Source: Sulfurihydrogenibium sp. YO3AOP1 (GTDB lineage: Bacteria; Aquificota; Aquificia; Aquificales; Hydrogenothermaceae). From it: a stretch of 64,000 bases of DNA. Below, piece after piece: positions 1 through 64,000 of this stretch; the first letter of the stretch is position 1, and each line of letters opens with the position of its first letter. The notes beneath the pieces were generated by a model that ran no database searches, was not told where the DNA came from, and saw only the letters and a list, made by a program, of their open reading frames with translations. Where the stretch lies: positions 1,323,501 to 1,387,500 of the forward strand of contig NC_010730.1 in the NCBI RefSeq assembly GCF_000020325.1. The letters run 5' to 3'. The position numbers were made by a program, and so were the translations under genes.

Positions 1-279
1 CCTTTGCTTTTTATTACCGGAATAGGAAATATGCATAATTTAGGTATTTCTTTTAACGATTTGATAAACAGGACTTCCGCGTATGCATCAACGCTTCATG
101 ACAAAATTCATCTTTTCTTGCTAACTTTCTTTTTAGCAGTATTGCATGACCTATACTTTGGTCCAAAATCCCATTTAAATGAAAAGTTTAGGATAATGAC
201 ACGAATTATTGGAATAATTAATCTCATAATTGGAGTGGTTATTATCTATTATGCAGCAAAATTGAGATTTGGGGGTTAA
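1..279 (+). CDS. C-terminal part of an integral membrane protein (5' end outside window)
   Basis: The frame is open from the first base and ends at TAA 277-279, so this is the tail of a longer gene. The visible residues hold two hydrophobic stretches: one around HLFLLTFFLAVLHDLYF and a C-terminal one, IIGIINLIIGVVIIYYAAKL, ending two residues before GG. A basic loop (KSHLNEKFRIMTR) lies between them. This looks like the last two helices of a small polytopic protein of the CopD/DUF4149 sort, but that is a guess from hydropathy only. The stop lies one base before the ATG of the Rrf2 regulator, so the two are probably co-transcribed. Confidence 0.5.
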   Translation, partial: PLLFITGIGNMHNLGISFNDLINRTSAYASTLHDKIHLFLLTFFLAVLHDLYFGPKSHLNEKFRIMTRIIGIINLIIGVVIIYYAAKLRFGG

Positions 280-280
280 A

Positions 281-709
281 ATGTTATCAGAATCTGTTAA
301 AGATTGTATAAGAGCTTTAATCTATCTTGCTATAAATCAAGAGAAAAACTATGTTTCCGTAAAAGAAATAGCTGAAAAATTAAATCTTCCTTTTCATTAT
401 TTGGCAAAAAACGTTCAAAAACTTGTGAAATCTGGAATTCTTGAATCTTATAGAGGTCCAAAGGGTGGTATAGTTTTTAAACAGCCAATAGAAAGCATAA
501 AAATAATAGATATTATTAAATCATTAGATGATGATAGGTTATTCAAATCTTGTATTTTAGGGTTTGAAGAATGTAGTGATGAAAATCCATGTGCCATTCA
601 TAATAGATGGGTTGTTGAAAGAAATCATTTGTATAATCTTTTTAATACATCTCTTAAAGATATAGTGGAAGATATAAAACAAGGGAAAATTAGCAACGTA
701 AAATTATGA
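281..709 (+). CDS. Rrf2-family transcriptional regulator with Fe-S cluster cysteines
   Basis: Small winged-helix repressor of the Rrf2/IscR/NsrR family, about 142 residues. The N-terminal HTH reads VSVKEIAEKLNLPFHYLAKN followed by the recognition and wing segment ESYRGPKGGIVF, typical of the family. In the second half three cysteines are spaced C-X6-C-X5-C (CILGFEEC..ENPC), the pattern used to hold a [2Fe-2S] or [4Fe-4S] cluster, so it probably senses NO, redox state or Fe-S status. I chose ATG 281, which follows the GGGGG ribosome site, over an in-frame TTG 12 bases upstream. Its stop overlaps the lipB start (ATGA). Targets are unknown; Fe-S or nitrosative-stress genes are the obvious guess. 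Confidence 0.85.
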   Translation: MLSESVKDCIRALIYLAINQEKNYVSVKEIAEKLNLPFHYLAKNVQKLVKSGILESYRGPKGGIVFKQPIESIKIIDIIKSLDDDRLFKSCILGFEECSDENPCAIHNRWVVERNHLYNLFNTSLKDIVEDIKQGKISNVKL

Positions 710-1284
710 TAGAAATTGTAAATCTTGGATTGATTGATTATCAAAATGGTTTGAATATTATGAAAGATTTTCACAAAAAAGCATTAGAGAATAATAAAAA
801 CTATCTTTTGATATGTCAGCATTATGATGTTTATACAGTAGGTCAAAATGAAAATAAAAATTTTCCTGTAAATGTGATAAAAACAGATAGGGGCGGGTCT
901 ATAACGTTTCACGGACCCGGTCAGCCAATTTTTTATTTTATTTTTAAAGTTAAAAGTCCAATTGTTTTTTATAAAAAAGTAGTTAAGTCTTTTGATATGA
1001 TTTTTAAACCCCTTTGTGAAAAAATTTATCATGATTTTAAAAATCCTGGATTTTACATTGAAAATAGAAAGCTTGCGTCAATAGGGTTTAAGTATAGCAA
1101 GGGTTATTCTTTGCACGGCGTAGCTGTAAATCATTCAGTTGATTTAGATAAATTTAATCTAATAAAACCATGTAATTTAGATGGTTACGTTGCAACATCC
1201 TTAATCAATGAAGGTATTGAGATTGAATTAGATGAGTTGGTCAGTAGAATAACGAATAGTATATTAAAGAATTTTCAAAGGTAA
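706..1284 (+). CDS. lipB: Octanoyl-[acyl carrier protein]:protein octanoyltransferase LipB
   Basis: Transfers octanoyl from acyl carrier protein to lipoyl-domain lysines, the first step of lipoate synthesis. The BPL/LipA/LipB fold motifs are clear: RGGSITFHGPGQPIFYFI near residue 63, RKLASIGFK with the catalytic lysine, and IKPCNLDGYVATSL with the catalytic cysteine. About 192 residues, slightly short for the family (usually 200-230). The start ATG overlaps the upstream Rrf2 stop as ATGA, so translation is probably coupled. Lipoate is needed for 2-oxoacid dehydrogenases and the glycine cleavage system, and in sulfur oxidisers also for lipoate-binding proteins of Hdr-like systems; none of those lie in this window. 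Confidence 0.9.
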   Translation: MIEIVNLGLIDYQNGLNIMKDFHKKALENNKNYLLICQHYDVYTVGQNENKNFPVNVIKTDRGGSITFHGPGQPIFYFIFKVKSPIVFYKKVVKSFDMIFKPLCEKIYHDFKNPGFYIENRKLASIGFKYSKGYSLHGVAVNHSVDLDKFNLIKPCNLDGYVATSLINEGIEIELDELVSRITNSILKNFQR

Positions 1285-1367
1285 GAAGTTTGTTTAAATA
1301 AAGTCTATATCAACTTTATAAATGGTAAACACTATTAATATTTTTCAATTTACTTATTACCATATCC

Positions 1368-1563
1368 CACCTTGGATGAGAAATTAGTGGTTTATAGAAT
1401 TTAAAAAGAAGATCCTTCGGACCTACGTCCTCAGGATAAAAAATAAAGTGGAAAAGTGTAAGAGTAGGGGGCGATTCATGAATCGCCCTTACGAAAGTAA
1501 AGTTGTAATTCTTAAGCCGTGCGAAGAATCTACTACTTTTATTAAATTTCTCACCTGACATAT
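1368..1563. repeat. Family-1 inverted-repeat element (MITE/BIME-like)
   Basis: The ends read CACCTTGGATGAGAAATT and, inverted, ATATGTCAGGTGAGAAATTT, an imperfect terminal inverted repeat shared with elements at 6009, 32973, 39041, 47778 and 52731. Inside are the arm GATCCTTCGGACCTACGTCC-TCAGGAT and, on the other side, a partner arm AAGCCGTGCGAAGAATCT. The perfect 20-bp palindrome GGGCGATTCATGAATCGCCC lies between them at 1469-1488. No coding signal is credible here; a 93-residue reverse frame is just the repeat read through. Confidence 0.75.
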
Positions 1564-1571
1564 TTTTTGTT

Positions 1572-1611
1572 ATTATTATATTAATATACGATGACATGTA
1601 TTAGAACACTC
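1572..1611 (-). mobile_element. Remnant: IS110-family left end plus family-2 repeat end
   Basis: Bases 1572-1593 end in TTAATATACGATGAC, nearly identical to the outer left end of the two IS110-family elements (57000-57015 and 43277-43290). The adjoining TTAGAACACTC (1601-1611) is the inverted outer end of a family-2 repeat. So this is a scar: an IS110 left end inside a family-2 element, abutting a complete family-1 element. The same order is seen at 52624-52906. Confidence 0.5.
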
Positions 1612-1700
1612 TTAATAAAATATCCCAAATTTTTTCTCAATTTTGCAAAAATCAAAAAAGGTTAACTGAGTTTTCAAATGATTTTATCTAAAATTTTAGG

Positions 1701-1706
1701 TATAAT
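1701..1706 (+). promoter_or_regulatory. Candidate -10 box upstream of the oxidoreductase gene
   Basis: A TATAAT hexamer lies 38 bases before the TTG start at 1744. I see no good -35 at normal spacing, so the promoter assignment is weak. Confidence 0.3.
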
Positions 1707-1743
1707 TTTTGCATATTTTTTATAAAAAAATTTGGAGACGGTC

Positions 1744-2556
1744 TTGAAGGTAGGAATAGTTGGCATTGGAAATATGGGCAGTAAGTATGTTAATAAATTT
1801 AAAGAGTTAAACCTGGATTATGTTCTTATAGATTCAAATCCTGAACAACTTTCAAAATTTCCTGATAATGTTAAAAAATATCAAGATATAGAAAAGGCTT
1901 TAAATGAGGATTTAGACGCTGTTTTTGTAGCAACATCTCCACAATCGCATCTTCCAATAGCAAGAAAATTTTTAGATGCTGGCATTAATGTAATGGTAGA
2001 AAAACCACCATCTTTAAGCAGAAAAGAGCTTGAAGAGACACTTGATTTAGCATACAAAAAAAATGTTTATTTGTCAGTTTCAGAAATTGAGTTAAAATCA
2101 AGCGCAGTTAGAAACCTTTCATTAGTTAAAAACGTTAATTTTGTAGAAGGATATAGATTAAACCTTGGCAAAGGTTATATAAATCCATTTTTTGACCTTG
2201 CTTGGCATGACCTTTACATTTTTCATTACTTATTTGGGAATTTTAAAATAAAAGATGTGAAAGTAGAAGATAATATTGCAAAAGTTAAAGCAGAATCTGA
2301 AAATACTGAATTTGACCTACAGGTAGCATGGCTAAACCCATTCACAAGAAGGGAATGGATTTTAAAAACAAGTGATGGAGATCTAGTCTTAAATTTTGCG
2401 GAGGATAAAATTATATATCCTTCCGGAGAGGTAAAAGAAAAGGATAACAAAGACAAGCTTAAACTTATGATAGAAGAGTTTTTAAATAAGCCATCGTATG
2501 ATAGCACATTAAGGTCTATTAATATTCTTAAAGAAATAGAAAAAATTAAAATATAA
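1744..2556 (+). CDS. Gfo/Idh/MocA-family NAD(P)-dependent oxidoreductase
   Basis: About 270 residues. The N-terminal Rossmann motif is VGIVGIGNMGSKYVNKF, and the family hallmark EKPPSLSRKELEE lies near residue 95; AVFVATSPQSHLPIARK precedes it. The C-terminal half fits the usual substrate-binding alpha/beta domain but is short (family norm 320-380). I prefer TTG 1744 because GGAG at 1734-1737 sits six bases ahead of it; an in-frame TTG at 1732 overlaps that site. The next gene, a DegT-type aminotransferase, starts 10 bases downstream. The pair suggests oxidation then amination of a sugar or nucleotide sugar for surface polysaccharide. The substrate is not predictable from sequence alone. Confidence 0.8.
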   Translation: MKVGIVGIGNMGSKYVNKFKELNLDYVLIDSNPEQLSKFPDNVKKYQDIEKALNEDLDAVFVATSPQSHLPIARKFLDAGINVMVEKPPSLSRKELEETLDLAYKKNVYLSVSEIELKSSAVRNLSLVKNVNFVEGYRLNLGKGYINPFFDLAWHDLYIFHYLFGNFKIKDVKVEDNIAKVKAESENTEFDLQVAWLNPFTRREWILKTSDGDLVLNFAEDKIIYPSGEVKEKDNKDKLKLMIEEFLNKPSYDSTLRSINILKEIEKIKI

Positions 2557-2566
2557 AGGAGTTGGA

Positions 2567-3622
2567 ATGATACCAATAATTAAGCCTTACTTTGGAAAAG
2601 AAGAAGAAAAAACAGTCCTTGATATCATGAAAAGTGGGCAAATTACAAGAGGTCAGTGGACTTTAAAGTTTAGAGAAGAGTTTAAAAAGTATATAGGTGT
2701 AGGTTTTTGTCATACTGTATGTAGTGGAACTGCTGCGTTATATATTGCATTGAAAGCCATAGGTATATCCAAAAAAGAAGATATTGTTATCGTCCCGTCA
2801 CTGAGTTTTATGGCTACTATTGATGCAGTTATTTTAGCCGGTGGTACTCCGGTAGTTATAGATGTTGATGAAAGCTATACTATGGATCCTGCATGGTTAG
2901 AAGAGGCTATTAAAAAATACAAACCAAAAGCAGTCATACCTGTTCATCTCTTTGGTCAAACTGCTGATATGGATAAAATAAAAGCTTTATGTAAAGAAAA
3001 TAATGTTTTAATCTTAGAAGATGCAGCACAAGCTCACGGAGCTGAGTTTAAAGGAAAAAAAGCCGGAAGTCTTGGAGATATATCAGCATTTAGTTTTTAC
3101 GCATCTAAAAACGTTGCAATGGGTGAAGGTGGAGCAATTCTAACAAACAATCCTGAAATTGATGAAAAAATATCAAACTGGATAGAATTTGGAGACCATC
3201 CAGCTTTAAACCTAAGAATAACAGAATTTCAAGCAGGAATAGGATACTGGCAGTTAAAACGCTTAGACGAAACAAATGAAAAAAGAAGAAAAATAGCAAA
3301 AATCTATAACGAAGAGTTTAAAGATTTGCCTGGATTAGTCCTTCCGCAAGAATTGCCGGATAGAAAGCATGTATATCATATATACGCATTAAGACATCCA
3401 GAAAGAAATAAAATCGTTGAAAAGCTTATTGAAAATGGAATTGGAGCAAGAGTATACTACGAATATACACTTCATCAGTTAAGAAACGCTGAACATTTAA
3501 ATTGTAAATTTGGAGAGCTTTGCACACAAGAGCTATTTGCAATTCCTGTTCATGCATCTTTAACAGAAAGCGAAGTAGATTATATTGTAAGCACTGTTAA
3601 AAAAATTGTTAAGGAGGTTTAA
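2567..3622 (+). CDS. DegT/DnrJ/EryC1-family PLP-dependent aminotransferase
   Basis: 351 residues, normal for sugar aminotransferases of this family. Motifs: GKEEEKTVLDIMKSGQITRG at the N terminus, the substrate/PLP loop CHTVCSGTAALYIALKA, LEDAAQAHGAEFKGKKAGSL, and the PLP lysine in FSFYASKNVAMGEGGAIL. RBS AAGGAG precedes ATG 2567. With the preceding Gfo/Idh oxidoreductase it probably makes an amino sugar from a keto sugar nucleotide. Family members use glutamate or glutamine as amino donor. Following genes (lipoprotein, ribH, nusB) are unrelated in function, so it is simply the second gene of a long transcription unit. Confidence 0.88.
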   Translation: MIPIIKPYFGKEEEKTVLDIMKSGQITRGQWTLKFREEFKKYIGVGFCHTVCSGTAALYIALKAIGISKKEDIVIVPSLSFMATIDAVILAGGTPVVIDVDESYTMDPAWLEEAIKKYKPKAVIPVHLFGQTADMDKIKALCKENNVLILEDAAQAHGAEFKGKKAGSLGDISAFSFYASKNVAMGEGGAILTNNPEIDEKISNWIEFGDHPALNLRITEFQAGIGYWQLKRLDETNEKRRKIAKIYNEEFKDLPGLVLPQELPDRKHVYHIYALRHPERNKIVEKLIENGIGARVYYEYTLHQLRNAEHLNCKFGELCTQELFAIPVHASLTESEVDYIVSTVKKIVKEV

Positions 3623-3624
3623 CT

Positions 3625-4011
3625 ATGAAAAAGCTTATTTTTGGAATGTTTTTAGTATCTTTGGTATCTTCTTGTGCAGTATATACCAAACCGGGGGCTG
3701 TTGTGGTTGATACTCCAAACAAAATTATTGTAAATCCAAGGGTCGTTTTGATCCCAGATTATGATGTATATATTGTTGATGACCCAAGGATAGAGGTATA
3801 TCAATTCAGAGGAAGATGGTATTGGTTTAATAATGGTAGATGGTATGTAGCAGAAAGATGGGAGGGTCCATGGATTATCTTGAACGGTCCACCTCCTTTT
3901 AGAATACCACCTGGACAAATTAGAAAGATGTATATTCATGAAAGAAATGCTGAAAAAAAATTCTGGAAAGAAATGGAAAAACGCGAGAAACATCATAAAG
4001 ATTGGGATTGA
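3625..4011 (+). CDS. Small Tyr/Trp-rich lipoprotein of unknown function
   Basis: 128 residues with a lipoprotein signal: MKKL start, hydrophobic core, then a lipobox LVSSC with the lipidated Cys at residue 17. The mature part has aromatic, repeat-like segments ([20 protein letters not shown], then [20 protein letters not shown]) and a basic C terminus rich in Lys, Glu and His. Such W/Y-rich segments recur in small envelope lipoproteins of proteobacteria and Aquificota, but I recognise no named family with certainty. It is preceded by a strong RBS (AAGGAGG), starts two bases after the aminotransferase stop, and is followed by ribH. Likely anchored to the outer or inner membrane facing the periplasm. 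Confidence 0.75.
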
Positions 4012-4034
4012 TAAAGTTTATAATGGAGGATGTT

Positions 4035-4499
4035 ATGAACATTGTAGAAGGCAAACTATCAGCTGAAGGTTTAAAGTTTGGTATTGTAGTCGGCAGGTTT
4101 AATAGCTTTATCACTGAAAGATTGTTGGAGGGAGCTATTGACTGTATTTTAAGACATGGTGGCAGTAAAGAGAATATAGAAATTGTAAAAGTTCCTGGTT
4201 CTTTTGAAATTCCGTTAACAGCTAAAAAACTTGCAAAGTCTGGTAAGTATGATGCTGTTATATGCTTAGGTGCGGTTATTAGAGGTTCTACACCACACTT
4301 TGATTATGTAGCCAATGAAGTAACAAAAGGAATAGCACAAGTTAGTTTAGAGACAGAAGTGCCAATAGGCTATGGAATTTTGACAACAGACACAATAGAG
4401 CAAGCAGTTGAGAGAGCTGGAACAAAAATGGGAAATAAAGGATTTGACGCAGCCATGGTTGCAATAGAAATGGCAAATGTTTTAAAAAGTATAGGATGA
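4035..4499 (+). CDS. ribH: 6,7-dimethyl-8-ribityllumazine synthase
   Basis: 154 residues, the normal size. It condenses 5-amino-6-ribitylaminouracil with 3,4-dihydroxybutanone phosphate in the penultimate step of riboflavin synthesis, as an icosahedral or pentameric shell. Visible motifs: [53 protein letters not shown] with the catalytic His of the PHF segment, and a C-terminal [17 protein letters not shown] 4035 is chosen because GGAGG at 4026-4030 lies just before it; an in-frame ATG at 4002 inside the previous gene lacks a site. nusB follows four bases later, the widespread ribH-nusB pairing. Confidence 0.95.
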
Positions 4500-4503
4500 T
4501 AGA

Positions 4504-5010
4504 ATGAAGAAGAAAAATAAGAGTCTAAAATTTTTAAGAAAAAGACTGTTAAAAGCAGCAAGAGATTTATCTATGAGAATTCTTTTTGCATATGATTTTA
4601 GAAAAGAAGATCTATTCAATGTTTTAGAAGAATTTCTAAACACTAAAAAATTTTCTCCAGAAATAAAAGAGTATGTATTAAAAGTTGTAAACTTTTACAA
4701 TGAAAACTCACAAGAAATAGATGACATTATCAAGAGCCATCTTAAAAATTGGCGTTTTGAGAGGATTGGATACATCGAAAGAGCAGTATTAAGGCTTGGT
4801 GTTTCTGAGCTTTTAATTATACACTCAAAAGAAGAAAGCAAAGAGTTAAAAGATAAAGAAATAAGGATATTATTCTTAGATTTACTTGATTTAGTAGAAT
4901 GTTATACAAACTCTAAGTTGTCTGTTAAATTTGTAAACGGTATTTTAGGAAAAATAAATAAGGAATTGGAACAAAATGAGAATAGTATTCATATCGGACT
5001 TACACAGTAA
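4504..5010 (+). CDS. nusB: Transcription antitermination protein NusB
   Basis: 168 residues, all-helical. Typical NusB signatures are LSMRILFAYDF near the N terminus and, in the second half, NWRFERIGYIERAVLRLGVS then SVKFVNGILGKI. It binds boxA RNA with NusE and promotes antitermination on rRNA operons. The N terminus carries an extra basic stretch (KKKNKSLKFLRKRLLKA) before the usual start of the domain. Position after ribH is the common arrangement. The last 35 bases overlap the start of the phosphoesterase gene in another frame, indicating translational coupling. Confidence 0.92.
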   Translation: MKKKNKSLKFLRKRLLKAARDLSMRILFAYDFRKEDLFNVLEEFLNTKKFSPEIKEYVLKVVNFYNENSQEIDDIIKSHLKNWRFERIGYIERAVLRLGVSELLIIHSKEESKELKDKEIRILFLDLLDLVECYTNSKLSVKFVNGILGKINKELEQNENSIHIGLTQ

Positions 5011-5701
5011 TATCTATGCTGTTGAAGCCTTAGATAAAGAGCTTAAAAATAAAAGTTATGATTACATATACTGCTTAGGCGATATTGTAGGATATGGAGC
5101 AAATCCAAAAGAAGTTGTTGATTGGGTAATAGAAAATGTAGATTTTTCACTAAGAGGAAATCATGACACCTTAATTTCAAAAGCAGAACCAATAGATATG
5201 CATAATCCATACACTCTAAAAGCTGCATATTACAACATGGAAGTTTTAGAAGATAGACATAAAGAATATCTAAGATCTCTTCCAAAAGATTTTGAAAACG
5301 ATTTAATGGTTTTGACTCATGATGAACCATGTATTCCTGGTAGTATGGAGTATATAACTAAAATCAAAGAAGCTTACGATACATTTTCCGCTTTTCATCA
5401 AAGTTTGTGTTTTTATGGTCATACACATTTGCCGGGAATTTTTGAGAAAGAAAATAATGAAGTTTTTTATAAAAGAGATAATAAGATATTTTTAAAAAAA
5501 AGAAATAAATATCTGATCAATCCTGGTAGTATAGGTCAGCCAAGAGATAAAGATCCAAGATTGTCTTATATTATATTTGATTCTGAAGATAATGTTGTTG
5601 AATTTTATAGAGTAGTGTATAATGTTGAAAAGGCTGCAAGAGATATATTGAATGCAGGCCTTCCAGCAATATTTGCAAACAGATTATTTAGAGGAGTTTA
5701 G
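4976..5701 (+). CDS. Metallophosphoesterase of the YfcE/MJ0936 type
   Basis: 241 residues with all calcineurin-like metal-binding blocks in order: FISDLHSN (D-x-H), GDIVGYGANP (GDxxG), LRGNHD (GNHD), LTHDEP (second His) and YGHTHLPG (GHTH). The segment NPGSIGQPRDKDPRLSYIIF matches the C-terminal conserved block of this family. Probably cytoplasmic, hydrolysing phosphodiesters or phosphomonoesters in a dinuclear metal site; the natural substrate is not known for most members. ATG 4976 lies inside nusB. It ends the ribH-nusB unit; a non-coding stretch follows. Confidence 0.88.
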   Translation: MRIVFISDLHSNIYAVEALDKELKNKSYDYIYCLGDIVGYGANPKEVVDWVIENVDFSLRGNHDTLISKAEPIDMHNPYTLKAAYYNMEVLEDRHKEYLRSLPKDFENDLMVLTHDEPCIPGSMEYITKIKEAYDTFSAFHQSLCFYGHTHLPGIFEKENNEVFYKRDNKIFLKKRNKYLINPGSIGQPRDKDPRLSYIIFDSEDNVVEFYRVVYNVEKAARDILNAGLPAIFANRLFRGV

Positions 5702-5739
5702 AGAATATAAAAATAGAAGATAGAAAGCCTTAAAAGTGA

Positions 5740-5985
5740 GTCAAGTTTCTGTGAGGGAGCCGATGGAAGGAATTCCAAATAGATTAAAAAGACTTGGCAA
5801 ATTTTGAAGATAGCCCTTGTCTTTCCTATTCTTGGAAAGTCTTTTGTAAGAGACTATTCCTCTCTGAAGTCGTTAATGATTTGGCGGGACGTGGGATAGG
5901 GTGGCAAGAAGGAATTAGCTTTTGTTTCAGACTGCGGGATGTTTCTGTAGTAAAACAGAAATTTTACGAGCAGTCCAAGATGTAT
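5740..5985 (+). ncRNA. Candidate structured RNA (unassigned), strand inferred
   Basis: A 250-base stretch without a credible gene, visibly richer in G+C than neighbouring spacers. It can form a chain of hairpins. GTCAAGT (5749) pairs with ACTTGGC (5792), enclosing the small hairpin GGAAGGAATTCC at 5765. CTTTCC/GGAAAG brackets 5821-5839, and GTCTTT/AAGAGAC lies at 5839-5854. An outer GACTGC/GCAGTC (5930/5969) encloses TTTCTGT/ACAGAAA. CTTGG 5794 could also pair with CCAAG 5975, closing a domain of about 185 bases. I do not see the signature of tmRNA, SRP RNA, RNase P RNA or a known riboswitch. A 6S-like RNA is possible by size only. Strand follows the flanking genes. Confidence 0.4.
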
Positions 5986-6008
5986 TTAAGATATAAATTT
6001 TAAACTTT

Positions 6009-6185
6009 ATACATCGAATGAGAGATTGACAAGAAATTATAATTTAAATAGGAGATCTTTTCGGACTTACGTCCTGAGGATGACAAATCAAGCTTAATAA
6101 TCAAACACCAAAAAGAAAAGCCTTTCTTGTCATTTTGAGCAAATCGAAGAATCCCATCGTTTTTTAAATTTCTCAATCAACGTAT
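6009..6185. repeat. Family-1 inverted-repeat element
   Basis: The left terminus ATACATCGAATGAGAGATT and the inverted right terminus ATACGTTGATTGAGAAATTT form the family-1 terminal repeat. Inner arms are AGATCTTTTCGGACTTACGT followed by CCTGAGGATGAC, and CTTGTCATTTTGAGCAAATC followed by GAAGAATC. It fills the gap before the OmpA pair and is probably non-coding. Confidence 0.75.
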
Positions 6186-6262
6186 TTTAGTTATATAATA
6201 TTTTAAACTTTATTTAAATTTTTACGAAAAAGAGTATATAAAATGTTAGTGGAGGCTTTAAC

Positions 6263-6562
6263 GTGGTAAGAAAATTTTTAGTCACTGTTTTGTGTTTTAT
6301 TGGAATAACGAATGCAGCTGATGTTTTAAATAATTCTAATATAGAGTATTTAGATGCTGCAAGGTCAGCTTTGAAAACAGCTTACGAGTCTGGAGCAAAC
6401 TTAAAAGCACCTTATGAATATGGGAAAGCAAAAGGATTCTATAACATAGCTGTTGAAGAATCTTCTAATTTTAATGTAGATAAATCTAACGAAGCAGCTA
6501 AAAAATCTATTGAATATTCTTTAAAAGCTATTGAAAAAGTATCTCAAGGAGAGACAAAATGA
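6263..6562 (+). CDS. Secreted small helical protein, DUF4398-like
   Basis: 99 residues starting at GTG 6263, seven bases after GGAGG. A signal peptide is evident (VRKFLVTVLCFIGITNAA, likely cleavage after NAA). The mature part is helical with a repeating Ala pattern, AARSALKTAYESGANLKAPYE, then EYGKAKGFYNIAVEES. That resembles DUF4398 proteins, which commonly sit just upstream of an OmpA-domain lipoprotein, exactly as here (stop overlaps the next ATG). A periplasmic partner of the OmpA-like protein is the best guess; no enzymatic residues are visible. Confidence 0.7.
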   Translation: MVRKFLVTVLCFIGITNAADVLNNSNIEYLDAARSALKTAYESGANLKAPYEYGKAKGFYNIAVEESSNFNVDKSNEAAKKSIEYSLKAIEKVSQGETK

Positions 6563-7341
6563 AAAAGAAAATTATTACTTCTACATTTATTTTGGCTTTT
6601 ACAAGTAATGTATTTGCAGAGCAAAACGTTGATATGAGTAAAATTCAAGAAAGATTTGATAAATTAAAAGAAAAACATGCTCTTGAATGTTCTCCAGAAG
6701 AATACGGAATACTCGAAAGTTACTTAGAAAGTATAAAAATTGAAAACAATCAATCTGTAGATTCATTGAGACTTATAACAAAAATAGAAGATTTATTAAC
6801 AAAAATAAAAAAAAATATAAATTCTGATAAAGATAACGATGGTATTCCATGCTATAAAGAAATAGAGCTTGGTCTTAATCCAAAAATTCCTGATGCTATA
6901 GAAAAAGCAAAAATTGCTCAAAACAAAAAACCTGAGAAATTAGATATTGGCGCAAAAGAGAAAGAATCTCCAAAAACTTATAAAAGTACAGACGCTATTA
7001 CTCAACCAGTTAGAGTTCATTTTTACTTAAATAGTTCAAAAATAAAGAAGGAGTATTTGCCATACTTAAATATAGTTGCTAAGTATCTAAAAACCCATCC
7101 AGATGTAAAAGTTAAGATTAAAGGTTATACTGACAATATAGGTTCTAAAAAGTATAATGATAAATTAGCTTTAAAAAGAGCCAAGACTGTCAAGCAGTAT
7201 TTAGTTAAACTTGGTGTTTCTCCAAATAGAATTATGATAGACGGAGTTGGAAAATCTGAATACATTGTTTCTAATAATAATGAATTAGATAGATTTACAA
7301 ATAGAAGAGCCGAATTTTACATAATAAATTTGGCAGAATAG
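6559..7341 (+). CDS. OmpA-family peptidoglycan-binding envelope protein
   Basis: 260 residues: signal peptide (KKKIITSTFILAFTSNVFAE), a helical N-terminal region, then a short Asp-rich segment DSDKDNDGIPCYKEIELGLN-like (actual NSDKDNDGIPCYKEIE), which resembles a thrombospondin type-3 calcium loop. The C-terminal OmpA/MotB domain starts near residue 145. Its hallmarks are VRVHFYLNSSKIKKEYLPYL, IKGYTDNIGSKKYNDKLALK, RAKTVKQYLVKLGVSPNRI and NRRAEFYI. It likely anchors the outer envelope to peptidoglycan. Its ATG overlaps the stop of the preceding DUF4398-like gene. No beta-barrel domain is present. Confidence 0.88.
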   Translation: MKKKIITSTFILAFTSNVFAEQNVDMSKIQERFDKLKEKHALECSPEEYGILESYLESIKIENNQSVDSLRLITKIEDLLTKIKKNINSDKDNDGIPCYKEIELGLNPKIPDAIEKAKIAQNKKPEKLDIGAKEKESPKTYKSTDAITQPVRVHFYLNSSKIKKEYLPYLNIVAKYLKTHPDVKVKIKGYTDNIGSKKYNDKLALKRAKTVKQYLVKLGVSPNRIMIDGVGKSEYIVSNNNELDRFTNRRAEFYIINLAE

Positions 7342-7342
7342 A

Positions 7343-7849
7343 TTGGCAAAGGGAAGAACGCATGACTTAATAAATTTCGCCGTTCTTCCTCCTCTTATTT
7401 ACTACCTTCATCCATCAGATTTTATATCTTTTTCTACTGGCTATTTTATCGGGACTTTTTTTCTTACTCCTGATAATGATTTATACCTCTCTAAACCAAA
7501 TAGCAGATGGAAAATTTTAAAGTTCATATGGCTACCTTATACCAAACTTTTTAGCCATCGTGGAATTTCTCATATTCCAATATATGGAACAATTACAAAA
7601 ATTTTTTACTTATCTTTTATAGCATTTATATTTTTGTTTCTTTTAAAGCTTTTGATAAACTTTTTAATTCCAGATAATAATTTTCAAGTTTCAAGATTTG
7701 ATAACTTAGATTTAAGCAGTTTTTTAAACAATGTCTCATTTTTATCCTTTTTCTTTGGTCTAATTTTGGCTGAATTTGTGCATATATTAACAGATATAAT
7801 TTATAGTAGTTTTAAAAAGTTAAAACCAAAAAGGAAAAAAAGAAAATGA
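7343..7849 (+). CDS. DUF2227-like putative metal-binding membrane protein
   Basis: 168 residues from TTG 7343 (the base after the OmpA stop plus one). N-terminal MAKGRTHDLINFAVLPPLIY has the His-Asp expected of DUF2227. FLTPDNDLYLSKPNSRW and LFSHRGISHIPIYGT supply the other conserved Asp/His positions, and AEFVHILTDIIYS the last. Three hydrophobic segments suggest an inner-membrane protein with a metal site at the membrane face, related to YdjM-type hydrolases. The C terminus is very basic (KKLKPKRKKRK). Its end overlaps the M50 protease start. Function of the family is unknown. Confidence 0.75.
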   Translation: MAKGRTHDLINFAVLPPLIYYLHPSDFISFSTGYFIGTFFLTPDNDLYLSKPNSRWKILKFIWLPYTKLFSHRGISHIPIYGTITKIFYLSFIAFIFLFLLKLLINFLIPDNNFQVSRFDNLDLSSFLNNVSFLSFFFGLILAEFVHILTDIIYSSFKKLKPKRKKRK

Positions 7850-8946
7850 ACGCTATACCGTTATTTAAAATTTTTGGAATTCAAGTATATATAGATTATA
7901 GCTGGTTTATAGCCTTTACTTTGATAACATTAACTTTATCTCAAGGATTTTATCCTATGCTTTATAAAAATCTCAGTCAATTTGAATATATATTAGCCGG
8001 AGCAGTTTCTGCTATTATGCTTTTTTTATCCGTTTTACTTCATGAACTTTCTCATTCTCTTGTAGCCATAAAACACGGCATACCAGTTCGGGATATTTAT
8101 CTTTTTATCTTTGGCGGGGTAGCAATGATAGAACAAGAACCAGACTCCCCTTCTACAGAGTTTAAAATTGCAATAGCCGGTCCTCTTATGAGCTTTTTCT
8201 TAGCATTAATATTTTTTACTGCAATAAGTCTATATCCAATAGATGATATTTTCAATGGTTTTTTAAACTATATGTTTATGGTAAATTTTGCTCTTGGAGC
8301 GTTTAACTTAATCCCGGCATTTCCGCTTGATGGTGGTCGTATTTTAAGATCCATTTTATGGAAGAAGTATGGAATTCTAAAAGCAACAGAAGTAGCTTCT
8401 AAATTTGGAAAATATTTTGGTTTTATGCTTATTGGTTTTGGAATTTACTCTTTATTCAATGGAAACTTGATTAACGGCTTTTGGCTTATATTCTTAGGAA
8501 CTTTTATAATAAAAGCTTCCAAGGATGCTCTATTTAATACTAAATTAGCTGTTTTATTATCCAAGCTTAAAGTCTTTAATATTATGCATACAATGAATCC
8601 ATTAGATGAAAATCTAAGCATCTTAGATTTTAGTATGTTTTATAGACCTTATATAAGGACTTATTTATATCCTGTCTTGACCTCCGATGGAAGAATTTTA
8701 TTTATAGACACAAGAGACTTAGATAAAATTCCGTACTTTAAACAAGAAGAGATGACTTTAAAAGATATAGTAAAACCAATAAAATATTATGTCCTTCCGG
8801 AAGAAAGGTTATCAAAAGTTTATAATCTTTTAAAAAGAAATAAATTAGAAGAAATTCCTGTTATTGATAATAATACTTTTCTTGGAATTTTAAGAAAATC
8901 AGATATTGAAGCTATTCTTAACAGATTTATCCATGAAGTGAAATGA
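7846..8946 (+). CDS. Site-2 protease family (M50) membrane metalloprotease with CBS domains
   Basis: 366 residues. Membrane segments hold the zinc motif LLHELSHSLVAIKHG (HExxH) near residue 66 and the second metal motif NLIPAFPLDGGRILRSILW (NxxPxxxLDG) near residue 155. After the last membrane segment (about residue 225) a C-terminal soluble region contains a CBS-type stretch with LTSDGRILFIDTRDLDKI and EEIPVIDNNTFLGILRKSDI. This is the SpoIVFB/Rip3-like architecture with a nucleotide-sensing tail. It cleaves membrane-embedded substrates, often anti-sigma factors; the substrate is not visible here. Overlaps the DUF2227 stop by ATGA. Confidence 0.9.
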   Translation: MNAIPLFKIFGIQVYIDYSWFIAFTLITLTLSQGFYPMLYKNLSQFEYILAGAVSAIMLFLSVLLHELSHSLVAIKHGIPVRDIYLFIFGGVAMIEQEPDSPSTEFKIAIAGPLMSFFLALIFFTAISLYPIDDIFNGFLNYMFMVNFALGAFNLIPAFPLDGGRILRSILWKKYGILKATEVASKFGKYFGFMLIGFGIYSLFNGNLINGFWLIFLGTFIIKASKDALFNTKLAVLLSKLKVFNIMHTMNPLDENLSILDFSMFYRPYIRTYLYPVLTSDGRILFIDTRDLDKIPYFKQEEMTLKDIVKPIKYYVLPEERLSKVYNLLKRNKLEEIPVIDNNTFLGILRKSDIEAILNRFIHEVK

Positions 8947-9022
8947 AATTTTTAATAATATCTTTTTGTAGATAGTAATAATAGATTTTGATTAGTAGAA
9001 ACTTTTTGTAAAGTTGATTTAA

Positions 9023-9523
9023 AATGATTCTTTTAAACCTCTCAGAATTACCAAAAAGATCAAGTAAACTAAAAAAGAAGTTAATGGCATTAGTGAAAGG
9101 ATTTAATGCAATAGACTCAAAGCTTTAATAGATATTGGTTTAATCGAAAAATTCTAATAACATTTATCCTTCAGATGGAAATACAAATTATTAGATTATG
9201 ATTTTGTAAATGATATAAATGAGATTCTTTATAATTTAAATTTACCTGTCGATAGATTAATAGATGTCTTATCAAAAAAATGGGTTATAGATATCTTGGA
9301 AGTGTTAAATAACGAAGTTGCTCCAAAAGAAATATTAGCAAGAATAAATGGTTTGAAAGAAAAAGTTTTATATGAAAGAATAAAGGAGCTTGAGGAAATA
9401 AAAATGATAGAAAGATTAGTATATAATACGAGACCAATAACTATTAAATATAGATTAACTTTTTATGGAAGAAAAGCCCTTCCCACTTTGAGAAGGGCCT
9501 ATCATATCATTTTGTCCAAATAG
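9023..9523 (+). pseudogene. Broken HxlR-type winged-helix regulator
   Basis: The downstream part (frame open from about 9165 to TAG 9521-9523) is a clear HxlR domain: LSKKWVIDILEVL, LKEKVLYERIKELEEIKMIE and the wing IKYRLTFYGRKALPTLRR. No good start codon or RBS precedes it. Upstream, ATG 9023 opens a short frame (ILLNLSELPKRSSKLKKKL) that ends in stops near 9129, and the two pieces are separated by further stops at about 9162. It looks like a once larger, perhaps two-domain, regulator decayed by indels. Homopolymer sequencing errors are an alternative. The 3' end converges on the cytochrome P460 gene, overlapping by 17 bases. Confidence 0.65.
9470..9498 (-). terminator. Terminator hairpin for the cytochrome P460 gene
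   Basis: Arms GCCCTTC (9476-9482) and GAAGGGC (9492-9498) form a 7-bp stem with a 9-base loop. Read on the minus strand it is followed by TTTTCTTCC, as expected for an intrinsic terminator just past the P460 stop. It lies inside the convergent regulator pseudogene. Confidence 0.6.
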
Positions 9524-9989
9524 AAAATACAAAATCTTTATCTTTTGCCTGCATGTGACAAGAATGGCAATCTTTACTCATATCTTTTATAAGATTTTTA
9601 CCATTGCCATCATATCCGTAATAACCCCAACCATCAGTTGATTTAAATTTTTTAGAATCTTTCACCATAAATGCTTCAATTCTTTTCGCTCCTTCAATAA
9701 ATGCTCCATTTGAATTTACATGTTCGTAAAATACAATCGCTATTTTTGTTCCGTCAGGAAATTTTCTATTGTTTTGATTTTTAATTGAATTTAATCCTTT
9801 GTCATTAACGTATACGTGATGGATACCATTAAATGGGTTGTACAGAGGATGTTTTTCATCAAATATAACCATACTTTTTACATGATGCCAATTTCTGTAA
9901 ACATCAGGTTTAACTTTAAATTCATCCGAATAAGAAAAGCTAACTATTCCAATTAATAATAAAGCAATAGTTGATAAATAGGACTTCAT
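9507..9989 (-). CDS. Cytochrome P460-family periplasmic haem protein
   Basis: 160 residues: signal peptide (MKSYLSTIALLLIGIVSFSY-S), then the P460 fold with YRNWHHVKSMVIFDEKHPLY, GIHHVYVNDKGL, FPDGTKIAIVFYEH, STDGWGYYGYDGNG and the c-type haem motif CHSCH near the C terminus (DCHSCHMQAKDKDFVFSIW). Members oxidise hydroxylamine or NO through a Lys- or Tyr-crosslinked haem in the periplasm. A strong RBS (AAGGAGGTG) precedes ATG, and behind it are two tandem operator-like repeats. Given the NnrS/hemerythrin operon elsewhere in the window, detoxification of nitrogen oxides is a reasonable inference. Confidence 0.85.
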   Translation of the reverse strand: MKSYLSTIALLLIGIVSFSYSDEFKVKPDVYRNWHHVKSMVIFDEKHPLYNPFNGIHHVYVNDKGLNSIKNQNNRKFPDGTKIAIVFYEHVNSNGAFIEGAKRIEAFMVKDSKKFKSTDGWGYYGYDGNGKNLIKDMSKDCHSCHMQAKDKDFVFSIWTK

Positions 9990-10014
9990 TTTAAAACACC
10001 TCCTTGATATTATT

Positions 10015-10040
10015 ACTACATAGTAGCGCTACATAGTAGT
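10015..10040 (-). promoter_or_regulatory. Tandem operator-like repeats upstream of cytochrome P460
   Basis: The 11-mer CTACATAGTAG occurs twice in direct orientation (10016-10026 and 10029-10039), separated by two bases (GC). Each copy is itself a CTAC/GTAG inverted repeat. They lie 26-50 bases before the P460 start codon, where a repressor or activator dimer pair would sit. The broken HxlR regulator next door is a possible former binder. Confidence 0.5.
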
Positions 10041-10269
10041 GATAATAATGTTATTTTTTATAAAAGAATAATCAATAACTGAATTTTTTGAAAGCGACTT
10101 TCTAATTAATCAGTATCCTTGTTTATAAGTTTGTTTCAATACCTTAACTAAACATCAAGCATATACTTTATTTTGAAATAAGATTATAGAAAATTTTAAG
10201 ATACTTGCAAAAAATTCTTTCTAACGTATATTTAAATTTAAATCAATATAAAATAAGGAGGTATTCAAG

Positions 10270-10707
10270 ATGCATCACTTCGAAAAATTTTCAGCAAAAG
10301 GAAATGAATTTCTGAAGGATTTAGCTCAAGAAATTGGGGAGCCTGAAAACAGAGAAAAGGCTTACAGAGTATTAAGAACTGTCTTACATGTTTTAAGAAG
10401 AAGGTTAGGTTTAGATGAATCTTTTGACTTATTAGCACAACTACCAATGTGTATTAAAGCTGTTTACGTTGATGGATGGAAACCTACCCTATTTCCAGAT
10501 AAATCAATCAAAACAGTAGAAGATTTTATTCGCGAAGTTTTAGAAGAAGACAAAAGGTCTGCAGGTAAAGATTTTGGGAATGAAGAACATGCAAAACAAG
10601 TTATAAAAGCGGTGTTTAGAGTTCTTAAGAAACATGTAACTGAAGGAGAGATTGAAGATATTATCGGAGATTTACCAAAACACTTAAAAGAACTTTTTGC
10701 AGATTAA
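10270..10707 (+). CDS. DUF2267 domain protein
   Basis: 145 residues, all helical. Two similar halves are visible: EKAYRVLRTVLHVLRRRLGL-DESFDLLAQLPMCIKAVYVDGW and, later, AKQVIKAVFRVLKKHVTEGE-IEDIIGDLPKHLKELF, which is the DUF2267 pattern (helical repeat ending in an LP..L+..Y/F segment). Strong RBS (AAGGAGG) six bases before the ATG. Soluble, cytoplasmic, function unknown in the family. A possible promoter with TTGCAA and TATATT lies about 60 bases upstream. Confidence 0.85.
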   Translation: MHHFEKFSAKGNEFLKDLAQEIGEPENREKAYRVLRTVLHVLRRRLGLDESFDLLAQLPMCIKAVYVDGWKPTLFPDKSIKTVEDFIREVLEEDKRSAGKDFGNEEHAKQVIKAVFRVLKKHVTEGEIEDIIGDLPKHLKELFAD

Positions 10708-10712
10708 AAATC

Positions 10713-10931
10713 TTAGTTAGAAGGGGGATCTTCTTCCTCCTTCTTTAATTCTTCTAAAATATTTCTGTTTTGATATTTTTTAGCTCTTTCATCCTCTTGC
10801 ACATGTTTCTTCATAAATTTAAACATATAAACCAATACAATAATTGCAATCGTCCAGCCAATAAAATGCACTATTCCTTGCATCGCTGAATAGCTATGCA
10901 TAAAGTTTACAGCTCCCTGAAATGGCTCCAT
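10713..10931 (-). CDS. Small single-pass membrane protein, unknown
   Basis: 72 residues with one membrane span (MQGIVHFIGWTIAIIVLVYM) followed by a charged tail (KKHVQEDERAKKYQNRNILE, then ELKKEEEDPPSN). A purine-rich RBS (GAGGTAAGAGGA) precedes the ATG. It converges with the DUF2267 gene, five bases apart. Not recognised; the N-out/C-in topology is inferred from the positive-inside rule. Confidence 0.6.
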   Translation of the reverse strand: MEPFQGAVNFMHSYSAMQGIVHFIGWTIAIIVLVYMFKFMKKHVQEDERAKKYQNRNILEELKKEEEDPPSN

Positions 10932-11044
10932 TTCCTCTTACCTCTATCTCATAATTCCAGACATTTAAATCCTTAAAGTGATTGGTGTCATAGTATAATA
11001 ATTTTATTTAAGTATTATATCATAATAAAAACGGAGGTTATTTT

Positions 11045-12124
11045 ATGGCTCTACAAGGTGTAATGGATGTATTAAAAAAGACTACTTTAGAAGAAATTGG
11101 CATTAGTTTTTCTTTAGCTGATTTATTAAAGGATTTAAAAATAGAAGGAGATGATGTATATTTAGTTATTTTCTCTCCAAGTGAAAGATATCATCAATTT
11201 TTAAGAGAAAAGATAGAAAAAGCATTAAAATCTATTGGTGCAAAAAATGTTAACGTTGAGTTTTCAGACCAACCACCTCAAAGACAACAACAGCAACCAC
11301 CACCTCCACCACCACAAGCTAATCCTTTTGAAACAAGAAGAAGAATTCCAAATGTTAATAAAGTTATACTGGTAGCCTCTGGAAAAGGTGGCGTTGGAAA
11401 GTCAACTGTTGCAGTTAATTTAGCATCTGCATTAAAAAAACTTGGTTATAACGTAGGTTATTTAGATGCTGATATGTATGGTCCAAGTGGTCCAACCATG
11501 TTTGGAGCTAAAGATAAAAAAGTTATGGCAAGACAAACTCCAGAAGGAGATAAAATCATTGCACCTGAAGCTCACGGCGTAAAAATTATGTCTATTGGAT
11601 TTTTATTACCGTCAGAAGATACACCTGTAATTTGGAGAGGTCCAGTATTATTTAAAGCTTTAACACAGTTTTTATTTGATATTGATTGGGGAGAAGAAGG
11701 ACTTGATTACTTAGTTATAGATTTACCACCGGGAACAGGAGATGTTCAAATAACCATAGGACAAACGGCAGAAGTAGATGGAGCTATTATTGTAACTACA
11801 CCTCAAGACGTAGCATTGATTGACGTTAAAAAAGGTATACAAATGTTTAAAGAAGTTCAGATTCCAATAATTGGTGTGGTAGAAAATATGAGCTATTTTG
11901 TGTGTCCAGACAGTGGTAAAGCTTATGAAATATTTGGAAAAAGCAAAACGGGAGAATTGTTAAAAAATTACGGTGTGGAACTGCTTGGGAAAATACCAAT
12001 AGAGCCAAAAGTTGCAGAGTTTTCAGACTTAGGAATACCAATAGTATTTGCTAAGGAGGATTCACAATCAGCACAAGAATTTATAAATATTGCTAAAAAA
12101 GTTGTAGAAAAGCTTAATAAATAG
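11045..12124 (+). CDS. Mrp/ApbC/NBP35-family P-loop Fe-S carrier ATPase
   Basis: 359 residues. N-terminal MIP18/DUF59-like domain (about 1-75), a Gln/Pro-rich linker (QPPQRQQQQPPPPPPQANPF), then the P-loop ATPase with the deviant Walker A VASGKGGVGKSTVAVNLASA, LDADMYGPSGPTMFG, IDLPPGTGDVQIT and TTPQDVALIDVKKGI. These carriers assemble and deliver [4Fe-4S] clusters. The usual CPxC metal motif reads YFVCPDSGKAYEIFG, so the second cysteine is missing; single-Cys variants exist but it is worth noting. First gene of the sulfur/Fe-S block; the NifS-like gene starts 12 bases later. Confidence 0.9.
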   Translation: MALQGVMDVLKKTTLEEIGISFSLADLLKDLKIEGDDVYLVIFSPSERYHQFLREKIEKALKSIGAKNVNVEFSDQPPQRQQQQPPPPPPQANPFETRRRIPNVNKVILVASGKGGVGKSTVAVNLASALKKLGYNVGYLDADMYGPSGPTMFGAKDKKVMARQTPEGDKIIAPEAHGVKIMSIGFLLPSEDTPVIWRGPVLFKALTQFLFDIDWGEEGLDYLVIDLPPGTGDVQITIGQTAEVDGAIIVTTPQDVALIDVKKGIQMFKEVQIPIIGVVENMSYFVCPDSGKAYEIFGKSKTGELLKNYGVELLGKIPIEPKVAEFSDLGIPIVFAKEDSQSAQEFINIAKKVVEKLNK

Positions 12125-12136
12125 GAGGTATTAATT

Positions 12137-13348
12137 ATGAACAGAAGAATATATGTAGACCATTTAGCAACAACGCCAGTTTGCGATGAAGCCATAGAAG
12201 CAATGATGCCTTATTTTAAAGAAAAGTTTGGTAACCCAACATCTCTTCATGAAATGGGAATAGAAGCAAAAAAAGCTATAAACAGAGCAAGGGAGCAAGT
12301 AGCACAACTTTTAAATGTATCAAATCCGGAAGATATAGTTTTTACTTCAGGAGCTATAGAGGCCAATAACCTTGCAATAAAAGGATATGCAAAAGCGCCT
12401 GGAAGAAGAGGAAAACATATCGTTGTTTCTGCGATAGAGCACCACTCTATATTGCATTCTTGTAAAACACTTGAAAAAGAAGGATTTGAAATTACAGAAG
12501 TTCAGCCTGACGAGTATGGAATCATAGACCCAGAAAAATTAGCCGCTGCTGTTAGAGAAGATACTATTCTTGTATCTGTTGGATTTGCAAACAGAGAAAT
12601 AGGAACCCTTCAAGATATGCCAGCATTGGTTGCTGCAGTGAAAGAAAAAAATCCAAGAGTAGTTTTCCATTCAGATATAGCTGCTGCTGTTGGCCATATG
12701 CCTGTTGATGTTGAAGGATGGGGTCTTGATATGGCTTCATTTACAGGTCATTACTTTTATGCTCCAAAAGGTGTAGGTGGATTGTATGTTAAAAAAGGAA
12801 TTAGATTAAAACCACTTATAGAAGGTGGAATACAAGAAGGTGGAAGAAGAGCAGGAACAGAAAACGTAGCTGGAATTGTAGGAATGGGTGCAGCAGCTGA
12901 ACTTGCAATAAAAGAAATGGATGACAGAGTAAACAGATTAAGATACTTAAGAGATAAACTTAAAAAAGGTATTGAAGAAAGAATACCTTACATAAGATTT
13001 ACAGGTCATCCGGAAAAAAGACTTCCCAACCATCTTTCGTTGATTGTTATGTATATTGAAGGTGAAGCAATGCTTTTAATGTTAAATATTAAAAAGACAT
13101 ACACAGCTTCAGGGTCTGCTTGTGTATCTTATGCGTTAAAACAGTCTCACGTTTTAGCAGCAATAGGAGTAGAAAAGGAAGCATCAAACGGTTCTATCGT
13201 TTTCTCTCTTGGAAGAGATAATACAGAAGAGGACATAGATTATATTATTGAAGAATATCCAAAGGTAATTGCAAGACTTAGAGAGATATCTCCATTTAAC
13301 CCAGAAAACTGGGAAGAGTTTACAAAAAAAGCATCAAAGTTTAAGTAA
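12137..13348 (+). CDS. Cysteine desulfurase (NifS/IscS) homologue lacking the PLP lysine
   Basis: 403 residues, aligned residue-for-residue with IscS around the active site. Catalytic persulfide Cys329 (TASGSACVS), Asp180 and the His pair at 102-103 are present. But the lysine that forms the PLP Schiff base is Tyr206 (SFTGHYFYAPKG instead of SGHKIYGPKG). Other PLP contacts also differ: GAIEANN for GATESNN, NREIG for NNEIG, and DIAAAVG for DAVQAVG (Gln183 to Ala). It therefore probably cannot run normal PLP chemistry but keeps the mobile sulfur-carrying loop. It lies between mrp and iscU, in a run with TusA and a thiouridylase, suggesting a role as sulfur acceptor, carrier or scaffold. AGGAGG precedes the ATG. 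Confidence 0.85.
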   Translation: MNRRIYVDHLATTPVCDEAIEAMMPYFKEKFGNPTSLHEMGIEAKKAINRAREQVAQLLNVSNPEDIVFTSGAIEANNLAIKGYAKAPGRRGKHIVVSAIEHHSILHSCKTLEKEGFEITEVQPDEYGIIDPEKLAAAVREDTILVSVGFANREIGTLQDMPALVAAVKEKNPRVVFHSDIAAAVGHMPVDVEGWGLDMASFTGHYFYAPKGVGGLYVKKGIRLKPLIEGGIQEGGRRAGTENVAGIVGMGAAAELAIKEMDDRVNRLRYLRDKLKKGIEERIPYIRFTGHPEKRLPNHLSLIVMYIEGEAMLLMLNIKKTYTASGSACVSYALKQSHVLAAIGVEKEASNGSIVFSLGRDNTEEDIDYIIEEYPKVIARLREISPFNPENWEEFTKKASKFK

Positions 13349-13377
13349 GAAGATGAGAAGTTTTGTTTATTTATTTT

Positions 13378-13595
13378 ATACGTCGGGTAAGAAATTCAGT
13401 AAAAGTAGAAAATTCTTCGCCGGCTTTGGAATGACGAATAAGGCTACCGTTAACGTGCAACTCTTTTACTTTCCTTGTCATCCTGAGGACTTTAGTCCGA
13501 AGGATCTACTCTTTTGATTTTTTGGTTTGAAAAGAAAAATATGAGATTCTTTGCTTCACTCAGAATGACTGTGTGGATTTTTGGAACAGTTTCAC
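13378..13595. repeat. Hybrid repeat element: family-1 left half, family-2 right half
   Basis: Starts with ATACGTCGGGTAAGAAATT (family-1 terminus) and the TTCTTCGCCGGC arm, but ends TTTTTGGAACAGTTTCA (family-2 terminus) after GAGATTCTTTGCTTCACTCA-GAATGAC. The switch falls at the shared CATCCTGAGGACTTTAGTCC arm (13490). It fills the gap between the NifS-like gene and iscU; no gene is seen in 13349-13673. Confidence 0.7.
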
Positions 13596-13673
13596 GATTT
13601 ACGTGATTAATATCATTGGAATAAGAGTAATATAGGCTTATTTTAATTTAAAATCTATTAGGAGGTTTTAGAC

Positions 13674-14135
13674 ATGTTTGAATATACAGAAAAAGTAATG
13701 GATCACTTTATGAATCCAAGAAACTTAGGAGAAATACCAAACCCGGATGGAATAGGACAATGTGGTAATCCATCTTGTGGTGACGCTATGCTCTTTACTA
13801 TAAAAGTAGACAAAGAGACAGACACGATTACAGATGTTAAGTTTAAAACATTTGGTTGCGGTTCAGCGATAGCGGTATCTTCTGTTTTAACAGAAATGGT
13901 AAAAGGAAAGCCTATTGATTATGCTTTAAACTTAACTTATAAAGAAATTTTTGAAGAGCTTGGCGGATTACCACCACAAAAAATTCACTGCACAAACTTA
14001 GGATTAGAAACTCTTCATGTAGCTATTAAAGACTATCTTTTAAAACAAGGTAGAGTGGAAGAGGCAAGCAAAATACCTGACTGTATAGAAGAAGACCATG
14101 AAGAAGAAGCAGTATCCTTAGAGCATATGGGATAA
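13674..14135 (+). CDS. iscU: Fe-S cluster scaffold protein IscU/NifU N-terminal type
   Basis: 153 residues. The three cluster-ligand cysteines are in canonical blocks: GNPSCGDAMLFTIKV, FKTFGCGSAIAVSS and KIHCTNLGLETLHVAIKDY, with Asp after the first Cys. The LPPQKIHC loop (instead of LPxxKxHC) is the chaperone-recognition region. It builds [2Fe-2S] clusters with sulfur from a desulfurase. The C terminus carries an extra acidic tail (IEEDHEEEAVSLEHMG). AGGAGG precedes ATG. The next gene starts on its stop codon (ATAATG), indicating coupling. Confidence 0.93.
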   Translation: MFEYTEKVMDHFMNPRNLGEIPNPDGIGQCGNPSCGDAMLFTIKVDKETDTITDVKFKTFGCGSAIAVSSVLTEMVKGKPIDYALNLTYKEIFEELGGLPPQKIHCTNLGLETLHVAIKDYLLKQGRVEEASKIPDCIEEDHEEEAVSLEHMG

Positions 14136-15202
14136 TGAAAAGAAAGGCGGTAGCGCTATATTCCGGTGGGCTTGATAGTACTCTTGCTATCAAGCTCGTT
14201 CAAAACCAAGGTATTGATGTCTTAGCACTTCACTTTTACACTGGGTTCTGTATAACAGAAACCAAAAGAAGGAGAGGCGAGAAAAAAGAAGACGGCTCTC
14301 ACTATATGAATCCTGCCTTAAAATATGCTGCAAAATACGGATTTCCTTTAGAAATAGTGGACATATCAGATGGTTATATGGATGTTATTCTAAATCCAAA
14401 ATATGGATATGGGGCAAACATCAATCCATGTATAGATTGCAGAATCTATATGTTTAAAAAAGCAAAAGAAATTATGCAAGAAGTAGGAGCAGATTTTGTA
14501 ATTTCAGGTGAAGTTCTTGGACAAAGACCAAAAAGTCAAAAATCTATTCCTTTAAAAATCATAGAAAAAGAGTCAGGTTTAGAGGGTCTTATTCTTAGAC
14601 CATTATCAGCTAAAAAGCTTCCCCCAACAATTCCAGAAATAAATGGATGGGTAGATAGAGAAAAGTTAGAAGGCATAGTCGGAAGAAGCAGAAAAAGACA
14701 AATAGAGCTTGCAAAAGAGCTTGAAATAGATGAGTATGAATCACCGGCTGGTGGTTGCTGTTATCTTACCGATGAAAATTATGCTTATAAGTATAAAGAA
14801 ACAATGGAAATTGAAGGAAAGATTACACAAGATGATCTAGTTTTATTTACAGTAGGAAGACATTTTAGATTAGACTCAGGAATTAAGTTAATCGTATCAA
14901 GAAATGAAGGAGAAAATAATTTCTTATCAGGATTTAAGAAAAACTATCATTTCTTTGAACCACTTGGAAAAGGTCCGGTAGCAATTGCAAAAACCATAAA
15001 CGGCGAAATCTTAGATGAGGATGATAAACAAATAATTGCCAATATAATTGCAAGATATTCAAAGACAATTGACGGTAAAATTGATGTAAAATATTCTTTC
15101 ATGGATAGAGAGGAAATTTTAACCGGATTTCCTTTTGATGATGAAACGATTAATCAATGGAGGGTTAGCTTAAATGGAAATAAAAGCAGACATAGTCCAT
15201 GA
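14135..15202 (+). CDS. PP-loop tRNA thiolation-type enzyme (MnmA/ThiI-like)
   Basis: 355 residues. N-terminal ATP-pyrophosphatase loop ALYSGGLDSTLAIKLV, then INPCIDCRIYMFKKAKEI with a CxxC pair, DFVISGEVLGQRPKSQ, and later ESPAGGCCYLTD with the second cysteine site. The last 120 residues form a separate basic domain. The N-terminal half resembles MnmA-type thiouridylases, and the overall layout matches proteins often annotated as tRNA methyl(amino)-2-thiouridylate enzymes in Aquificota and Epsilonproteobacteria. Probably activates a tRNA base with ATP and accepts persulfide sulfur from TusA, whose gene overlaps its 3' end by 29 bases. Confidence 0.75.
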   Translation: MKRKAVALYSGGLDSTLAIKLVQNQGIDVLALHFYTGFCITETKRRRGEKKEDGSHYMNPALKYAAKYGFPLEIVDISDGYMDVILNPKYGYGANINPCIDCRIYMFKKAKEIMQEVGADFVISGEVLGQRPKSQKSIPLKIIEKESGLEGLILRPLSAKKLPPTIPEINGWVDREKLEGIVGRSRKRQIELAKELEIDEYESPAGGCCYLTDENYAYKYKETMEIEGKITQDDLVLFTVGRHFRLDSGIKLIVSRNEGENNFLSGFKKNYHFFEPLGKGPVAIAKTINGEILDEDDKQIIANIIARYSKTIDGKIDVKYSFMDREEILTGFPFDDETINQWRVSLNGNKSRHSP

Positions 15203-15407
15203 TGCAACAGGGACTTACTGTCCAATCCCTATAACAGAACTTGCCAAAGTAGCAAAAAAGGCAGAGAAAGGTCAGATTATAGAGCTTTTAGCAGACGATG
15301 AAGGAGCTATCCAAGATGTACCGGCTTGGTGTCAAACCACTGGAAATGAATTCTTAGGGTACAAAGAAGAAGACGGAATATTGCACTTTTACATCAGGAA
15401 GGTGTAA
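15174..15407 (+). CDS. TusA-family sulfurtransferase
   Basis: 77 residues, full TusA fold. Persulfide cysteine in ATGTYCPIPITELAKVAKKA (CPxP), then IELLADDEGAIQDVPAWCQT with the conserved DDxxxxxD..W block. Works as a sulfur shuttle between desulfurase/rhodanese enzymes and acceptors such as thiouridylases. A second Cys in PAWCQTTGN is common in the family. Overlaps the PP-loop enzyme and its TAATG end overlaps the next gene, so the three are probably made together. Confidence 0.9.
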   Translation: MEIKADIVHDATGTYCPIPITELAKVAKKAEKGQIIELLADDEGAIQDVPAWCQTTGNEFLGYKEEDGILHFYIRKV

Positions 15408-15628
15408 TGAGATTGACAATAGAAAGTAAAATTTCAGATATTTTTAAAGAATTTCCTGAGCTTGAAGATAGGTATAAACCTTATTTAAAATATTTTTATG
15501 AAGAAAGATTAGATGCAATACTTTTTAAAAAGTTGAGCTTAATTGGAGCGTTAAAACTTTTAAACGTGCCTGAAGAAGAAAAAGAAAAAATCATACAAGA
15601 TTTTTATAAAATAGTAAACAAACATTAA
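15407..15628 (+). CDS. Small helical protein, DUF1858-like
   Basis: 73 residues. The start (LTIESKISDIFKEFPELEDR) resembles the DUF1858 helix that opens ScdA/RIC-type and other redox proteins: strand, then a helix with the F/YPE motif. The rest is helical and charged (LNVPEEEKEKIIQDFYKIVN). It overlaps the TusA stop and is followed by nfu, so a small adaptor in the sulfur/Fe-S block is plausible. No cysteine and no catalytic residue are visible. Confidence 0.6.
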   Translation: MRLTIESKISDIFKEFPELEDRYKPYLKYFYEERLDAILFKKLSLIGALKLLNVPEEEKEKIIQDFYKIVNKH

Positions 15629-15639
15629 GAGGTAGTAAG

Positions 15640-15894
15640 ATGGTGGCTTTTGACAGAGAACAAGAGGTCAGAGAGATTTTAGACAAAGTAAGACCTGCTT
15701 TACTTGCGGATGCTGGTAATATTGAGCTTGTTAAAGTTGAAAACGACGAAGTGTTTTTAAAATTATACGGCACATGCCAAACATGCCCGGTTGCTGATAT
15801 GACGATGAAAGATTTGGTAATTTATACTATAAAAGAATCTCTTCCATGGGTTAAGGCTGTAAACATTGGAGAAGAAAAATATCAAATAACATGA
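15640..15894 (+). CDS. NifU C-terminal-type Fe-S carrier (Nfu)
   Basis: 84 residues. The Nfu domain is complete: VREILDKVRPALLADAGNIE, VFLKLYGTCQTCPVADMTMK with the CxxC that holds a bridging [4Fe-4S] cluster in the dimer, and LPWVKAVN. It delivers clusters from IscU to apo-proteins. RBS AAGAGGTAG precedes ATG 15640. The stop overlaps the aroE start (ATGA). Confidence 0.9.
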   Translation: MVAFDREQEVREILDKVRPALLADAGNIELVKVENDEVFLKLYGTCQTCPVADMTMKDLVIYTIKESLPWVKAVNIGEEKYQIT

Positions 15895-16730
15895 CTTTAG
15901 ACGGAAATACCTTAGTCTATGGAATATTTGGTTATCCTGTAAAACATTCAAAGTCTCCTACGTTTCAAACAGCAGCATTCCAACATCTTGGTATAAATGC
16001 TGTATATGTTCCATTTCAAGTAAAACCGGAAGATATAGAAAAAGCGGTAGAATCTTTAAGAGTTTTAGATATCAAAGGCGTCAATGTCACAATCCCACAT
16101 AAAGAAAACGTAATTCCATATCTTAATGAAATCTCAGAAGAAGTCAAAGTAATCAAAGCAGTTAACACGATCAAAAATATTGATGGATATCTTATTGGGT
16201 ACAATACAGATTGGTATGGATTTATTGAAGGTTTAAAAGAAATCATGCCGGATATAGCCGGTAAACGAGTTTTAGTCATTGGTGCAGGTGGTTCTTCAAG
16301 GGCAATTATTTATGGACTGTTAAATCAAGGAGCCGGAAAAATTTATTTAGCCAACCGAACTATCCAACGGGCAGAGAATTTGATAGAAGATTTTTCCAAC
16401 TTTTATAGAATTGTTAAAATGATTATAAAGCCAATTAGTTTAGAGGAGATAAACCGTATTTTGAACGAAGTTGAACTTATAGTTAACACAACTTCCGTAG
16501 GTTTAAATGAAGATGACCCAGAAATTTTTGATTATAATCTTATTAATTCAAGCCATACAGTCGTGGATATTATCTATAAAGAAACTAAACTGCTACGAAA
16601 AGCAAAAGAAAAAAATGCTAAATATCAAAATGGATATCCTATGTTAATCTATCAAGGGGCAAAATCTTTTGAAATTTGGACTGGCAAACCAGCACCAATA
16701 GAAGTTATGAAAAAGGCTATTAGGGTATAA
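15891..16730 (+). CDS. aroE: Shikimate dehydrogenase
   Basis: 279 residues. NADPH-dependent reduction of 3-dehydroshikimate in the aromatic pathway. Substrate-site motifs [20 protein letters not shown] and [16 protein letters not shown] (catalytic Lys), [14 protein letters not shown] (catalytic Asp), then the Rossmann loop [18 protein letters not shown] and [19 protein letters not shown] at the C terminus. Starts inside the nfu stop, so it is carried by the sulfur/Fe-S transcript although functionally unrelated. Confidence 0.94.
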
Positions 16731-16735
16731 AGCTT

Positions 16736-17149
16736 ATGAAAAGCTATACTAAGTATTTGACTTTTAATACAAAAAACAGGCGTGAAATAATAAGAATTAC
16801 TGAAGAAGTAGAAAAAGCAGTTAAAGAATCTGAAGTTAAGGAAGGGCTTTGTCTTGTATCTGCAATGCATCTGACTGCTTCGGTAATTGTTCAAGATGAT
16901 GAAGAAGGGCTTCATGAGGATATTTGGAATTGGCTTGATAACTTAGCACCATTTAAAAAAGATTATAAACATCATTTAACAGGTGAAGATAACGCAGATG
17001 CACATCTAAAAAATCTCTTAACTCATTTGCAGGTAGTGCTTCCAATTACAAATGGTAAATTAGACCTTGGTCCATGGCAAGAGGTTTTTTATGTAGAATA
17101 TGATGGTCAAAGGTCAAAGCGTGTTATTATAAAGATAATCGGAATGTGA
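16736..17149 (+). CDS. YjbQ/UPF0047 family protein
   Basis: 137 residues. Family motifs: [40 protein letters not shown] and [20 protein letters not shown], with His residues set for a metal or phosphate site. Members show weak thiamine-phosphate synthase activity when overexpressed, but the physiological role is unsettled. Five bases separate it from aroE. This is the last gene before a 540-base gap. Confidence 0.9.
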
Positions 17150-17181
17150 TTAAGCTAGAAAGTAAAAGTCAAGATTTAATA

Positions 17182-17440
17182 GAGAGTGCTTTAAAGTTTT
17201 AACTAAGTCTAAAAATTAATTAACCTTTCGATTGTTATTCTACCAACAATGGGAAAAATTTCCTCCCTTTCTTAACTTTCTCTTCTTGTTTTCTTCTAAA
17301 AAGAAGAAATTCTTCGGAATAAAGACCTTAGGACGACAAAACTATTTAATGTTGTCATTCTAAGTATCAGAGTAAAGTATCATTTTTATCTTTCTCCATT
17401 TTGAGAGGAGATTCTTAATTCGCTGCTGGAGATAAAAAAA
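17182..17440. repeat. Degenerate family-2 element with extended end
   Basis: Begins GAGAGTGCTTTAAAGTTTTA-ACTAAGTCTAAAAATTAATTAACC, the extended terminus that recurs at 25941 and 34938 and, inverted, at 21782-21824. Inside are eroded arms (AAATTCTTCGGAATAAAGAC followed by CTTAGGACGAC, and TTGTCATTCTAAGTATCAGA). The right boundary is not clear. Nothing else is visible in 17150-17600. Confidence 0.55.
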
Positions 17441-17611
17441 TCGTTATAACATCCTCGCAAAATGCAATCAAAAATTGAAAAATTTTATCCCGTTAGTATA
17501 AACTATTAAAGAAGCAAAAGAAGGCATAAATCAGTAAGAGATTTACAATAGCTAAAGGGTACATTCAAGCATAGGCTATGAAACATTTCTGATAAATATC
17601 AGCATTTTAAT

Positions 17612-17652
17612 AATCAAACACTGTTTGATTTTTTAATTCATTTATGTATAAT
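17612..17652 (+). promoter_or_regulatory. acnB promoter with overlapping palindromic operator
   Basis: -35 TTGATT (17625-17630) and -10 TATAAT (17647-17652) are 16 bases apart, and the start codon is 43 bases further on. The -35 forms the right arm of the inverted repeat AATCAAAC-act-GTTTGATT (17612-17630). A dimeric regulator bound there would block or assist polymerase, so acnB is probably controlled by redox, iron or carbon status. The leader also carries a duplicated AAATTTAATACTA (17656-17679). Confidence 0.6.
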
Positions 17653-17695
17653 ATATTTAATACTAAATTTAATACTAAAAAGTGAGGTGAAGAAA

Positions 17696-20266
17696 ATGGG
17701 ATTTTTGAAAGAGTATAAAAAGCATATGGAAGAAAGAGCAAAGCTTGGAATTCCACCTTTACCACTCACAGCAGACCAAGTAAAAGAAGTGGTAAAGCTA
17801 CTGCAACAAGTTCCTATTATAGAAGAAGAGTTCTTGATGGACCTTCTTGAAAACAGAGTTAACCCTGGTGTTGATGAAGGAGCTTTTGTTAAGGCATCAT
17901 TTTTAAATGATATCATTCAAGGAAAAGCCCACTCACCGGCTATCACACCTAAAAAAGCTGTTCAAATCCTTGGAACAATGATGGGCGGATATAACATTAA
18001 GCCGTTAATTGACGCAATTAGCTATAAAGACCAAGAAGTTGCACAAGAAGCTGCAAATGCTTTAAAAAATATCTTACTTGTTTATGATGCATTTAACGAT
18101 GTAGTTGAACTTGCAAAAACAAACAAGTATGCCAAAGAAGTTTTAGAGTCTTGGGCAAATGCAGAATGGTTTTTAAACAAAGACCCACTTCCAGAAAAAA
18201 TAACTGCAATTGTCTTTAAAGTTCCTGGTGAAACAAACACTGACGATTTTTCTCCAGCAACAGAAGCGCAAACAAGAAGTGATATTCCGCTTCACGCATT
18301 AAGCATGCTCAGAGCAAAAATGCCAGATGCAATTGAAAAGATAAACGAGCTCAAAAAATCTGGATACCCAGTTGCATTTGTTGGTGATGTTGTCGGTACA
18401 GGTTCAAGCAGAAAGTCCGCTGCCAACTCTCTAATCTGGCATATAGGAAAGGATATTCCGCACGTTCCAAACAAAAGAACAGGTGGTATTGTAATCGGTG
18501 GTATCATTGCTCCAATATTCTTTAACACACTTGAAGACTCTGGAGCATTACCTATCGAAGCTGATGTAACAAAATTAGAAACAGGGGATGTTATTGAAAT
18601 ATATCCATACGAAGGAAAAATCGTTAAAAATGGTGAAGTTGTATCTACATTCAAATTAAAGCCAAACACAATTACTGATGAAGTTAGAGCTGGTGGTAGA
18701 ATTCCATTAATCATTGGTAGAGGATTAACAAGAAAAGCAAGAGAAGCTCTTGGAATGCCAGAAGAAAACATATTCATCAGATCAGAACAACCACCAGAAA
18801 AAGAAGGTGTTGGTTATACACTTGCTCAGAAAATGGTAGGTAAAGCTTGTGGAATGCCGGGTGTAAGACCGGGTATGTATGTTGAGCCACAAACTTTAAC
18901 AGTGGGTAGCCAAGATACAACCGGACCAATGACAAGAGATGAAATAAAAGAACTTTCTGCTTTAAGCTTTGGTGCTGACCTTGTACTTCAAAGCTTTTGC
19001 CATACGGCTGCATATCCAAAACCAGCAGACGTTAAACTACACAGAACATTACCACAATTTATTATCAGTAGAGGCGGTGTATCTTTAAGACCTGGAGATG
19101 GCATCATTCACTCGTGGTTAAATAGAATGGTATTACCTGATACTGTAGGAACAGGTGGAGATAGCCATACAAGATTTCCAATTGGAATCTCATTTGCAGC
19201 AGGTTCTGGACTTGTAGCATTTGCAGCAGTAACAGGTACAATGCCATTAGTAATGCCAGAGTCTGTATTAGTAAGATTTAAAGGAGAAATCCAGCCTGGT
19301 ATTACAATAAGAGACCTTGTCAATGCTATACCTTACTTTGCTATAAAACAAGGTCTTTTAACAGTTGAGAAGAAAGGAAAGAAAAATATCTTTGCCGGTA
19401 GAATTTTGGAGATTGAAGGATTGCCATTCTTAAAAGTTGAACAAGCATTCGAATTTTCAGATGCATCTGCTGAAAGAAGTGCAGCAGCATGTACAGTAAG
19501 ATTAGATAAAGAGCCAGTAATTGAATACATTGAATCTAACATTAAACTCATTGAAGCTATGATTAAGGCAGGTTATCAAGATGCAAGAACACTTCAAAGA
19601 AGAGCTGATAAAATGAAAGCATGGCTTGATAATCCAGTTCTCTTAGAGCCAGATGAAAATGCAGAATATGCAGCGGTTATTGAAATAGACTTAAATGAAA
19701 TAAAAGAGCCAATTGTTGCATGTCCAAACGACCCGGATGATGTTGCTACATTATCAGAAGTTCTTGCAGATGAAAGAAGACCTAAACAAATAGATGAAGT
19801 ATTTGTTGGTAGCTGTATGACCAACATAGGGCATTTTAGAGCTGTTGGAGAGATATTAAGAGGAGAAGGACAAATTCCTACAAGATTATGGATTGTTCCA
19901 CCTACAAAAATGGATGAAAGACAACTTATAGAAGAAGGATACTATGCTATCTACGCAGCATCAGGAGCAAGAACAGAAGTGCCCGGATGTAGCTTATGCA
20001 TGGGTAACCAAGCAAGAGTAAAAGATGGAGCTGTAGTATTCTCTACAAGTACAAGAAACTTTGACAACAGAATGGGTAAAGATGCGAAAGTATACTTAGG
20101 AAGTGCTGAGCTTGCGGCGATATGTGCTGTCCTTGGAAGACTTCCGACCTTAGAAGAGTATCACAACATCATGGCTAAGAAAATAGCTGGAAAAGAAGAT
20201 GAAATCTACAGATACTTAAACTTCCACGAAATACCAGAAGAAGAGTTAGAATACTTAACTGCATAA
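17696..20266 (+). CDS. acnB: Aconitate hydratase, AcnB type
   Basis: 856 residues, AcnB size and order: N-terminal HEAT-like domain (about 1-160), swivel domain with [20 protein letters not shown], then the catalytic domains with [37 protein letters not shown], and the [4Fe-4S] cysteines in [19 protein letters not shown] and [13 protein letters not shown]. It interconverts citrate and isocitrate (and perhaps methylisocitrate); in Aquificota it serves the reductive TCA cycle. ATG 17696 follows GAGGTGA; an in-frame GTG at 17687 overlaps that site. Monocistronic: own promoter upstream and a strong terminator downstream. Confidence 0.95.
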
Positions 20267-20278
20267 AAGTTAACTAAC

Positions 20279-20308
20279 GCCGTGGGCTTGTAGCCTACGG
20301 CTTTTTTT
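20279..20308 (+). terminator. Intrinsic terminator after acnB
   Basis: Ten-base-pair stem GCCGTGGGCT / AGCCTACGGC with a TGT loop, followed by seven T. It begins 12 bases after the acnB stop. From here to 20696 I see no gene, only AT-rich spacer with a weak vestige of the repeat arm near 20330-20355. Confidence 0.9.
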
Positions 20309-20696
20309 ATTTTAAAAAGTTATTTTTCATTGTCCTGAACCATATTAAGGATCCTGTATGCATTAAATCAAACATCTTTAAATTTGCAAATTTATGATCA
20401 ATCTCTCTATCCAATCACGGCATCTGTTTAGAAAATCAATACCAAAAAGGGCTTGTAAAATTATAATAAAACGTTTGTTAAAAATAATTATAATCAATAT
20501 AAAGCTTAAAAAATGTTAATAATTTGATATAGATGAACATCAAGTAAGCAAAAGGCAAGCTATTAAAAGCTATAAATCGTCAAATTTTATTGAAATAAAT
20601 CATAAATTCTTTAAGAAAAAAATCATAATAAACCCTTTTAAGCTTAGGTAAAATTTTTATGTCAAAAAATAAAAAAAACTTAGGAGGTAATTAAGT

Positions 20697-21209
20697 ATGG
20701 CAACAGTAACACTCAAAGGAAACCCAGTAGCATTAACAGGCAACGAAGTAAACGTAGGAGATGCAGCTCCAGAAGTTACAGTTGTAGCTACAGATTTATC
20801 TGAGAAAAAAGTAGGTGGAGCAAAAGGTGTGGTTCAAGTTTTAATTTCAGTTCCATCATTAGACACACCAGTTTGTGCAACAGAAACAAGAAAGTTCAAT
20901 GAAGCGGTTTCTCAAATTCCAGGTGTAGATGTAACTGTAATCTCTATGGACTTACCATTTGCATCTAAAAGATTCTGCTCTACGGAAGGAATTGAAAACT
21001 TAACTTGTGCATCTGACTTTAGAAACAAAGAATTTGGTCAAAAATACGGTGTTTTGATAGCTGAAGGTCCATTAGCAGGAATCCTTGCAAGAGTTATTTT
21101 CGTTGTTGGAAAAGACGGAAAAGTTGTTTACAAACAAATCGTTCCAGAAATAACAGAAGAACCAAACTACGACGAAGTTTTAGAAGCAGTAAAAAAAGCT
21201 AACGCTTAA
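20697..21209 (+). CDS. tpx: Thiol peroxidase (Tpx-type peroxiredoxin)
   Basis: 170 residues. Peroxidatic Cys in SVPSLDTPVCATETRKFNEA and resolving Cys in ASKRFCSTEGIENL, the atypical two-Cys Tpx arrangement; VTVISMDLPFASKRFC and GVLIAEGPLAGILARVIFVV are further Tpx blocks. Reduces H2O2 and alkyl hydroperoxides with thioredoxin-type donors. Very strong RBS (TAGGAGGTAA) and regular codon use suggest high expression. Stands alone between two non-coding stretches. Confidence 0.95.
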   Translation: MATVTLKGNPVALTGNEVNVGDAAPEVTVVATDLSEKKVGGAKGVVQVLISVPSLDTPVCATETRKFNEAVSQIPGVDVTVISMDLPFASKRFCSTEGIENLTCASDFRNKEFGQKYGVLIAEGPLAGILARVIFVVGKDGKVVYKQIVPEITEEPNYDEVLEAVKKANA

Positions 21210-21224
21210 TTAAAAAATATTTTT

Positions 21225-21248
21225 CTCCCGGGATTAAAATCTCGGGAG
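21225..21248 (+). terminator. Hairpin after tpx
   Basis: Arms CTCCCGGGAT and ATCTCGGGAG (one G-T pair) with a short TAAA loop, 15 bases after the tpx stop. The T tract precedes rather than follows it on the + strand, so it may act as a stability hairpin or a weak terminator. Confidence 0.55.
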
Positions 21249-21295
21249 TTCAATTAAAATTTATAAATCTTTAAAATCTGTCAAAAGTCAAATCA

Positions 21296-21441
21296 GAGTG
21301 TTCCAAAATTTTCGTAAGCATACCTTTCCGTGTCATCCTGAGGCTGTAAGCCGAAGGATTTTCTCTTTTGATTTTTTGATTAAAAAGAAAAACAGGAGAT
21401 TCTTCGCTCAGAATGACGATGTGGATTTTTGGAACAGTCTC
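21296..21441. repeat. Family-2 inverted-repeat element (complete, 146 bp)
   Basis: Termini GAGTGTTCCAAAATTTTCGT and, inverted, GAGACTGTTCCAAAAATCC. Inner arms are GTCATCCTGAGGCTGTAAGC, continuing CGAAGGATTTTCTC, and the partner GAGATTCTTCGCTCAGAATG-AC. The arms face each other and can fold into one long imperfect hairpin. The best-preserved family-2 copy, together with 27941. Confidence 0.75.
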
Positions 21442-21531
21442 AAACTCAAATACTTAAAATCCAAAAAAACATTAGCATATATGATTTTTCACTACGTTCA
21501 GAATGATTTAAAAGCTAAATTTATCTCTAAT

Positions 21532-21824
21532 GAAAGTGTTCTAAAATTTTTGTAAGTTTACCTTTTTGTCATCCTCCTGAGGACTTTAGTCCGAAGGGCC
21601 TCCTCTTTTAAAAAAGGCGAGAAAGTGAGTAAGTGAGAGGTAAGAAAGGATGGAGATTCTTCGCCGGCTGCAGAATGACAGGAAGGAGTATAAAGGACGA
21701 AGGTTCTTCATCGGCTGCGGAATGACACCATAGAGGCGTAAAGGATGGAGATTCTTCATCGGCTGCAGAATGACGTTCAAAAGGTTAATTAATTTAGACT
21801 TAGTCAAAATTTTAAAGCACTCTC
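21532..21824. repeat. Family-2 element with three tandem arms
   Basis: Left terminus GAAAGTGTTCTAAAATTTTT; right terminus, inverted, GAGAGTGCTTTAAAATTTTG with the extended ACTAAGTCTAAATT tail. Between them lie one GTCCGAAGG-type arm and three successive copies of the (A/G)GATTCTTC(G/A)(C/T)CGGCTGC(A/G)GAATGAC-type arm spaced about 50 bases apart. The arm has been locally amplified here. Confidence 0.65.
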
Positions 21825-21961
21825 AGTGCAAAAATTTTCATCAACTTGCCTCAATAACTTATATACTACAGCCACTTAATACGTAAAATCTAAAATAAAA
21901 ATCATCCATTTTTAATTGTTTTAGCTTATATTATTAATCAAAAACTAAGGAAAAAACTTTG

Positions 21962-22885
21962 ATGATAGTTATAGCAGGAGCAACAGCAACAGGAAAAACA
22001 GAGCTTTGTATTAAGCTTGCAAAACTTTTAGATGGAGAAGTAATTAGTGCGGACTCCATGATGGTTTATAAGTATATGGATATTGGAACGGCAAAGCCAT
22101 CCGTTGAAGAAAGAGAAGGAATTGAGCATTATGTTATAGATGTTGTCTTACCTTCTCAAAACTACTCTGTAAAAGATTATATTGAAGATTTTGATAAAGC
22201 TGTCCAAAAAATTAGAGAAAAAGGCAAAATACCAATAGTAGTGGGCGGCACTTGGCTATACATTCAAGGAGCTTTATATGGCTTATCAGATGCACCAGAA
22301 AGTGATTGGACTTTAAGAGAAAAATTATACAGCTTAGTTAATTTAGAGCTTTATACACAGTTGCAAAAAGTAGACCCAGAGTATGCAAACAAAATACACG
22401 TAAATGACAAAAGAAGAATTGTTAGAGCATTAGAAGTGTATTACCTTACAGGAAAACCGTTTTCTTTTTTCATAAATCAGCATAACTTTAAATCAAAAAG
22501 GTATAACTTTTTAGGCTTTATTCTTGAAAGAGACAGACAGGAGCTTATGGATAGAATAGAGATAAGAGTTGAGAAAATGTTTGAAAAAGGTCTTGTTGAA
22601 GAAGTTAAAAAGCTTGTAGATATGGGATTTAAAGATAGCTTAACATCAATGCAGGCAATAGGATACAAGGAAATTTTACCTTACTTAGATAAAAAAATCT
22701 CACTTGAAGATGCTAAAAAATGTATAATAGAAAATACTAAGGATTTTGCAAAAAGACAAATCAGAACCTTTAGAAATAAAACAGATTTTGAAAAAATAGA
22801 AGCATCTAAATTTGAAGTTAATGAAATGTTAGACTATATTTATAGAAAATATAACCAGGAGGTAAGAGATGTCAGTACAAGATGA
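21962..22885 (+). CDS. miaA: tRNA dimethylallyltransferase
   Basis: About 307 residues. P-loop IAGATATGKTELCIKLAKLL, then DGEVISADSMMVYKYMDIGT with the catalytic Asp, VVGGTWLYIQGALYG, and the RRIVRALEVYYLTGKPFS block. It isopentenylates A37 of tRNAs reading UNN codons. ATG 21962 is preferred; a TTG directly before it is possible too because AAGG lies at 21947-21950. First gene of the classical miaA-hfq-hflX order; its 3' end overlaps hfq by 17 bases. Confidence 0.95.
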   Translation: MIVIAGATATGKTELCIKLAKLLDGEVISADSMMVYKYMDIGTAKPSVEEREGIEHYVIDVVLPSQNYSVKDYIEDFDKAVQKIREKGKIPIVVGGTWLYIQGALYGLSDAPESDWTLREKLYSLVNLELYTQLQKVDPEYANKIHVNDKRRIVRALEVYYLTGKPFSFFINQHNFKSKRYNFLGFILERDRQELMDRIEIRVEKMFEKGLVEEVKKLVDMGFKDSLTSMQAIGYKEILPYLDKKISLEDAKKCIIENTKDFAKRQIRTFRNKTDFEKIEASKFEVNEMLDYIYRKYNQEVRDVSTR

Positions 22886-23057
22886 AATTTTAAACGAGTA
22901 TAGAAAAGAAGGTAAAGAAGTGACAATTTACTTAATTAGAGGAACGAGAATTGTTGGAAAAATAATTGATGCAGACCAATTTACTATTCTTGTTGATGTC
23001 AACGGACAACAGCAACTAATCTATAAACATGCAATTAGTACAATCGTTGTAGAGTAA
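22869..23057 (+). CDS. hfq: RNA chaperone Hfq
   Basis: 62 residues, short but with both Sm motifs: EILNEYRKEGKEVTIYLIRG, TRIVGKIIDADQFTILVDVN and the Sm2 motif YKHAISTIV (canonical YKHAISTI). It lacks the usual disordered C-terminal tail. Forms a hexameric ring that pairs small RNAs with mRNAs. The RBS AGGAGG lies inside miaA, so the two are translationally coupled. Confidence 0.95.
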   Translation: MSVQDEILNEYRKEGKEVTIYLIRGTRIVGKIIDADQFTILVDVNGQQQLIYKHAISTIVVE

Positions 23058-23059
23058 GC

Positions 23060-24178
23060 GTGAAGGCAGTTATAGTAGCAGTAAATCTAAACGATAAAGA
23101 AGAAGATTTTGAATATAAAATTCAAGAGCTTGAGGGTTTGGTAGAGGCAGCAGGTGGAACTGTTGCAGGTAAAGTGTATCAAAAAAGAGAATCTCCAGAC
23201 CCTGCTTATTTTATTGGTCGTGGAAAAGTAAAAGAGATTGCCCAGCTTGTTGAAGGGATAGGAGCAGATACTGTTGTTTTTAATGTAAATTTATCTCCTG
23301 TTCAAATATCTACCTTATCTAAGGAATTAAATGTTGAAGTTCTTGATAGAACAGATTTAATTCTTAAAATTTTCTTGAATAATGCAAGAACAAAACAGGC
23401 AAAACTCCAAGTAGAGCTTGCATACCTGCAGCATCAGCTTCCAAGAGTTTACGGCGGAAAAGGAAAAGAGCTTTCAAGAATTGGCGGTGGTATGAAGACA
23501 AAAGGAGCCGGTGAAAAACTCGGAGAGATAAAAACAAGAACTATCAAAGACAGAATAAACAAAATTAAAAAACAACTTAAAGAAATAGAAAAACAAAGAG
23601 AAGAGCAGAGAAAATCAAGAGAAGATAATCCAAACATACTAAAAGTTTCTCTTGTAGGATATACAAACGCAGGCAAGTCTTCACTTTTAAAAAGACTTAC
23701 AAAAAGAGATGTATTCATATCTGACCAACTTTTTGCAACTCTTGACACAAAAACATCTTTAATCTACTTTCCGGATATAAAAAAGAAAGTTTTAATAACA
23801 GATACAGTTGGATTTGTTGAAGATATGCCATCTGAAATTATGGATGCATTCATGACAACCTTAAAAGAAATAGAAGATGCAGATGTTATTCTTCATGTAA
23901 TTGATATTTCAGATAAAAATTGCATGAAAAAGAAAACAACCGTTGAAAACGTATTAAAACAGTTAAAACTTCAAGATAAACCAATTATAACAGTTTTTAA
24001 CAAGATTGACAAAGTCGTTCCATCAAAAGATTTGATCGAAGAAGATGTGATGGAAAATACCATAACTATATCGGCAGAAAAAGGATGGAATATAGATAAA
24101 CTTTTTGATATACTTAAAAAATATGCAAAACAAAAGGAGGAAAACCATGGATTGTGTTTTTTGCAAAATAGTCAATAA
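23060..24178 (+). CDS. hflX: Ribosome-associated GTPase HflX
   Basis: 372 residues from GTG 23060. N-terminal HflX domain with SPDPAYFIGRGKVKEIAQLV, a basic coiled region with GGMKTKGAGEKLGEIKTRTI, then the G domain: SLVGYTNAGKSSLLKRLT (G1), TLDTKTSLIYF, ITDTVGFVEDMPSEIMDAF (G3) and FNKIDKV (G4). Splits stalled or stressed ribosomes. Starts two bases after the hfq stop. Its 3' end overlaps the HIT gene by 32 bases. Confidence 0.94.
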   Translation: MKAVIVAVNLNDKEEDFEYKIQELEGLVEAAGGTVAGKVYQKRESPDPAYFIGRGKVKEIAQLVEGIGADTVVFNVNLSPVQISTLSKELNVEVLDRTDLILKIFLNNARTKQAKLQVELAYLQHQLPRVYGGKGKELSRIGGGMKTKGAGEKLGEIKTRTIKDRINKIKKQLKEIEKQREEQRKSREDNPNILKVSLVGYTNAGKSSLLKRLTKRDVFISDQLFATLDTKTSLIYFPDIKKKVLITDTVGFVEDMPSEIMDAFMTTLKEIEDADVILHVIDISDKNCMKKKTTVENVLKQLKLQDKPIITVFNKIDKVVPSKDLIEEDVMENTITISAEKGWNIDKLFDILKKYAKQKEENHGLCFLQNSQ

Positions 24179-24491
24179 AGAAATTCCGGCTAAAATAGTT
24201 TATGAAGATGAGTTGATAATGGCTTTTCATGATATAAGACCACAGGCAAAAGTTCACATACTTATAATTCCAAAGGAGCATATACCAAACAACCTTTATT
24301 TTGAAGGAAGACATAAAGCATTAATCGGTCATATTATCTTAAAAGCAAACGAAATTGCTAAAATGTTTGAAATAGACAAAACAGGGTTTAGACTGATAAT
24401 AAACTCAGGTCCGGATTCAGGACAGGAAGTTTTTCATGCACATTGGCATTTATTAGGAGGCGAGCCACTTGGAAAACTCATCTGTAAATAA
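24147..24491 (+). CDS. HIT-family (HinT-like) nucleotide hydrolase
   Basis: 114 residues. Zn-type start CVFCKIVNKEIPAKIVYEDE, then FHDIRPQAKVHILIIPKEHI and the histidine triad VFHAHWHLLGGEPLG. Hydrolyses nucleoside phosphoramidates or AMP conjugates. ATG 24147 is chosen because AGGAGG ends six bases before; an in-frame ATG at 24105 lies within hflX without a site. Confidence 0.92.
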   Translation: MDCVFCKIVNKEIPAKIVYEDELIMAFHDIRPQAKVHILIIPKEHIPNNLYFEGRHKALIGHIILKANEIAKMFEIDKTGFRLIINSGPDSGQEVFHAHWHLLGGEPLGKLICK

Positions 24492-25071
24492 AGAATTAGA
24501 AACAGTTGATACAAGAGGATTATTTTGCCCTTTGCCACTGACATTTGTATCAAGAAAGTTAAAAGAAATACCTGTAGGCGAAAGATTAAAAGTTTTAGCA
24601 GATGATAAAGCATTTAAGAAAGATATAGAAATATGGGCTTTTGAAACAGGTAATAAGCTTTTGGAGTTTAAAGAAGAAAACGGCTACTACGTTGCAGTTA
24701 TAGAAAGAGGAAAAGGTTTTAAAGGTGAAAGTATTTGGGATAAAATAAAGTTTATCTCCTTGGGTGTTAAGCTACACTTTATAAAACATCTTCTTGATAT
24801 CATTCCATTTAACAAGCCAAAGTATTTAATAACCTTTGTATCTGTTGCAGAAGGCTTAAGAGCAGCAGATTTCTTAAAAAGCAAAGGCATTGAAAATTTT
24901 ATAATGCTACCAGTTCCAAAAGAAATCTATCCACATTGCGGTCTTGTCTTTGGTTTAAAATCAAAAGATGATGCTGCTAAGATTTACAATCTTCTAAAAG
25001 AAAACAAATATGCTGTAGAGGACATACATATAATAGATAGGGAGAAAAAATATCCAAAGTTAGAGGTTTGA
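24469..25071 (+). CDS. TusA-DUF3343 fusion: putative sulfur/selenium carrier
   Basis: 200 residues from TTG 24469 (AGGAGG eight bases before). The N-terminal half is a TusA domain: DTRGLFCPLPLTFVSRKLKE with the persulfide Cys (CPLP), and LKVLADDKAFKKDIEIWAFE. After a short linker the C-terminal half (from about residue 120) reads YLITFVSVAEGLRAADFLKS, FIMLPVPKEIYPHCGLVFGL, the DUF3343 pattern with its conserved Cys. DUF3343 proteins are thought to carry S or Se. Having both carriers in one chain suggests internal persulfide hand-over. Overlaps the HIT gene by 23 bases and precedes a Sir2 gene. Confidence 0.8.
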   Translation: MENSSVNKELETVDTRGLFCPLPLTFVSRKLKEIPVGERLKVLADDKAFKKDIEIWAFETGNKLLEFKEENGYYVAVIERGKGFKGESIWDKIKFISLGVKLHFIKHLLDIIPFNKPKYLITFVSVAEGLRAADFLKSKGIENFIMLPVPKEIYPHCGLVFGLKSKDDAAKIYNLLKENKYAVEDIHIIDREKKYPKLEV

Positions 25072-25089
25072 TTATGATAGGATTCTAAA

Positions 25090-25914
25090 ATGGAAGAAAT
25101 AAAGATAGCTAAGCAGCAAATAGAGGCGGCAGAAGCGGTACTGATTACTGCCGGAGCAGGTATGGGTGTAGATTCTGGACTTCCTGACTTTAGAGGTACA
25201 GAAGGGTTTTGGAGAGCATATCCGATAGCCAAGAAGCTTGGACTAAGGTTTGAAGAGCTTGCAAATCCAAAATGGTTTAAACAAGACCCCCAATTAGCTT
25301 GGGCATTTTATGGGCATAGATTAAAGCTATATAGAGAAACACAGCCACACCAAGGATTTTATCTTCTAAAAGATTTGGTGAAAAAGAAAAACGAAAACTA
25401 TTTTATCTTTACTTCAAACGTTGATGGACAATTTCAAAAAGCCGGTTTTGACGAAAATAAGATTGTTGAAATTCACGGCAGTATTCATTATCTACAATGT
25501 ATAGAACCTTGTAGCGATGAAATATGGAGTGCTGAAGGAATTGATGTTAATATTGATATGGAAAATTTTAAAGCTCTTCCACCACTACCTACATGTAAAA
25601 ATTGCGGCTCTTTGGCAAGACCAAATGTTCTGATGTTTAATGATTTTCAATGGATTCCTCACAGAACAGAGGCACAAAAATTTAGATTTAATCTATGGCT
25701 TGAAAAAGTTCAAAATAGAAATCAAAAGTTAGTAATTATTGAAATTGGGGCCGGGAAGGCAGTACCAACTGTAAGGCTAACAAGTGAAAGAATAGCAAGA
25801 TTACTAAATGGATTTTTGATAAGAATAAATCCAAGAGATTATCATGTTCCTACTAATATTAATACAGTTTCTTTAAAAGTTGGCGGATTAGAAGGTTTGA
25901 AGTTAATCTTATAA
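25090..25914 (+). CDS. Sir2-family NAD-dependent protein deacylase
   Basis: 274 residues. NAD motif LITAGAGMGVDSGLPDFRG, FIFTSNVDGQFQKAGF, catalytic His in IVEIHGSIHYLQC, zinc cysteines C-x3-C (QCIEPC, then CKNCG), and IEIGAGKAVPTVRL in the last Rossmann strand (canonical GTS is replaced by GAG). An insertion around residues 60-80 (LANPKWFKQDPQLAWAFYGH) matches the bacterial Sir2 branch often called class U/III. Removes acyl groups from lysines using NAD. Last gene of the miaA-hfq-hflX run. Confidence 0.88.
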   Translation: MEEIKIAKQQIEAAEAVLITAGAGMGVDSGLPDFRGTEGFWRAYPIAKKLGLRFEELANPKWFKQDPQLAWAFYGHRLKLYRETQPHQGFYLLKDLVKKKNENYFIFTSNVDGQFQKAGFDENKIVEIHGSIHYLQCIEPCSDEIWSAEGIDVNIDMENFKALPPLPTCKNCGSLARPNVLMFNDFQWIPHRTEAQKFRFNLWLEKVQNRNQKLVIIEIGAGKAVPTVRLTSERIARLLNGFLIRINPRDYHVPTNINTVSLKVGGLEGLKLIL

Positions 25915-25940
25915 TTTTATTTAAGGCTTGCAAACCAACA

Positions 25941-26169
25941 GAGGGCGTTCCAAATTTTAACTAAGTCTAAAAATTAATTAACTTTTTGATCGTCATTTCT
26001 GAATGAAGCAAAGAATCTCCTCCTTATACCATAACGGTGTCATTCTGAACGAAGTGAAGAATCTCCTATTTTTCTCTTCAAAAAAAGAGATCCTTCAGAC
26101 TTATGTCTTCAAGATGACGGACAAAGTAAACTTAAAAAATTATTGTCAATTACAAATTGGAACACTCTC
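25941..26169. repeat. Family-2 element with extended end
   Basis: Left GAGGGCGTTCCAAATTTTAA with the ACTAAGTCTAAAAATTAATT tail; right, inverted, GAGAGTGTTCCAATTTGTAA. Contains two CATT(T/C)CTGAA-GAAG-AATCTCC arms and one opposing arm AGATCCTTCAGACTTATGTC. The rest of 25915-26415 is AT-rich spacer with no gene; the GAGGTAG RBS of the next gene is at 26404. Confidence 0.7.
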
Positions 26170-26415
26170 ACATTACTCTTAAATAATTAACATGATATGT
26201 AAAGCATCAGACACAAAAGGTAAAACATATTTACTACTTTGTTGCTTGAGTCAAATCAATTACGTACTTAACATTACTCTCAGTTTTTTTGCTTATTGCT
26301 AATCATACATTGCTTATTTCACTCTCTCACTTAAAATTATGACTTACTCTATTGAAGATTTATGTTAACATAGTCTAAATTATTCTTTAAACAATTTTAA
26401 AATGAGGTAGTTGGC

Positions 26416-27825
26416 ATGTTTAAAGTTAAACAGGTTGAAAAAATACTGGTACCGGATAGGGTTAAAAGAGCATTAAAAGAAGCAATTGGAGAGCATAATG
26501 TATTAGATGATGAAATGGATAGAATGTTATATTCATATGATGCAACGAGATTAAGCTTTCCGCCGGATGTGGTTGTAATACCAGAAAGTGAAGAAGATGT
26601 TAAAAAAGTAGTAAAAATTTGTTATGAAGAAGGTATACCAATAACTCCAAGAGGAGCAGGTTCGGGCTATACCGGTGGTGCTATTCCGGTAAAAGGTGGA
26701 GTATTAATCTCTTTTGAAAAGATGGATAAAATTTTATGGATTGACGAGGACAACGCAGTTGCAAAAGTTCAACCGGGTGTAATTACTTATAGACTTCAGC
26801 AGGCAGTAGAGAAAAGAGGATTATTCTATCCACCAGATCCGGCAAGTTATAAATTCTGCACGATGGGTGGAAATGTAGCTGAAAATGCAGGTGGTCCAAG
26901 ATGTGTTAAGTACGGCGTAACAAGAGAGTATATCATGGAGCTTGACACTGTAATTTATACAGGAGAAACAATCCATACAGGAAGAATAACATTAAAAGAT
27001 GTTGCTGGATATGATTTAACAAGACTTTTAATCGGCAGTGAGGGAACGCTTGGAATATTTACAGGAATAACAGTCAAATTAATTCCAAAACCAAAAGCTA
27101 AGAAAACAGTAAAAGCTGTATATATGGACTTAGAATCTGTAGGAAAAACAGTTAAAGATATATTTAAAGCCGGAATTTCACCGTCAGCTCTTGAATTTAT
27201 GGATAATCTTGCAATAAATGCAGTAGAAGATTTCGGGCATTTTGGATTAGATAGAGACGCAGAAGTTATACTTTTAATAGAAGTTGACGGTCATCCAAAA
27301 GCTCTTGAAGATGAGATTGTAGAAGTTGCTAAGATATGTGAAATGAACGGTGCAAAAGTTGAAGTTGCTAAAACAGACAGAGAAGCAGAGAAACTTTGGG
27401 AAGCTCGTAGGTCTTTATCTCCAGCAGTTGCAAAACTTGGAAGAACAAAAATAAACGAAGATATAGTATTTCCAAGAAGCTATTTACCAGAGGCACTTCC
27501 AAAGCTTAGAGAGATTGGAAGAAAATATAACTTAAAAATGGTGAACTTTGGACATATTGGAGATGGAAACGTTCATGCTAACTTTATGATAAATGGATTA
27601 GACCCGGATGAAGTAGCAAGAGCAGAAAAAGCTGTTGAAGAAGTTTTTGACTTAGCATTATCTTACAGAGGTTCTATCACTGGTGAACATGGGGTTGGTA
27701 TAACAAAGGCAGAATTTATGAGAAAACAATTTTCTCCACAAGAAATGGAATTGATGAAGAAAATCAAAAGAGCATGGGACCCGGAAAACTTAATAAATCC
27801 TGGAAAGATGGGATTAGACGATTAA
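26416..27825 (+). CDS. FAD-linked oxidase (GlcD/D-lactate dehydrogenase type)
   Basis: 469 residues. FAD-binding type 4 domain: VVIPESEEDVKKVVKICYEE, ITPRGAGSGYTGGAIPVKGG, CTMGGNVAENAGGPRCVKYG, LLIGSEGTLGIFTGITVKLI. C-terminal oxidase domain with VNFGHIGDGNVHANFMI and GSITGEHGVGITKAEFM (catalytic/metal His), ending WDPENLINPGKMG. Oxidises a 2-hydroxy acid such as glycolate or D-lactate, usually with GlcE/GlcF-type partners, which are not adjacent here. In an autotroph a glycolate-salvage role is plausible. Stands alone with a hairpin terminator after it. Confidence 0.9.
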   Translation: MFKVKQVEKILVPDRVKRALKEAIGEHNVLDDEMDRMLYSYDATRLSFPPDVVVIPESEEDVKKVVKICYEEGIPITPRGAGSGYTGGAIPVKGGVLISFEKMDKILWIDEDNAVAKVQPGVITYRLQQAVEKRGLFYPPDPASYKFCTMGGNVAENAGGPRCVKYGVTREYIMELDTVIYTGETIHTGRITLKDVAGYDLTRLLIGSEGTLGIFTGITVKLIPKPKAKKTVKAVYMDLESVGKTVKDIFKAGISPSALEFMDNLAINAVEDFGHFGLDRDAEVILLIEVDGHPKALEDEIVEVAKICEMNGAKVEVAKTDREAEKLWEARRSLSPAVAKLGRTKINEDIVFPRSYLPEALPKLREIGRKYNLKMVNFGHIGDGNVHANFMINGLDPDEVARAEKAVEEVFDLALSYRGSITGEHGVGITKAEFMRKQFSPQEMELMKKIKRAWDPENLINPGKMGLDD

Positions 27826-27834
27826 ATACATTTT

Positions 27835-27885
27835 AAAGATTCTTCTCTGGCTGGCTAAAAACGCTGGTCAGTAGAAGAGTCTTTT
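27835..27885 (+). terminator. Imperfect hairpin terminator after the FAD oxidase
   Basis: AAAGATTCTTCTCTGGCTGG pairs, with a few mismatches, with CCAGCGTTTTTAGCC-distal arm GCTGGTCAGTAGAAGAGTCT read inverted; the second arm is followed by TTTTA. It lies 10 bases past the stop. Confidence 0.55.
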
Positions 27886-27940
27886 AAAAATTAACAATAA
27901 AAATAAAAATAATTATTCTTCCTCTTAAGCAATCTTCCTT

Positions 27941-28094
27941 GAGACTGTTCCAAAAATCCATATCGTCATTCTGCAGCCGGCGAAGAATTTCCTGTTTTCC
28001 TTTTCAAATCAAAAAATCAAAAGAGGAGATCCTTCGGCTTACAGCCTCAGGATGACACAGAAAGGTAAGCTTACGAAAATTTTTACAGCACTCT
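27941..28094. repeat. Family-2 inverted-repeat element (complete, about 154 bp)
   Basis: Left GAGACTGTTCCAAAAATCCA; right, inverted, GAGTGCTGTAAAAATTTTCG. Inner arms CGTCATTCTGCAGCCGGCGA and GAGATCCTTCGGCTTACAGC followed by CTCAGGATGAC face each other across TTCCTTTTCAAATCAAAAAA. Almost a mirror image of the copy at 21296. Confidence 0.75.
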
Positions 28095-28212
28095 TATCTT
28101 CCTTGAATTTCTATTTAATTAAGTTAAAAAATATGGCTTCAACTTTCTAATTCTTTAAATACGGACAACTTATGAATTGACTTTGTCACCATTTCCGTTA
28201 CATACTAAAAAA

Positions 28213-28839
28213 TTATTCCTTTAACCTTTCATTAAATGGACAGTCTTCTACCGCATAAAAAGGATTTAAAAACCAAGGAGATTTTAATTTAGACGTAAAA
28301 TTTTTTATTTTTTCTATATCTTCTTCAGAAAGCCAAGGATATTTAACTGTTCTAAACAAAGTTAAAGGCATTCCATCCACAAGAGTAATTGTTCTAATTA
28401 TTACTTTTGGGTCAATATCAACGCCTGTTGTAAATTTCCACTTTTCAGGATTTTCTAAAGGAGATTTTATATCAACTGCAAAACCATCAACATAAGGTTT
28501 TAATTTTTCTACAACATCTGGATTACTGCCGTTAGTATCTATCCTAATTTTAAGCTCAGGATTAACCTTCTTAATAGTATTAACCAATTCTATTAATTCT
28601 TCAGGTTCATGTATGGTAGGTTCGCCACCAGAAATAACTATACATTCTAAAAATGGACTTTTTTCAATTTCTTCCAATACTCTTTCTATCGGAATATTCC
28701 CTGCAATATCAAGCACTACACGCCAATTATAGCAATGTAAGCACCTAAAATTACACCCAGCAAGGAATAAAATTAAACACCATTTACCCGGAACATCTTT
28801 CGTTGAATGTACAAAGCCAGATATTTTTATTCCAGCCAC
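28213..28839 (-). CDS. nrdG: Anaerobic ribonucleotide reductase activating protein (radical SAM)
   Basis: 208 residues from a GTG start. Radical-SAM cluster motif AGCNFRCLHCYNWRVV (CX3CX2C), then CIVISGGEPTIHEPEELIEL and LKIRIDTNGSNPDVVEKLKP. The chain fits the NrdG2/pyruvate formate-lyase-activase-like branch. It uses SAM to install the glycyl radical on NrdD. It overlaps the end of nrdD by 13 bases, so the two are made together. Confidence 0.9.
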   Translation of the reverse strand: MAGIKISGFVHSTKDVPGKWCLILFLAGCNFRCLHCYNWRVVLDIAGNIPIERVLEEIEKSPFLECIVISGGEPTIHEPEELIELVNTIKKVNPELKIRIDTNGSNPDVVEKLKPYVDGFAVDIKSPLENPEKWKFTTGVDIDPKVIIRTITLVDGMPLTLFRTVKYPWLSEEDIEKIKNFTSKLKSPWFLNPFYAVEDCPFNERLKE

Positions 28840-30824
28840 TGCATAATCTCCAAAAGTTCAGGCTCTAATACTTTTTTTCTTGTAATCCAATCAGCCCTTC
28901 TTCCGCCCTGCCAATAATTTTCCTCACCTTCAAAAAGATATTTATCCTTTTCCGCTTTAATAACTTTTCTCGCAATAGGTCTGTAATAACCAATTACCCT
29001 TGAATATATGGTCGTATCTTCAGAACCACAGTAAGGACATACATATCTTTCACCTACTATTTTTCTGCCACAATTATTGCATATTGTTAGTGTTGGAGTT
29101 ATTGTTATATAAATTATTGTTCTTTTACTGAAAAGATTTTTGATAAATCTTGCTAAAACATCTCCTTCTGTTTTTTCGTTTAGGAAAATATGCTGGATGC
29201 TTCCACCTGTTGCAAACCTTTGAGTTTTTGCAGACACATCTATCTGCTTAGCTAAGGATGAACCATCAAAAGGTGGCTGAAATCCAGAAGTTAAAAATAC
29301 TCCAGAGCCTTCAAGACTTCCTTTTACAAATGGTGGAAAATCATGAATTTTTTGATAATTTTTATATAACAAAAATTTAGAATTATCACCCGATTTGATT
29401 GCATTATAAAATTCTAAATCTTTTTGACCCAAAACTGGAGCAGCAGTTTCTCCAGGAGCATATTCAAAATTCCAAGGAATGCCGTCTTCTTTCATGAACT
29501 CATCCAAGGTTTTTAAAATAAAATCGGCTACTTCTTTTGCAAAATTAATGCCTTCCGGATGAAATATTCCAGAATCTTCTTCAATCATTTTACCTGATTC
29601 ATCATATTTTACGAAACCAAAGTTTATTAATCCTTCATGACCACCTTGTATAGAGATTGTATTAAACATAGTTGATAAGTCTTTGATGTAGTAAAAGAAT
29701 GTTGGATAAAGTTTTTTGTATTCTTCTATAAACTTTCTTTTTTTATTTAAAACATTTCTTGCTTTTGACAAAATATCCTTCAAATGTTCAAAAAGCTTTT
29801 CTTTATTACCTCTGTGAATATAGCCTAATCTATTAAAGTTTATTGAAATAACCCCAATAGAACCAACACCTGAAACACTTCCAAAAATTGACCTTAGATT
29901 GGAAACTTTTAAAATATCTTTGATGTCTATCTGAAATCTACAGCAAAAACTTCTTTGTAAAGCAGGGTCTCTTGGCTCTAAACCAGCTTCAATAAAAGGT
30001 TTACTCATAAAGTTTTCAAAGTAAGCACCACCGTGTTTATCTAAGTTGTCTAAAAATTGTTTAAATATTGGATTTTCAAAATCAAAATCATCTGTTATCT
30101 GAACAGTTATTAATGGAAACGTCCAAGGTCTTCCCTCTGCATCACCTTCCCACATTGCTCTTAGAAATCCTAAAACAGTTTTGTTGTAATAATCAGAAGG
30201 AATTTCTGAATAGGTTTTATCAAGTACTTCTCCGTCAATTGTTATAAATTCATCTTTTAAATGATATGCTGGTCTTCCAAACTCTAAAGTTACATTTGTA
30301 AAAGGGCTATTACCACTTCTAAAAGGAAGGTTTACATTATATAAAAAGCTTTGAAATGCATGGTATAAATCTTCGTCTGAGTACTTTCTATCTTTTAAAT
30401 TTTCTTCATACCAAACATAAGATGTTGCTATAGTAATAATATCATTTAATGCAACAGCACCGGATAACTCTTGAGCCATAAGACAAATAAAATTTGAGCA
30501 TTGATCAAGAAATGTTTTTAATCTTTTAGCCGGTCTTGATTTCGGAGTTACATTTGAAGTGGAAGAAATTCCATAAATTGAAATATCCTTTGCAGAATAA
30601 CCAAGACAATAAGGACTGAGTAAAGCTAACTGATGTTGATACCACCAACCTTCTTTATGCATTCTTGCTTCTTCTTCTGTTAAAATCTCTTCAAGCATAT
30701 AACTTTTAAAAGCTTCTCCAGCAAGTATATTAGCCAGAGCTGGTAATGAGTAAATGAAATTTGCATTATGAAGAGCAATCTCAGAAAGCTTAAGATATTC
30801 TTTGATTATTTCTTTCTCATTCAT
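28827..30824 (-). CDS. nrdD: Anaerobic ribonucleoside-triphosphate reductase (class III)
   Basis: 665 residues. Active-site region includes NFICLMAQELSGAVALNDII, RPWTFPLITVQITDDFDFEN, SFCCRFQIDI and FNTISIQGGHEGLINFGFVK. Near the C terminus is the zinc site CNNCGRKIVGERYVCPYCGS, followed by the glycyl-radical loop SRVIGYYRPIA with Gly612. There is an unusual extension of some 45 residues beyond that loop (YLFEGEENYWQGGRRADWIT), longer than in E. coli NrdD, and no obvious N-terminal ATP cone. Makes dNTPs without oxygen. Followed by its activase. Confidence 0.92.
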   Translation of the reverse strand: MNEKEIIKEYLKLSEIALHNANFIYSLPALANILAGEAFKSYMLEEILTEEEARMHKEGWWYQHQLALLSPYCLGYSAKDISIYGISSTSNVTPKSRPAKRLKTFLDQCSNFICLMAQELSGAVALNDIITIATSYVWYEENLKDRKYSDEDLYHAFQSFLYNVNLPFRSGNSPFTNVTLEFGRPAYHLKDEFITIDGEVLDKTYSEIPSDYYNKTVLGFLRAMWEGDAEGRPWTFPLITVQITDDFDFENPIFKQFLDNLDKHGGAYFENFMSKPFIEAGLEPRDPALQRSFCCRFQIDIKDILKVSNLRSIFGSVSGVGSIGVISINFNRLGYIHRGNKEKLFEHLKDILSKARNVLNKKRKFIEEYKKLYPTFFYYIKDLSTMFNTISIQGGHEGLINFGFVKYDESGKMIEEDSGIFHPEGINFAKEVADFILKTLDEFMKEDGIPWNFEYAPGETAAPVLGQKDLEFYNAIKSGDNSKFLLYKNYQKIHDFPPFVKGSLEGSGVFLTSGFQPPFDGSSLAKQIDVSAKTQRFATGGSIQHIFLNEKTEGDVLARFIKNLFSKRTIIYITITPTLTICNNCGRKIVGERYVCPYCGSEDTTIYSRVIGYYRPIARKVIKAEKDKYLFEGEENYWQGGRRADWITRKKVLEPELLEIMQWLE

Positions 30825-30914
30825 TATTTAAGCCTTTTTGTTTGATATGATGATTTAAATATAAGTCACTTAAAGATTATTTCAATTTTCCTTAAAATCA
30901 ACAATCAGTAAATT

Positions 30915-32054
30915 CTAATCTATAAAATAGAATCTGAAAACATTCTTAAATAAAAATAAGCTACTTAAAACTAAATAGCCTATGATTAAAACAGAAAGAT
31001 TTTTAAAATTAAGAAGTTCCAAGATAAATGATGAAATTAACAGAATGATAAAGATTTTTAGATATAAAAGAGCATAATTTTCATCTATCATTTTAGAAAT
31101 CTGCGGAACTTCTTTCCCCTGTCTTGCTTTTTCTATATATTTTAAATTCCAAATAATTCTCGGCAGTAAATGAAGAATGCCACCAAGAATAGTTAAATAT
31201 GCAAAACCATAAATCATTATATTAATATGATAAAAAATTAAACTAAAATCAGCAAAACTTGCCAAATATACACCAATTCCACCACCAATAACGAAAATCA
31301 GCCATGCAGTTAAAAAATATTTTATAACAACAGGAATGCTTAATATTTTTCCACCTTTAAAAACAGAAATATAAATGGTATATAAAAAGCCAAATACTCC
31401 TATTAAAATCAAAAAGCCAGAAAGTGCTATTAAATTATAATCTCCATAGAAAAAAGCTATAATAGTCATCAATACAGAAAACTGATATAAATAAAAAACT
31501 TTTTCAGCTAATTTTAAATTTAAAACTTTCATGGTCAACATCGGTATCCAAGCAAATTGAACACCAATAACAAGGTTTAATAAAACTCCTAAGGTAAATG
31601 TATGGATTGAAAGCTTGAGAGTCAAAATGTTGCTATATAAATAAAGATTAAGAAATAAAATTGACAAAAATAAATTTAAAATTCCAGTAAATATAAATCT
31701 TATAGTAAGCGGTTTAATAGTTTTCAAAGTTGTAAAAATTTGAAATAAAAAAATCAAAATTCCAAATAAAATTAGAAATCCGGCTATTTTAATCTGATTT
31801 AATACAAAACTGACGGTTGAAAAAATTAAAAGCGATAAAACAATATAAGAAAGTTTTTCATATTTAAGCTTAACATTTTGAGAGTTTGGAAATATTTGAT
31901 ATAGTCCGCCTAATATAATTGAAAGAATAAAACCAAATACAGAAATAATGGCAGTGTTTAAAAGATTCTCTTGATATTTGTAATACAAAGATAAAAATAA
32001 ATTTAAAAATCCTAAGATAAAGAAGTAAGTTGATATCTTTGATACGTAAAACAT
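30915..32054 (-). CDS. Polytopic membrane protein, NnrS/haem-copper-oxidase-I-like
   Basis: 379 residues, about 11-12 predicted membrane helices throughout. Conserved-looking histidines sit in helices: LKLSIHTFTLGVLLNLVIGV, FYHINIMIYGFAYLTILGGI and LHLLPRIIWNLKY. Pairs of this sort are seen in cytochrome oxidase subunit I-like and NnrS-like proteins, which may bind haem or copper in nitric-oxide stress. I cannot tell these apart from sequence alone. Directly follows the cupin and hemerythrin genes in one operon (shared stop/start base with the cupin). Confidence 0.65.
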   Translation of the reverse strand: MFYVSKISTYFFILGFLNLFLSLYYKYQENLLNTAIISVFGFILSIILGGLYQIFPNSQNVKLKYEKLSYIVLSLLIFSTVSFVLNQIKIAGFLILFGILIFLFQIFTTLKTIKPLTIRFIFTGILNLFLSILFLNLYLYSNILTLKLSIHTFTLGVLLNLVIGVQFAWIPMLTMKVLNLKLAEKVFYLYQFSVLMTIIAFFYGDYNLIALSGFLILIGVFGFLYTIYISVFKGGKILSIPVVIKYFLTAWLIFVIGGGIGVYLASFADFSLIFYHINIMIYGFAYLTILGGILHLLPRIIWNLKYIEKARQGKEVPQISKMIDENYALLYLKIFIILLISSFILELLNFKNLSVLIIGYLVLSSLFLFKNVFRFYFID

Positions 32055-32392
32055 TACAAGCTAATCTTTTTAGTTGGAATAGGTGTAATTATAGCTTGTA
32101 CAACTAAATTTTCTAATGCTTCAAATCCATGAGGTTCATTAGGCTCGTAAATTATGGTTTCTCCTGTACTTAAATCTCTGTATTCTTCTTTACTTCCAAT
32201 AAAAAACCTTCCATTACCTTCTAAAACAGTTAAAATAACATCAGATGGTGATTGATGTAAATTTACAATCTGACCTTTCTTTAAAAAGAATAGTAAAATT
32301 CTTGCATTTTGAGTATCTGCTACTTTTTCTATGACAACCTTTTCATCAGAAAATTTGGTATTAAAATTATGTTTGTAGATTATCAAACTCAT
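32054..32392 (-). CDS. Single-domain cupin protein
   Basis: 112 residues, cupin-2 fold. IVNLHQSPSDVILTVLEGNG corresponds to cupin motif 1 (with only one clear His, H-x-S instead of H-x-H), and YEPNEPHGFEALENLVVQAI to motif 2 with its His. Small cupins like this often bind one metal or act as a sensor. Sits between the hemerythrin and the NnrS-like gene, all within 12 bases of each other, implying a joint role in nitrosative or oxygen stress. Confidence 0.8.
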   Translation of the reverse strand: MSLIIYKHNFNTKFSDEKVVIEKVADTQNARILLFFLKKGQIVNLHQSPSDVILTVLEGNGRFFIGSKEEYRDLSTGETIIYEPNEPHGFEALENLVVQAIITPIPTKKISL

Positions 32393-32402
32393 GTTATCTC
32401 CT

Positions 32403-32873
32403 TTACAGCCATTCTTTTTCTTCTTTTAAATCTATTTCTTCCATGATATATTTTCCATCTTTTTCTTTGATTCTTTTTATATCTGGAAAAAAGAAATTTT
32501 CTTCCTCAAGAAAATGGTCGTAAATCATTTTTATCAACTTTTTGGCATATGTCTTTAAGATATCTTCCTTAGATTTTCCAAGGTTAACATCTTTAATAGC
32601 TTGTTTTAGATAATCTGCTTCTTCTCTAATAGTTGAATGTGCAAAAGAAAATGATTCTGCATCATAATTTGGATAAATTTTTAAGACTTTCGGCAAGAAT
32701 ATTTCATCTTCTTTATTCGCATGATTTTCAACTTCTGTTAATACAAAATTGAGTAAATTTTCTGCATCTAAAACTGTAAAATTATCTAACTTCTTTTCAA
32801 ATTCTCTTAAAACTTTATTAATTGCCTTATGTTCATCAATCAACTCTTCTATTTCTTTTTCAAACATTATCAA
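32403..32873 (-). CDS. Hemerythrin HHE-domain protein
   Basis: 156 residues. Four-helix hemerythrin pattern: ELIDEHKAINKVLREFEKKL (first His), LTEVENHANKEDEIFLPKVL (H..E), FSFAHSTIREEADYLKQAI and KMIYDHFLEEENFFFPDIKR. Together these give the seven His/Glu ligands of a di-iron site. Members store or sense O2 or NO, or repair NO-damaged iron sites (RIC/YtfE). It is the first gene of the operon, behind two palindromes. ATG 32873 is followed by a second ATG two codons on; either could be the start. Confidence 0.87.
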   Translation of the reverse strand: MIMFEKEIEELIDEHKAINKVLREFEKKLDNFTVLDAENLLNFVLTEVENHANKEDEIFLPKVLKIYPNYDAESFSFAHSTIREEADYLKQAIKDVNLGKSKEDILKTYAKKLIKMIYDHFLEEENFFFPDIKRIKEKDGKYIMEEIDLKEEKEWL

Positions 32874-32885
32874 GCCTCTGATATT

Positions 32886-32911
32886 AATTTAAGATAAATA
32901 TATCTTAAATT
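32886..32911 (-). promoter_or_regulatory. Perfect palindrome, likely operator of the hemerythrin operon
   Basis: Arms AATTTAAGAT and ATCTTAAATT match perfectly around six bases. The core AAGAT-N6-ATCTT resembles the AAGATG...CATCTT arms of NsrR (Rrf2-family) operators, though the spacing is shorter. It lies 13-38 bases upstream of the hemerythrin ATG. The Rrf2 regulator at 281 is a candidate binder. Confidence 0.55.
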
Positions 32912-32931
32912 CTGAAATTAACTCTATGATT

Positions 32932-32950
32932 AATATCATTAATTGATATT
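32932..32950 (-). promoter_or_regulatory. Second palindrome upstream of the hemerythrin operon
   Basis: AATATCA-ttaat-TGATATT, perfect 7-bp arms. Position (60-77 bases before the start) suits an activator of the Crp/Fnr type, but the half-site is not a canonical TTGAT. Both palindromes lie before the flanking family-1 repeat, so they belong to the operon. Confidence 0.45.
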
Positions 32951-32972
32951 CATCCGGTGAGAATTTCTAAAA

Positions 32973-33174
32973 ATACGTCGGGTGAGAAATTGGGTAAAGG
33001 TAGGAGATTCTTCGCCGGCTGCAAAATGATAAATAAGCAACCTTAACGTACGATGTGTAAGGGCAATTCATGAATTGCCTCTACTTTCACTTTCTTTGTC
33101 ATCCTGAGGACGTAAGTTCGAAGGATCTCCTTTTTTAAATTCTATAAAAATCACTTATTTCTCACCCAAGGTAT
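32973..33174. repeat. Family-1 inverted-repeat element (best preserved copy)
   Basis: Left ATACGTCGGGTGAGAAATT; right, inverted, ATACCTTGGGTGAGAAAT. Contains the arm AGATTCTTCGCCGGCTGCAA-AATGA, the palindrome GGCAATTCATGAATTGCC (33062-33079), and the opposing GTCATCCTGAGGACGTAAGT-TCGAAGGATCTCC arm. About 202 bp. Fills the gap between the hemerythrin operon and the DUF59 gene; no gene is seen there. Confidence 0.8.
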
Positions 33175-33229
33175 TTTTTTAAATCAATATACTCATAAAC
33201 AATTGACCGAATTTTTCTCTGTTAAATCT

Positions 33230-33526
33230 TCAGCCAAGTTTTTGTAGTTTTTCTTTACCTTCTTTTGTAATTAGAGAAGTAGACCAAGACGTTGTAAAAT
33301 CAAGAGTGATGTTAATGTTTTCAATGTTTAAATCATTTTTAAGTTTATTAATTACTTGAGAGACTATTACGTTTTGAAGAGGACAGGTTGGAGATGTAAG
33401 CATTAAGACAATATTTATACAATTATCTTTTATATCTATTGCCTTTACTAAACCTAAATTTACAATGTCTAATGGAATTTCTGGGTCATAAACTTCTTTT
33501 AATGAATCATAAATTTTGTTTATCAT
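33230..33526 (-). CDS. MIP18/DUF59-family Fe-S assembly protein (SufT-like)
   Basis: 98 residues, single DUF59 domain: VYDPEIPLDIVNLGLVKAID, LMLTSPTCPLQNVIVSQVIN with the conserved reactive Cys in the TSPTCP motif, and LDFTTSWSTSLITKEGKEKL. Members help mature Fe-S proteins. It directly follows pyrC (two bases apart), so it is made from the same transcript. Confidence 0.9.
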   Translation of the reverse strand: MINKIYDSLKEVYDPEIPLDIVNLGLVKAIDIKDNCINIVLMLTSPTCPLQNVIVSQVINKLKNDLNIENINITLDFTTSWSTSLITKEGKEKLQKLG

Positions 33527-33528
33527 AG

Positions 33529-34800
33529 TTAATCTCTGTAAACGATTTTTCCCTTAAAGAATGTATATTTAACTTTGCCGGTTAATTTTCTGCCAAGCAA
33601 TGGTGTGTTTTTACTTTTTGATAATATTGTTTCTTTATTAACTTCCCAAGTTTCAAATGGGTCAAAGATAGTTAACTCGGCAATCTCGCCTTCTTTGATT
33701 TGTGGTGGTTTTAATCCAATTTTTTTAGCTGGCTGTATTGACATTACTTCAACCATTCTGTTTAAATCAAAGTAGTCTTTCTTAACAAGTTCTAAAACTA
33801 TAGGGAGTGCAAATTGTAGTCCAAGCATTCCCGGTGGACAAGCCTGTAATTCTTGCATCTTTTCATAATGTGCATGTGGTGCGTGGTCGGTTGCTACAAA
33901 ATCAATAATACCGCTTGCAAGAGCCCATCTGGTTGCTTCTATGTCTTCATGGGTTCTTAGTGGTGGTGAAACTTTTGCTATGCAAGAAAAATCTAAAAAT
34001 TCTTCATCAGTCAGGTATAAGTGATGTGGGGTTACTTCAGCGGTTACTTTTGCTCCCATTGCTTTAGCCCAAGCCACAATCTCAACAGATAGCTTTGTGG
34101 ATATATGGCATATATGAACTGGCATTCCTGTTTGTATGGATAATATGCAATCTCTTGCTACCATTGTATCTTCTGCTTCTGGTGGAAGTGGTGGAAGTCC
34201 AAGTGCAGCTGCTATTTCTCCTTCGTGGGCAACGCCGTTTTGTGAAAGGTTTAAGTCTTCACAGTGGTCAGCAACAAAGGTTCCAAGAGAGCCGGCATAC
34301 TCCATCGCTTTTCTCATTATGAAAGAATCCATGACAGGAGCACCATCATCTGTAAAGTAGACAGCTCCTGCATCCTTAAGCAGTGCCATTTCTGTAAGCT
34401 CTTTTCCTTTTCTTCCTTTTGTTATTGCAGCAGATGGAAGAACTCTACATAATCCTATTTCTTCACCTTTTTCTATAATGTATCTTACGATTGGTACGTC
34501 ATCAATAGCAGGTATAGTATTTGGCATACATACAACGGTTGTGTATCCACCAGCAACAGCTGCTTTGCTGCCAGATTCTATATCTTCTTTGTAAGTTTGA
34601 CCAGGGTCTCTAAAATGAACGTGTATATCTGTAAAAGATGGAGTTATAATCTTTCCTTCTGCATCAATAACCTCACAACCTGCAAAAGGTTGAATATTTT
34701 TTTCTATTTTTTTAATTTCTCCTTTTTCAATTAATATATCAAATTTATCATTCAGATTGTTTTGTGGGTCTACAATATGTCCGTTCTTTATCAAAATCAT
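33529..34800 (-). CDS. pyrC: Dihydroorotase
   Basis: 423 residues, class I dihydroorotase. Metal ligands in TPSFTDIHVHFRDPGQTYKE, FVADHCEDLNLS, MPVHICHISTKLSVEI, and the catalytic Asp in FVATDHAPHAHYEKMQ; AVAGGYTTVVCMPNT is the family's second signature. Closes carbamoyl aspartate to dihydroorotate in pyrimidine synthesis. In Aquifex the enzyme works with PyrB, not seen here. The DUF59 gene follows. Confidence 0.95.
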   Translation of the reverse strand: MILIKNGHIVDPQNNLNDKFDILIEKGEIKKIEKNIQPFAGCEVIDAEGKIITPSFTDIHVHFRDPGQTYKEDIESGSKAAVAGGYTTVVCMPNTIPAIDDVPIVRYIIEKGEEIGLCRVLPSAAITKGRKGKELTEMALLKDAGAVYFTDDGAPVMDSFIMRKAMEYAGSLGTFVADHCEDLNLSQNGVAHEGEIAAALGLPPLPPEAEDTMVARDCILSIQTGMPVHICHISTKLSVEIVAWAKAMGAKVTAEVTPHHLYLTDEEFLDFSCIAKVSPPLRTHEDIEATRWALASGIIDFVATDHAPHAHYEKMQELQACPPGMLGLQFALPIVLELVKKDYFDLNRMVEVMSIQPAKKIGLKPPQIKEGEIAELTIFDPFETWEVNKETILSKSKNTPLLGRKLTGKVKYTFFKGKIVYRD

Positions 34801-34937
34801 TCTTAGACTCCTTACAAAAGATGAATTTAAAATAAATTTAACTCAGAAAAAGAAAACTTCATTAAAAAACTTTAACAAAAATAATATTCTATCACAACCA
34901 AAGTTTTGGTGGTTAGATGGTGAGACGTGAAGAATAA

Positions 34938-35161
34938 GAAGCAAATTTTAGCTAAGTCTGAAAATTAATTACCTTTTGATCGTCATTCTAAAGTCGTGGG
35001 AAGAATCTCCATTCTTTTACCTCTCTCTTATTCAATGTATGGGCAATTCATGAATTGCCTCTGCTCACTTACTCACCTTCTTTAAAAGAGGTGATCCTTC
35101 GGACTAAAGTCCTCACAATGAAGTTATAAAGATAAACTTACAAAAATTTTTAAAGCAGCCC
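34938..35161. repeat. Family-2 element with extended end and central palindrome
   Basis: Left CAAATTTTAGCTAAGTCTGA-AAATTAATTACC; right, inverted, GGCTGCTTTAAAAATTTTTG. Inside are CGTCATTCTAAAGTCGTGGG, the palindrome GGCAATTCATGAATTGCC (35042-35059), and the arm GTGATCCTTCGGACTAAAGT. The same palindrome occurs in family-1 copies, another sign of shared parts. Nothing else is visible in 34801-35270. Confidence 0.65.
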
Positions 35162-35270
35162 CAGATGTGAAAGGTAAGAGGTAAACATTTCACTTACTCA
35201 CCTACTCATTTTCTCACTTCCTCATGATATTATGGTAAAATTTGATTAAAAACTAATTTGGGAGTATCTA

Positions 35271-36029
35271 TTGACAACCTTAGAAGCTGTTATTTTAGGA
35301 ATAGTGGAAGGTCTTACAGAGTTTTTACCTATCTCATCAACAGGCCATTTAATATTAGTTTCAAATCTGCTTGGAATACAGCAGACAGAACAACATAAAG
35401 CCTTTGAAGTATCAATTCAGCTTGGTTCAATATTGGCAGTTGTATTTTTATACTTTAAGAAGTTTTTAGATACAAATTTAATGAAAAGAATACTGATAGC
35501 ATTTATTCCAACGGGTATTTTAGGATTTGTTTTATACAAAATCATCAAAAGTTTGTTTAATCCTTATATAGTTGTTTTCATGCTTGTTTTTGGAGGACTG
35601 CTTTTAATATTGATAGAACTTTATCATAAAAATAAAAGTTATGATATTAACTCAATATATGAAGTGCCATATCAAAAAGCGTTTTTGATAGGAGTTTTTC
35701 AATCTTTGGCTATGGTTCCTGGTACTTCAAGGTCTGGTGCTACTATTGTAGGTGGATTACTTCTTGGATTAGACAGAAAAACAGCGGCGGAATTTTCTTT
35801 TATGCTTGCAGTTCCAACGATGTTTATGGCAACTTTTTATGATGTTTACAAAAATCGTTCAAATTTTAATCTTTCAGATTGGGAAAATCTAATAGTAGGC
35901 TTTGTAGTTGCTTTTATATCTGCTTTATTTGCGATAAAATGGCTTTTAAAATTTATTTCAAATCATTCATTTATTCCCTTTGGTATTTATAGAATTATTT
36001 TAGGAATTTTATACTACTTATGGTATTGA
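35271..36029 (+). CDS. uppP: Undecaprenyl-diphosphatase UppP/BacA
   Basis: 252 residues from TTG 35271 (GGAG seven bases before). Family signatures: ILGIVEGLTEFLPISSTGHL at the N terminus and SLAMVPGTSRSGATIVGGLL in the middle, the two inverted-repeat active-site loops with Glu, Ser and Arg residues; seven to eight hydrophobic helices. Recycles the lipid carrier for peptidoglycan and LPS synthesis at the inner membrane. trpC follows nine bases later. Confidence 0.95.
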   Translation: MTTLEAVILGIVEGLTEFLPISSTGHLILVSNLLGIQQTEQHKAFEVSIQLGSILAVVFLYFKKFLDTNLMKRILIAFIPTGILGFVLYKIIKSLFNPYIVVFMLVFGGLLLILIELYHKNKSYDINSIYEVPYQKAFLIGVFQSLAMVPGTSRSGATIVGGLLLGLDRKTAAEFSFMLAVPTMFMATFYDVYKNRSNFNLSDWENLIVGFVVAFISALFAIKWLLKFISNHSFIPFGIYRIILGILYYLWY

Positions 36030-36037
36030 GGTAGGAA

Positions 36038-36820
36038 ATGAATATATTAGACAAGATTATTCAGACAAAAAGAGAAGAGCTTGAAAATTACACTTCTCAG
36101 TATTTAAAACATTTAGAAAAACTGGCAATAGAAAGAAATAAAAAAGTCTTAAACTTTAAAAAAGCCATTTCCGGAAAGAGTATCAATATTATTGCAGAAG
36201 TTAAAAAAGCTTCTCCGTCTAAAGGAATAATCAGACATTATTTTGACCCTGTTGATATAGCAAAATCTTATGAAAAAAATGGAGCAAAAGCAATTTCTGT
36301 ACTAACAGATAAACAGTATTTTCAAGGAGATATTGCGTATCTTTATCAAATTTCAACAGAAGTAAATATTCCATTGCTTAGAAAAGACTTTATCATAGAT
36401 GAAAGGCAGATTTTGGAAGCTTATGCATATGGTGCTGATAGTTATCTATTAATAGCAAAAGTCTTGGATAAAGAAAGTTTAAAGAGACTTATAGATTTTG
36501 GAAGAGAGCTTGACATGGAGCCATTGGTAGAAGTTCACAGTAGAGAAGAAGGTGAAAAATCTGTAGAAGCAGGAGCAAGAATTATTGGAATAAATAATAG
36601 AAATTTGGAAGATTTTACAGTTGATATAAATCTATCAAAAGAGCTTGCACCGTATCTAAAAGAGATCGGATCTGAAGTTGTAGTTGCAGAAAGCGGATTA
36701 GAGAGCAGACAACAGCTGCTTGAGTTGAAAAATTATCAAGTTGACGCATTTTTAATAGGAGAATCTTTAATGAAAGAAGCAGATGTAGGAAAGAAGTTAA
36801 GAGAGTTTATAGAAGGGTAA
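36038..36820 (+). CDS. trpC: Indole-3-glycerol phosphate synthase
   Basis: 260 residues, TIM barrel. IIAEVKKASPSKGIIRHYFD (catalytic Lys), ISVLTDKQYFQGDIAYL, IPLLRKDFIIDERQILEAYA, GINNRNLEDFTVDINLSKEL and VVAESGLESRQQLLELKNYQ. Ring-closing step of tryptophan synthesis. Not in a trp operon here; its neighbours are uppP and polX, an arrangement typical of the scattered amino-acid genes of Aquificota. Confidence 0.95.
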   Translation: MNILDKIIQTKREELENYTSQYLKHLEKLAIERNKKVLNFKKAISGKSINIIAEVKKASPSKGIIRHYFDPVDIAKSYEKNGAKAISVLTDKQYFQGDIAYLYQISTEVNIPLLRKDFIIDERQILEAYAYGADSYLLIAKVLDKESLKRLIDFGRELDMEPLVEVHSREEGEKSVEAGARIIGINNRNLEDFTVDINLSKELAPYLKEIGSEVVVAESGLESRQQLLELKNYQVDAFLIGESLMKEADVGKKLREFIEG

Positions 36821-36825
36821 AAAAG

Positions 36826-38574
36826 ATGTATCAAAACATCAACAAAGAATTAGCAAAAATCTTTAAAAATATGTCTCACATTTACGAATTTTTAGACGAC
36901 AAGTTCAGAGCATTGGCTTATGTTAAAGCAGCACAGATATTAGAAGATTTGCCTGATGATATTAGAAATTATATTGCTACCGGTAAAATAAACGATATAA
37001 GAGGAATTGGTTCTCATACTTTCGATAAAATCTTAGAGTATATCAAAACAGGAAAAATACAAAAATATGAAGAGCTTAAAAAATTAATACCTGAAGATTT
37101 TTTAGAGCTTATGGAAGTACCTGGCTTTGGACCAAAAACTTTAAAAAGAATTTATGAGGAGCTCGGTATTAACAATAAAAAAGATTTAATAGAAGCATTA
37201 AAAGATGGAAGAGTTGCAAAGCTAAAGGGTTTTGGAGAAAAGAAAGTTCAAAATATGCTAAAAGGTCTTGAGCTTTACGAAGCTTCTAAGAATAGACTTT
37301 TACTGTGGGAAGCTTTACAAATAGGAGAAACATTATTAGCTAAATTAAAACAGCTTAAAGAGATTAAAAATATTGAGCTTGCAGGAAGTTTAAGAAGAAG
37401 GAAAGAAACTATTGGAGACATTGATATTCTTATATCCTGTGATGATAAAGACAGAGATAAGATTATAAATTATTTTGTTAATTTAGAAGATGTTAAAGAA
37501 GTTCTTGCTAAAGGTGATACAAAAGCAAGTGTTATTATAAAAGAAAAAGATAGACAGGTAGATTTAAGAGTACTAAAACCAGAAGAATGGGGTAGTGGTC
37601 TTCAATACTTTACAGGTTCAAAAGAGCATAACGTACATTTTAGAGAAATAGCTAAGCAAAAAGGATTAAAGGTCAGTGAATATGGTGTTTTTGATGCAAA
37701 GACAGAAAAAAGGCTTGCAGGAGCTACTGAGGAAGAAGTATATGAGATAGTAGGAATGCAGTGGATTCCCCCTGAAATGCGAGAAGACAGAGGAGAAATT
37801 GAGCTTGCTTTAAAAAAGAGCATTCCAAGATTGGTAGAGCTTGAAGATATTAAAGGAGACTTGCATTGTCATTCAACATGGACGGATGGATTTAACAAAA
37901 TAGAAGAAATAGCAAAATTTTTACTTGAAAACTATAAATATGAATATTTCGCGATTACAGACCACTCAAAAGCCGTAAGAGTAGCCCATGGACTAACAGA
38001 AGAAGATGTTTTAAAACAGATTGAAGAGATAGATAAAATAAATAAAAAACTTGGATTTGACTTTATAAAAAAGGGAATAGAAGTAGATATTATGCTTGAT
38101 GGCTCTCTTGATTTGCCGGATGAGATACTCGCAAAGCTTGATTGGGTAGTTGCATCTATTCATACACATTTTAACAGAGACAATACAGACAGAATTATAA
38201 AAGCAATGGAAAACCCTTATGTATGTGTAATAGGGCATCCAACAGGAAGGACCATCGGTGTTAGAGAAGGTTATCCTTTATCTGATGAGATATTTAAAGT
38301 TGCAAAAGAGACAAACACCGCACTTGAAATAAACGCACAGCCTTTAAGAATGGACTTACCGGATGTGATGATAAAAAAAGCAGTTGAGAATGGAGTTAAA
38401 TTAGTAATTTCAACAGATAGCCACAATCTTGGAAACTTTGCTTATATGAAAATAGGGGTTGCAAATGCAAGAAGGGGCTGGGCAAAAAAAGAAGATATAT
38501 TAAATACTTACAGCTGGAACGAGATTAAAAAATTTATTCAAGCTAAACGTAAAAAGTTTGGTGTTAAGGCATGA
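36826..38574 (+). CDS. polX: Family X DNA polymerase with PHP exonuclease domain (PolX)
   Basis: 582 residues. N-terminal helix-hairpin-helix region (FKNMSHIYEFLDDKFRALAY; VPGFGPKTLKRIYEELG), palm with the catalytic carboxylates in ETIGDIDILISCDD and KDRQVDLRVL, FTGSKEHNVHFREIAKQKG, and the C-terminal PHP domain with DLHCHSTWTDGFNKIEEIAK, AITDHSK, VIGHPTGR and STDSHN metal ligands. Gap-filling repair polymerase with 3'-5' exonuclease and AP-endonuclease functions in well-studied members. The 3' end overlaps the next small gene by four bases. Confidence 0.95.
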   Translation: MYQNINKELAKIFKNMSHIYEFLDDKFRALAYVKAAQILEDLPDDIRNYIATGKINDIRGIGSHTFDKILEYIKTGKIQKYEELKKLIPEDFLELMEVPGFGPKTLKRIYEELGINNKKDLIEALKDGRVAKLKGFGEKKVQNMLKGLELYEASKNRLLLWEALQIGETLLAKLKQLKEIKNIELAGSLRRRKETIGDIDILISCDDKDRDKIINYFVNLEDVKEVLAKGDTKASVIIKEKDRQVDLRVLKPEEWGSGLQYFTGSKEHNVHFREIAKQKGLKVSEYGVFDAKTEKRLAGATEEEVYEIVGMQWIPPEMREDRGEIELALKKSIPRLVELEDIKGDLHCHSTWTDGFNKIEEIAKFLLENYKYEYFAITDHSKAVRVAHGLTEEDVLKQIEEIDKINKKLGFDFIKKGIEVDIMLDGSLDLPDEILAKLDWVVASIHTHFNRDNTDRIIKAMENPYVCVIGHPTGRTIGVREGYPLSDEIFKVAKETNTALEINAQPLRMDLPDVMIKKAVENGVKLVISTDSHNLGNFAYMKIGVANARRGWAKKEDILNTYSWNEIKKFIQAKRKKFGVKA

Positions 38575-38963
38575 AAAATGCTTTTTTTGGAGAAAATCTT
38601 GACTATATTCCTTACCAAATCTTAAAACAAATTCTTGGTGAATCAATCTATGATGAATATAGAGACATAATAGAATTTATAACCATTGAAGGCGATATAG
38701 AAAAAGATATTCTTTATTTATACTTAAAACCGTTTAACTCTAACAAAATCTTGTATGCTACATATGATTTAAAAGATAAAAAGATTTTAAACAACTTAAG
38801 TAAATCTGAAATTTTAAAAATTTTTGATGATGAAAAAGATAAAATTCAAGAGCTACAAAAGAAAGAAATAGAAAGAAGTGCTAAAATAATATTGACTATC
38901 ATAAGCCTTGTTCTTGGAATGGCAGCTGCTTATTTTGTATCAAAGTTTGTTTTTTGTTTTTGA
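38571..38963 (+). CDS. Hypothetical protein with C-terminal membrane anchor
   Basis: 130 residues. N-terminal soluble part of mixed charge with no recognised motif, a coiled stretch (DDEKDKIQELQKKEIERSAK), then one membrane helix at the very end (IILTIISLVLGMAAAYFVSK). This makes a tail-anchored topology likely. Starts inside the polX stop (ATGA). Not recognised. Confidence 0.65.
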   Translation: MKNAFFGENLDYIPYQILKQILGESIYDEYRDIIEFITIEGDIEKDILYLYLKPFNSNKILYATYDLKDKKILNNLSKSEILKIFDDEKDKIQELQKKEIERSAKIILTIISLVLGMAAAYFVSKFVFCF

Positions 38964-39040
38964 TGAAGAAACAGAAATATAGTATATTCTAAACCGACAC
39001 AGTTTACGCAAGAAGATGGATAAAGATTGATTTTTGATGA

Positions 39041-39242
39041 ATACGTTGGGTAAAAATAGAGACTTTTATAAAATTTAAAAATGAGATCCTTCGGCCTTGC
39101 GGCCTCAGGATGACAGAGAAAGGTTGAATGGTAAGCATCAGAGAAAGGATAACCTAATTTGTCATTCTGAAGGCGGCGAAGAATCTCCTACTTTTATTGA
39201 ATATTGACTTTTATTGAATATTAAATTTCTTACTCAACATAT
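39041..39242. repeat. Family-1 inverted-repeat element
   Basis: Left ATACGTTGGGTAAAAATAG; right, inverted, ATATGTTGAGTAAGAAATTT. Arms GAGATCCTTCGGCCTTGCGG and TGTCATTCTGAAGGCGGCGA face each other across AGAGAAAGGTTGAATGGTAA. Near the right end a 17-base TGACTTTTATTGAATAT-type block is repeated once. It matches the sequence right of the first IS110 copy at 43289. Confidence 0.75.
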
Positions 39243-39287
39243 CGACAGATAAAATATTTTTGCGAATTAATATAAATGGAGGAATGA

Positions 39288-40724
39288 ATGAAGAGAGTTA
39301 GATTTGCACCAAGTCCAACAGGTTATTTACATCTTGGGAATGCAAGAACAGCACTTTTTAATTACCTATTTTCGAGACATGAAAACGCTACTTTTATACT
39401 CAGGATTGAAGATACGGATTTAGAAAGGTCTAAAAAAGAATACGAAGAAATGCTTATGGAAGATTTAAAATGGATGGGGATTGAGTGGGACGAAGGTCCG
39501 GATGCGGGAGGTCCTCACGGTCCATACAGACAATCAGAAAGATTAGAAATATACATGAAGTATGTTGATAAGCTTTTAAAGTCAGGTGATGCTTATTACT
39601 GCTACTGTACAGAAGAGGAGTTAGAGCAGGAAAGAGAAAAAGCTATTGCAGAAGGAAGACCTTACAGATATAGCGGAAAATGCAGAAATCTAACACCGGA
39701 AGAAAGAGCCTTTTATGAAGGTAAGAGTATAAAACCGGTTATAAGATTTAAAGTTCCGGATAAAACGGTGGTATTTGAAGATATCATTAGAGGCCATGTA
39801 GAGATAGATACAAAGGAATTTGGAGATTTTGTGATTGTAAGACAAGATGGCATGCCAGTTTATAACTTTGTAGTTGTTATAGATGATGCTTTAATGGGAA
39901 TAACTCACGTAATTAGAGGAGAAGACCATTTATCAAACACTCCAAAACAGATAGTAATATATGAAGCTCTTGGTTTTGCGATTCCACAATTTGCACATCT
40001 GCCTATAATTCTTGGAGAAGATAGAACAAAGCTATCAAAAAGACATGGGGCTGTATCTGTTAGAGCATTAAAAGATGATGGATTTATTTCAGAGGCAGTA
40101 TTTAACTATTTATCATTACTTGGATGGCATCCAAAAGAAGAAAAAGAGATTTTATCAAAAGAGGAGATAATCAAGCAGTTTAGAATTGAAGATGTGAATA
40201 AATCTCCGGCAATATTTGACAGAACAAAACTAAGATGGATGAACGGTGTATACATAAGAGAAATTCTTGATTTAGACGACTTAACAAAAAGAGCTATTCC
40301 CTTTTTTGAAGGCTTTGGATACAAAGCTGACTATGAATTTTACAAAAAAGTTATGTCTGCAATCAGAGATAGCATCGAAACATTGATGGAAATCAAAGAA
40401 AGGGCTAAAGTCTTCTTTGTTGATGAATTTCCATACACAGAAGAGATAGTTAATGAAGTAAAATCTGATGAGAATGTTTATAAAGTTGTAGAGATTTTTT
40501 ATAACAAAATTAAAAACCTATCAGCTATTACAAAAGAAGATTTTAAAAACATCACAAAAGAGATTCAAAAAGAGTATGGCTACAAAGGAAAGGCTTTGTT
40601 CCATCCTATAAGAATCGCATTAACGGGAGAACCTTCCGGGGTTGGGCTTGATTTACTCGTTGAAGTTATAGGCATAGAAAGAGTCAAATTTAGATTAGAA
40701 AGATTTTTAGAATACTTTGGATGA
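39288..40724 (+). CDS. gltX: Glutamyl-tRNA synthetase
   Basis: 478 residues, class I. RFAPSPTGYLHLGNARTALF (HIGH region), ILRIEDTDLERSKKEYEEML, HVIRGEDHLSNTPKQIVIYE, and the KLSKRHGAVSVRALKDDGF (KMSKS) loop; the C-terminal anticodon domain ends GLDLLVEVIGIERVKFRLE. Aquificota often have two GltX paralogues, so this may be discriminating or not; I cannot say which. RBS GGAGGAATGA. A small gene starts on its stop. Confidence 0.95.
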   Translation: MKRVRFAPSPTGYLHLGNARTALFNYLFSRHENATFILRIEDTDLERSKKEYEEMLMEDLKWMGIEWDEGPDAGGPHGPYRQSERLEIYMKYVDKLLKSGDAYYCYCTEEELEQEREKAIAEGRPYRYSGKCRNLTPEERAFYEGKSIKPVIRFKVPDKTVVFEDIIRGHVEIDTKEFGDFVIVRQDGMPVYNFVVVIDDALMGITHVIRGEDHLSNTPKQIVIYEALGFAIPQFAHLPIILGEDRTKLSKRHGAVSVRALKDDGFISEAVFNYLSLLGWHPKEEKEILSKEEIIKQFRIEDVNKSPAIFDRTKLRWMNGVYIREILDLDDLTKRAIPFFEGFGYKADYEFYKKVMSAIRDSIETLMEIKERAKVFFVDEFPYTEEIVNEVKSDENVYKVVEIFYNKIKNLSAITKEDFKNITKEIQKEYGYKGKALFHPIRIALTGEPSGVGLDLLVEVIGIERVKFRLERFLEYFG

Positions 40725-41068
40725 TGGATTTAAAACAGCTTAAAATTAGAATTTTAAAAGAAGACGATGATATGCTAACCATAAAAGAAATAGACAGATT
40801 GTTAAACAACTCTGTAGAGCCAAAAGAAAAATGGTTCTACAGGGGCTTAAAACATATGTATGAGAATCACTATACAGAAGCTATAAAATGGTTTCAGCTT
40901 GTAAACGATGACTTATCAAGATATCTAATCTACTTAATAGCATTTAAACTAAAAGATGAATTCATCATGCAAGAATATAAAACAGACATTGAAAATTTAG
41001 AATTGAAATTAAAGCCTGTATTTGTTTACAGGGATAGAATAATTTATCCAAAAGAGATTGTAAAGTAG
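40721..41068 (+). CDS. Small helical protein, unknown
   Basis: 115 residues. The central KWFYRGLKHMYENHYTEAIK-WFQLV stretch looks like one TPR unit. The rest, LKIRILKEDDDMLTIKEIDR and the C-terminal IENLELKLKPVFVYRDRIIY, is unrecognised. Overlaps the gltX stop (ATGA), so it is expressed with it. Two ATG codons in a row open the frame. Confidence 0.6.
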   Translation: MMDLKQLKIRILKEDDDMLTIKEIDRLLNNSVEPKEKWFYRGLKHMYENHYTEAIKWFQLVNDDLSRYLIYLIAFKLKDEFIMQEYKTDIENLELKLKPVFVYRDRIIYPKEIVK

Positions 41069-41071
41069 ATA

Positions 41072-41202
41072 GAGATTATTTCAAAAATCCACGTCGTCAT
41101 TCTGCAGCCGGCGAAGAATCTCCGTCCTTTCTCACCTCTCACTTACTCACTTTCTCACCTTTTTTAAAAGAGGAGGCCCTTCGGACTAAAGTCCTAAGGA
41201 TG
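41072..41202. repeat. Family-2 left half, interrupted by IS110 copy 1
   Basis: Starts GAGATTATTTCAAAAATCCA, runs through the CGTCATTCTGCAGCCGGCGA arm and ends in CTTCGGACTAAAGTCCTAAG-GATG at the IS junction. The sequence resuming after the IS (43289) is a family-1 right half, not the rest of a family-2 element. Confidence 0.7.
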
Positions 41203-41455
41203 TTCTATGTTAAATGTCAAGTACAAAAATTTTCATCAAATGGTCTTTTATTCTTTAATATACCGTATGCCTGCCTTAATAACTTATGTGCTACAGCTAC
41301 TAATGCTAACTTTTTAGCCTTACCTTTACTTACTAATCTTTCGTATAATTCTCTGCAGTATTTGTTAAACCTTATTGCTGATAATGCTGCCATGTATAAT
41401 ATCTTTCTTGCATATGGATTTCCCATCTTCTTTATCCAGCCACTTTTCTTTACAC

Positions 41456-42548
41456 ATGCTGCGGTAAAAGAACTTTTCCCAAATGGTATAACAACCCAAG
41501 AAAAGATAGGTATAAGAAAGCTTTTAGAATCCGTTGTAGAGTTAGTTATGAACCAAGAAAGAAATTTCTTTCTTGAAAATGACGATGATAACAAAGCAAA
41601 TGGGTATTATGAAAGAAGCCTAAATACTGGTTCTTTCAAGCTTAACATAAATGTCCCAAGAGATAGAAAGGGTAAATTTAGACCACAAATATTACCTGAC
41701 CCTTACAAAAGAGTTGATGAAGATTATATAGACCTTCTTATGAGTTTGGTATCCAATGGATACTCAGAAAGCAAGATAGATTCTACATTAAAAAGCTTGG
41801 GCTTAAACTACTCAAAACAACATATGGATGCAATCAAAAAACAACTTATAGAAAGACTTGAGTGTCTTCAAAACAAGAGAGCTTTCATTAGATGTATTTG
41901 TACTGTATATAGACGCATACCACTGTGAAAACAAAGCAGACTGGATAAAAGTATTCAATGATTTAATAGATAGAGGACTAAAAAGGGTAATGCTTATAGT
42001 AAGTGATGATTTTCCTGGGATAACAAAAGCCATAGAAACACTGTTTCCTTTTACAGACCATCAGCTATGTTTAGTCCATTTACAAAGAAACGTTAGAAAT
42101 CAGATGGATAAAGAAGATTCACAAGTATTTAACAAAGAATTAAAAAACATAAAAGAAAACAGCTTAGATTATGAAGATGGATTAGAAAAATTAGATGATT
42201 TATGTAGTAGATTTAAATCTAAATATCCAAGCTTTATAAAACATATTCAATCTAACAAAGAGAGATACTTATGTTTTTTAAAAATATCCAGAAAATCTAA
42301 GAAAACACATATACACAACAAATCCAGTTGAAAGTGTTAATAGCATGATAGAGAAGGTAAGAATAAATTTAGGTGGATATTTTCAATCTGTAGACATTCT
42401 TGAGATAAATCTGCTTATACAGAGAGATAATTTAAAGAATGGAAAATGGAAAAAACCTATACCTGCTTTTAAAGGAGCTTCTTATGAAATTTTACAATTG
42501 TTTAATAAAAAGTTTTCAATCCAGACACAAAATTATTGATAAGTCTCC
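41456..42548 (+). pseudogene. IS256/mutator-family transposase remnant
   Basis: Three successive reading frames rebuild one transposase. Frame 1 (to about 41875) has ANGYYERSLNTGSFKLNINV-PRDRKGKF and the repeat region. Frame 2 (to about 42290) carries the MULE catalytic part, DVFVLYIDAYHCENKADWIK, LIVSDDFPGITKAIETLFPF and LCLVHLQRNVRNQM. Frame 3 has TTNPVESVNSMIEKVRINLG. The N terminus is slightly short and no terminal inverted repeats or target duplication are visible. It lies within the IS110 recombinase gene, replacing part of it. Confidence 0.8.
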
Positions 42549-43022
42549 ATAGGTTAACGATTCTCTTTTGTTTCTTAGCATTGTAAGCTGCTGTTGTAAG
42601 TCTTCCAATATCTTTAGTTTTACTTCTATTTCTTTTTCTACATCTGATTTTGGTTTATAAAGCTCTCCATCGAAAAACGTTCTTCCATATTCTGCTATAA
42701 AGAATGAATCAGCTTTATCTGTTTTGACTCTTGTCATTTTAGCTTCCATAAATTTCTTTATTGAAAATGGATTTACTACTGCTACATTATAGTCATTTTC
42801 ATACAGATAATTAGCAAGCTTTAAATGGTAAACTCCTGTATGCTCCATTATGATAAGCATATCTGACTTTTTAAACTTCTTAAGGTAAGGCTTTATTTTC
42901 ATTTCAAACTCAACTGGGTCAGATTTAACTTCAAAATTTTCTTTCTTGTTATCATATAAAACTGTAGCAGTAAATGAGTTTTTAGATACATCAATTCCTA
43001 TGACTATTTTGTAGCCATTCAT
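42549..43022 (-). pseudogene. IS110-family recombinase, 5' fragment (copy 1)
   Basis: Start MNGYKIVIGIDVSKNSFTAT (RBS AAAGGAGGT), RuvC-like DEDD residues Asp11, Glu60 (IIMEHTGVYHLKL), Asp102 and Asp105 (VKTDKADSFFIAEYG), then RNKRESLTY, where the frame breaks into the inserted IS256 remnant. The C-terminal serine domain is lost, so this copy cannot recombine by itself. Its RNA could in principle serve the intact copy 2 protein. Confidence 0.85.
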
Positions 43023-43049
43023 AAGAATACCTCCTTTCATAAAATACTT

Positions 43050-43215
43050 GACATGAAAGAAACTTCCTGATAACCTATCATCGTAGTTAAATACAGGCTT
43101 AAAAGCCTAATGTTCTTACTGCAGGTTTTAGGAAGTAGAGGAAGGACAGTCTAAAACATCCTGAGCGGTCTTAAAAGACCAATGACAAACACTTGATCTG
43201 TCCTTCCTTTTTTCT
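43050..43215 (-). ncRNA. Putative IS110 bridge RNA (copy 1)
   Basis: Minus-strand region just upstream of the recombinase start. First loop: arms GGAAGGACAG/CTGTCCTTCC (43203-43212 with 43140-43149) enclose an inner GGTCTT/AAGACC hairpin. On one side the transcript has UUUGUCAU (complement of 43182-43189), on the other CUCAGGAUG (43157-43165). Second loop: ACTTCCT..AACC / GGTT..AGGAAGT around AGGCTT/AAGCCT, with AGAACAU (43110-43116) and UACGAUGA (43078-43085). These match the target arm CTCAGGATGAC and the two element junctions, as in IS621-type bridge RNAs. Confidence 0.7.
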
Positions 43216-43288
43216 CCCATGTCTATAATTATTATAAAATCTTATTCTCTTATAGTTTAAAAATTTTTGGTATATTTAATATACGATG

Positions 43289-43394
43289 ACAGTTAAGGGT
43301 TGAATGATAAACATCAGAGAAAAGATAACCTTATTTGTCATTCTGAAGCCGGCAAAGAATCTTCTACTTTTATTAAATTTCTCGTCCGACGTAT
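43289..43394. repeat. Family-1 right half, adjoining IS110 copy 1
   Basis: Resumes ACAGTTAAGGGTTGAATGAT, close to the interior of the element at 39041, continues with TTGTCATTCTGAAGCCGGCA and ends at the family-1 terminus CTCGTCCGACGTAT. The spacer from here to 43600 contains no gene that I recognise. Confidence 0.7.
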
Positions 43395-43600
43395 TATTCA
43401 TAACTACTATTAACCATAACCAAGCCATGGTAACGGAAAACTTAGATCTATAAACTTACATAGAGAAGGGGGATGGGACAGCCAAAATTTAAGTTTGTGA
43501 ACCATGATTTGGGATACGTGAGGTGTATGTTGAACGTAAAGCGTAAAAATTATCCTTTATAAAAAACTTATGTTTCAATTCTTGCCTATAGCGTAAAAAA

Positions 43601-43655
43601 GCCATCGTGCGTCGAAGCAGGAAAACCCCTCCTTCCATAAGATGGGTTAGTTCAC
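43601..43655 (+). mobile_element. IS200/IS605-type right-end remnant (omegaRNA-like hairpin)
   Basis: The string TCGAAGCAGGAAAACCCCTC-CTTCCATAAGATGGGTTAGTTCAC resembles the conserved right end of IS605/IS1341 elements: GAAGCAGGAAGCC, a CCCC..GGGG hairpin, then TTCAC. This end also encodes the 3' scaffold of the TnpB guide RNA, whose guide would be the bases beyond TTCAC. Only the end remains; no tnpB frame can be read upstream, although 43490-43560 (VNHDLGYVRCMLNVKRKN in one frame) may be a trace. The ftsI stop codon lies in the TTCAC. Confidence 0.5.
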
Positions 43656-45352
43656 TTCTTATTCTCACTAACGACCTTATCTGGTTTTTGTTTATAATAA
43701 AACATTACCCTATCAACTAAATTCTTTAACACTGTAGCAGATACACCACCACCTATATGTTCACCCGGAAATTTTGGCTTAGGCTCATTTGCAAATATAA
43801 CAACTGTAAATTTTGGGTCAGAGACAGGAAAAAATCCTGCAAACCACGTATACCATTTAGAATTAGACAAAGCCTTTATTGCTGGGTCATATTTTTGAGC
43901 TGTTCCTGTTTTTCCTGCAATAGTAAAGTAATCAGATTTACCAGACTTAGCCGTTCCATCTTCTACAACTAATTGTAATACCGGTTTTAATTTTTGTATA
44001 CTTTCATCACTCAAAACTTTTCTAATCTTTTCTGGCTGATAAACTTTTACGTAGTTTCCGCTATTATCAGTCAGACCTTTAACCAGCAATGGTTTTATAA
44101 GATAACCACCATTTGCAAAAGCTGAATAAGCTAACCCAACTTGAAGAGGGGTTGCAGTCCAGTTTTGTCCAATCGATGCATAGGCTATGTTTACAGGTCT
44201 AAAATCCTCCCTTAAAAATCCGTATGCCTCGCCAGGGAAAACACCTGTTTTTTGTCCAAATCCTAAATCTCTTAGTTTCTGATATATTTTTTTCGGGTCC
44301 AATCTTAAAGAAATCTTTATAGCACCTACGTTAGAAGAATGCTGTATAATCTGAACCGGTGTTAATAAACCAAATCTTTTATGGTCTTTAATTCTAATTC
44401 CGTCTACGTAAATAGCACCATTTTGACAGTCAATTATTTCATTTAAATCAACCTTTTTTTCATCAATGGCTTCTGCAAGAAAAATAGGCTTTGCTACAGA
44501 ACCTACCTCGTAAGCATGCTGAAAAATTATATTTTTATAAGTTTTATATTTTTCATAATTGTTAGGGTCGTAGTTTGGATATGTAGCTGAAGCTAAAATT
44601 TCTCCAGTATGTGAGTTCATGATTAAAACGGCAGCTTCTAATGGATTTCTTTCATTTACAAGCTCATTTAATGCTTCTTCAGCTATATATTGAACGTTCA
44701 TGTCTATTGTCAACACCGCGTTATATGTTAATTTTCCTAATTCAACTTTTTCTATAGAGATTAAATTACCTTGAGCATCTTTTAAAAGCTGAATTTTTGC
44801 TTTACCACCACCAAGATAGTCGTTAAGCTGTCTTTCTAACCCTTCCATACCAAGTCCTGTTTTTTTACTCACAAATCCTATAGTACTACCCGCTGTTTGT
44901 CCGTAAGGATAAGTCCTTATACTATTATCAATAATACCTATATTCCATTCTTTTAAATCCGACCTTAATTTTAGTATTTGAGGTTTTAATGCTTTATCTA
45001 CATTTGTTGAAATAACTGTATAGTTTTTTCTTGATGTTAGCTTGTTATATATTTCTTCGTAAGGAATTTTTAAAAGGAAAGATAGTTGTTTTGCTACATT
45101 TTCTTTGTCTTTGATAAATTTAGGAATTACATAAACGGTAAGAGTTGGAACGCTTATGGCTACAAAATTTCCTTTAGTATCGTAAATACTGCCTCTTGGA
45201 AGGTTAATTTCTTCTACTGTGTAATATTGTTTTTCAATGTATGAAAGATACTCTTCTCTTTGGAAAAGTTTTAGTTGAAGTATTCTAAATCCTGCTATTA
45301 AAAATGCAAAAAGCAGTAGGGACAGGATTATTTTTGTTCTTTTTTCATCCAT
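43652..45352 (-). CDS. ftsI: Class B penicillin-binding protein, FtsI/PBP3 type
   Basis: 566 residues. N-terminal membrane anchor (IILSLLLFAFLIAGFRILQL), dimerisation domain with INLPRGSIYDTKGNFVAIS, and transpeptidase motifs AYEVGSVAKPIFLAEAID (SxxK), HSSNVGAIKISLRL (SxN) and IAGKTGTAQKYDP (KTG). Cross-links septal peptidoglycan with FtsW. Follows rsmH-ftsL directly, as in division clusters. Its 3' end abuts an IS605-type remnant but the C terminus looks complete. Confidence 0.93.
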   Translation of the reverse strand: MDEKRTKIILSLLLFAFLIAGFRILQLKLFQREEYLSYIEKQYYTVEEINLPRGSIYDTKGNFVAISVPTLTVYVIPKFIKDKENVAKQLSFLLKIPYEEIYNKLTSRKNYTVISTNVDKALKPQILKLRSDLKEWNIGIIDNSIRTYPYGQTAGSTIGFVSKKTGLGMEGLERQLNDYLGGGKAKIQLLKDAQGNLISIEKVELGKLTYNAVLTIDMNVQYIAEEALNELVNERNPLEAAVLIMNSHTGEILASATYPNYDPNNYEKYKTYKNIIFQHAYEVGSVAKPIFLAEAIDEKKVDLNEIIDCQNGAIYVDGIRIKDHKRFGLLTPVQIIQHSSNVGAIKISLRLDPKKIYQKLRDLGFGQKTGVFPGEAYGFLREDFRPVNIAYASIGQNWTATPLQVGLAYSAFANGGYLIKPLLVKGLTDNSGNYVKVYQPEKIRKVLSDESIQKLKPVLQLVVEDGTAKSGKSDYFTIAGKTGTAQKYDPAIKALSNSKWYTWFAGFFPVSDPKFTVVIFANEPKPKFPGEHIGGGVSATVLKNLVDRVMFYYKQKPDKVVSENKK

Positions 45353-45672
45353 TAAGGTTTATTTTCAATAAACTTAACACTCTTATAATCAACAGATTTC
45401 ATTCCTTGCTGATTTTTTGCCAATTGAGATATTCTTTCTGGCGATGATAATATAGCTATATCTTTTTTCAATTTAAAATTTTCTGCAATTAAGTAATTTT
45501 TTTCTTGATTAAGCTGAACGATTTCATTATCTATTTTATAATTTAGCTGACTATATCCAACAAGCATGATTAAAGAAGAGAAAAAGATTGCAAAATAAAG
45601 TTTATATTTACCTAAACCAATTTTTATATCTTGAATCAGCTCTTCTCTATTTATTGTTATACTTCTTGTCAT
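45352..45672 (-). CDS. ftsL: FtsL-like septum protein
   Basis: 106 residues. Basic cytoplasmic start, one membrane helix (KLYFAIFFSSLIMLVGYSQL), then a periplasmic coiled coil (DNEIVQLNQEKNYLIAENFK, LKKDIAILSSPERISQLAKN) as in FtsL/DivIC. FtsL is poorly conserved, so the call rests on architecture and on its place between rsmH and ftsI, where it shares a base with each neighbour's codon. Part of the divisome FtsQLB complex. Confidence 0.75.
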   Translation of the reverse strand: MTRSITINREELIQDIKIGLGKYKLYFAIFFSSLIMLVGYSQLNYKIDNEIVQLNQEKNYLIAENFKLKKDIAILSSPERISQLAKNQQGMKSVDYKSVKFIENKP

Positions 45673-46554
45673 TTAAATCCTCCTTCCAACTCTTAGTTTA
45701 GCACTCCTTGATGCAGGATTTTCTTTAATTTCCTCATCTGATGGAGTTATTGGTTTTTTCGTCAAAATTTCTAAAAACTTTAATTCTTTATATTTTTTAA
45801 ACATATTTTTGACGATTCTATCTTCTAAGGAGTGGAAGGAGATTGCCATTATTATTCCGTTTTTTGCCAGTAGATTAATAGCTTTCTCAAGCCCTTCTTC
45901 AATATCTTTAAGCTCATTGTTAACTTCTATTCTTATAGCTTGGAATGTTCTTGTTGCTGGATGAATTTTTCCATGCCTTAAATTCGGTGGATAACATCTA
46001 TACACTATATCTGCAAGCTCTTTTGTGGTTTCTATTTTTTTCTTTTTTCTATACTCTACTATACTTTTAGCTATTTTGCTTGCAAACTTTTCTTCACCAT
46101 ACGTTTTTATTATGTTGTAAAGGTCTTGTTCTCTATAGTAGTTAACTATATCATAGGCAGTTAGTTTTTGAGTTGTATCCATACGCATATCTAAAAACTC
46201 TTCTCTTTGAAAAGAAAAACCTCTTTCTAATTTAAGCTGGAAGGTTGAAACCCCAAAATCAAACAAGATTCCATTGATTTCTTTAATTTGCAGAGATTGT
46301 AAAACTTTATCTAAATCTTTAAATGAAGATTTAACAAGTGTGATTCTATCTTCAAACTCTTTAAGTCTTTCTTTTGCTACTTTTAATGCATAATCATCTT
46401 TATCTAAACCAATTAATTTTAAGTTTAGATTTTGCTTTAAAATAAGGTATGAATGCCCACCACCCCCTACAGTAGCATCAACAAAAACTTCTCCTTCTAT
46501 AAGCTTAGAAAATTCTAATACTTCTTTATGTAAGACCGAATAATGCTCAACCAA
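45673..46554 (-). CDS. rsmH: 16S rRNA (cytosine1402-N4)-methyltransferase RsmH
   Basis: 293 residues. SAM site FVDATVGGGGHSYLILKQNL, LIGLDKDDYAL, GILFDFGVSTFQLKLERGFS, and the specific HPATRTFQAIRIEVNNELKD and ISFHSLEDRIVKNMFKKYKE blocks; C terminus NPASRSAKLRVGRRI. Methylates C1402 in the ribosomal P site. First gene of the rsmH-ftsL-ftsI set; the upstream MBL gene ends one base before. Confidence 0.95.
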   Translation of the reverse strand: MVEHYSVLHKEVLEFSKLIEGEVFVDATVGGGGHSYLILKQNLNLKLIGLDKDDYALKVAKERLKEFEDRITLVKSSFKDLDKVLQSLQIKEINGILFDFGVSTFQLKLERGFSFQREEFLDMRMDTTQKLTAYDIVNYYREQDLYNIIKTYGEEKFASKIAKSIVEYRKKKKIETTKELADIVYRCYPPNLRHGKIHPATRTFQAIRIEVNNELKDIEEGLEKAINLLAKNGIIMAISFHSLEDRIVKNMFKKYKELKFLEILTKKPITPSDEEIKENPASRSAKLRVGRRI

Positions 46555-47319
<765 letters not shown>

Positions 47320-47363
47320 ATTAATTACCTCCTTATTTTTTCTTTTTCGATAAATAATTAACT

Positions 47364-47723
47364 TTAACTTAATTCTTGTTCTAGCTTCTTAATTGTTCTT
47401 TGAATTTCCATCAGTAGCAGTCCAAGTTTTGCATTTACTGGGGCAAGAACTCCAAGAACAGCAACATCCTTAATTCCTGTAAATATAACATATCCAGTAG
47501 AACCTTTAATGTATAACTGTTCAAGATTTCCTTTGTTTAATTCTGAAGTAACCCTTTCACCAAGGGATAATATAGCAGCACCCATAGCTGCAACTCTATC
47601 TTCATCTGCTGAACTTGGAAGTACAGATGCAATAGCTAATCCATCAACGCTTACTAATACAGCACCCTCTGCCCCAGAGTCTCTAATAAATTCTTCAAGC
47701 AATTCAGTGTACTTAACCGCCAT
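47364..47723 (-). CDS. Roadblock/LC7-domain protein
   Basis: 119 residues, one roadblock domain: FIRDSGAEGAVLVSVDGLAI, DEDRVAAMGAAILSLGERVT, LEQLYIKGSTGYVIFTGIKD and VLGVLAPVNAKLGLLLMEIQ. Such proteins act with small Ras-like GTPases (MglA type) in polarity or motility, or as independent dimers. No GTPase gene lies nearby. Followed by the MBL protein, 44 bases on; RBS AGGAGGAAAC. Confidence 0.88.
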   Translation of the reverse strand: MAVKYTELLEEFIRDSGAEGAVLVSVDGLAIASVLPSSADEDRVAAMGAAILSLGERVTSELNKGNLEQLYIKGSTGYVIFTGIKDVAVLGVLAPVNAKLGLLLMEIQRTIKKLEQELS

Positions 47724-47777
47724 GACAGTTTCCTCCTATGTAATTCTTATGTATTATTTTAACCTAATATGACAATA

Positions 47778-48102
47778 ATACGTCGAGTGAGAATTTAAAT
47801 AATAATATAAAATTTAAATAATAATATAAAATTTAAATAATAATATAAAATTCTCCGCTCTGCTATAGAATGTTAAAAGTGAGAATGTAAGAGATTGATG
47901 GATGTTGGAACAGTTCATGAACTACCTGTATGTAAGGGGATGAGGAGTGAGAGGTAGAAGATGAGATGTAATACGTTAATATTCAATAGAGACTGTTCCA
48001 GAATTTTTGTAAGTTTGTCTTTCCTCGTCATCCTGAGGATGTAAGTCCGAAGGATCTCTTTTTAAATCCTGTAAAAACTACTGATTTCTCACCCCAAGGT
48101 AT
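47778..48102. repeat. Composite repeat: family-1 element with family-2 left end inside
   Basis: Left terminus ATACGTCGAGTGAGAATT; right, inverted, ATACCTTGGGGTGAGAAAT. Directly after the left end the 19-mer AATTTAAATAATAATATAA is repeated three times (47792-47848). An internal palindrome AGTTCATGAACT follows at 47912-47923, then the family-2 terminus GAGACTGTTCCAGAATTTTT at 47989, the GTCATCCTGAGGATGTAAGT arm and the family-1 end. It records recombination between families. Confidence 0.65.
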
Positions 48103-48269
48103 ATTTAATAAATAAATTTTTTCATTTTTATGATGTTGAATTTAAATGGAATAAAATCTTTGCATGAAAAAATGTGTAATGCAATAACTTTTTTAAGACC
48201 GATTGATAAGGATTTGCAGCCTGGGAAAGCGTTGCATTTTTTTGAGAAATTATAAATAATATATAAAAG

Positions 48270-48357
48270 CGGAGGAGGAGGGATTCGAACCCCCGGTGGG
48301 CTGTCAACCCACAAGTGATTTCAAATCACCCGCATTCGTCCACTCTGCCACTCCTCC
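48270..48357 (-). tRNA. tRNA-Ser (anticodon TGA)
   Basis: 88 bases on the minus strand. Acceptor arms GGAGGAG/CTCCTCC with discriminator G, a D arm with GCAGAGTGGACGAATGC, anticodon stem GGTGA/TCACT with loop TTTGAAA (anticodon TGA), a long variable arm GTGGGTTGACAGCCCACC-type hairpin, and T arm GGGGGTTCGAATCCCTC. The long variable arm marks it as serine. CCA is not encoded. Confidence 0.95.
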
Positions 48358-48407
48358 ACAAAAGGGATAGTTATTATAATTCAATTTAAAAAATTTTTCA
48401 AGACTTT

Positions 48408-51341
48408 TTAAACCCTACTACTTTCAAGCATTTTTATAAGATTTAAAATCTTTTCTCTTTTTTCTTTCAATTCTTGATATAACTGTCTTTCTTTTTCTAC
48501 AACTTGCGACGGTGCTTTGTTTACAAAATTTTCATTAGACAGCTTACCTTCTGCTATTTTTATAGACTTTTCAATGTCAGCTAAAGCTTTTTTCTGCCTT
48601 TCTATCTCTTTTTCTATGTCAACGATACCTTGAAGGTCTACAAAGACTTCCCCCAGGTCGCTTACAACAGCTATTTCTGTAGATGTTTTTTCTATATCAG
48701 TACTAACTTCTAAGCTTTCAGCTTTAATAAGTGTTTTTATCTGATTTTGTAGCCATTTTAGTTTTTCTTTTACTGATAAATCTTTTGCTTTTATTTTGAT
48801 GTTTAATTTTCTGGTTGACTCTATTGAAAAGTCGCTTCTAACATTTCTCACAGAAGATATAAGATTTTTTAAGTCTTCGATGAATTGATAATTTTCTTCA
48901 TTTTTAAAACTCTCTAAAACTTTTGGATATGGTGCTACTGCTAAAACTTCGGAGTCTTTATTTTTTAAGTAGCTGTATATTTCCTCTGTTATGTATGGCA
49001 TTATAGGATGAAGAAGTTTTAAAGATTCTCTTAATACAAAGTTTAAAACTGTTAAAGCTGTTTTTTTCTCTTCTGAGCTACCTTTATAAATTCTTTCTTT
49101 TGAAAGTTCAATATACCAGTCGCAGTAGTCGTGCCAGAAAAAGTCGTAAAGAATATTTGCATACTCATTGTATCTATAATTCTCAAGCTCTTTTGTAGAG
49201 CTTTCGATAGTTTTGTTTAATTTTGTTAAAATCCAGTAGTCTTCTATTGACAAGCTTAAACTTTCTAAATTTGTCTTTCCGTCGTAATCTTCACTGTTAA
49301 TTAAAACAAACTTAGATGCGTTCCAGATTTTGTTTGAGAAATGCTTATATCCTTCTATTCTCTTTTCAGAAAGTCTTATATCTCTACCTTGTGCAGCCAA
49401 TGATGCTAAGGTAAATCTTAAAGCGTCTGAACCGTATTTTTCAGCCATTTCAAGCGGGTCTATCACATTACCCTTTGTTTTAGACATTTTTTCGCCTTTT
49501 TCATCTCTAACAAGTGCATGAATGTAAACATCTTTAAATGGAACATCGTTTGTAAACTTAGTACCCATCATTATCATTCTTGCAACCCAGAAGAATATGA
49601 TGTCAAATCCTGTCACTAAAAGGGATGTTGGATAGAATGTTTCTAAATCATCTTTTCTTGATGGCCAGCCAAGGGTACCAAATGGCCATAATGCAGAAGA
49701 AAACCAAGTATCCAGCACATCCTCTTCTTGATGAAGATTTTCAGACCCGCATTTTTCACATTTTAGCTTGATTTTATATCTTTCGTTGTACACTTTTTCA
49801 AACTTATTTGAATTTTCCAATAACTTAATTAAACTATCTTTACTTTCAAACTGACTTGTTTTTTCTCCAAATACTATTTTTTCATAAAATTCTAAATTTG
49901 TTTTTTCCGGATGTGTAAAGTTTTTGTCTTTTAGTATGTTTAAAACATCATCTACGCAGAAAATTTGTCCGATTTTTCCATCTGCATAAAGATTAAATAT
50001 TATTTTTTCTTCTAAAGAAGTATAGCTGTCATCGTTAAATGGGTTTGTATGATTACAGTCTTTGCAATACCAGATTGGTATTCTGTGTCCCCACCAGATT
50101 TGGCGAGATATACACCATTCCCTTATGTTATACATCCAGTTTAGATAAGTTTTTACCCATCCTTCCGGAATAAATTTTATCTGACCATCTTCTACAACTT
50201 TAATAGCCTTATCTGCAAGTTTTTTAGTATCTACAAACCATTGATTTGAAAGGTATGGCTCTACTATTTCCTTAGACCTTTGAGAATGTCCTACATTATG
50301 AATATGATCTTCTTCTTTTTCTAACAGTCCAAGTTCTTTTAACTTTTCTACAATTTTTTGACGTGCTTCGTATCTGTATAAACCTTTAAACTCTCCGCCG
50401 TTTTCATTGATGTGTGCAGATTCATCCATAACAATGACCATTGGAAGGTTATGTCTTTTTCCGACTTCAAAGTCATTTGGGTCATGGGCAGGAGTGATTT
50501 TTACAGCTCCGGAACCAAAGGCTGGGTCTACATACTCATCAGCAATTATTGGAATTAGATTAGAGACTTCATTACCATTTATATCTATTCTTTTTTCAGG
50601 TGCAAGTGGTAACCTTACTCTTTTACCTATTAAATCTTTATATCTTTCATCGTTTGGATTGACCGCTACAGCTGTATCTCCAAGCATTGTCTCCGGTCTT
50701 GTTGTTGCGACTACAATATAACCAGAACCATCTTCCAGTGGATATTTAATATGCCAGATTTTGCCTTTATGCTCCTGGTACTCAACTTCTAAGTCTGATA
50801 TTGCTGTTTTCTCTTTTGGATCCCAATTTACTATGTAAGGTGCTTTAAAGATTAAACCTTCTTTATAAAGATTTACAAATGCATATCTAACCGCTCTTGA
50901 AAATCCTTCATCTAAGGTAAATCTTTGTCTTGACCAATCACAAGATGCACCTATTCTTATAAGCTGATTTTTTATACTATCTCTTGATTTTGGAACCCAC
51001 TGCCAGACTTTTTCTATAAATCTTTCTCTTCCAAGGTCAAATCTACTTATTCCTTCTTTTTGAAGCTCCCTTACTACCACCCATTGAGTTGCAATGCCGG
51101 CATGGTCAAATCCCGGAAGCCATAAAACATTGTATCCTTGCATTCTTTTGTATCTGACCATTATATCTTGTAAAGTCACGTTCAAGGCATGTCCTATGTG
51201 GAGGCTTCCGGTTACGTTTGGCGGAGGCATCACAACAGAAAAATAAGGTTTTTTGCCTGTTTGTGCTTTAAAATATTCAGAATTTTTGTATATATCAGCC
51301 CATTTATTTTCTATTTCTTGGTGGTTATACTCTTTTAGCAT
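48408..51341 (-). CDS. valS: Valyl-tRNA synthetase
   Basis: 977 residues, class I. VVMPPPNVTGSLHIGHALNV (HIGH), editing domain with TTRPETMLGDTAVAVNPND and GSGAVKITPAHDPNDFEVG, KMSKTKGNVIDPLEMAEKYG (KMSKS), the anticodon helical domain and the C-terminal coiled-coil arm (IEKEIERQKKALADIEKSIK). CNRC-type zinc cysteines occur in the CP insertion (KCEKCGSENLHQEEDVLDTW). Four bases downstream of argG on the same strand. Confidence 0.96.
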   Translation of the reverse strand: MLKEYNHQEIENKWADIYKNSEYFKAQTGKKPYFSVVMPPPNVTGSLHIGHALNVTLQDIMVRYKRMQGYNVLWLPGFDHAGIATQWVVVRELQKEGISRFDLGRERFIEKVWQWVPKSRDSIKNQLIRIGASCDWSRQRFTLDEGFSRAVRYAFVNLYKEGLIFKAPYIVNWDPKEKTAISDLEVEYQEHKGKIWHIKYPLEDGSGYIVVATTRPETMLGDTAVAVNPNDERYKDLIGKRVRLPLAPEKRIDINGNEVSNLIPIIADEYVDPAFGSGAVKITPAHDPNDFEVGKRHNLPMVIVMDESAHINENGGEFKGLYRYEARQKIVEKLKELGLLEKEEDHIHNVGHSQRSKEIVEPYLSNQWFVDTKKLADKAIKVVEDGQIKFIPEGWVKTYLNWMYNIREWCISRQIWWGHRIPIWYCKDCNHTNPFNDDSYTSLEEKIIFNLYADGKIGQIFCVDDVLNILKDKNFTHPEKTNLEFYEKIVFGEKTSQFESKDSLIKLLENSNKFEKVYNERYKIKLKCEKCGSENLHQEEDVLDTWFSSALWPFGTLGWPSRKDDLETFYPTSLLVTGFDIIFFWVARMIMMGTKFTNDVPFKDVYIHALVRDEKGEKMSKTKGNVIDPLEMAEKYGSDALRFTLASLAAQGRDIRLSEKRIEGYKHFSNKIWNASKFVLINSEDYDGKTNLESLSLSIEDYWILTKLNKTIESSTKELENYRYNEYANILYDFFWHDYCDWYIELSKERIYKGSSEEKKTALTVLNFVLRESLKLLHPIMPYITEEIYSYLKNKDSEVLAVAPYPKVLESFKNEENYQFIEDLKNLISSVRNVRSDFSIESTRKLNIKIKAKDLSVKEKLKWLQNQIKTLIKAESLEVSTDIEKTSTEIAVVSDLGEVFVDLQGIVDIEKEIERQKKALADIEKSIKIAEGKLSNENFVNKAPSQVVEKERQLYQELKEKREKILNLIKMLESSRV

Positions 51342-51344
51342 ATT

Positions 51345-52544
51345 TTACCTCTTGTTTGCTCTTGCAAACACTTTTAATGGTAAAGCCCAAACCTTTGTAA
51401 ATGCTCCACCCGCCTTATGGTCAAATGCATCTTTTGGACTGTAAGTTGCTAAATCTTCGCTGTAAAGTGAGTTTGGAGACTTTCTTCCAACAATTTTAAA
51501 TGAACCTTTGTATAATTTTATTCTCACTGTACCGTTTACTATTTTTGCGATTTCATTGTTAAATGCATCTAAAGACTCTCTTAGTTTTGAAAACCATAAA
51601 CCTTCGTAAACAAGCTCAGCATAAGGATGTGATACATGGTCTTTCTTATAGTGATAGGTAAATCTATCTAAAACGATGCTTTCTATCTCATCGTAAGCTG
51701 AAATTAAAATTAGTCCGGCCGGTGATTCATAAACTTCTCTTGTTTTAATTCCAACAAGCCTGTTTTCAATCATGTCAATTCTTCCAACACCGTGTTTACC
51801 TGCAATCTCATTTAAATCCCAAATTAGCTTCCAAAGTTGGTCATACTCTTTGCCATTGAGTTTCACAGGCGTTCCTTCTTTAAATTCTATTTCTATATAC
51901 TCTGGTGTATCCGGTGCTTTTTCTGGAGAAACTGTAATCTCAAAAGCATCCTCCGGTGGCTCAGTCCATGGGTCTTCGAGTGATCCTGCTTCTATTGCAA
52001 CACCCCAAAGGTTTCTATCATAAGAGTAAGGTTTTTCTTTTGTTGCTTTAACCGGTATATTGTGTTTTAGAGCATAGTCTATCTCCTCTTCTCTTGATTT
52101 AAATTCCCATTCTCTAACCGGTGCAAGGACTTCAATATCCGGGTCTAATGCCCAAACAGATGCTTCAAATCTTACTTGGTCGTTTCCTTTTCCCGTTGAA
52201 CCGTGAGCTACATAATGGGCATTTTCTTTATGTGCAACTTCTACTAATTTTTTTGCAATCAATGGTCTTGATAAAGAAGAGATTAACGGATACTTTCCTT
52301 CATACAAAGCTCCGGCCCTCATAAGTGGCATACAGTAATCTCTTGCAAACTCTTCATTTATATCATCAATTATAGCTTTTACAGCTCCGGCTCTTTTGGC
52401 TTTTTCTTCAATCTCAGAAAGCTCTTCTCCTTGACCAACGTCAGCTGTATAGGTTATTACTTCAAAACCTCTATCAGTAAGCCATCTAACGATAACAGAC
52501 GTATCAAGCCCACCAGAATAAGCTAAAACAACTCTTTTCTTCAT
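51345..52544 (-). CDS. argG: Argininosuccinate synthase
   Basis: 399 residues. ATP-pyrophosphatase motif VVLAYSGGLDTSVIVRWLTD, then YVAHGSTGKGNDQVRFEASV, RNLWGVAIEAGSLEDPW and VGRIDMIENRLVGIKTREVY. Joins citrulline and aspartate in arginine synthesis. ATG 52544 preferred, with AAGGAG six bases ahead; a TTG just before is in frame too. Three bases separate it from valS. Confidence 0.96.
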   Translation of the reverse strand: MKKRVVLAYSGGLDTSVIVRWLTDRGFEVITYTADVGQGEELSEIEEKAKRAGAVKAIIDDINEEFARDYCMPLMRAGALYEGKYPLISSLSRPLIAKKLVEVAHKENAHYVAHGSTGKGNDQVRFEASVWALDPDIEVLAPVREWEFKSREEEIDYALKHNIPVKATKEKPYSYDRNLWGVAIEAGSLEDPWTEPPEDAFEITVSPEKAPDTPEYIEIEFKEGTPVKLNGKEYDQLWKLIWDLNEIAGKHGVGRIDMIENRLVGIKTREVYESPAGLILISAYDEIESIVLDRFTYHYKKDHVSHPYAELVYEGLWFSKLRESLDAFNNEIAKIVNGTVRIKLYKGSFKIVGRKSPNSLYSEDLATYSPKDAFDHKAGGAFTKVWALPLKVFARANKR

Positions 52545-52623
52545 CAAACTCTCCTTGATTTATTAAGAAATGTTAAAAAAATATTATATCATTTTGGATA
52601 AAGCAGAAACGAATAAAGGCGAA

Positions 52624-52730
52624 AGGCTGCTTCAAAAATTCTTGTAGGCTTGACCTTTCCGTCATCGTATATTAAATATACCAAAAAATTTTTTTAAACT
52701 ATAGATGAATAAGATTTTATATTTATAATA
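52624..52730 (+). mobile_element. Remnant: family-2 left half plus IS110-family left end
   Basis: GGCTGCTTCAAAAATTCTTG-TAGGCTTGACCTTTCC (family-2 terminus and interior) runs into GTCATCGTATATTAAATATA-CCAAAAAATT..., i.e. the first 65-70 bases of the IS110 left end (compare 57013 backwards). The fragment then stops abruptly where a complete family-1 element begins at 52731. No recombinase sequence remains. Left over from a third IS110 insertion at the same point of a family-2 arm. Confidence 0.65.
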
Positions 52731-52906
52731 ATACGTCGGGTGAGAAATTCAGTAAAAGTAAGGGATTCTTCGCTGGCTGCAGAATGACAAACAAGGTCAC
52801 CCTTTCTCTCTTATCAATCAACCTTTTCCTGTCATCCTGAGGACGTAAGTCCGAAGGATCTCCTTTTTAAATTCTATAAAAATTGCTAATTTCTCACTCA
52901 AGGTAT
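52731..52906. repeat. Family-1 inverted-repeat element
   Basis: Left ATACGTCGGGTGAGAAATTC; right, inverted, ATACCTTGAGTGAGAAAT. Arms GATTCTTCGCTGGCTGCAGA-ATGAC and GTCATCCTGAGGACGTAAGT-CCGAAGGATCTCC. The interior (ACAAACAAGGTCACCCTTTC, ATCAATCAACC) is nearly the same as the DNA right of IS110 copy 2 (57014 on), which shows what the uninterrupted target there looked like. Confidence 0.78.
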
Positions 52907-52926
52907 AATTTTTATAATTAAAGCTT

Positions 52927-54147
52927 CTATACTTCAATCTTATACTGCTTTATTTTTCTCCACAACGTAGCAGGGCTAATTCCAAGAAGCTTAGCAGCTT
53001 TACTTTTGTTTCCTTTTGATTTCTTCAATGCTTCTATTATTCTTTTTTCTTCATTAAAAAGAACTTCTTCTGAAATTTCTACATCTCCTTCTTCTGAAAA
53101 ATAAACAAATTCAGAGTTCAGATCTTCCACGTCTATAATTTCTTTATTAGCTGTAAAAATGCTAACTGCTTCTAAGAAAGCTCTAAGCTCTCTGACATTA
53201 CCATACCAATCTTTTGAAACTATAGCATCCATAGCTTGCTGTGAAATTCTTTTGTTTTTCTTAGCTAAAATGCTATTTACTATCAAAGGAATATCTTCCT
53301 TTCTTTCCCTTAATGGTGGAATTTCTATTCTAACGACGCACAATCTATAAAATAAATCACTTCTAAAATTTTTATTCTGAATTTCTTTAATCAAGTCTTT
53401 GTTTGTAGCTGAGATTATTCTTACGTCAGATTTTCTTGGTTTGCTTGAACCAAGTCTTTCAAATTCTTTCGTATCTACAAAAACTAATAATTTTGCTTGG
53501 GAAGTTAAAGAAAGGTCTCCAATTTCATCTAAAAATAATGTTCCGCCGTCTGCAAGTTCAACTTTACCGGGTTTAGAGCCAACCGCTCCAGTAAACGCAC
53601 CTTTTTCATAGCCAAAAAATTCTGACTCAAAAAGCGTATCCGGAATGGCTGAACAGTTTACCGATACAAAATTATTCCTACTTCTAACGCTGTTTAAATG
53701 GATCCATTTAGCAAGTTTTGATTTTCCTGTCCCTGTTTCTCCAGAAATCAAAACAGATACATCTGATTGAGCTACCAAAGAAGCTCTTTCTAAGATTTTT
53801 TTCATCTTTATGTTTTGAGTGTTAAAGACCATAAAATCTTCATCTATCTTTTCATCTTTTGTTTCTAAAAATTGAAATAGATATCCTTTTGGATTGTTGA
53901 AATAATCATACAAGACTGTGGTTTTAAAATAGCCTTTAAATTGAATTCCTCTTTTGCTTTTTAGAAATATTACAAATTCTTTTTGGTCTAAAAATTCTTT
54001 AATGTTCCTATCTGTAAATTTGTTAAGATTTTCATCTATTAAGTCAAAATGTTCATAACCAAGAAGTTCTAAAAGACTTTCACTAATTCTTTTTATCTTT
54101 AAATTTTCATCTGTAATGATTAAATATAATTCATCTATGTAGTTCAT
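52927..54147 (-). CDS. Sigma-54-dependent transcriptional activator with PAS domain
   Basis: 406 residues. N-terminal PAS-like sensor (ILLELLGYEHFDLIDENLNK-type text, about 1-105), AAA+ domain with ISGETGTGKSKLAKWIH (Walker A), FFGYEKGAFTGAVGSKPGKV (GAFTGA sigma-54 contact), GGTLFLDEIGDLSLTSQAKL (Walker B) and a Fis-type HTH at the end (NKSKAAKLLGISPATLWRKI). No receiver domain, so it probably senses a small ligand or redox state in the cytoplasm. The PAS shows no haem or flavin signature I can identify. Its start overlaps the TPR gene by four bases. Confidence 0.9.
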   Translation of the reverse strand: MNYIDELYLIITDENLKIKRISESLLELLGYEHFDLIDENLNKFTDRNIKEFLDQKEFVIFLKSKRGIQFKGYFKTTVLYDYFNNPKGYLFQFLETKDEKIDEDFMVFNTQNIKMKKILERASLVAQSDVSVLISGETGTGKSKLAKWIHLNSVRSRNNFVSVNCSAIPDTLFESEFFGYEKGAFTGAVGSKPGKVELADGGTLFLDEIGDLSLTSQAKLLVFVDTKEFERLGSSKPRKSDVRIISATNKDLIKEIQNKNFRSDLFYRLCVVRIEIPPLRERKEDIPLIVNSILAKKNKRISQQAMDAIVSKDWYGNVRELRAFLEAVSIFTANKEIIDVEDLNSEFVYFSEEGDVEISEEVLFNEEKRIIEALKKSKGNKSKAAKLLGISPATLWRKIKQYKIEV

Positions 54148-55001
54148 TTGCTACTTTGCAACTTCTCCATTAATTTTTGATACTCAGTAGTATTGTTATT
54201 CTTTTGATAAATTTTTGCAAGGGCTAAGATTATATTTCTATCATTTGGATATTTTTCTAAAGCTTTTTTTAAAATATTCTCTAATCCATCAATCTCATAA
54301 CCACTATTATATAAAGAAATCAAAAATTCTATGGCAGGCATGTAATCTTCCTTGATTAAAAGAGCATCTTTTGCAGATTGGATAGCAAGTGGTATTTGTC
54401 CAAGCTTATAATAAAGAGTTGCTATTTTATATTTAAGTTCATAATCACTTTGATTTTCAGCAAAAGCTCTTAAATAAAAGAAAATAGCATATCTATAGTT
54501 GCCAACATTTTCGTATTCGATTGCTTTATTTTTAAAAAAGTCATATTTACTTGTAATCGGTGTTTGGACTGAATTTTTAGCTTCCTGTGTTTGAGGTTGA
54601 GGCAAATTTATCGGCGGTAAATTTATTGGCTGCTTTACTACTTGATTTATTGGTGGCAAATTTAAGCTTTGTTCTTGTATACTTTTTATTAATTCTTCAT
54701 CTGTTTTTATCTCATTATTGATGGCTATGTCTATATTTTTTAACTTTTCATTAAGTTCATTTATTAACACATCTGAATTAATGAAATCTTCAACAATTTT
54801 AATCTCAGACTTCCTATTTTTTAGATAATCATAAAATAGATAGCCAATAACGATATAAGAAAGTATAACTAAAATAACTATTATTTTAAATTTTATTGAT
54901 TTTTTCTCTTCTTTTACGATACCAACTAATGGATTTATATCTTTTTTTTCTGTTTCTTCTATCTCTTTACTTGCTTTTTTTAAAAACTCATCTGTTCTCA
55001 T
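54144..55001 (-). CDS. Membrane-anchored TPR protein
   Basis: 285 residues. Cytoplasmic N terminus, one membrane helix (FKIIVILVILSYIVIGYLFY, about 36-58), a coiled segment, a Pro/Gln-rich linker (NLPPINQVVKQPINLPPINL), then TPR repeats (NVGNYRYAIFFYLRAFAENQ, YKLGQIPLAIQSAKDALLIK, LEKYPNDRNIILALAKIYQK). Likely scaffold at the periplasmic face of the inner membrane, perhaps in envelope assembly. It lies between gmhA and the sigma-54 activator, overlapping both ends by a few bases. Confidence 0.8.
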   Translation of the reverse strand: MRTDEFLKKASKEIEETEKKDINPLVGIVKEEKKSIKFKIIVILVILSYIVIGYLFYDYLKNRKSEIKIVEDFINSDVLINELNEKLKNIDIAINNEIKTDEELIKSIQEQSLNLPPINQVVKQPINLPPINLPQPQTQEAKNSVQTPITSKYDFFKNKAIEYENVGNYRYAIFFYLRAFAENQSDYELKYKIATLYYKLGQIPLAIQSAKDALLIKEDYMPAIEFLISLYNSGYEIDGLENILKKALEKYPNDRNIILALAKIYQKNNNTTEYQKLMEKLQSSK

Positions 55002-55586
55002 TTATTCTTCTATCTCACCTGTTAAGTATAAATCTAAAACTCTACAAATTGCATGGATGAAAGTAATATGAACTTCCTGTATCCTTGCTGTGTTGTTAGA
55101 CCTTACTATAAATGCTTTATCTACCAAGTCTTTTAGCTGTCCACCGTCTTTACCAAGCAAACCAACTGTAAAAATTCCAAGACCTTTTGCAACTTTGACA
55201 GCTTCTATCACATTTTTAGAATTTCCGCTTGTAGAAATTCCAATCAGTATATCTCCTTTTTGACCAAGAGCTTCAACTTGTCTTGAAAAGACTTTATCAA
55301 ATCCATAATCATTTCCTATAGCTGTTAACGCAGAAGTATCTGTTGTCAATGCTATTGCAGAAAAACCTTTTCTTTCCTTTTCGAATCTTCCAACTACTTC
55401 TGCAGCAAAATGCTGACTATCCGCAGCAGACCCACCATTACCACAAATTAATAGTTTATTTCCAAGCTTTAATCTTTTTCCTATCAGTATTCCTAAATTA
55501 ACAATATCTTCTGCATATTCATAAACAAACTCTTTTTTTAAATTAGCACTTTCTTCAAAGATGCTTATAATTTCATTTTCTAACAT
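55002..55586 (-). CDS. gmhA: Sedoheptulose-7-phosphate isomerase
   Basis: 194 residues, SIS domain. [60 protein letters not shown] and [20 protein letters not shown] are the GmhA hallmarks, including the Glu and His catalytic pair (E in [10 protein letters not shown] in VHITFIH). Converts sedoheptulose 7-phosphate to D-glycero-D-manno-heptose 7-phosphate for the LPS core, consistent with a Gram-negative envelope. Confidence 0.94.
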
Positions 55587-55630
55587 TTTCTAAACCTATA
55601 CTCTTGATAGTATGATTATTTTAACACATG

Positions 55631-55746
55631 GAGACTATTCCAAAAATCAACATCGTCATTCTGAGCGAAGCGAAGAATCTCCTGTTTTTCTTTTCAAATC
55701 AAAAAAATCAAAAAATGTGATCCTTCGGACTTACGTCCTCAGGATG
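55631..55746. repeat. Family-2 left half, interrupted by IS110 copy 2
   Basis: GAGACTATTCCAAAAATCAA, arm CGTCATTCTGAGCGAAGCGA, then TGATCCTTCGGACTTACGTC-CTCAGGATG at the IS junction. As with copy 1, the DNA beyond the IS belongs to a family-1 element. Confidence 0.72.
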
Positions 55747-55760
55747 TTCTATGTTAAATG

Positions 55761-56747
55761 TCAAGTACAAAAATTTTCATCAAATGGTCTTTTGCTTTTT
55801 AATACACCATATGCTTGCCTTAATAACTTATGTGCTACAGCCACTAATGCTAATTTTTTAGCCTTACCTTTACTTACTAATCTTTCGTATAATTCTCTGC
55901 AGTATTTGTTAAACCTTATTGCTGATAATGCTGCCATGTATAATATTTTCCTTGCATATGGATTTCCCATCTTTTTTATCCAGCCACTTTTCTTTACACT
56001 CGTTCCACTTTCATGTATACCCGGACTGATTCCTATAAAACTCGATATATCTTTTACACTCTTAAATCTTTCAAAATTTCCATATACTGATATTATCATT
56101 CCTATAGTCCTATCACTTATACCAGGTATGCTTTTTAAAAGTTTGTATTCCTCTTGATAATTCTTCTTAGACAATTCTTTTATCTCTTTCTCAAGTTCTT
56201 TTATGTTTTTTTCTATTTTTCTAATTAGCTCATCGTAATATTCTAAATTCTCTTTCAATTTTTTCATTGGTACATAGGTTAACGATTCTCTTTTGTTTCT
56301 TAGCATTGTAAGCTGCTGTTGTAGGTCTTCCAATATCTTTAGTTTTACTTCTATTTCTTTTTCTACATCTGATTTTGGTTTATAAAGCTCTCCATCGAAA
56401 AACGTTCTTCCATACTCTGCTATAAAGAATGAATCAGCTTTATCTGTTTTAACTCTTGTCATTTTAGCTTCCATAAATTTCTTTATTGAAAATGGATTTA
56501 CTACTGCTACTTTATAACCATTTTCATACAGATAATTAGCAAGCTTTAAATGGTAAACTCCCGTATGCTCCATTATGATAAGCATATCTGACTTTTTAAA
56601 CTTCTTCAAAAATGGCTTTACTTTCATTTCAAACTCAACCGGGTCAGATTTAACTTCAAAAGTTTCTTTCTTGTTATCATACAAAACTGTAGCAGTGAAT
56701 GAGTTTTTAGATACATCAACTCCTATAACAATTTTGTAGCTGTTCAT
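55761..56747 (-). CDS. IS110-family recombinase (DEDD/serine transposase)
   Basis: 328 residues, intact. RuvC-like domain with Asp11 (VIGVDVSKNSFTATV), Glu60 (IIMEHTGVYHLKLANYL), Asp102 and Asp105 (VKTDKADSFFIAEYG); a coiled-coil linker (about 130-195, IRKIEKNIKELEKEIKELSK); then the Transposase_20 domain with KSIPGISDRTIGMIISVYGN and ISPGIHESGTSVKKSGWIKK, which bears the catalytic serine (Ser247 or Ser250), and MGNPYARKILYMAALSAIRF. ATG 56747 follows AAAGGAGGT; an upstream in-frame ATG at 56765 overlaps that site. In IS621 such proteins use a bridge RNA from the left end to pair donor and target. Confidence 0.92.
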   Translation of the reverse strand: MNSYKIVIGVDVSKNSFTATVLYDNKKETFEVKSDPVEFEMKVKPFLKKFKKSDMLIIMEHTGVYHLKLANYLYENGYKVAVVNPFSIKKFMEAKMTRVKTDKADSFFIAEYGRTFFDGELYKPKSDVEKEIEVKLKILEDLQQQLTMLRNKRESLTYVPMKKLKENLEYYDELIRKIEKNIKELEKEIKELSKKNYQEEYKLLKSIPGISDRTIGMIISVYGNFERFKSVKDISSFIGISPGIHESGTSVKKSGWIKKMGNPYARKILYMAALSAIRFNKYCRELYERLVSKGKAKKLALVAVAHKLLRQAYGVLKSKRPFDENFCT

Positions 56748-56779
56748 AATAGTACCTCCTTTCATAAAATACTTGACAT

Positions 56780-56945
56780 GAAAGAAACTTCCTGATAACC
56801 TATCATCGTAGTTAAATACAGGCTTAAAAGCCTAATGTTCTGATTCAGGTTTTAGGAAGTAGAGGAAGGACAGTCTAAAACATTCTACAGCGGTCTTAAA
56901 AGACCAATGACAAACACTTGATCTGTCCTTCCTTTTTTCTCCCAT
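56780..56945 (-). ncRNA. Putative IS110 bridge RNA (copy 2)
   Basis: Read on the minus strand (5' at high coordinates). Target loop: 10-bp stem (56923-56932 with 56864-56873) around GGTCTT/AAGACC. The 5' side carries UUUGUCAU, complementary to ATGACAAA at 57011-57018 just outside the left end. The 3' side carries CUGUAGAAUG. Donor loop: stem ACTTCCT..AACC with GGTT..AGGAAGT around AGGCTT/AAGCCT; one side has AGAACAU, complementary to ATGTTCT at the right junction (55744-55750), the other UACGAUGA, identical to the left junction (57007-57014). Target loop first, donor loop second: the IS621 order. Confidence 0.72.
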
Positions 56946-57013
56946 GTCTATAATTATTATAAAACTTATTCTCTTATAGTTTAAAAAATTTTTAGTATAT
57001 TTAATATACGATG

Positions 57014-57135
57014 ACAAATAAAATCACCTTTGTCTAATGCCTATCAATCAACCTTTCGCTGTCATCCTGAGGACTTTAGTCAGAAGGATCCCTCTTTAAA
57101 TTCTATAAAAATTGCTAATTTCTCACCAAAGGTAT
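57014..57135. repeat. Family-1 right half, adjoining IS110 copy 2
   Basis: ACAAATAAAATCACC...ATCAATCAACC, then CTGTCATCCTGAGGACTTTA with GTCAGAAGGATCC, and the family-1 terminus, inverted, ATACCTTTGGTGAGAAAT. The interior closely matches the complete element at 52731-52906. Confidence 0.72.
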
Positions 57136-57195
57136 TTTTAATAAATTTTAACAAAGTCTTAATATTTCCTTAACACAAAATCGCTAAAATAAAAG

Positions 57196-57201
57196 TATAA
57201 T
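57196..57201 (+). promoter_or_regulatory. Candidate -10 box of the P-type ATPase operon
   Basis: TATAAT, 24 bases before the first ATG. A TTAACA lies 20 bases upstream of it, rather far for a -35. A weak but plausible promoter outside the repeat. Confidence 0.35.
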
Positions 57202-57225
57202 AAATCAACTTTAGAGGTGTGTAAA

Positions 57226-57750
57226 ATGGAAATGATTAGACATCAGTCGGTTCAAAATCTATATGCAACCTTATATTTGATTCATGAAATTGAAAGTATC
57301 GAAAGTTTGGAAGGAATAGTCCATAAGCTAAATAAGATTTTCAGTGATATCAGTATAGAAGATATGGAAGATTTAGAAGAAAGTATTAGTGAAATGTTTT
57401 TAAAGACTCTTCAAGATAATATTCTTATATTACAAATGATTAAAGATTTAAATCCAGAGAAAGAGGTTGTTAAACAATTTTTGGTGAATTTTAAAGACTT
57501 AGTAAAAGATTACAGAAATCTTATTAAACAAACATTTTCAAGAAATAAAGACGGTTTCTTATTAAATAAGTATTTGCTTCAAACAGAAAAAACATTACAT
57601 AGAAACAAAAGAATTCTTTTAACATACCTGTTAGAAGACCCAAAAAATCTAAAAGAAGTACTTAAAATCCAAGAAATTTTGGATAAATTTAAGGAAAATA
57701 TAGAATTTATAAAATACATTTCTATGAAAAGAAACAGCAATGAAGGTTGA
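57226..57750 (+). CDS. Unknown helical protein, first gene of the P-type ATPase operon
   Basis: 174 residues, predicted entirely helical and strongly amphipathic (NLYATLYLIHEIESIESLEG, EMFLKTLQDNILILQMIKDL, KDLVKDYRNLIKQTFSRNKD). No Cys; two His near the N terminus (MIRHQSV, IVHKL). ATG 57226 follows GAGGTGT at 57214. The 3' end overlaps the HMA-like gene by 11 bases. I do not recognise the family. Its constant company with metal-ATPase genes below suggests a cytoplasmic accessory. Confidence 0.7.
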   Translation: MEMIRHQSVQNLYATLYLIHEIESIESLEGIVHKLNKIFSDISIEDMEDLEESISEMFLKTLQDNILILQMIKDLNPEKEVVKQFLVNFKDLVKDYRNLIKQTFSRNKDGFLLNKYLLQTEKTLHRNKRILLTYLLEDPKNLKEVLKIQEILDKFKENIEFIKYISMKRNSNEG

Positions 57751-58120
57751 ATCTTATATACCCGGAAGAGTTAGATTTAGGTTTGAAAATCAGCTTGAAA
57801 AAAGAAACTTTGTGAAAAATATTGATGGTTTAAAAGGCATTGAAGATATTAAAGAAACGGCTAATTCACTAACTATTAAATTTGAAGCAGATTCACAATT
57901 TGATTATTTTTTAAAGAACTTTATCATGCCTTCAATTAGAAGCATGAAAATAGATTACAACTTAGACAAAGAAGATATATTTTTTTATATCAATCCTTTG
58001 ATAAAAAACAACATTACAAAAGCATTTTGGAATATGTTAATGCTTGGACCTAAAAGAGGTTTTATCATTTTTACAATATGCAGTTTAGGTGTGAGCCCAT
58101 TCGTTAAAAATAAATTATAG
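57740..58120 (+). CDS. HMA-like domain protein with C-terminal hydrophobic segment
   Basis: 126 residues. Begins KVESYIPGRVRFRFENQLEK, a motif (IPGR+R+R) typical of degenerate heavy-metal-associated domains placed next to P-type ATPases; the ferredoxin-like beta-alpha-beta-beta pattern continues to about residue 70. The metal-binding CxxC is absent. The C terminus has a hydrophobic stretch (FIIFTICSLGVSPFV). Probably an accessory of the ATPase two genes downstream; binding of metal by other residues cannot be judged. Confidence 0.7.
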   Translation: MKVESYIPGRVRFRFENQLEKRNFVKNIDGLKGIEDIKETANSLTIKFEADSQFDYFLKNFIMPSIRSMKIDYNLDKEDIFFYINPLIKNNITKAFWNMLMLGPKRGFIIFTICSLGVSPFVKNKL

Positions 58121-58131
58121 GAGGTTGTATT

Positions 58132-58452
58132 ATGAATTTGTTAGGTTTAAGAATTCCTGCAACTATTGGCGGCTGTATTTCAACAACCAGCTTACTTTAC
58201 GGTATTGGTGCAGTTGGTGCAATCGTAATTTTAAATCAACTTTTAAGAAATTCTAAGCCGTTTTTGGTAAGTGCTACAAAAGAAGCTATATCTTTCCAAC
58301 AGTGGTTAAATTCTAATATAGAAGAATCAAAGGAATTTTGGGAAGATGTGATAGCTGAAGCAAAGCATGAGTACAAACTTGAAATTGAAAGAAAGTTAGA
58401 AATTCTTCAAAAACAACAAGAAATTTTAGAAAAATTAAAATCATCTTTATAA
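58132..58452 (+). CDS. Small membrane protein, DUF5132-like
   Basis: 106 residues. One Gly-rich hydrophobic helix near the N terminus (TSLLYGIGAVGAIVILNQLL), then a long charged coiled coil (LEIERKLEILQKQQEILEKL). Resembles the small DUF5132-type proteins found beside degenerate HMA proteins and P-type ATPases. Strong RBS AGGAGG. A scaffold or regulatory subunit is a guess. Confidence 0.65.
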   Translation: MNLLGLRIPATIGGCISTTSLLYGIGAVGAIVILNQLLRNSKPFLVSATKEAISFQQWLNSNIEESKEFWEDVIAEAKHEYKLEIERKLEILQKQQEILEKLKSSL

Positions 58453-58467
58453 AAGGAGGTAGAAGGT

Positions 58468-58684
58468 ATGAATATACTTGGAATTGCAGGAAGGGTTTTT
58501 TGCTCTAATCCATTCTCATTTGCTCTCGGCGTTGGAATTGGAGTTTTAGGACTATATATAGTTAATAAAGTAGAAGAGCAAAGAAAAATTGAAAAAAATG
58601 CAAAGAGAGATCGAAGCAGCAGTTAAAGCTTTAGAATTAAAAAAATTACCACCAGTAGAAGCAAAAGAACAAGTTGAAGGATAA
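58468..58684 (+). pseudogene. Small membrane protein with +1 frameshift at an A7 run
   Basis: ATG 58468 (RBS AGGAGGTAGAAGG) reads NILGIAGRVFCSNPFSFALG, VGIGVLGLYIVNKVEEQRKI, then ends after 52 residues at TAA 58624. If one A of the run at 58592-58598 is dropped, the frame continues as MQREIEAAVKALELKKLPPV, EAKEQVEG, and stops at 58684, just before the ATPase ATG. That fits the spacing of the operon and the helix-plus-coil layout of its neighbour. Sequencing error, real mutation or polymerase slippage are all possible. Confidence 0.65.
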
Positions 58685-58686
58685 AA

Positions 58687-60795
58687 ATGGCTATCCCCTA
58701 TAAAGTAAAAGAGTTAAGAATTGGAAAAATAAAGATTTACAGCGAATTATTTAGATATTTAACAGTATCAAATCAAGCTTTTATTAATTATTTTGGCAGT
58801 CTAAAAGGTGTTAATAAGGTTATTGCAAAAAAAGAGGCAGGATTGCTGACTATCTACTATGACCCTGCCTCATTTGATTTAGCTAATTTTTATTCTATTT
58901 TTGAAAACGGGGATAGAGAGTTAATACTCTCTCTTCTTTCATCAAATGGATTTGAGAAAACACATGCAGAAGAAAAAGAAGATATAATCTCTCCAAAAAA
59001 ATGGTTTTTCTTAAATACACTCTCTTTTATACCATTTATGGCAAGAGGGTTGTTGCCGGGCGGAGTTTTATCGGGTATAGCTTTTGGTCTTGCACTACCG
59101 GTATTTTACAAAGGTTTTAACTCTCTCAAAAAAGGCAAGATTGATGTTTATTCTCTTGATTCTTCAGCAATAGCATTATCCATTATCAATGGAAACCATT
59201 TCTCGTCTTTGCTTATGACATGGCTTTTATCACTTGGTGATGTAATTCAGGAAAAAACAGAGCAAAGAGCTCATGTAGAGATTGAAAAGCTTTTAAATTA
59301 TAAAAGCGATAAAGCATTTGTAGTTGTTGATGAAAATACAGTGGTTGAAAAAGATGTAAATGAGATAAGGCCGGGTGATATAATCGTAGTTTACGATGGT
59401 CAAAAAATAACTGTTGACGGAGTAGTTATTAACGGTGATGCTCTTGTAAACCAAGCATCATTAACGGGAGAATCAAATCCGGTTCATAAAAAGGTTGGGG
59501 ATCCTGTGTATGCAGGTACATTTGTAGAAGATGGAAAGCTTTATATAAAGGCTGAAAAGGTTGGGGATGAAACAGCGTTAGCTAAGATTGTAAAAATTAT
59601 TGAAGAAGCTGCAAACCAACCAATCGAAGCACAGTTAAAAGCAGAAGAAGAGGCTAATAAATTTGTCATTCCAACCTTTGGCTTGGCGGGTTTAGCATAC
59701 GCTTTAACAGGAGATATAAACAGAGTTACATCTACGCTAATTATCGACTATCATACAGGAATTCATGTATCAACACCTTTATCAATTTTATCCCATCTAT
59801 CCTTAGCGGCTAAAAAAGGAATATTGATTAAATCCGGAAGACATTTAGAAATTTTAAATCAAGTTGATACTGTGGTTTTTGACAAGACAGGAACTTTAAC
59901 AGTAGGACATCCAGAATTAACCGAGATTGTAACCTTTGGAATTTCTGAAAAAGAGGCTCTGCAGCTTGCAGCGTCATTAGAACAGCGTATTGTCCATCCT
60001 GTAGCTCGTTCAATTGTTGCAACTGCTATTAAAAGAGGCATTGATATACTCCCAAGAAAAAATTCGGACTATCATATAGGACTTGGTGTAGAAGGTGAGG
60101 TTAATGATACTCACTTAATGCTTGGTAGTTCTAAACTTCTTGAGAAAAAACATATAAGAGTTAGCAAAAAAATTAAAGAAATCGTAGATCAATTACATGA
60201 TAAAGGTGAATCGGTACTTTATTTAGTTAAAGAAGGAAAAATTGTTGCTTTATTTGGAATATCAGACCCGTTAAAGCCGGAAAGTAAAGAAGTTGTAAAA
60301 ATATTGCAAAGTATGGGAAGAGAAGTAATATTATGTAGTGGTGATAATGAGGATGCTGTCAAGAAGATAGCTCAGGCGGTAGGAATCAAGAAATACTACG
60401 GTCGTGCTTTTCCGGACGAAAAGGCAAAAATAATTAAGAAACTTAAAGCTGAAGGTAGAAAGGTTGCGTTTGTTGGTGATGGAGTAAATGACTCTCCGGC
60501 TTTATCCGTTGCAGATGTTGGAATATCAATTAGAAGCGGTGCTGATATTTCTATAGAAGTAGCCGACGTTGTGATTGGTGAGAGCATGCATCAGTTAATT
60601 GATGCTTTCAAAATTTCTGATGATGCATTGAATAATATTAAACAAAACTTCAAGATTAATAAAGTTGTAAATACAATTGGATTAATTGGTTCCCTTACAG
60701 GTGTGTTTAATCCTGTTATGTCAACAATTATTAACAATGGAGCTTCGGTATTAATGGGAATAAATGCTATCAAGCCTATATTTAAAGAAAAATAA
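58687..60795 (+). CDS. Heavy-metal-type P1B ATPase with non-canonical membrane metal motif
   Basis: 702 residues. Degenerate N-terminal HMA-like domain without CxxC (about 1-100), A domain with TGES (260-263), phosphorylated Asp399 in DKTGTLTVGHPE, HP motif (QRIVHPVARS), and GDGVNDSPALSVADVG (about 597). In the sixth helix, where CPC, SPC or CPH is expected, it has LIIDYHTGIHVSTPLSILSH (His356-Thr-Gly). This is closest in layout to CtpC-type pumps (DYSCA..LSTP). Transports a metal ion across the inner membrane using ATP; the ion cannot be assigned. Fifth of six genes in the operon. Confidence 0.88.
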   Translation: MAIPYKVKELRIGKIKIYSELFRYLTVSNQAFINYFGSLKGVNKVIAKKEAGLLTIYYDPASFDLANFYSIFENGDRELILSLLSSNGFEKTHAEEKEDIISPKKWFFLNTLSFIPFMARGLLPGGVLSGIAFGLALPVFYKGFNSLKKGKIDVYSLDSSAIALSIINGNHFSSLLMTWLLSLGDVIQEKTEQRAHVEIEKLLNYKSDKAFVVVDENTVVEKDVNEIRPGDIIVVYDGQKITVDGVVINGDALVNQASLTGESNPVHKKVGDPVYAGTFVEDGKLYIKAEKVGDETALAKIVKIIEEAANQPIEAQLKAEEEANKFVIPTFGLAGLAYALTGDINRVTSTLIIDYHTGIHVSTPLSILSHLSLAAKKGILIKSGRHLEILNQVDTVVFDKTGTLTVGHPELTEIVTFGISEKEALQLAASLEQRIVHPVARSIVATAIKRGIDILPRKNSDYHIGLGVEGEVNDTHLMLGSSKLLEKKHIRVSKKIKEIVDQLHDKGESVLYLVKEGKIVALFGISDPLKPESKEVVKILQSMGREVILCSGDNEDAVKKIAQAVGIKKYYGRAFPDEKAKIIKKLKAEGRKVAFVGDGVNDSPALSVADVGISIRSGADISIEVADVVIGESMHQLIDAFKISDDALNNIKQNFKINKVVNTIGLIGSLTGVFNPVMSTIINNGASVLMGINAIKPIFKEK

Positions 60796-60813
60796 TCTTA
60801 GGAGGTAATTATT

Positions 60814-61107
60814 ATGGAAGAGAAAAATTTACAACAAGAACTTGAGAAAATCAAAGCTGAGTTAGAAGAGTTAAGAAAAAAAATTGGTATGTCTGAGGAA
60901 AAAGATATTACTAAGCTTCCTCTTGAAGTTGTAAAAAAAGTTACAGATACAGCATCAGAAGTGGCTAAAACTGCTATGGAAATTGCAGAAAAAGCCGTAA
61001 AAGTTGTTACATCTGCGGCAACAGGTGCAGTTGAAGGTGTAAAAAAAGCAATAAAAGAAGATCAAGTACAAACTACATCAGAGAAGAAAGAAGAGAATCA
61101 GCAATAA
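60814..61107 (+). CDS. Small amphipathic helical protein, last gene of the ATPase operon
   Basis: 97 residues. Coiled-coil start (LQQELEKIKAELEELRKKIG), then Ala/Val/Thr-rich 11-mer-like helix (VTDTASEVAKTAMEIAEKAV, KVVTSAATGAVEGVKKAIKE) and a charged tail. Apolipoprotein or LEA-like composition suggests association with a membrane or protein surface. RBS AGGAGG. Ends just before a repeat element. No known family recognised. Confidence 0.7.
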   Translation: MEEKNLQQELEKIKAELEELRKKIGMSEEKDITKLPLEVVKKVTDTASEVAKTAMEIAEKAVKVVTSAATGAVEGVKKAIKEDQVQTTSEKKEENQQ

Positions 61108-61108
61108 G

Positions 61109-61251
61109 TGAGAAGTAGATTCTTCGGACTAAAGTCCTCAGGATGACAGAGAAAGACTGAATGATAAACATAAGAGAAAGGGTGACCTTATTTGTCATTC
61201 TGCAGCCGGCGAAGAATCTCCTACTTTTATTGAATTTTTCACGCGACATAT
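61109..61251. repeat. Family-1 element, left end eroded
   Basis: Eroded left end AAGTGAGAAGTAGATTCTTC; GGACTAAAGTCCTCAGGATG arm; interior like 39041 and 43289 (AGAGAAAGACTGAATGATAA); TTGTCATTCTGCAGCCGGCG arm; right terminus, inverted, ATATGTCGCGTGAAAAATT. Confidence 0.65.
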
Positions 61252-61329
61252 AGTTAATTTTTTAGTAAATTTTTAATGTATAGTAGCATTTTTGTTTAAC
61301 AGGATTGTGTTTTATACTTGGGGGGAGTT

Positions 61330-61590
61330 ATGACTTTTATTAAAACAAGAAGCGGAAGATATTTAAAGCTTGATAGTATAATAGGGTTTGCCATTGAAGA
61401 AGAAAAGATGGAAATAGAAGGAAAACGTCAAATAGTCTTTGAGATAATCGCATATCTTCCCCAGCCTCTAAATCCTGCTATACTTGGAATTTTTTTATCC
61501 GAAGAGTCAGCAGAAGAAGAATTAGAAAGATTAATTCAAAGATTAACAGCCGGAAAAGAAAAAATAGTTCAAATTAAAACAGAGATATGA
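61330..61590 (+). CDS. Hypothetical small protein
   Basis: 86 residues, mixed alpha/beta: MTFIKTRSGRYLKLDSIIGF, EIIAYLPQPLNPAILGIFLS, then a charged helix. ATG 61330 sits after GGGGGGAG at 61320-61327; the in-frame TTG at 61318 is less likely. Its stop overlaps the next ATG. Not recognised. Confidence 0.6.
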   Translation: MTFIKTRSGRYLKLDSIIGFAIEEEKMEIEGKRQIVFEIIAYLPQPLNPAILGIFLSEESAEEELERLIQRLTAGKEKIVQIKTEI

Positions 61591-61922
61591 TTGATCAAGA
61601 GATAAAACATTTAGAAGAGCTTGTTGAAAAAATAAATAACGAACATAAACATAAGCTGAATAACGTAAGCGAGCCTATTCTCTTAACCGTTGTTTTAAGT
61701 AATGATGCAAAAGTAGATGTTGAGATTAATAAACATGGGGTCAAGATTTTAAAACATTTAAAGCACAAAGAATCTGATATTAAGAATCATATAACAATCT
61801 CATACAAGCAGTTGATAAAGTCTTTAGAAAATAAAGCGAACATAATTAGATATCTGATGTCTGGAAAGGTAAAAGTAAAAGGAAATTTAAAATATATACT
61901 TGACGTTTTATCTGAACTTTAA
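61587..61922 (+). CDS. Hypothetical protein, weakly SCP2-like
   Basis: 111 residues. Central strands ILLTVVLSNDAKVDVEINKH and the C-terminal IIRYLMSGKVKVKGNLKYIL resemble the sterol-carrier SCP2 pattern (a G-x-(I/V)-x-(I/V)-x-G segment after a helix), but the match is faint. ATGA overlap with the preceding gene. It converges on the RNase-H-like gene, with four bases of overlap. Confidence 0.5.
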   Translation: MIDQEIKHLEELVEKINNEHKHKLNNVSEPILLTVVLSNDAKVDVEINKHGVKILKHLKHKESDIKNHITISYKQLIKSLENKANIIRYLMSGKVKVKGNLKYILDVLSEL

Positions 61923-62356
61923 AGATGTTTTAAAAGGTAGTCAGCAACTGAAAATGCTGCGATAGAGTTAGGTTTTAAAACAGGTTTTAAACCTTGAGAT
62001 AAGACATATCCAATTGCATCTCTTACTACAATATTTGATTTATGATTTTCGTTTGGATTTAAGTCTAAATGTATTTCTAATTTTCTACCATCAATACAGT
62101 CAAGTAAATTTAAAGCAGTATATACAGATAGGTCAACTTCTTTCATCAGCCTTTCTCTTAAAGAATTTATTTTTCTTTCTTTTTTTAAACTATAAAAGAT
62201 TTTTGCTCCTCTGCAAGAATCTATGTGAATTACAACCGCCGTCACAAAGATTGTTGAATCTCTATATTGTTTTGAATCTGAACCTATGTAAATCGAAGTT
62301 TCTTTAGATGTCTCTGAAATGAACTTTTTTATTTTTTCAAATTTTAGGTCAATCAT
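61919..62356 (-). CDS. RNase H-like YkuK/DUF458 family protein
   Basis: 145 residues. SIYIGSDSKQYRDSTIFVTA gives the first RNase-H-like Asp pair, IHLDLNPNENHKSNIVVRDA the second block, GYVLSQGLKPVLKPNSIAAF the third. This matches the YkuK family, found in sporulating and many other bacteria with unknown function. The start codon overlaps the stop of the preceding frameshifted gene in the ATGA pattern. Confidence 0.85.
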   Translation of the reverse strand: MIDLKFEKIKKFISETSKETSIYIGSDSKQYRDSTIFVTAVVIHIDSCRGAKIFYSLKKERKINSLRERLMKEVDLSVYTALNLLDCIDGRKLEIHLDLNPNENHKSNIVVRDAIGYVLSQGLKPVLKPNSIAAFSVADYLLKHL

Positions 62357-62561
62357 ATTAATCTTGAGATTGTCTTTGTAATTACGTTTTCTATCAAAGC
62401 ACCGATAACGAAAGATTCTATCAATATCTGTTTGTCTTTATCAGTGAAATGGACATCCTGCTGTCTTTTTCTTGATTTTTCTTTTTCTCTAATAATTTTT
62501 GCATATCTTTTTTTATAGACTCTAACTCTTTTTGTAGGTTATCAAATTCGTCAATTGCCAT
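62353..62561 (-). pseudogene. Small coiled protein with frameshift at an A7 run, coupled to the YkuK-like gene
   Basis: ATG 62561 (RBS GGAGGGAATTAG) opens MAIDEFDNLQKELESIKKDM but stops early. Adding one A to the run at 62508-62514 gives the continuation RYAKIIREKEKSRKRQQDVH, FTDKDKQILIESFVIGALIE, NVITKTISRLI, which ends exactly in an ATGA overlap with the next gene. That overlap argues the shifted frame is the real C terminus. Not recognised otherwise. Confidence 0.6.
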
Positions 62562-62596
62562 CTAATTCCCTCCAATACTCTTTTTGATGTGATAAC

Positions 62597-62770
62597 TTGA
62601 ACCAGGTAAGAAGTTCAATAAAAGTATGAGATTCTTCGCTTCGCTCAGAATGACAAAAAATGCTTATCAATCAATCTTTAGCTGTCATCCTGAGGACATC
62701 CTGAGGACATAAGTCCGATAGATCTTCTTTTTAAATTTTATAAAAACTGCTAATTTCTCATCTAAGGTAT
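62597..62770. repeat. Family-1 element with partially duplicated arm
   Basis: Left end eroded (ACCAGGTAAGAAGTTCAATA); arm GATTCTTCGCTTCGCTCAGA-ATGAC; interior ATCAATCAATC; arm CTGTCATCCTGAGGACATCC-TGAGGACATAAGTCCG, in which CATCCTGAGGA is duplicated; right terminus, inverted, ATACCTTAGATGAGAAAT. Confidence 0.7.
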
Positions 62771-62852
62771 GATAATTTTATATCAAGAATTTTAAATTTC
62801 TATTAAGAATTTGTTAAAATTAAGTTAAAAAAGCAAAAGGTACGAGTATAAT

Positions 62853-63617
62853 TTATTTGCTTAAGATTTCAAACTCTTCAAATAGTCTTGCATTAAATTT
62901 AACTTTAAAGCTGTCCATTGGAAGGAAAAGCTCATAAAATCCAAAACTTCCTTTGATTAGGTTTGGCTTGCCTTTTTCTCCTTCTAAAAAGTTTCTACAT
63001 ACCTTTGTTATTCTATAGTCTTTGTATATAATTTCAAATCTTTCTGGCAGTTTTTCAATATTTGTGATAGCGTTTCCGAATTTATCAAACTTTATTATTT
63101 TTCCGATTATACGACCATCAAATACTTTTGGCTCAAATATATCATTAGTTTTTATATTCTTAATCTCATCACCGAATTTTTCCGGCTTAATCCCTTTGCT
63201 TAAAAAAGCAGCCACAGGAGCAAATATATCTCTACCATGAAATGTGTTAGTGTCTGATTCTAAGAAAAATTCTTTATTTTTGATTTCTACCATCTTTTCT
63301 ATTCTTTCTTTTTTCAAAACAAGTGTAAGCAGGCCATTGTCTGGGCATACAAAAAAGTAATCTTTTGTTTTTACAATTATAGGCTTTCTTTCTGTTCCAA
63401 CTCCGGGGTCAACCACAGACACAAAAATTGTACCTTTAGGAAAATATCTGTAAGTTGCATTTAAAACTATACTACATTCTATTATGTTAAATGACTCTAT
63501 CTCGTGGGATATATCAACAATTTTAACCTCTGGATTTATAGACAAAATAACTCCTTTCATTGAGCCAACAAATCCGTCTTTTAAGCTAAAATCTGTAAGC
63601 AGTGCTATTATACTCAT
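62853..63617 (-). CDS. SAM hydrolase (SAM hydroxide adenosyltransferase, DUF62)
   Basis: 254 residues. IALLTDFSLKDGFVGSMKGV (Asp), IFVSVVDPGVGTERKPIIVK, YFFVCPDNGLLTLVLKKERI and FHGRDIFAPVAAFLS are the conserved blocks shared with the chlorinase/fluorinase fold; the Asp-Arg-His triad type suggests use of hydroxide, splitting SAM to adenosine and methionine. The C-terminal domain has FDKFGNAITNIEKLPERF. Overlaps the cmk stop (ATGA). Confidence 0.9.
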   Translation of the reverse strand: MSIIALLTDFSLKDGFVGSMKGVILSINPEVKIVDISHEIESFNIIECSIVLNATYRYFPKGTIFVSVVDPGVGTERKPIIVKTKDYFFVCPDNGLLTLVLKKERIEKMVEIKNKEFFLESDTNTFHGRDIFAPVAAFLSKGIKPEKFGDEIKNIKTNDIFEPKVFDGRIIGKIIKFDKFGNAITNIEKLPERFEIIYKDYRITKVCRNFLEGEKGKPNLIKGSFGFYELFLPMDSFKVKFNARLFEEFEILSK

Positions 63618-64000
63618 TTGTTTATTAAACTCTTTACGTAATTAATCACCTCTTCTATGGATTTGTCAGTTGTATCGATGATGATGTAATCTTCTGTTGG
63701 TCTAAGTGGTGATTCTTTCCTCTCATAATCTAATTTATCTCTTTCTATTATTTTTTGTAATATATGATTATAATCTACCATAAAACCTTTTTCTTTTAAC
63801 TGCTGAACTCTTCTTTGTGCTCTAGTTTCCGGTGATGCTGTCATGAATATTTTTAAGTCTGCATCGGGAAAGATCCTTGACCCCGCATCTCTTCCTTCTA
63901 TAACAACGTTCTTTGCTATTTCTCCAAGCTCCCTTTGTTTGCTAACCATCCATTTTCTAACTTTTGGATATCTTGCAACGATTGATGCAATATTTCCAAT
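63614..64000 (-). CDS. cmk: Cytidylate kinase, 3' part, with an apparent frameshift at the window edge
   Basis: Visible C-terminal part: VVIEGRDAGSRIFPDADLKI (the usual DGRDIGT replaced by EGRDAGS), IFMTASPETRAQRRVQQLKE, KIIERDKLDYERKESPLRPT, EDYIIIDTTDKSIEEVI. Phosphorylates CMP/dCMP. The residues before MVSKQREL should read on, and indeed IGNIASIVARYPKVRK lies upstream in a different frame, with the switch in the AAAA at 63950-63953. Cmk is normally essential, so a one-base sequencing error is the simplest explanation. The N terminus, including the P-loop, is outside the window. Confidence 0.8.
   Translation of the reverse strand: MGNIASIVARYPKVRKWMVSKQRELGEIAKNVVIEGRDAGSRIFPDADLKIFMTASPETRAQRRVQQLKEKGFMVDYNHILQKIIERDKLDYERKESPLRPTEDYIIIDTTDKSIEEVINYVKSLINK

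Follow-up and report, generated by a model that had tools for sequence, protein, structure and literature searches.

A lysine-less IscS homologue of Aquificota and other phyla as a candidate PLP-independent carrier of sulfur to IscU

The window, the whole stretch of 64,000 nucleotides of the thermophilic sulfur bacterium Sulfurihydrogenibium sp. YO3AOP1 that was analysed, carries at 12137-13348 on the + strand an intact open reading frame for a 403-residue IscS homologue. The reading frame, family models and alignment together identified it as an IscS homologue without the PLP lysine and without the arginine that binds substrate. Alignment with E. coli IscS (1p3w, 3lvm; 43% identity) placed Tyr206 (codon TAC, 12752-12754) at the PLP lysine Lys206, Ile74 (12356-12358) at Thr76, a PLP phosphate residue, Arg153 (12593-12595) at Asn155 and Ala183 (12683-12685) at Gln183, all on the + strand. 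These four changes had been named in a first-pass annotation of the window and are confirmed by codon and alignment, as is its view that Asp180, the histidine (here His104 and His205) and the persulfide cysteine, Cys328 in E. coli and Cys329 here (TGT, 13121-13123, + strand), are retained. The alignment added a fifth loss, Val355 (13199-13201, + strand) in place of Arg354, a residue of the SIRFSLGR motif that we take to anchor the substrate carboxylate. The window protein therefore resembles E. coli IscS in its fold, its Cys328 loop, the residues His104, Asp180 and His205 and its IscU partner, but differs from that active PLP desulfurase at Lys206, Asn155, Gln183, Thr76 and Arg354.

The protein matched Pfam PF00266 (Aminotransferase class V) with 247 bits. 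It fell below the NCBIfam equivalog cut-offs for NifS (470.7 bits, cut-off 530.75) and IscS (380.6 bits, cut-off 643.2), a weak criterion when taken alone since a lysine-bearing NifS-like protein of Aquificota also falls under both. The predicted model (pLDDT 87) aligned with IscS structures at Z scores of 48-50, showing that the fold is retained. Comparison of the window gene with its relatives gave dN/dS values of 0.01-0.09, indicative of strong purifying selection.

The gene stands in a cluster on the + strand in the order mrp, iscS homologue, iscU, ThiI-like thiouridylase gene, tusA, a small open reading frame and nfu, in agreement with the neighbours named in the first-pass annotation. 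The Mrp/ApbC-type Fe-S carrier ATPase (11045-12124) lies 5' of the iscS homologue in both Aquificota families considered below. The next gene, 325 bases downstream, encodes an IscU/NifU-N scaffold (13674-14135) that keeps the E. coli IscU ligand residues C35, D37, C62, H105 and C106. Family matches identified a ThiI/MnmA-like tRNA thiolation enzyme with an NFACT-R_2 domain (14135-15202), a TusA-family sulfur carrier with a CPxP motif (15174-15407) and an Nfu-type Fe-S carrier domain (15640-15894); tusA is thus within the cluster (iscS-iscU-thiouridylase-tusA) and not directly beside the iscS homologue. A promoter and terminator scan of the cluster gave nothing above chance for promoters. A dispersed repeat, TGTCATCCTGAGGACTTTAGTCCGAAGGATC, is present in five copies in the window (13476-13506, 33097, 52830, 57060 and 61118) where none would be expected by chance, and one copy lies in the gap separating the iscS homologue from iscU.

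Two checks proposed in the first-pass annotation, a residue comparison across Aquificota and a genome search for a second, normal IscS or SufS, were run. A protein search matched the window protein in 101 of 136 Aquificota genomes. The lysine was lost in all 82 orthologues from Hydrogenothermaceae and Aquificaceae, family names that we assigned from kinship codes f1 and f2, with Tyr in 36 of 36 and Leu in 46 of 46, respectively. Ile74, Arg153, Val355 (82 of 82) and Cys329 (82 of 82) were invariant over both families, and the whole ASGSACVS loop was conserved across Aquificota. The uniform Tyr and Leu rule out a sequencing or annotation error, and the 82 orthologues bearing the same residues, together with the low dN/dS, rule out a decaying gene, as had been claimed at first pass. 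Further lysine-less proteins of other kinds were seen in Aquificaceae. One genome bin (contig C112 of G031) encodes a divergent NifS-like protein (L092:2184-3350; 49% identical) with Tyr at the lysine position and the cysteine kept, next to genes that by inspection are NifV-like and NifB-like, an apparent nitrogen-fixation region. Genomes G036, G029 and G051 carry a class-V paralogue (L224, L225 and L226) with DGPS or DGPF for SGHK, which also keeps the cysteine.

We considered whether the protein might still be a PLP cysteine desulfurase that binds the cofactor non-covalently or through another lysine. His104, Asp180 and His205 are invariant and Lys211 is close by in sequence, as this reading would have it, but the substrate arginine, Asn155, Gln183 and Thr76 have been lost along with the lysine, and Lys211 belongs to the PKG motif of canonical IscS as well and is no replacement. 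Lys335 (13139-13141, + strand), which takes the place of E. coli Glu334 six residues past the cysteine, was rejected as a substitute on other grounds, being a clade signature near the cysteine and outside the PLP site. Recent PDB entries bear on the same point. The wild-type sequence of 9wfy is identical over 395 residues to the orthologue in genome G001, which we take to be Aquifex aeolicus VF5, and the readable variants among 9wep, 9wer, 9wew, 9wf8, 9wfb and 9wfe carry T, N, Q, K and R again at precisely the five lost positions. The seven entries (9wep-9wfy) are titled 'cysteine desulfurase' and are absent from the structure library ending April 2026; no papers on them were found in the literature searched. 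The restorations imply that a laboratory is already working on this site in a relative, and the deposited sequences suggest that those who submitted them consider the wild type to have no working PLP site. The G001 orthologue, at about 68% identity to the window protein, shares its five losses and its cysteine, but has Leu rather than Tyr at the lysine position and Pro rather than Ala at 183, and its genome, unlike that of the window, has a Lys-bearing NifS-like paralogue (L099). A surviving PLP desulfurase activity thus appears highly improbable. Judging from its residues, the lysine-less IscS very probably has no functional PLP bound and takes no sulfur from cysteine.

The search of the host genome, a single contig of 1,838,442 bases that is 99.98% complete, found no second IscS, NifS or SufS by protein search or by class-V aminotransferase family search. 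The sole other strong class-V match, L003, was rejected as a hidden normal desulfurase since glyoxylate and pyruvate transaminase models gave its top scores; a third match, L004, was set aside because by inspection it resembles an acetylornithine-type aminotransferase. SufB and SufD were absent from the host genome in a search that was positive in 14 of 14 control genomes, and a SUF back-up in the host was rejected on this basis. Across the phylum, SufB/D occurred in 29 Aquificota genomes, all of families f3-f5, and in none of 105 Hydrogenothermaceae and Aquificaceae genomes. Absence of another desulfurase is not genus-wide, as other members of the genus have in addition a NifS-like gene that bears the lysine; in the single-contig genomes G030, G033, G037, G039, G053 and G058 the search at E <= 1e-5 matched nothing but the orthologue. 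The host encodes three TusA-family proteins and eight rhodanese domains. Elsewhere in the window, 24469-25071 encodes a 200-residue protein with an N-terminal TusA domain and a further C-terminal part. The f3-f5 genomes (G105-G135) gave no IscS-type match at E <= 1e-5, and most hold one short SufB/D-like open reading frame (about 310-325 residues) resembling a minimal SUF system; these Aquificota possibly have no cysteine desulfurase of any kind.

Relatives beyond the phylum were sought by scanning 84,980 species genomes with degenerate codons for the IscS motif with a non-lysine codon, the Aquificota versions being left out. The scan matched 35 loci, 33 of them IscS-like, in Nitrospirota, Thermodesulfobacteriota, Coatesbacteria, Eisenbacteria, Verrucomicrobiota, Planctomycetota, Hydrothermarchaeota and Asgard archaea, and an Aquificota-only peculiarity was thereby rejected. 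Additional Nitrospirota members were added from a phylum search. In a tree from which the five trait columns had been excluded, 58 rows including Aquificota formed one clade (SH-aLRT 99), which among the sampled rows spans Aquificota, Nitrospirota, Thermodesulfobacteriota, Coatesbacteria, Eisenbacteria, Verrucomicrobiota and some archaea. Within this clade Arg354 was lost in 58 of 58 rows and Lys206 in 55 of 58, with Q, L, Y, R, T, A, I or E in its place; Cys328 was kept in 58 of 58, and Glu334 was replaced by the equivalent of Lys335 in 56 of 58. Of the alignment columns with at least 90% fixation in 42 canonical homologues, seven are at most 50% fixed in the clade, and five of the seven are T76, N155, Q183, K206 and R354, indicating a relaxation directed at the site for PLP and substrate. 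Three Nitrospirota rows (L250, L254 and L268) have kept Lys206 and lost Arg354 and Gln183, a pattern suggesting that loss of cysteine binding preceded loss of the lysine; a grouping of just the lysine-less rows was not rejected in a topology test. Together with L252, these Nitrospirota loci are apparent intermediates, and L250, L254 and L268 have iscU and tusA downstream. His104, Asp180 and His205, which touch PLP in canonical enzymes, are invariant in the clade, so the pocket may still bind some other ligand.

The constancy of the cysteine bears on a further reading, in which the protein is a pseudoenzyme scaffold whose sole task is to stabilise or position IscU, and perhaps also Mrp or the thiouridylase, with Cys329 having a structural role. 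A retained fold around a lost catalytic site is what such a scaffold would look like, but the cysteine has been kept throughout the clade and the Aquificota orthologues, and also in four of four sequences of an archaeal type with Asp for the lysine (D-type), while the catalytic positions drift, and in Aquificota the entire loop around it is conserved. We therefore consider a purely structural role unlikely.

The gene neighbourhoods outside Aquificota pointed to a partner. In Nitrospirota, Thermodesulfobacteriota and Hydrothermarchaeota the lysine-less iscS lies in a cassette, either tusA-iscS-iscU or iscS-iscU-(gap)-tusA. Among non-Aquificota loci, tusA was found within 1.2 kb on the same strand at 39 of 43 Arg354-less loci versus 3 of 41 Arg-keeping homologues, many of the latter being drawn from the same genomes as the former, and two of the three Arg-keeping loci with tusA share a cassette with a lysine-less copy. 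The Fisher p of 1.6e-15 for this association is not phylogenetic; only 2-3 independent changes underlie it, too few for a phylogenetic pair test to be informative. iscU was nearby at 34 of 43 Arg354-less and 16 of 41 Arg-keeping non-Aquificota loci. Since tusA is upstream in some loci and downstream in others, the arrangement was probably reassembled repeatedly. For the archaeal D-type, all three mapped loci contain both tusA and iscU; in Aquificaceae tusA was not found beside the iscS homologue, mrp being the only neighbour found there. The link to TusA that the first-pass annotation had proposed thus gains support from cassettes in other phyla. Several E. coli TusA-contact positions are altered in the window protein (W45I, R237G), and the adjacency of tusA could equally reflect IscS passing sulfur to TusA, or shared regulation.

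We hypothesize that the lysine-less IscS is a PLP-independent homologue that would no longer draw sulfur from cysteine. It retains the fold of IscS as well as the Cys329 loop and would form, with IscU, the Fe-S assembly core of the host; TusA, or a rhodanese or polysulfide upstream of TusA, would load persulfide onto Cys329, and Cys329 would then give the persulfide to IscU, in reverse of the usual IscS-to-TusA direction. As the PLP and substrate site is gone, the cysteine is conserved and the host has no other desulfurase and no SUF, sulfur is probably fed from another source, perhaps TusA. We regard the sulfane-sulfur relay from TusA through Cys329 to IscU as the best explanation as a whole, at about an even call, and the persulfide on Cys329, the direction of transfer and the sulfur source are parts of it that we infer. 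More tentatively, and somewhat short of an even call, the combination of PLP-free IscS, TusA and IscU in several phyla may constitute a cysteine-independent entry of sulfur to Fe-S clusters, running from TusA through IscS to IscU, that would replace the desulfurase step altogether in some Aquificaceae and Hydrogenothermaceae without a SUF scaffold.

A different use of the same cysteine is suggested by Archaeoglobus fulgidus IscS, in which the lysine is replaced by Asp and which, according to PMC7585200 (citing Marinoni 2012, Yamanaka 2013 and Pagnier 2014), has no desulfurase activity, its cysteine ligating the [2Fe-2S] cluster of IscU. By analogy, no persulfide would form in the window protein, and Cys329 would be an extra ligand holding the nascent [2Fe-2S] on IscU as sulfide enters directly. 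The A. fulgidus protein, known from structures 4eb5, 4eb7 and 4hvk and the D199K mutant 4r5f, is like the window protein in its IscS fold (44% identity), its cysteine, its IscU partner and its loss of the equivalents of the PLP lysine, Gln183 and Arg354. It differs in its phylum and gene neighbourhood and in having Asp at the lysine position, Asn for His205 and Asn155 and Thr76 kept, where the window protein has Tyr, His, Arg153 and Ile74. It groups with Lokiarchaeota and Thorarchaeota sequences of the D-type, in which Asp replaces the lysine and Gln or Leu the arginine. A quick tree placed the clade of the window protein apart from A. fulgidus IscS, but an enforced single clade scored higher and was not rejected (p-AU 0.744), leaving a strictly independent origin unsupported and a shared ligand role conceivable. 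The ligand role is also kept alive by the finding that, when E. coli lacks iscS, H2S can supply IscU with sulfur (PMC13015791), a finding that fits the proposed PLP-independent relay as well. The ligand role would leave unexplained the presence of tusA at almost every Arg-less locus outside Aquificota, D-type loci of Lokiarchaeota and Thorarchaeota among them. Sulfurihydrogenibium is not known as a strict anaerobe, and free sulfide chemistry is less favourable where anaerobiosis is not strict. We judge the ligand role, the main rival of the relay, possible, if doubtful.

An IscS without its PLP site is not unprecedented, given the published A. fulgidus protein and the PDB entries of the G001 orthologue and its revertants. 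Methanosarcina acetivorans IscS1 is likewise reported to lack the catalytic lysine (PMC7585200), but that organism also has an active IscS2 and SufBC. The minimal MisS-MisU system of Helicobacter pylori resembles the host in having one IscS-like and one IscU-like protein as its sole Fe-S machinery (PMC10653786), but MisS/NifS is a working PLP cysteine desulfurase. Against these precedents, what is new here is the wider reach of the lysine-less IscS and the clue to a partner in tusA; no account was found in the literature searched of the multi-phylum clade, the arginine-first loss, the tusA cassette or the lack of any further desulfurase or SUF scaffold. In methanogens, the factors that bring sulfide or sulfane sulfur to Fe-S assembly without a cysteine desulfurase are stated to be unknown (PMC7585200). 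The lysine-less IscS offers a concrete and testable candidate for sulfur delivery, with two families that have no SUF, members without a recognisable desulfurase and a conserved tusA-iscS-iscU cassette elsewhere. The annotation 'cysteine desulfurase' is likely wrong for this clade across several phyla, and such an error would mislead reconstructions of metabolism and work on the evolution of Fe-S assembly.

Several archaeal loci showed other variations. Five homologues from Asgard and related archaea (L143, L147, L149, L163 and L165) have His or Arg at the lysine position, in the motif DAH(H/R)IHGPKG, and keep both Arg354 and the cysteine; three of the five adjoin iscU. L153 and the second copy of L195 are IscS homologues seemingly without both the lysine and the cysteine loop. 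In the Hydrothermarchaeota loci L191, L192 and L194, an iscS with Arg for the lysine and no Arg354 is followed by tusA, an iscS with the lysine kept, iscU and a second iscU-like open reading frame, so that apparently inactive and active copies stand side by side and perhaps form a heterodimer.
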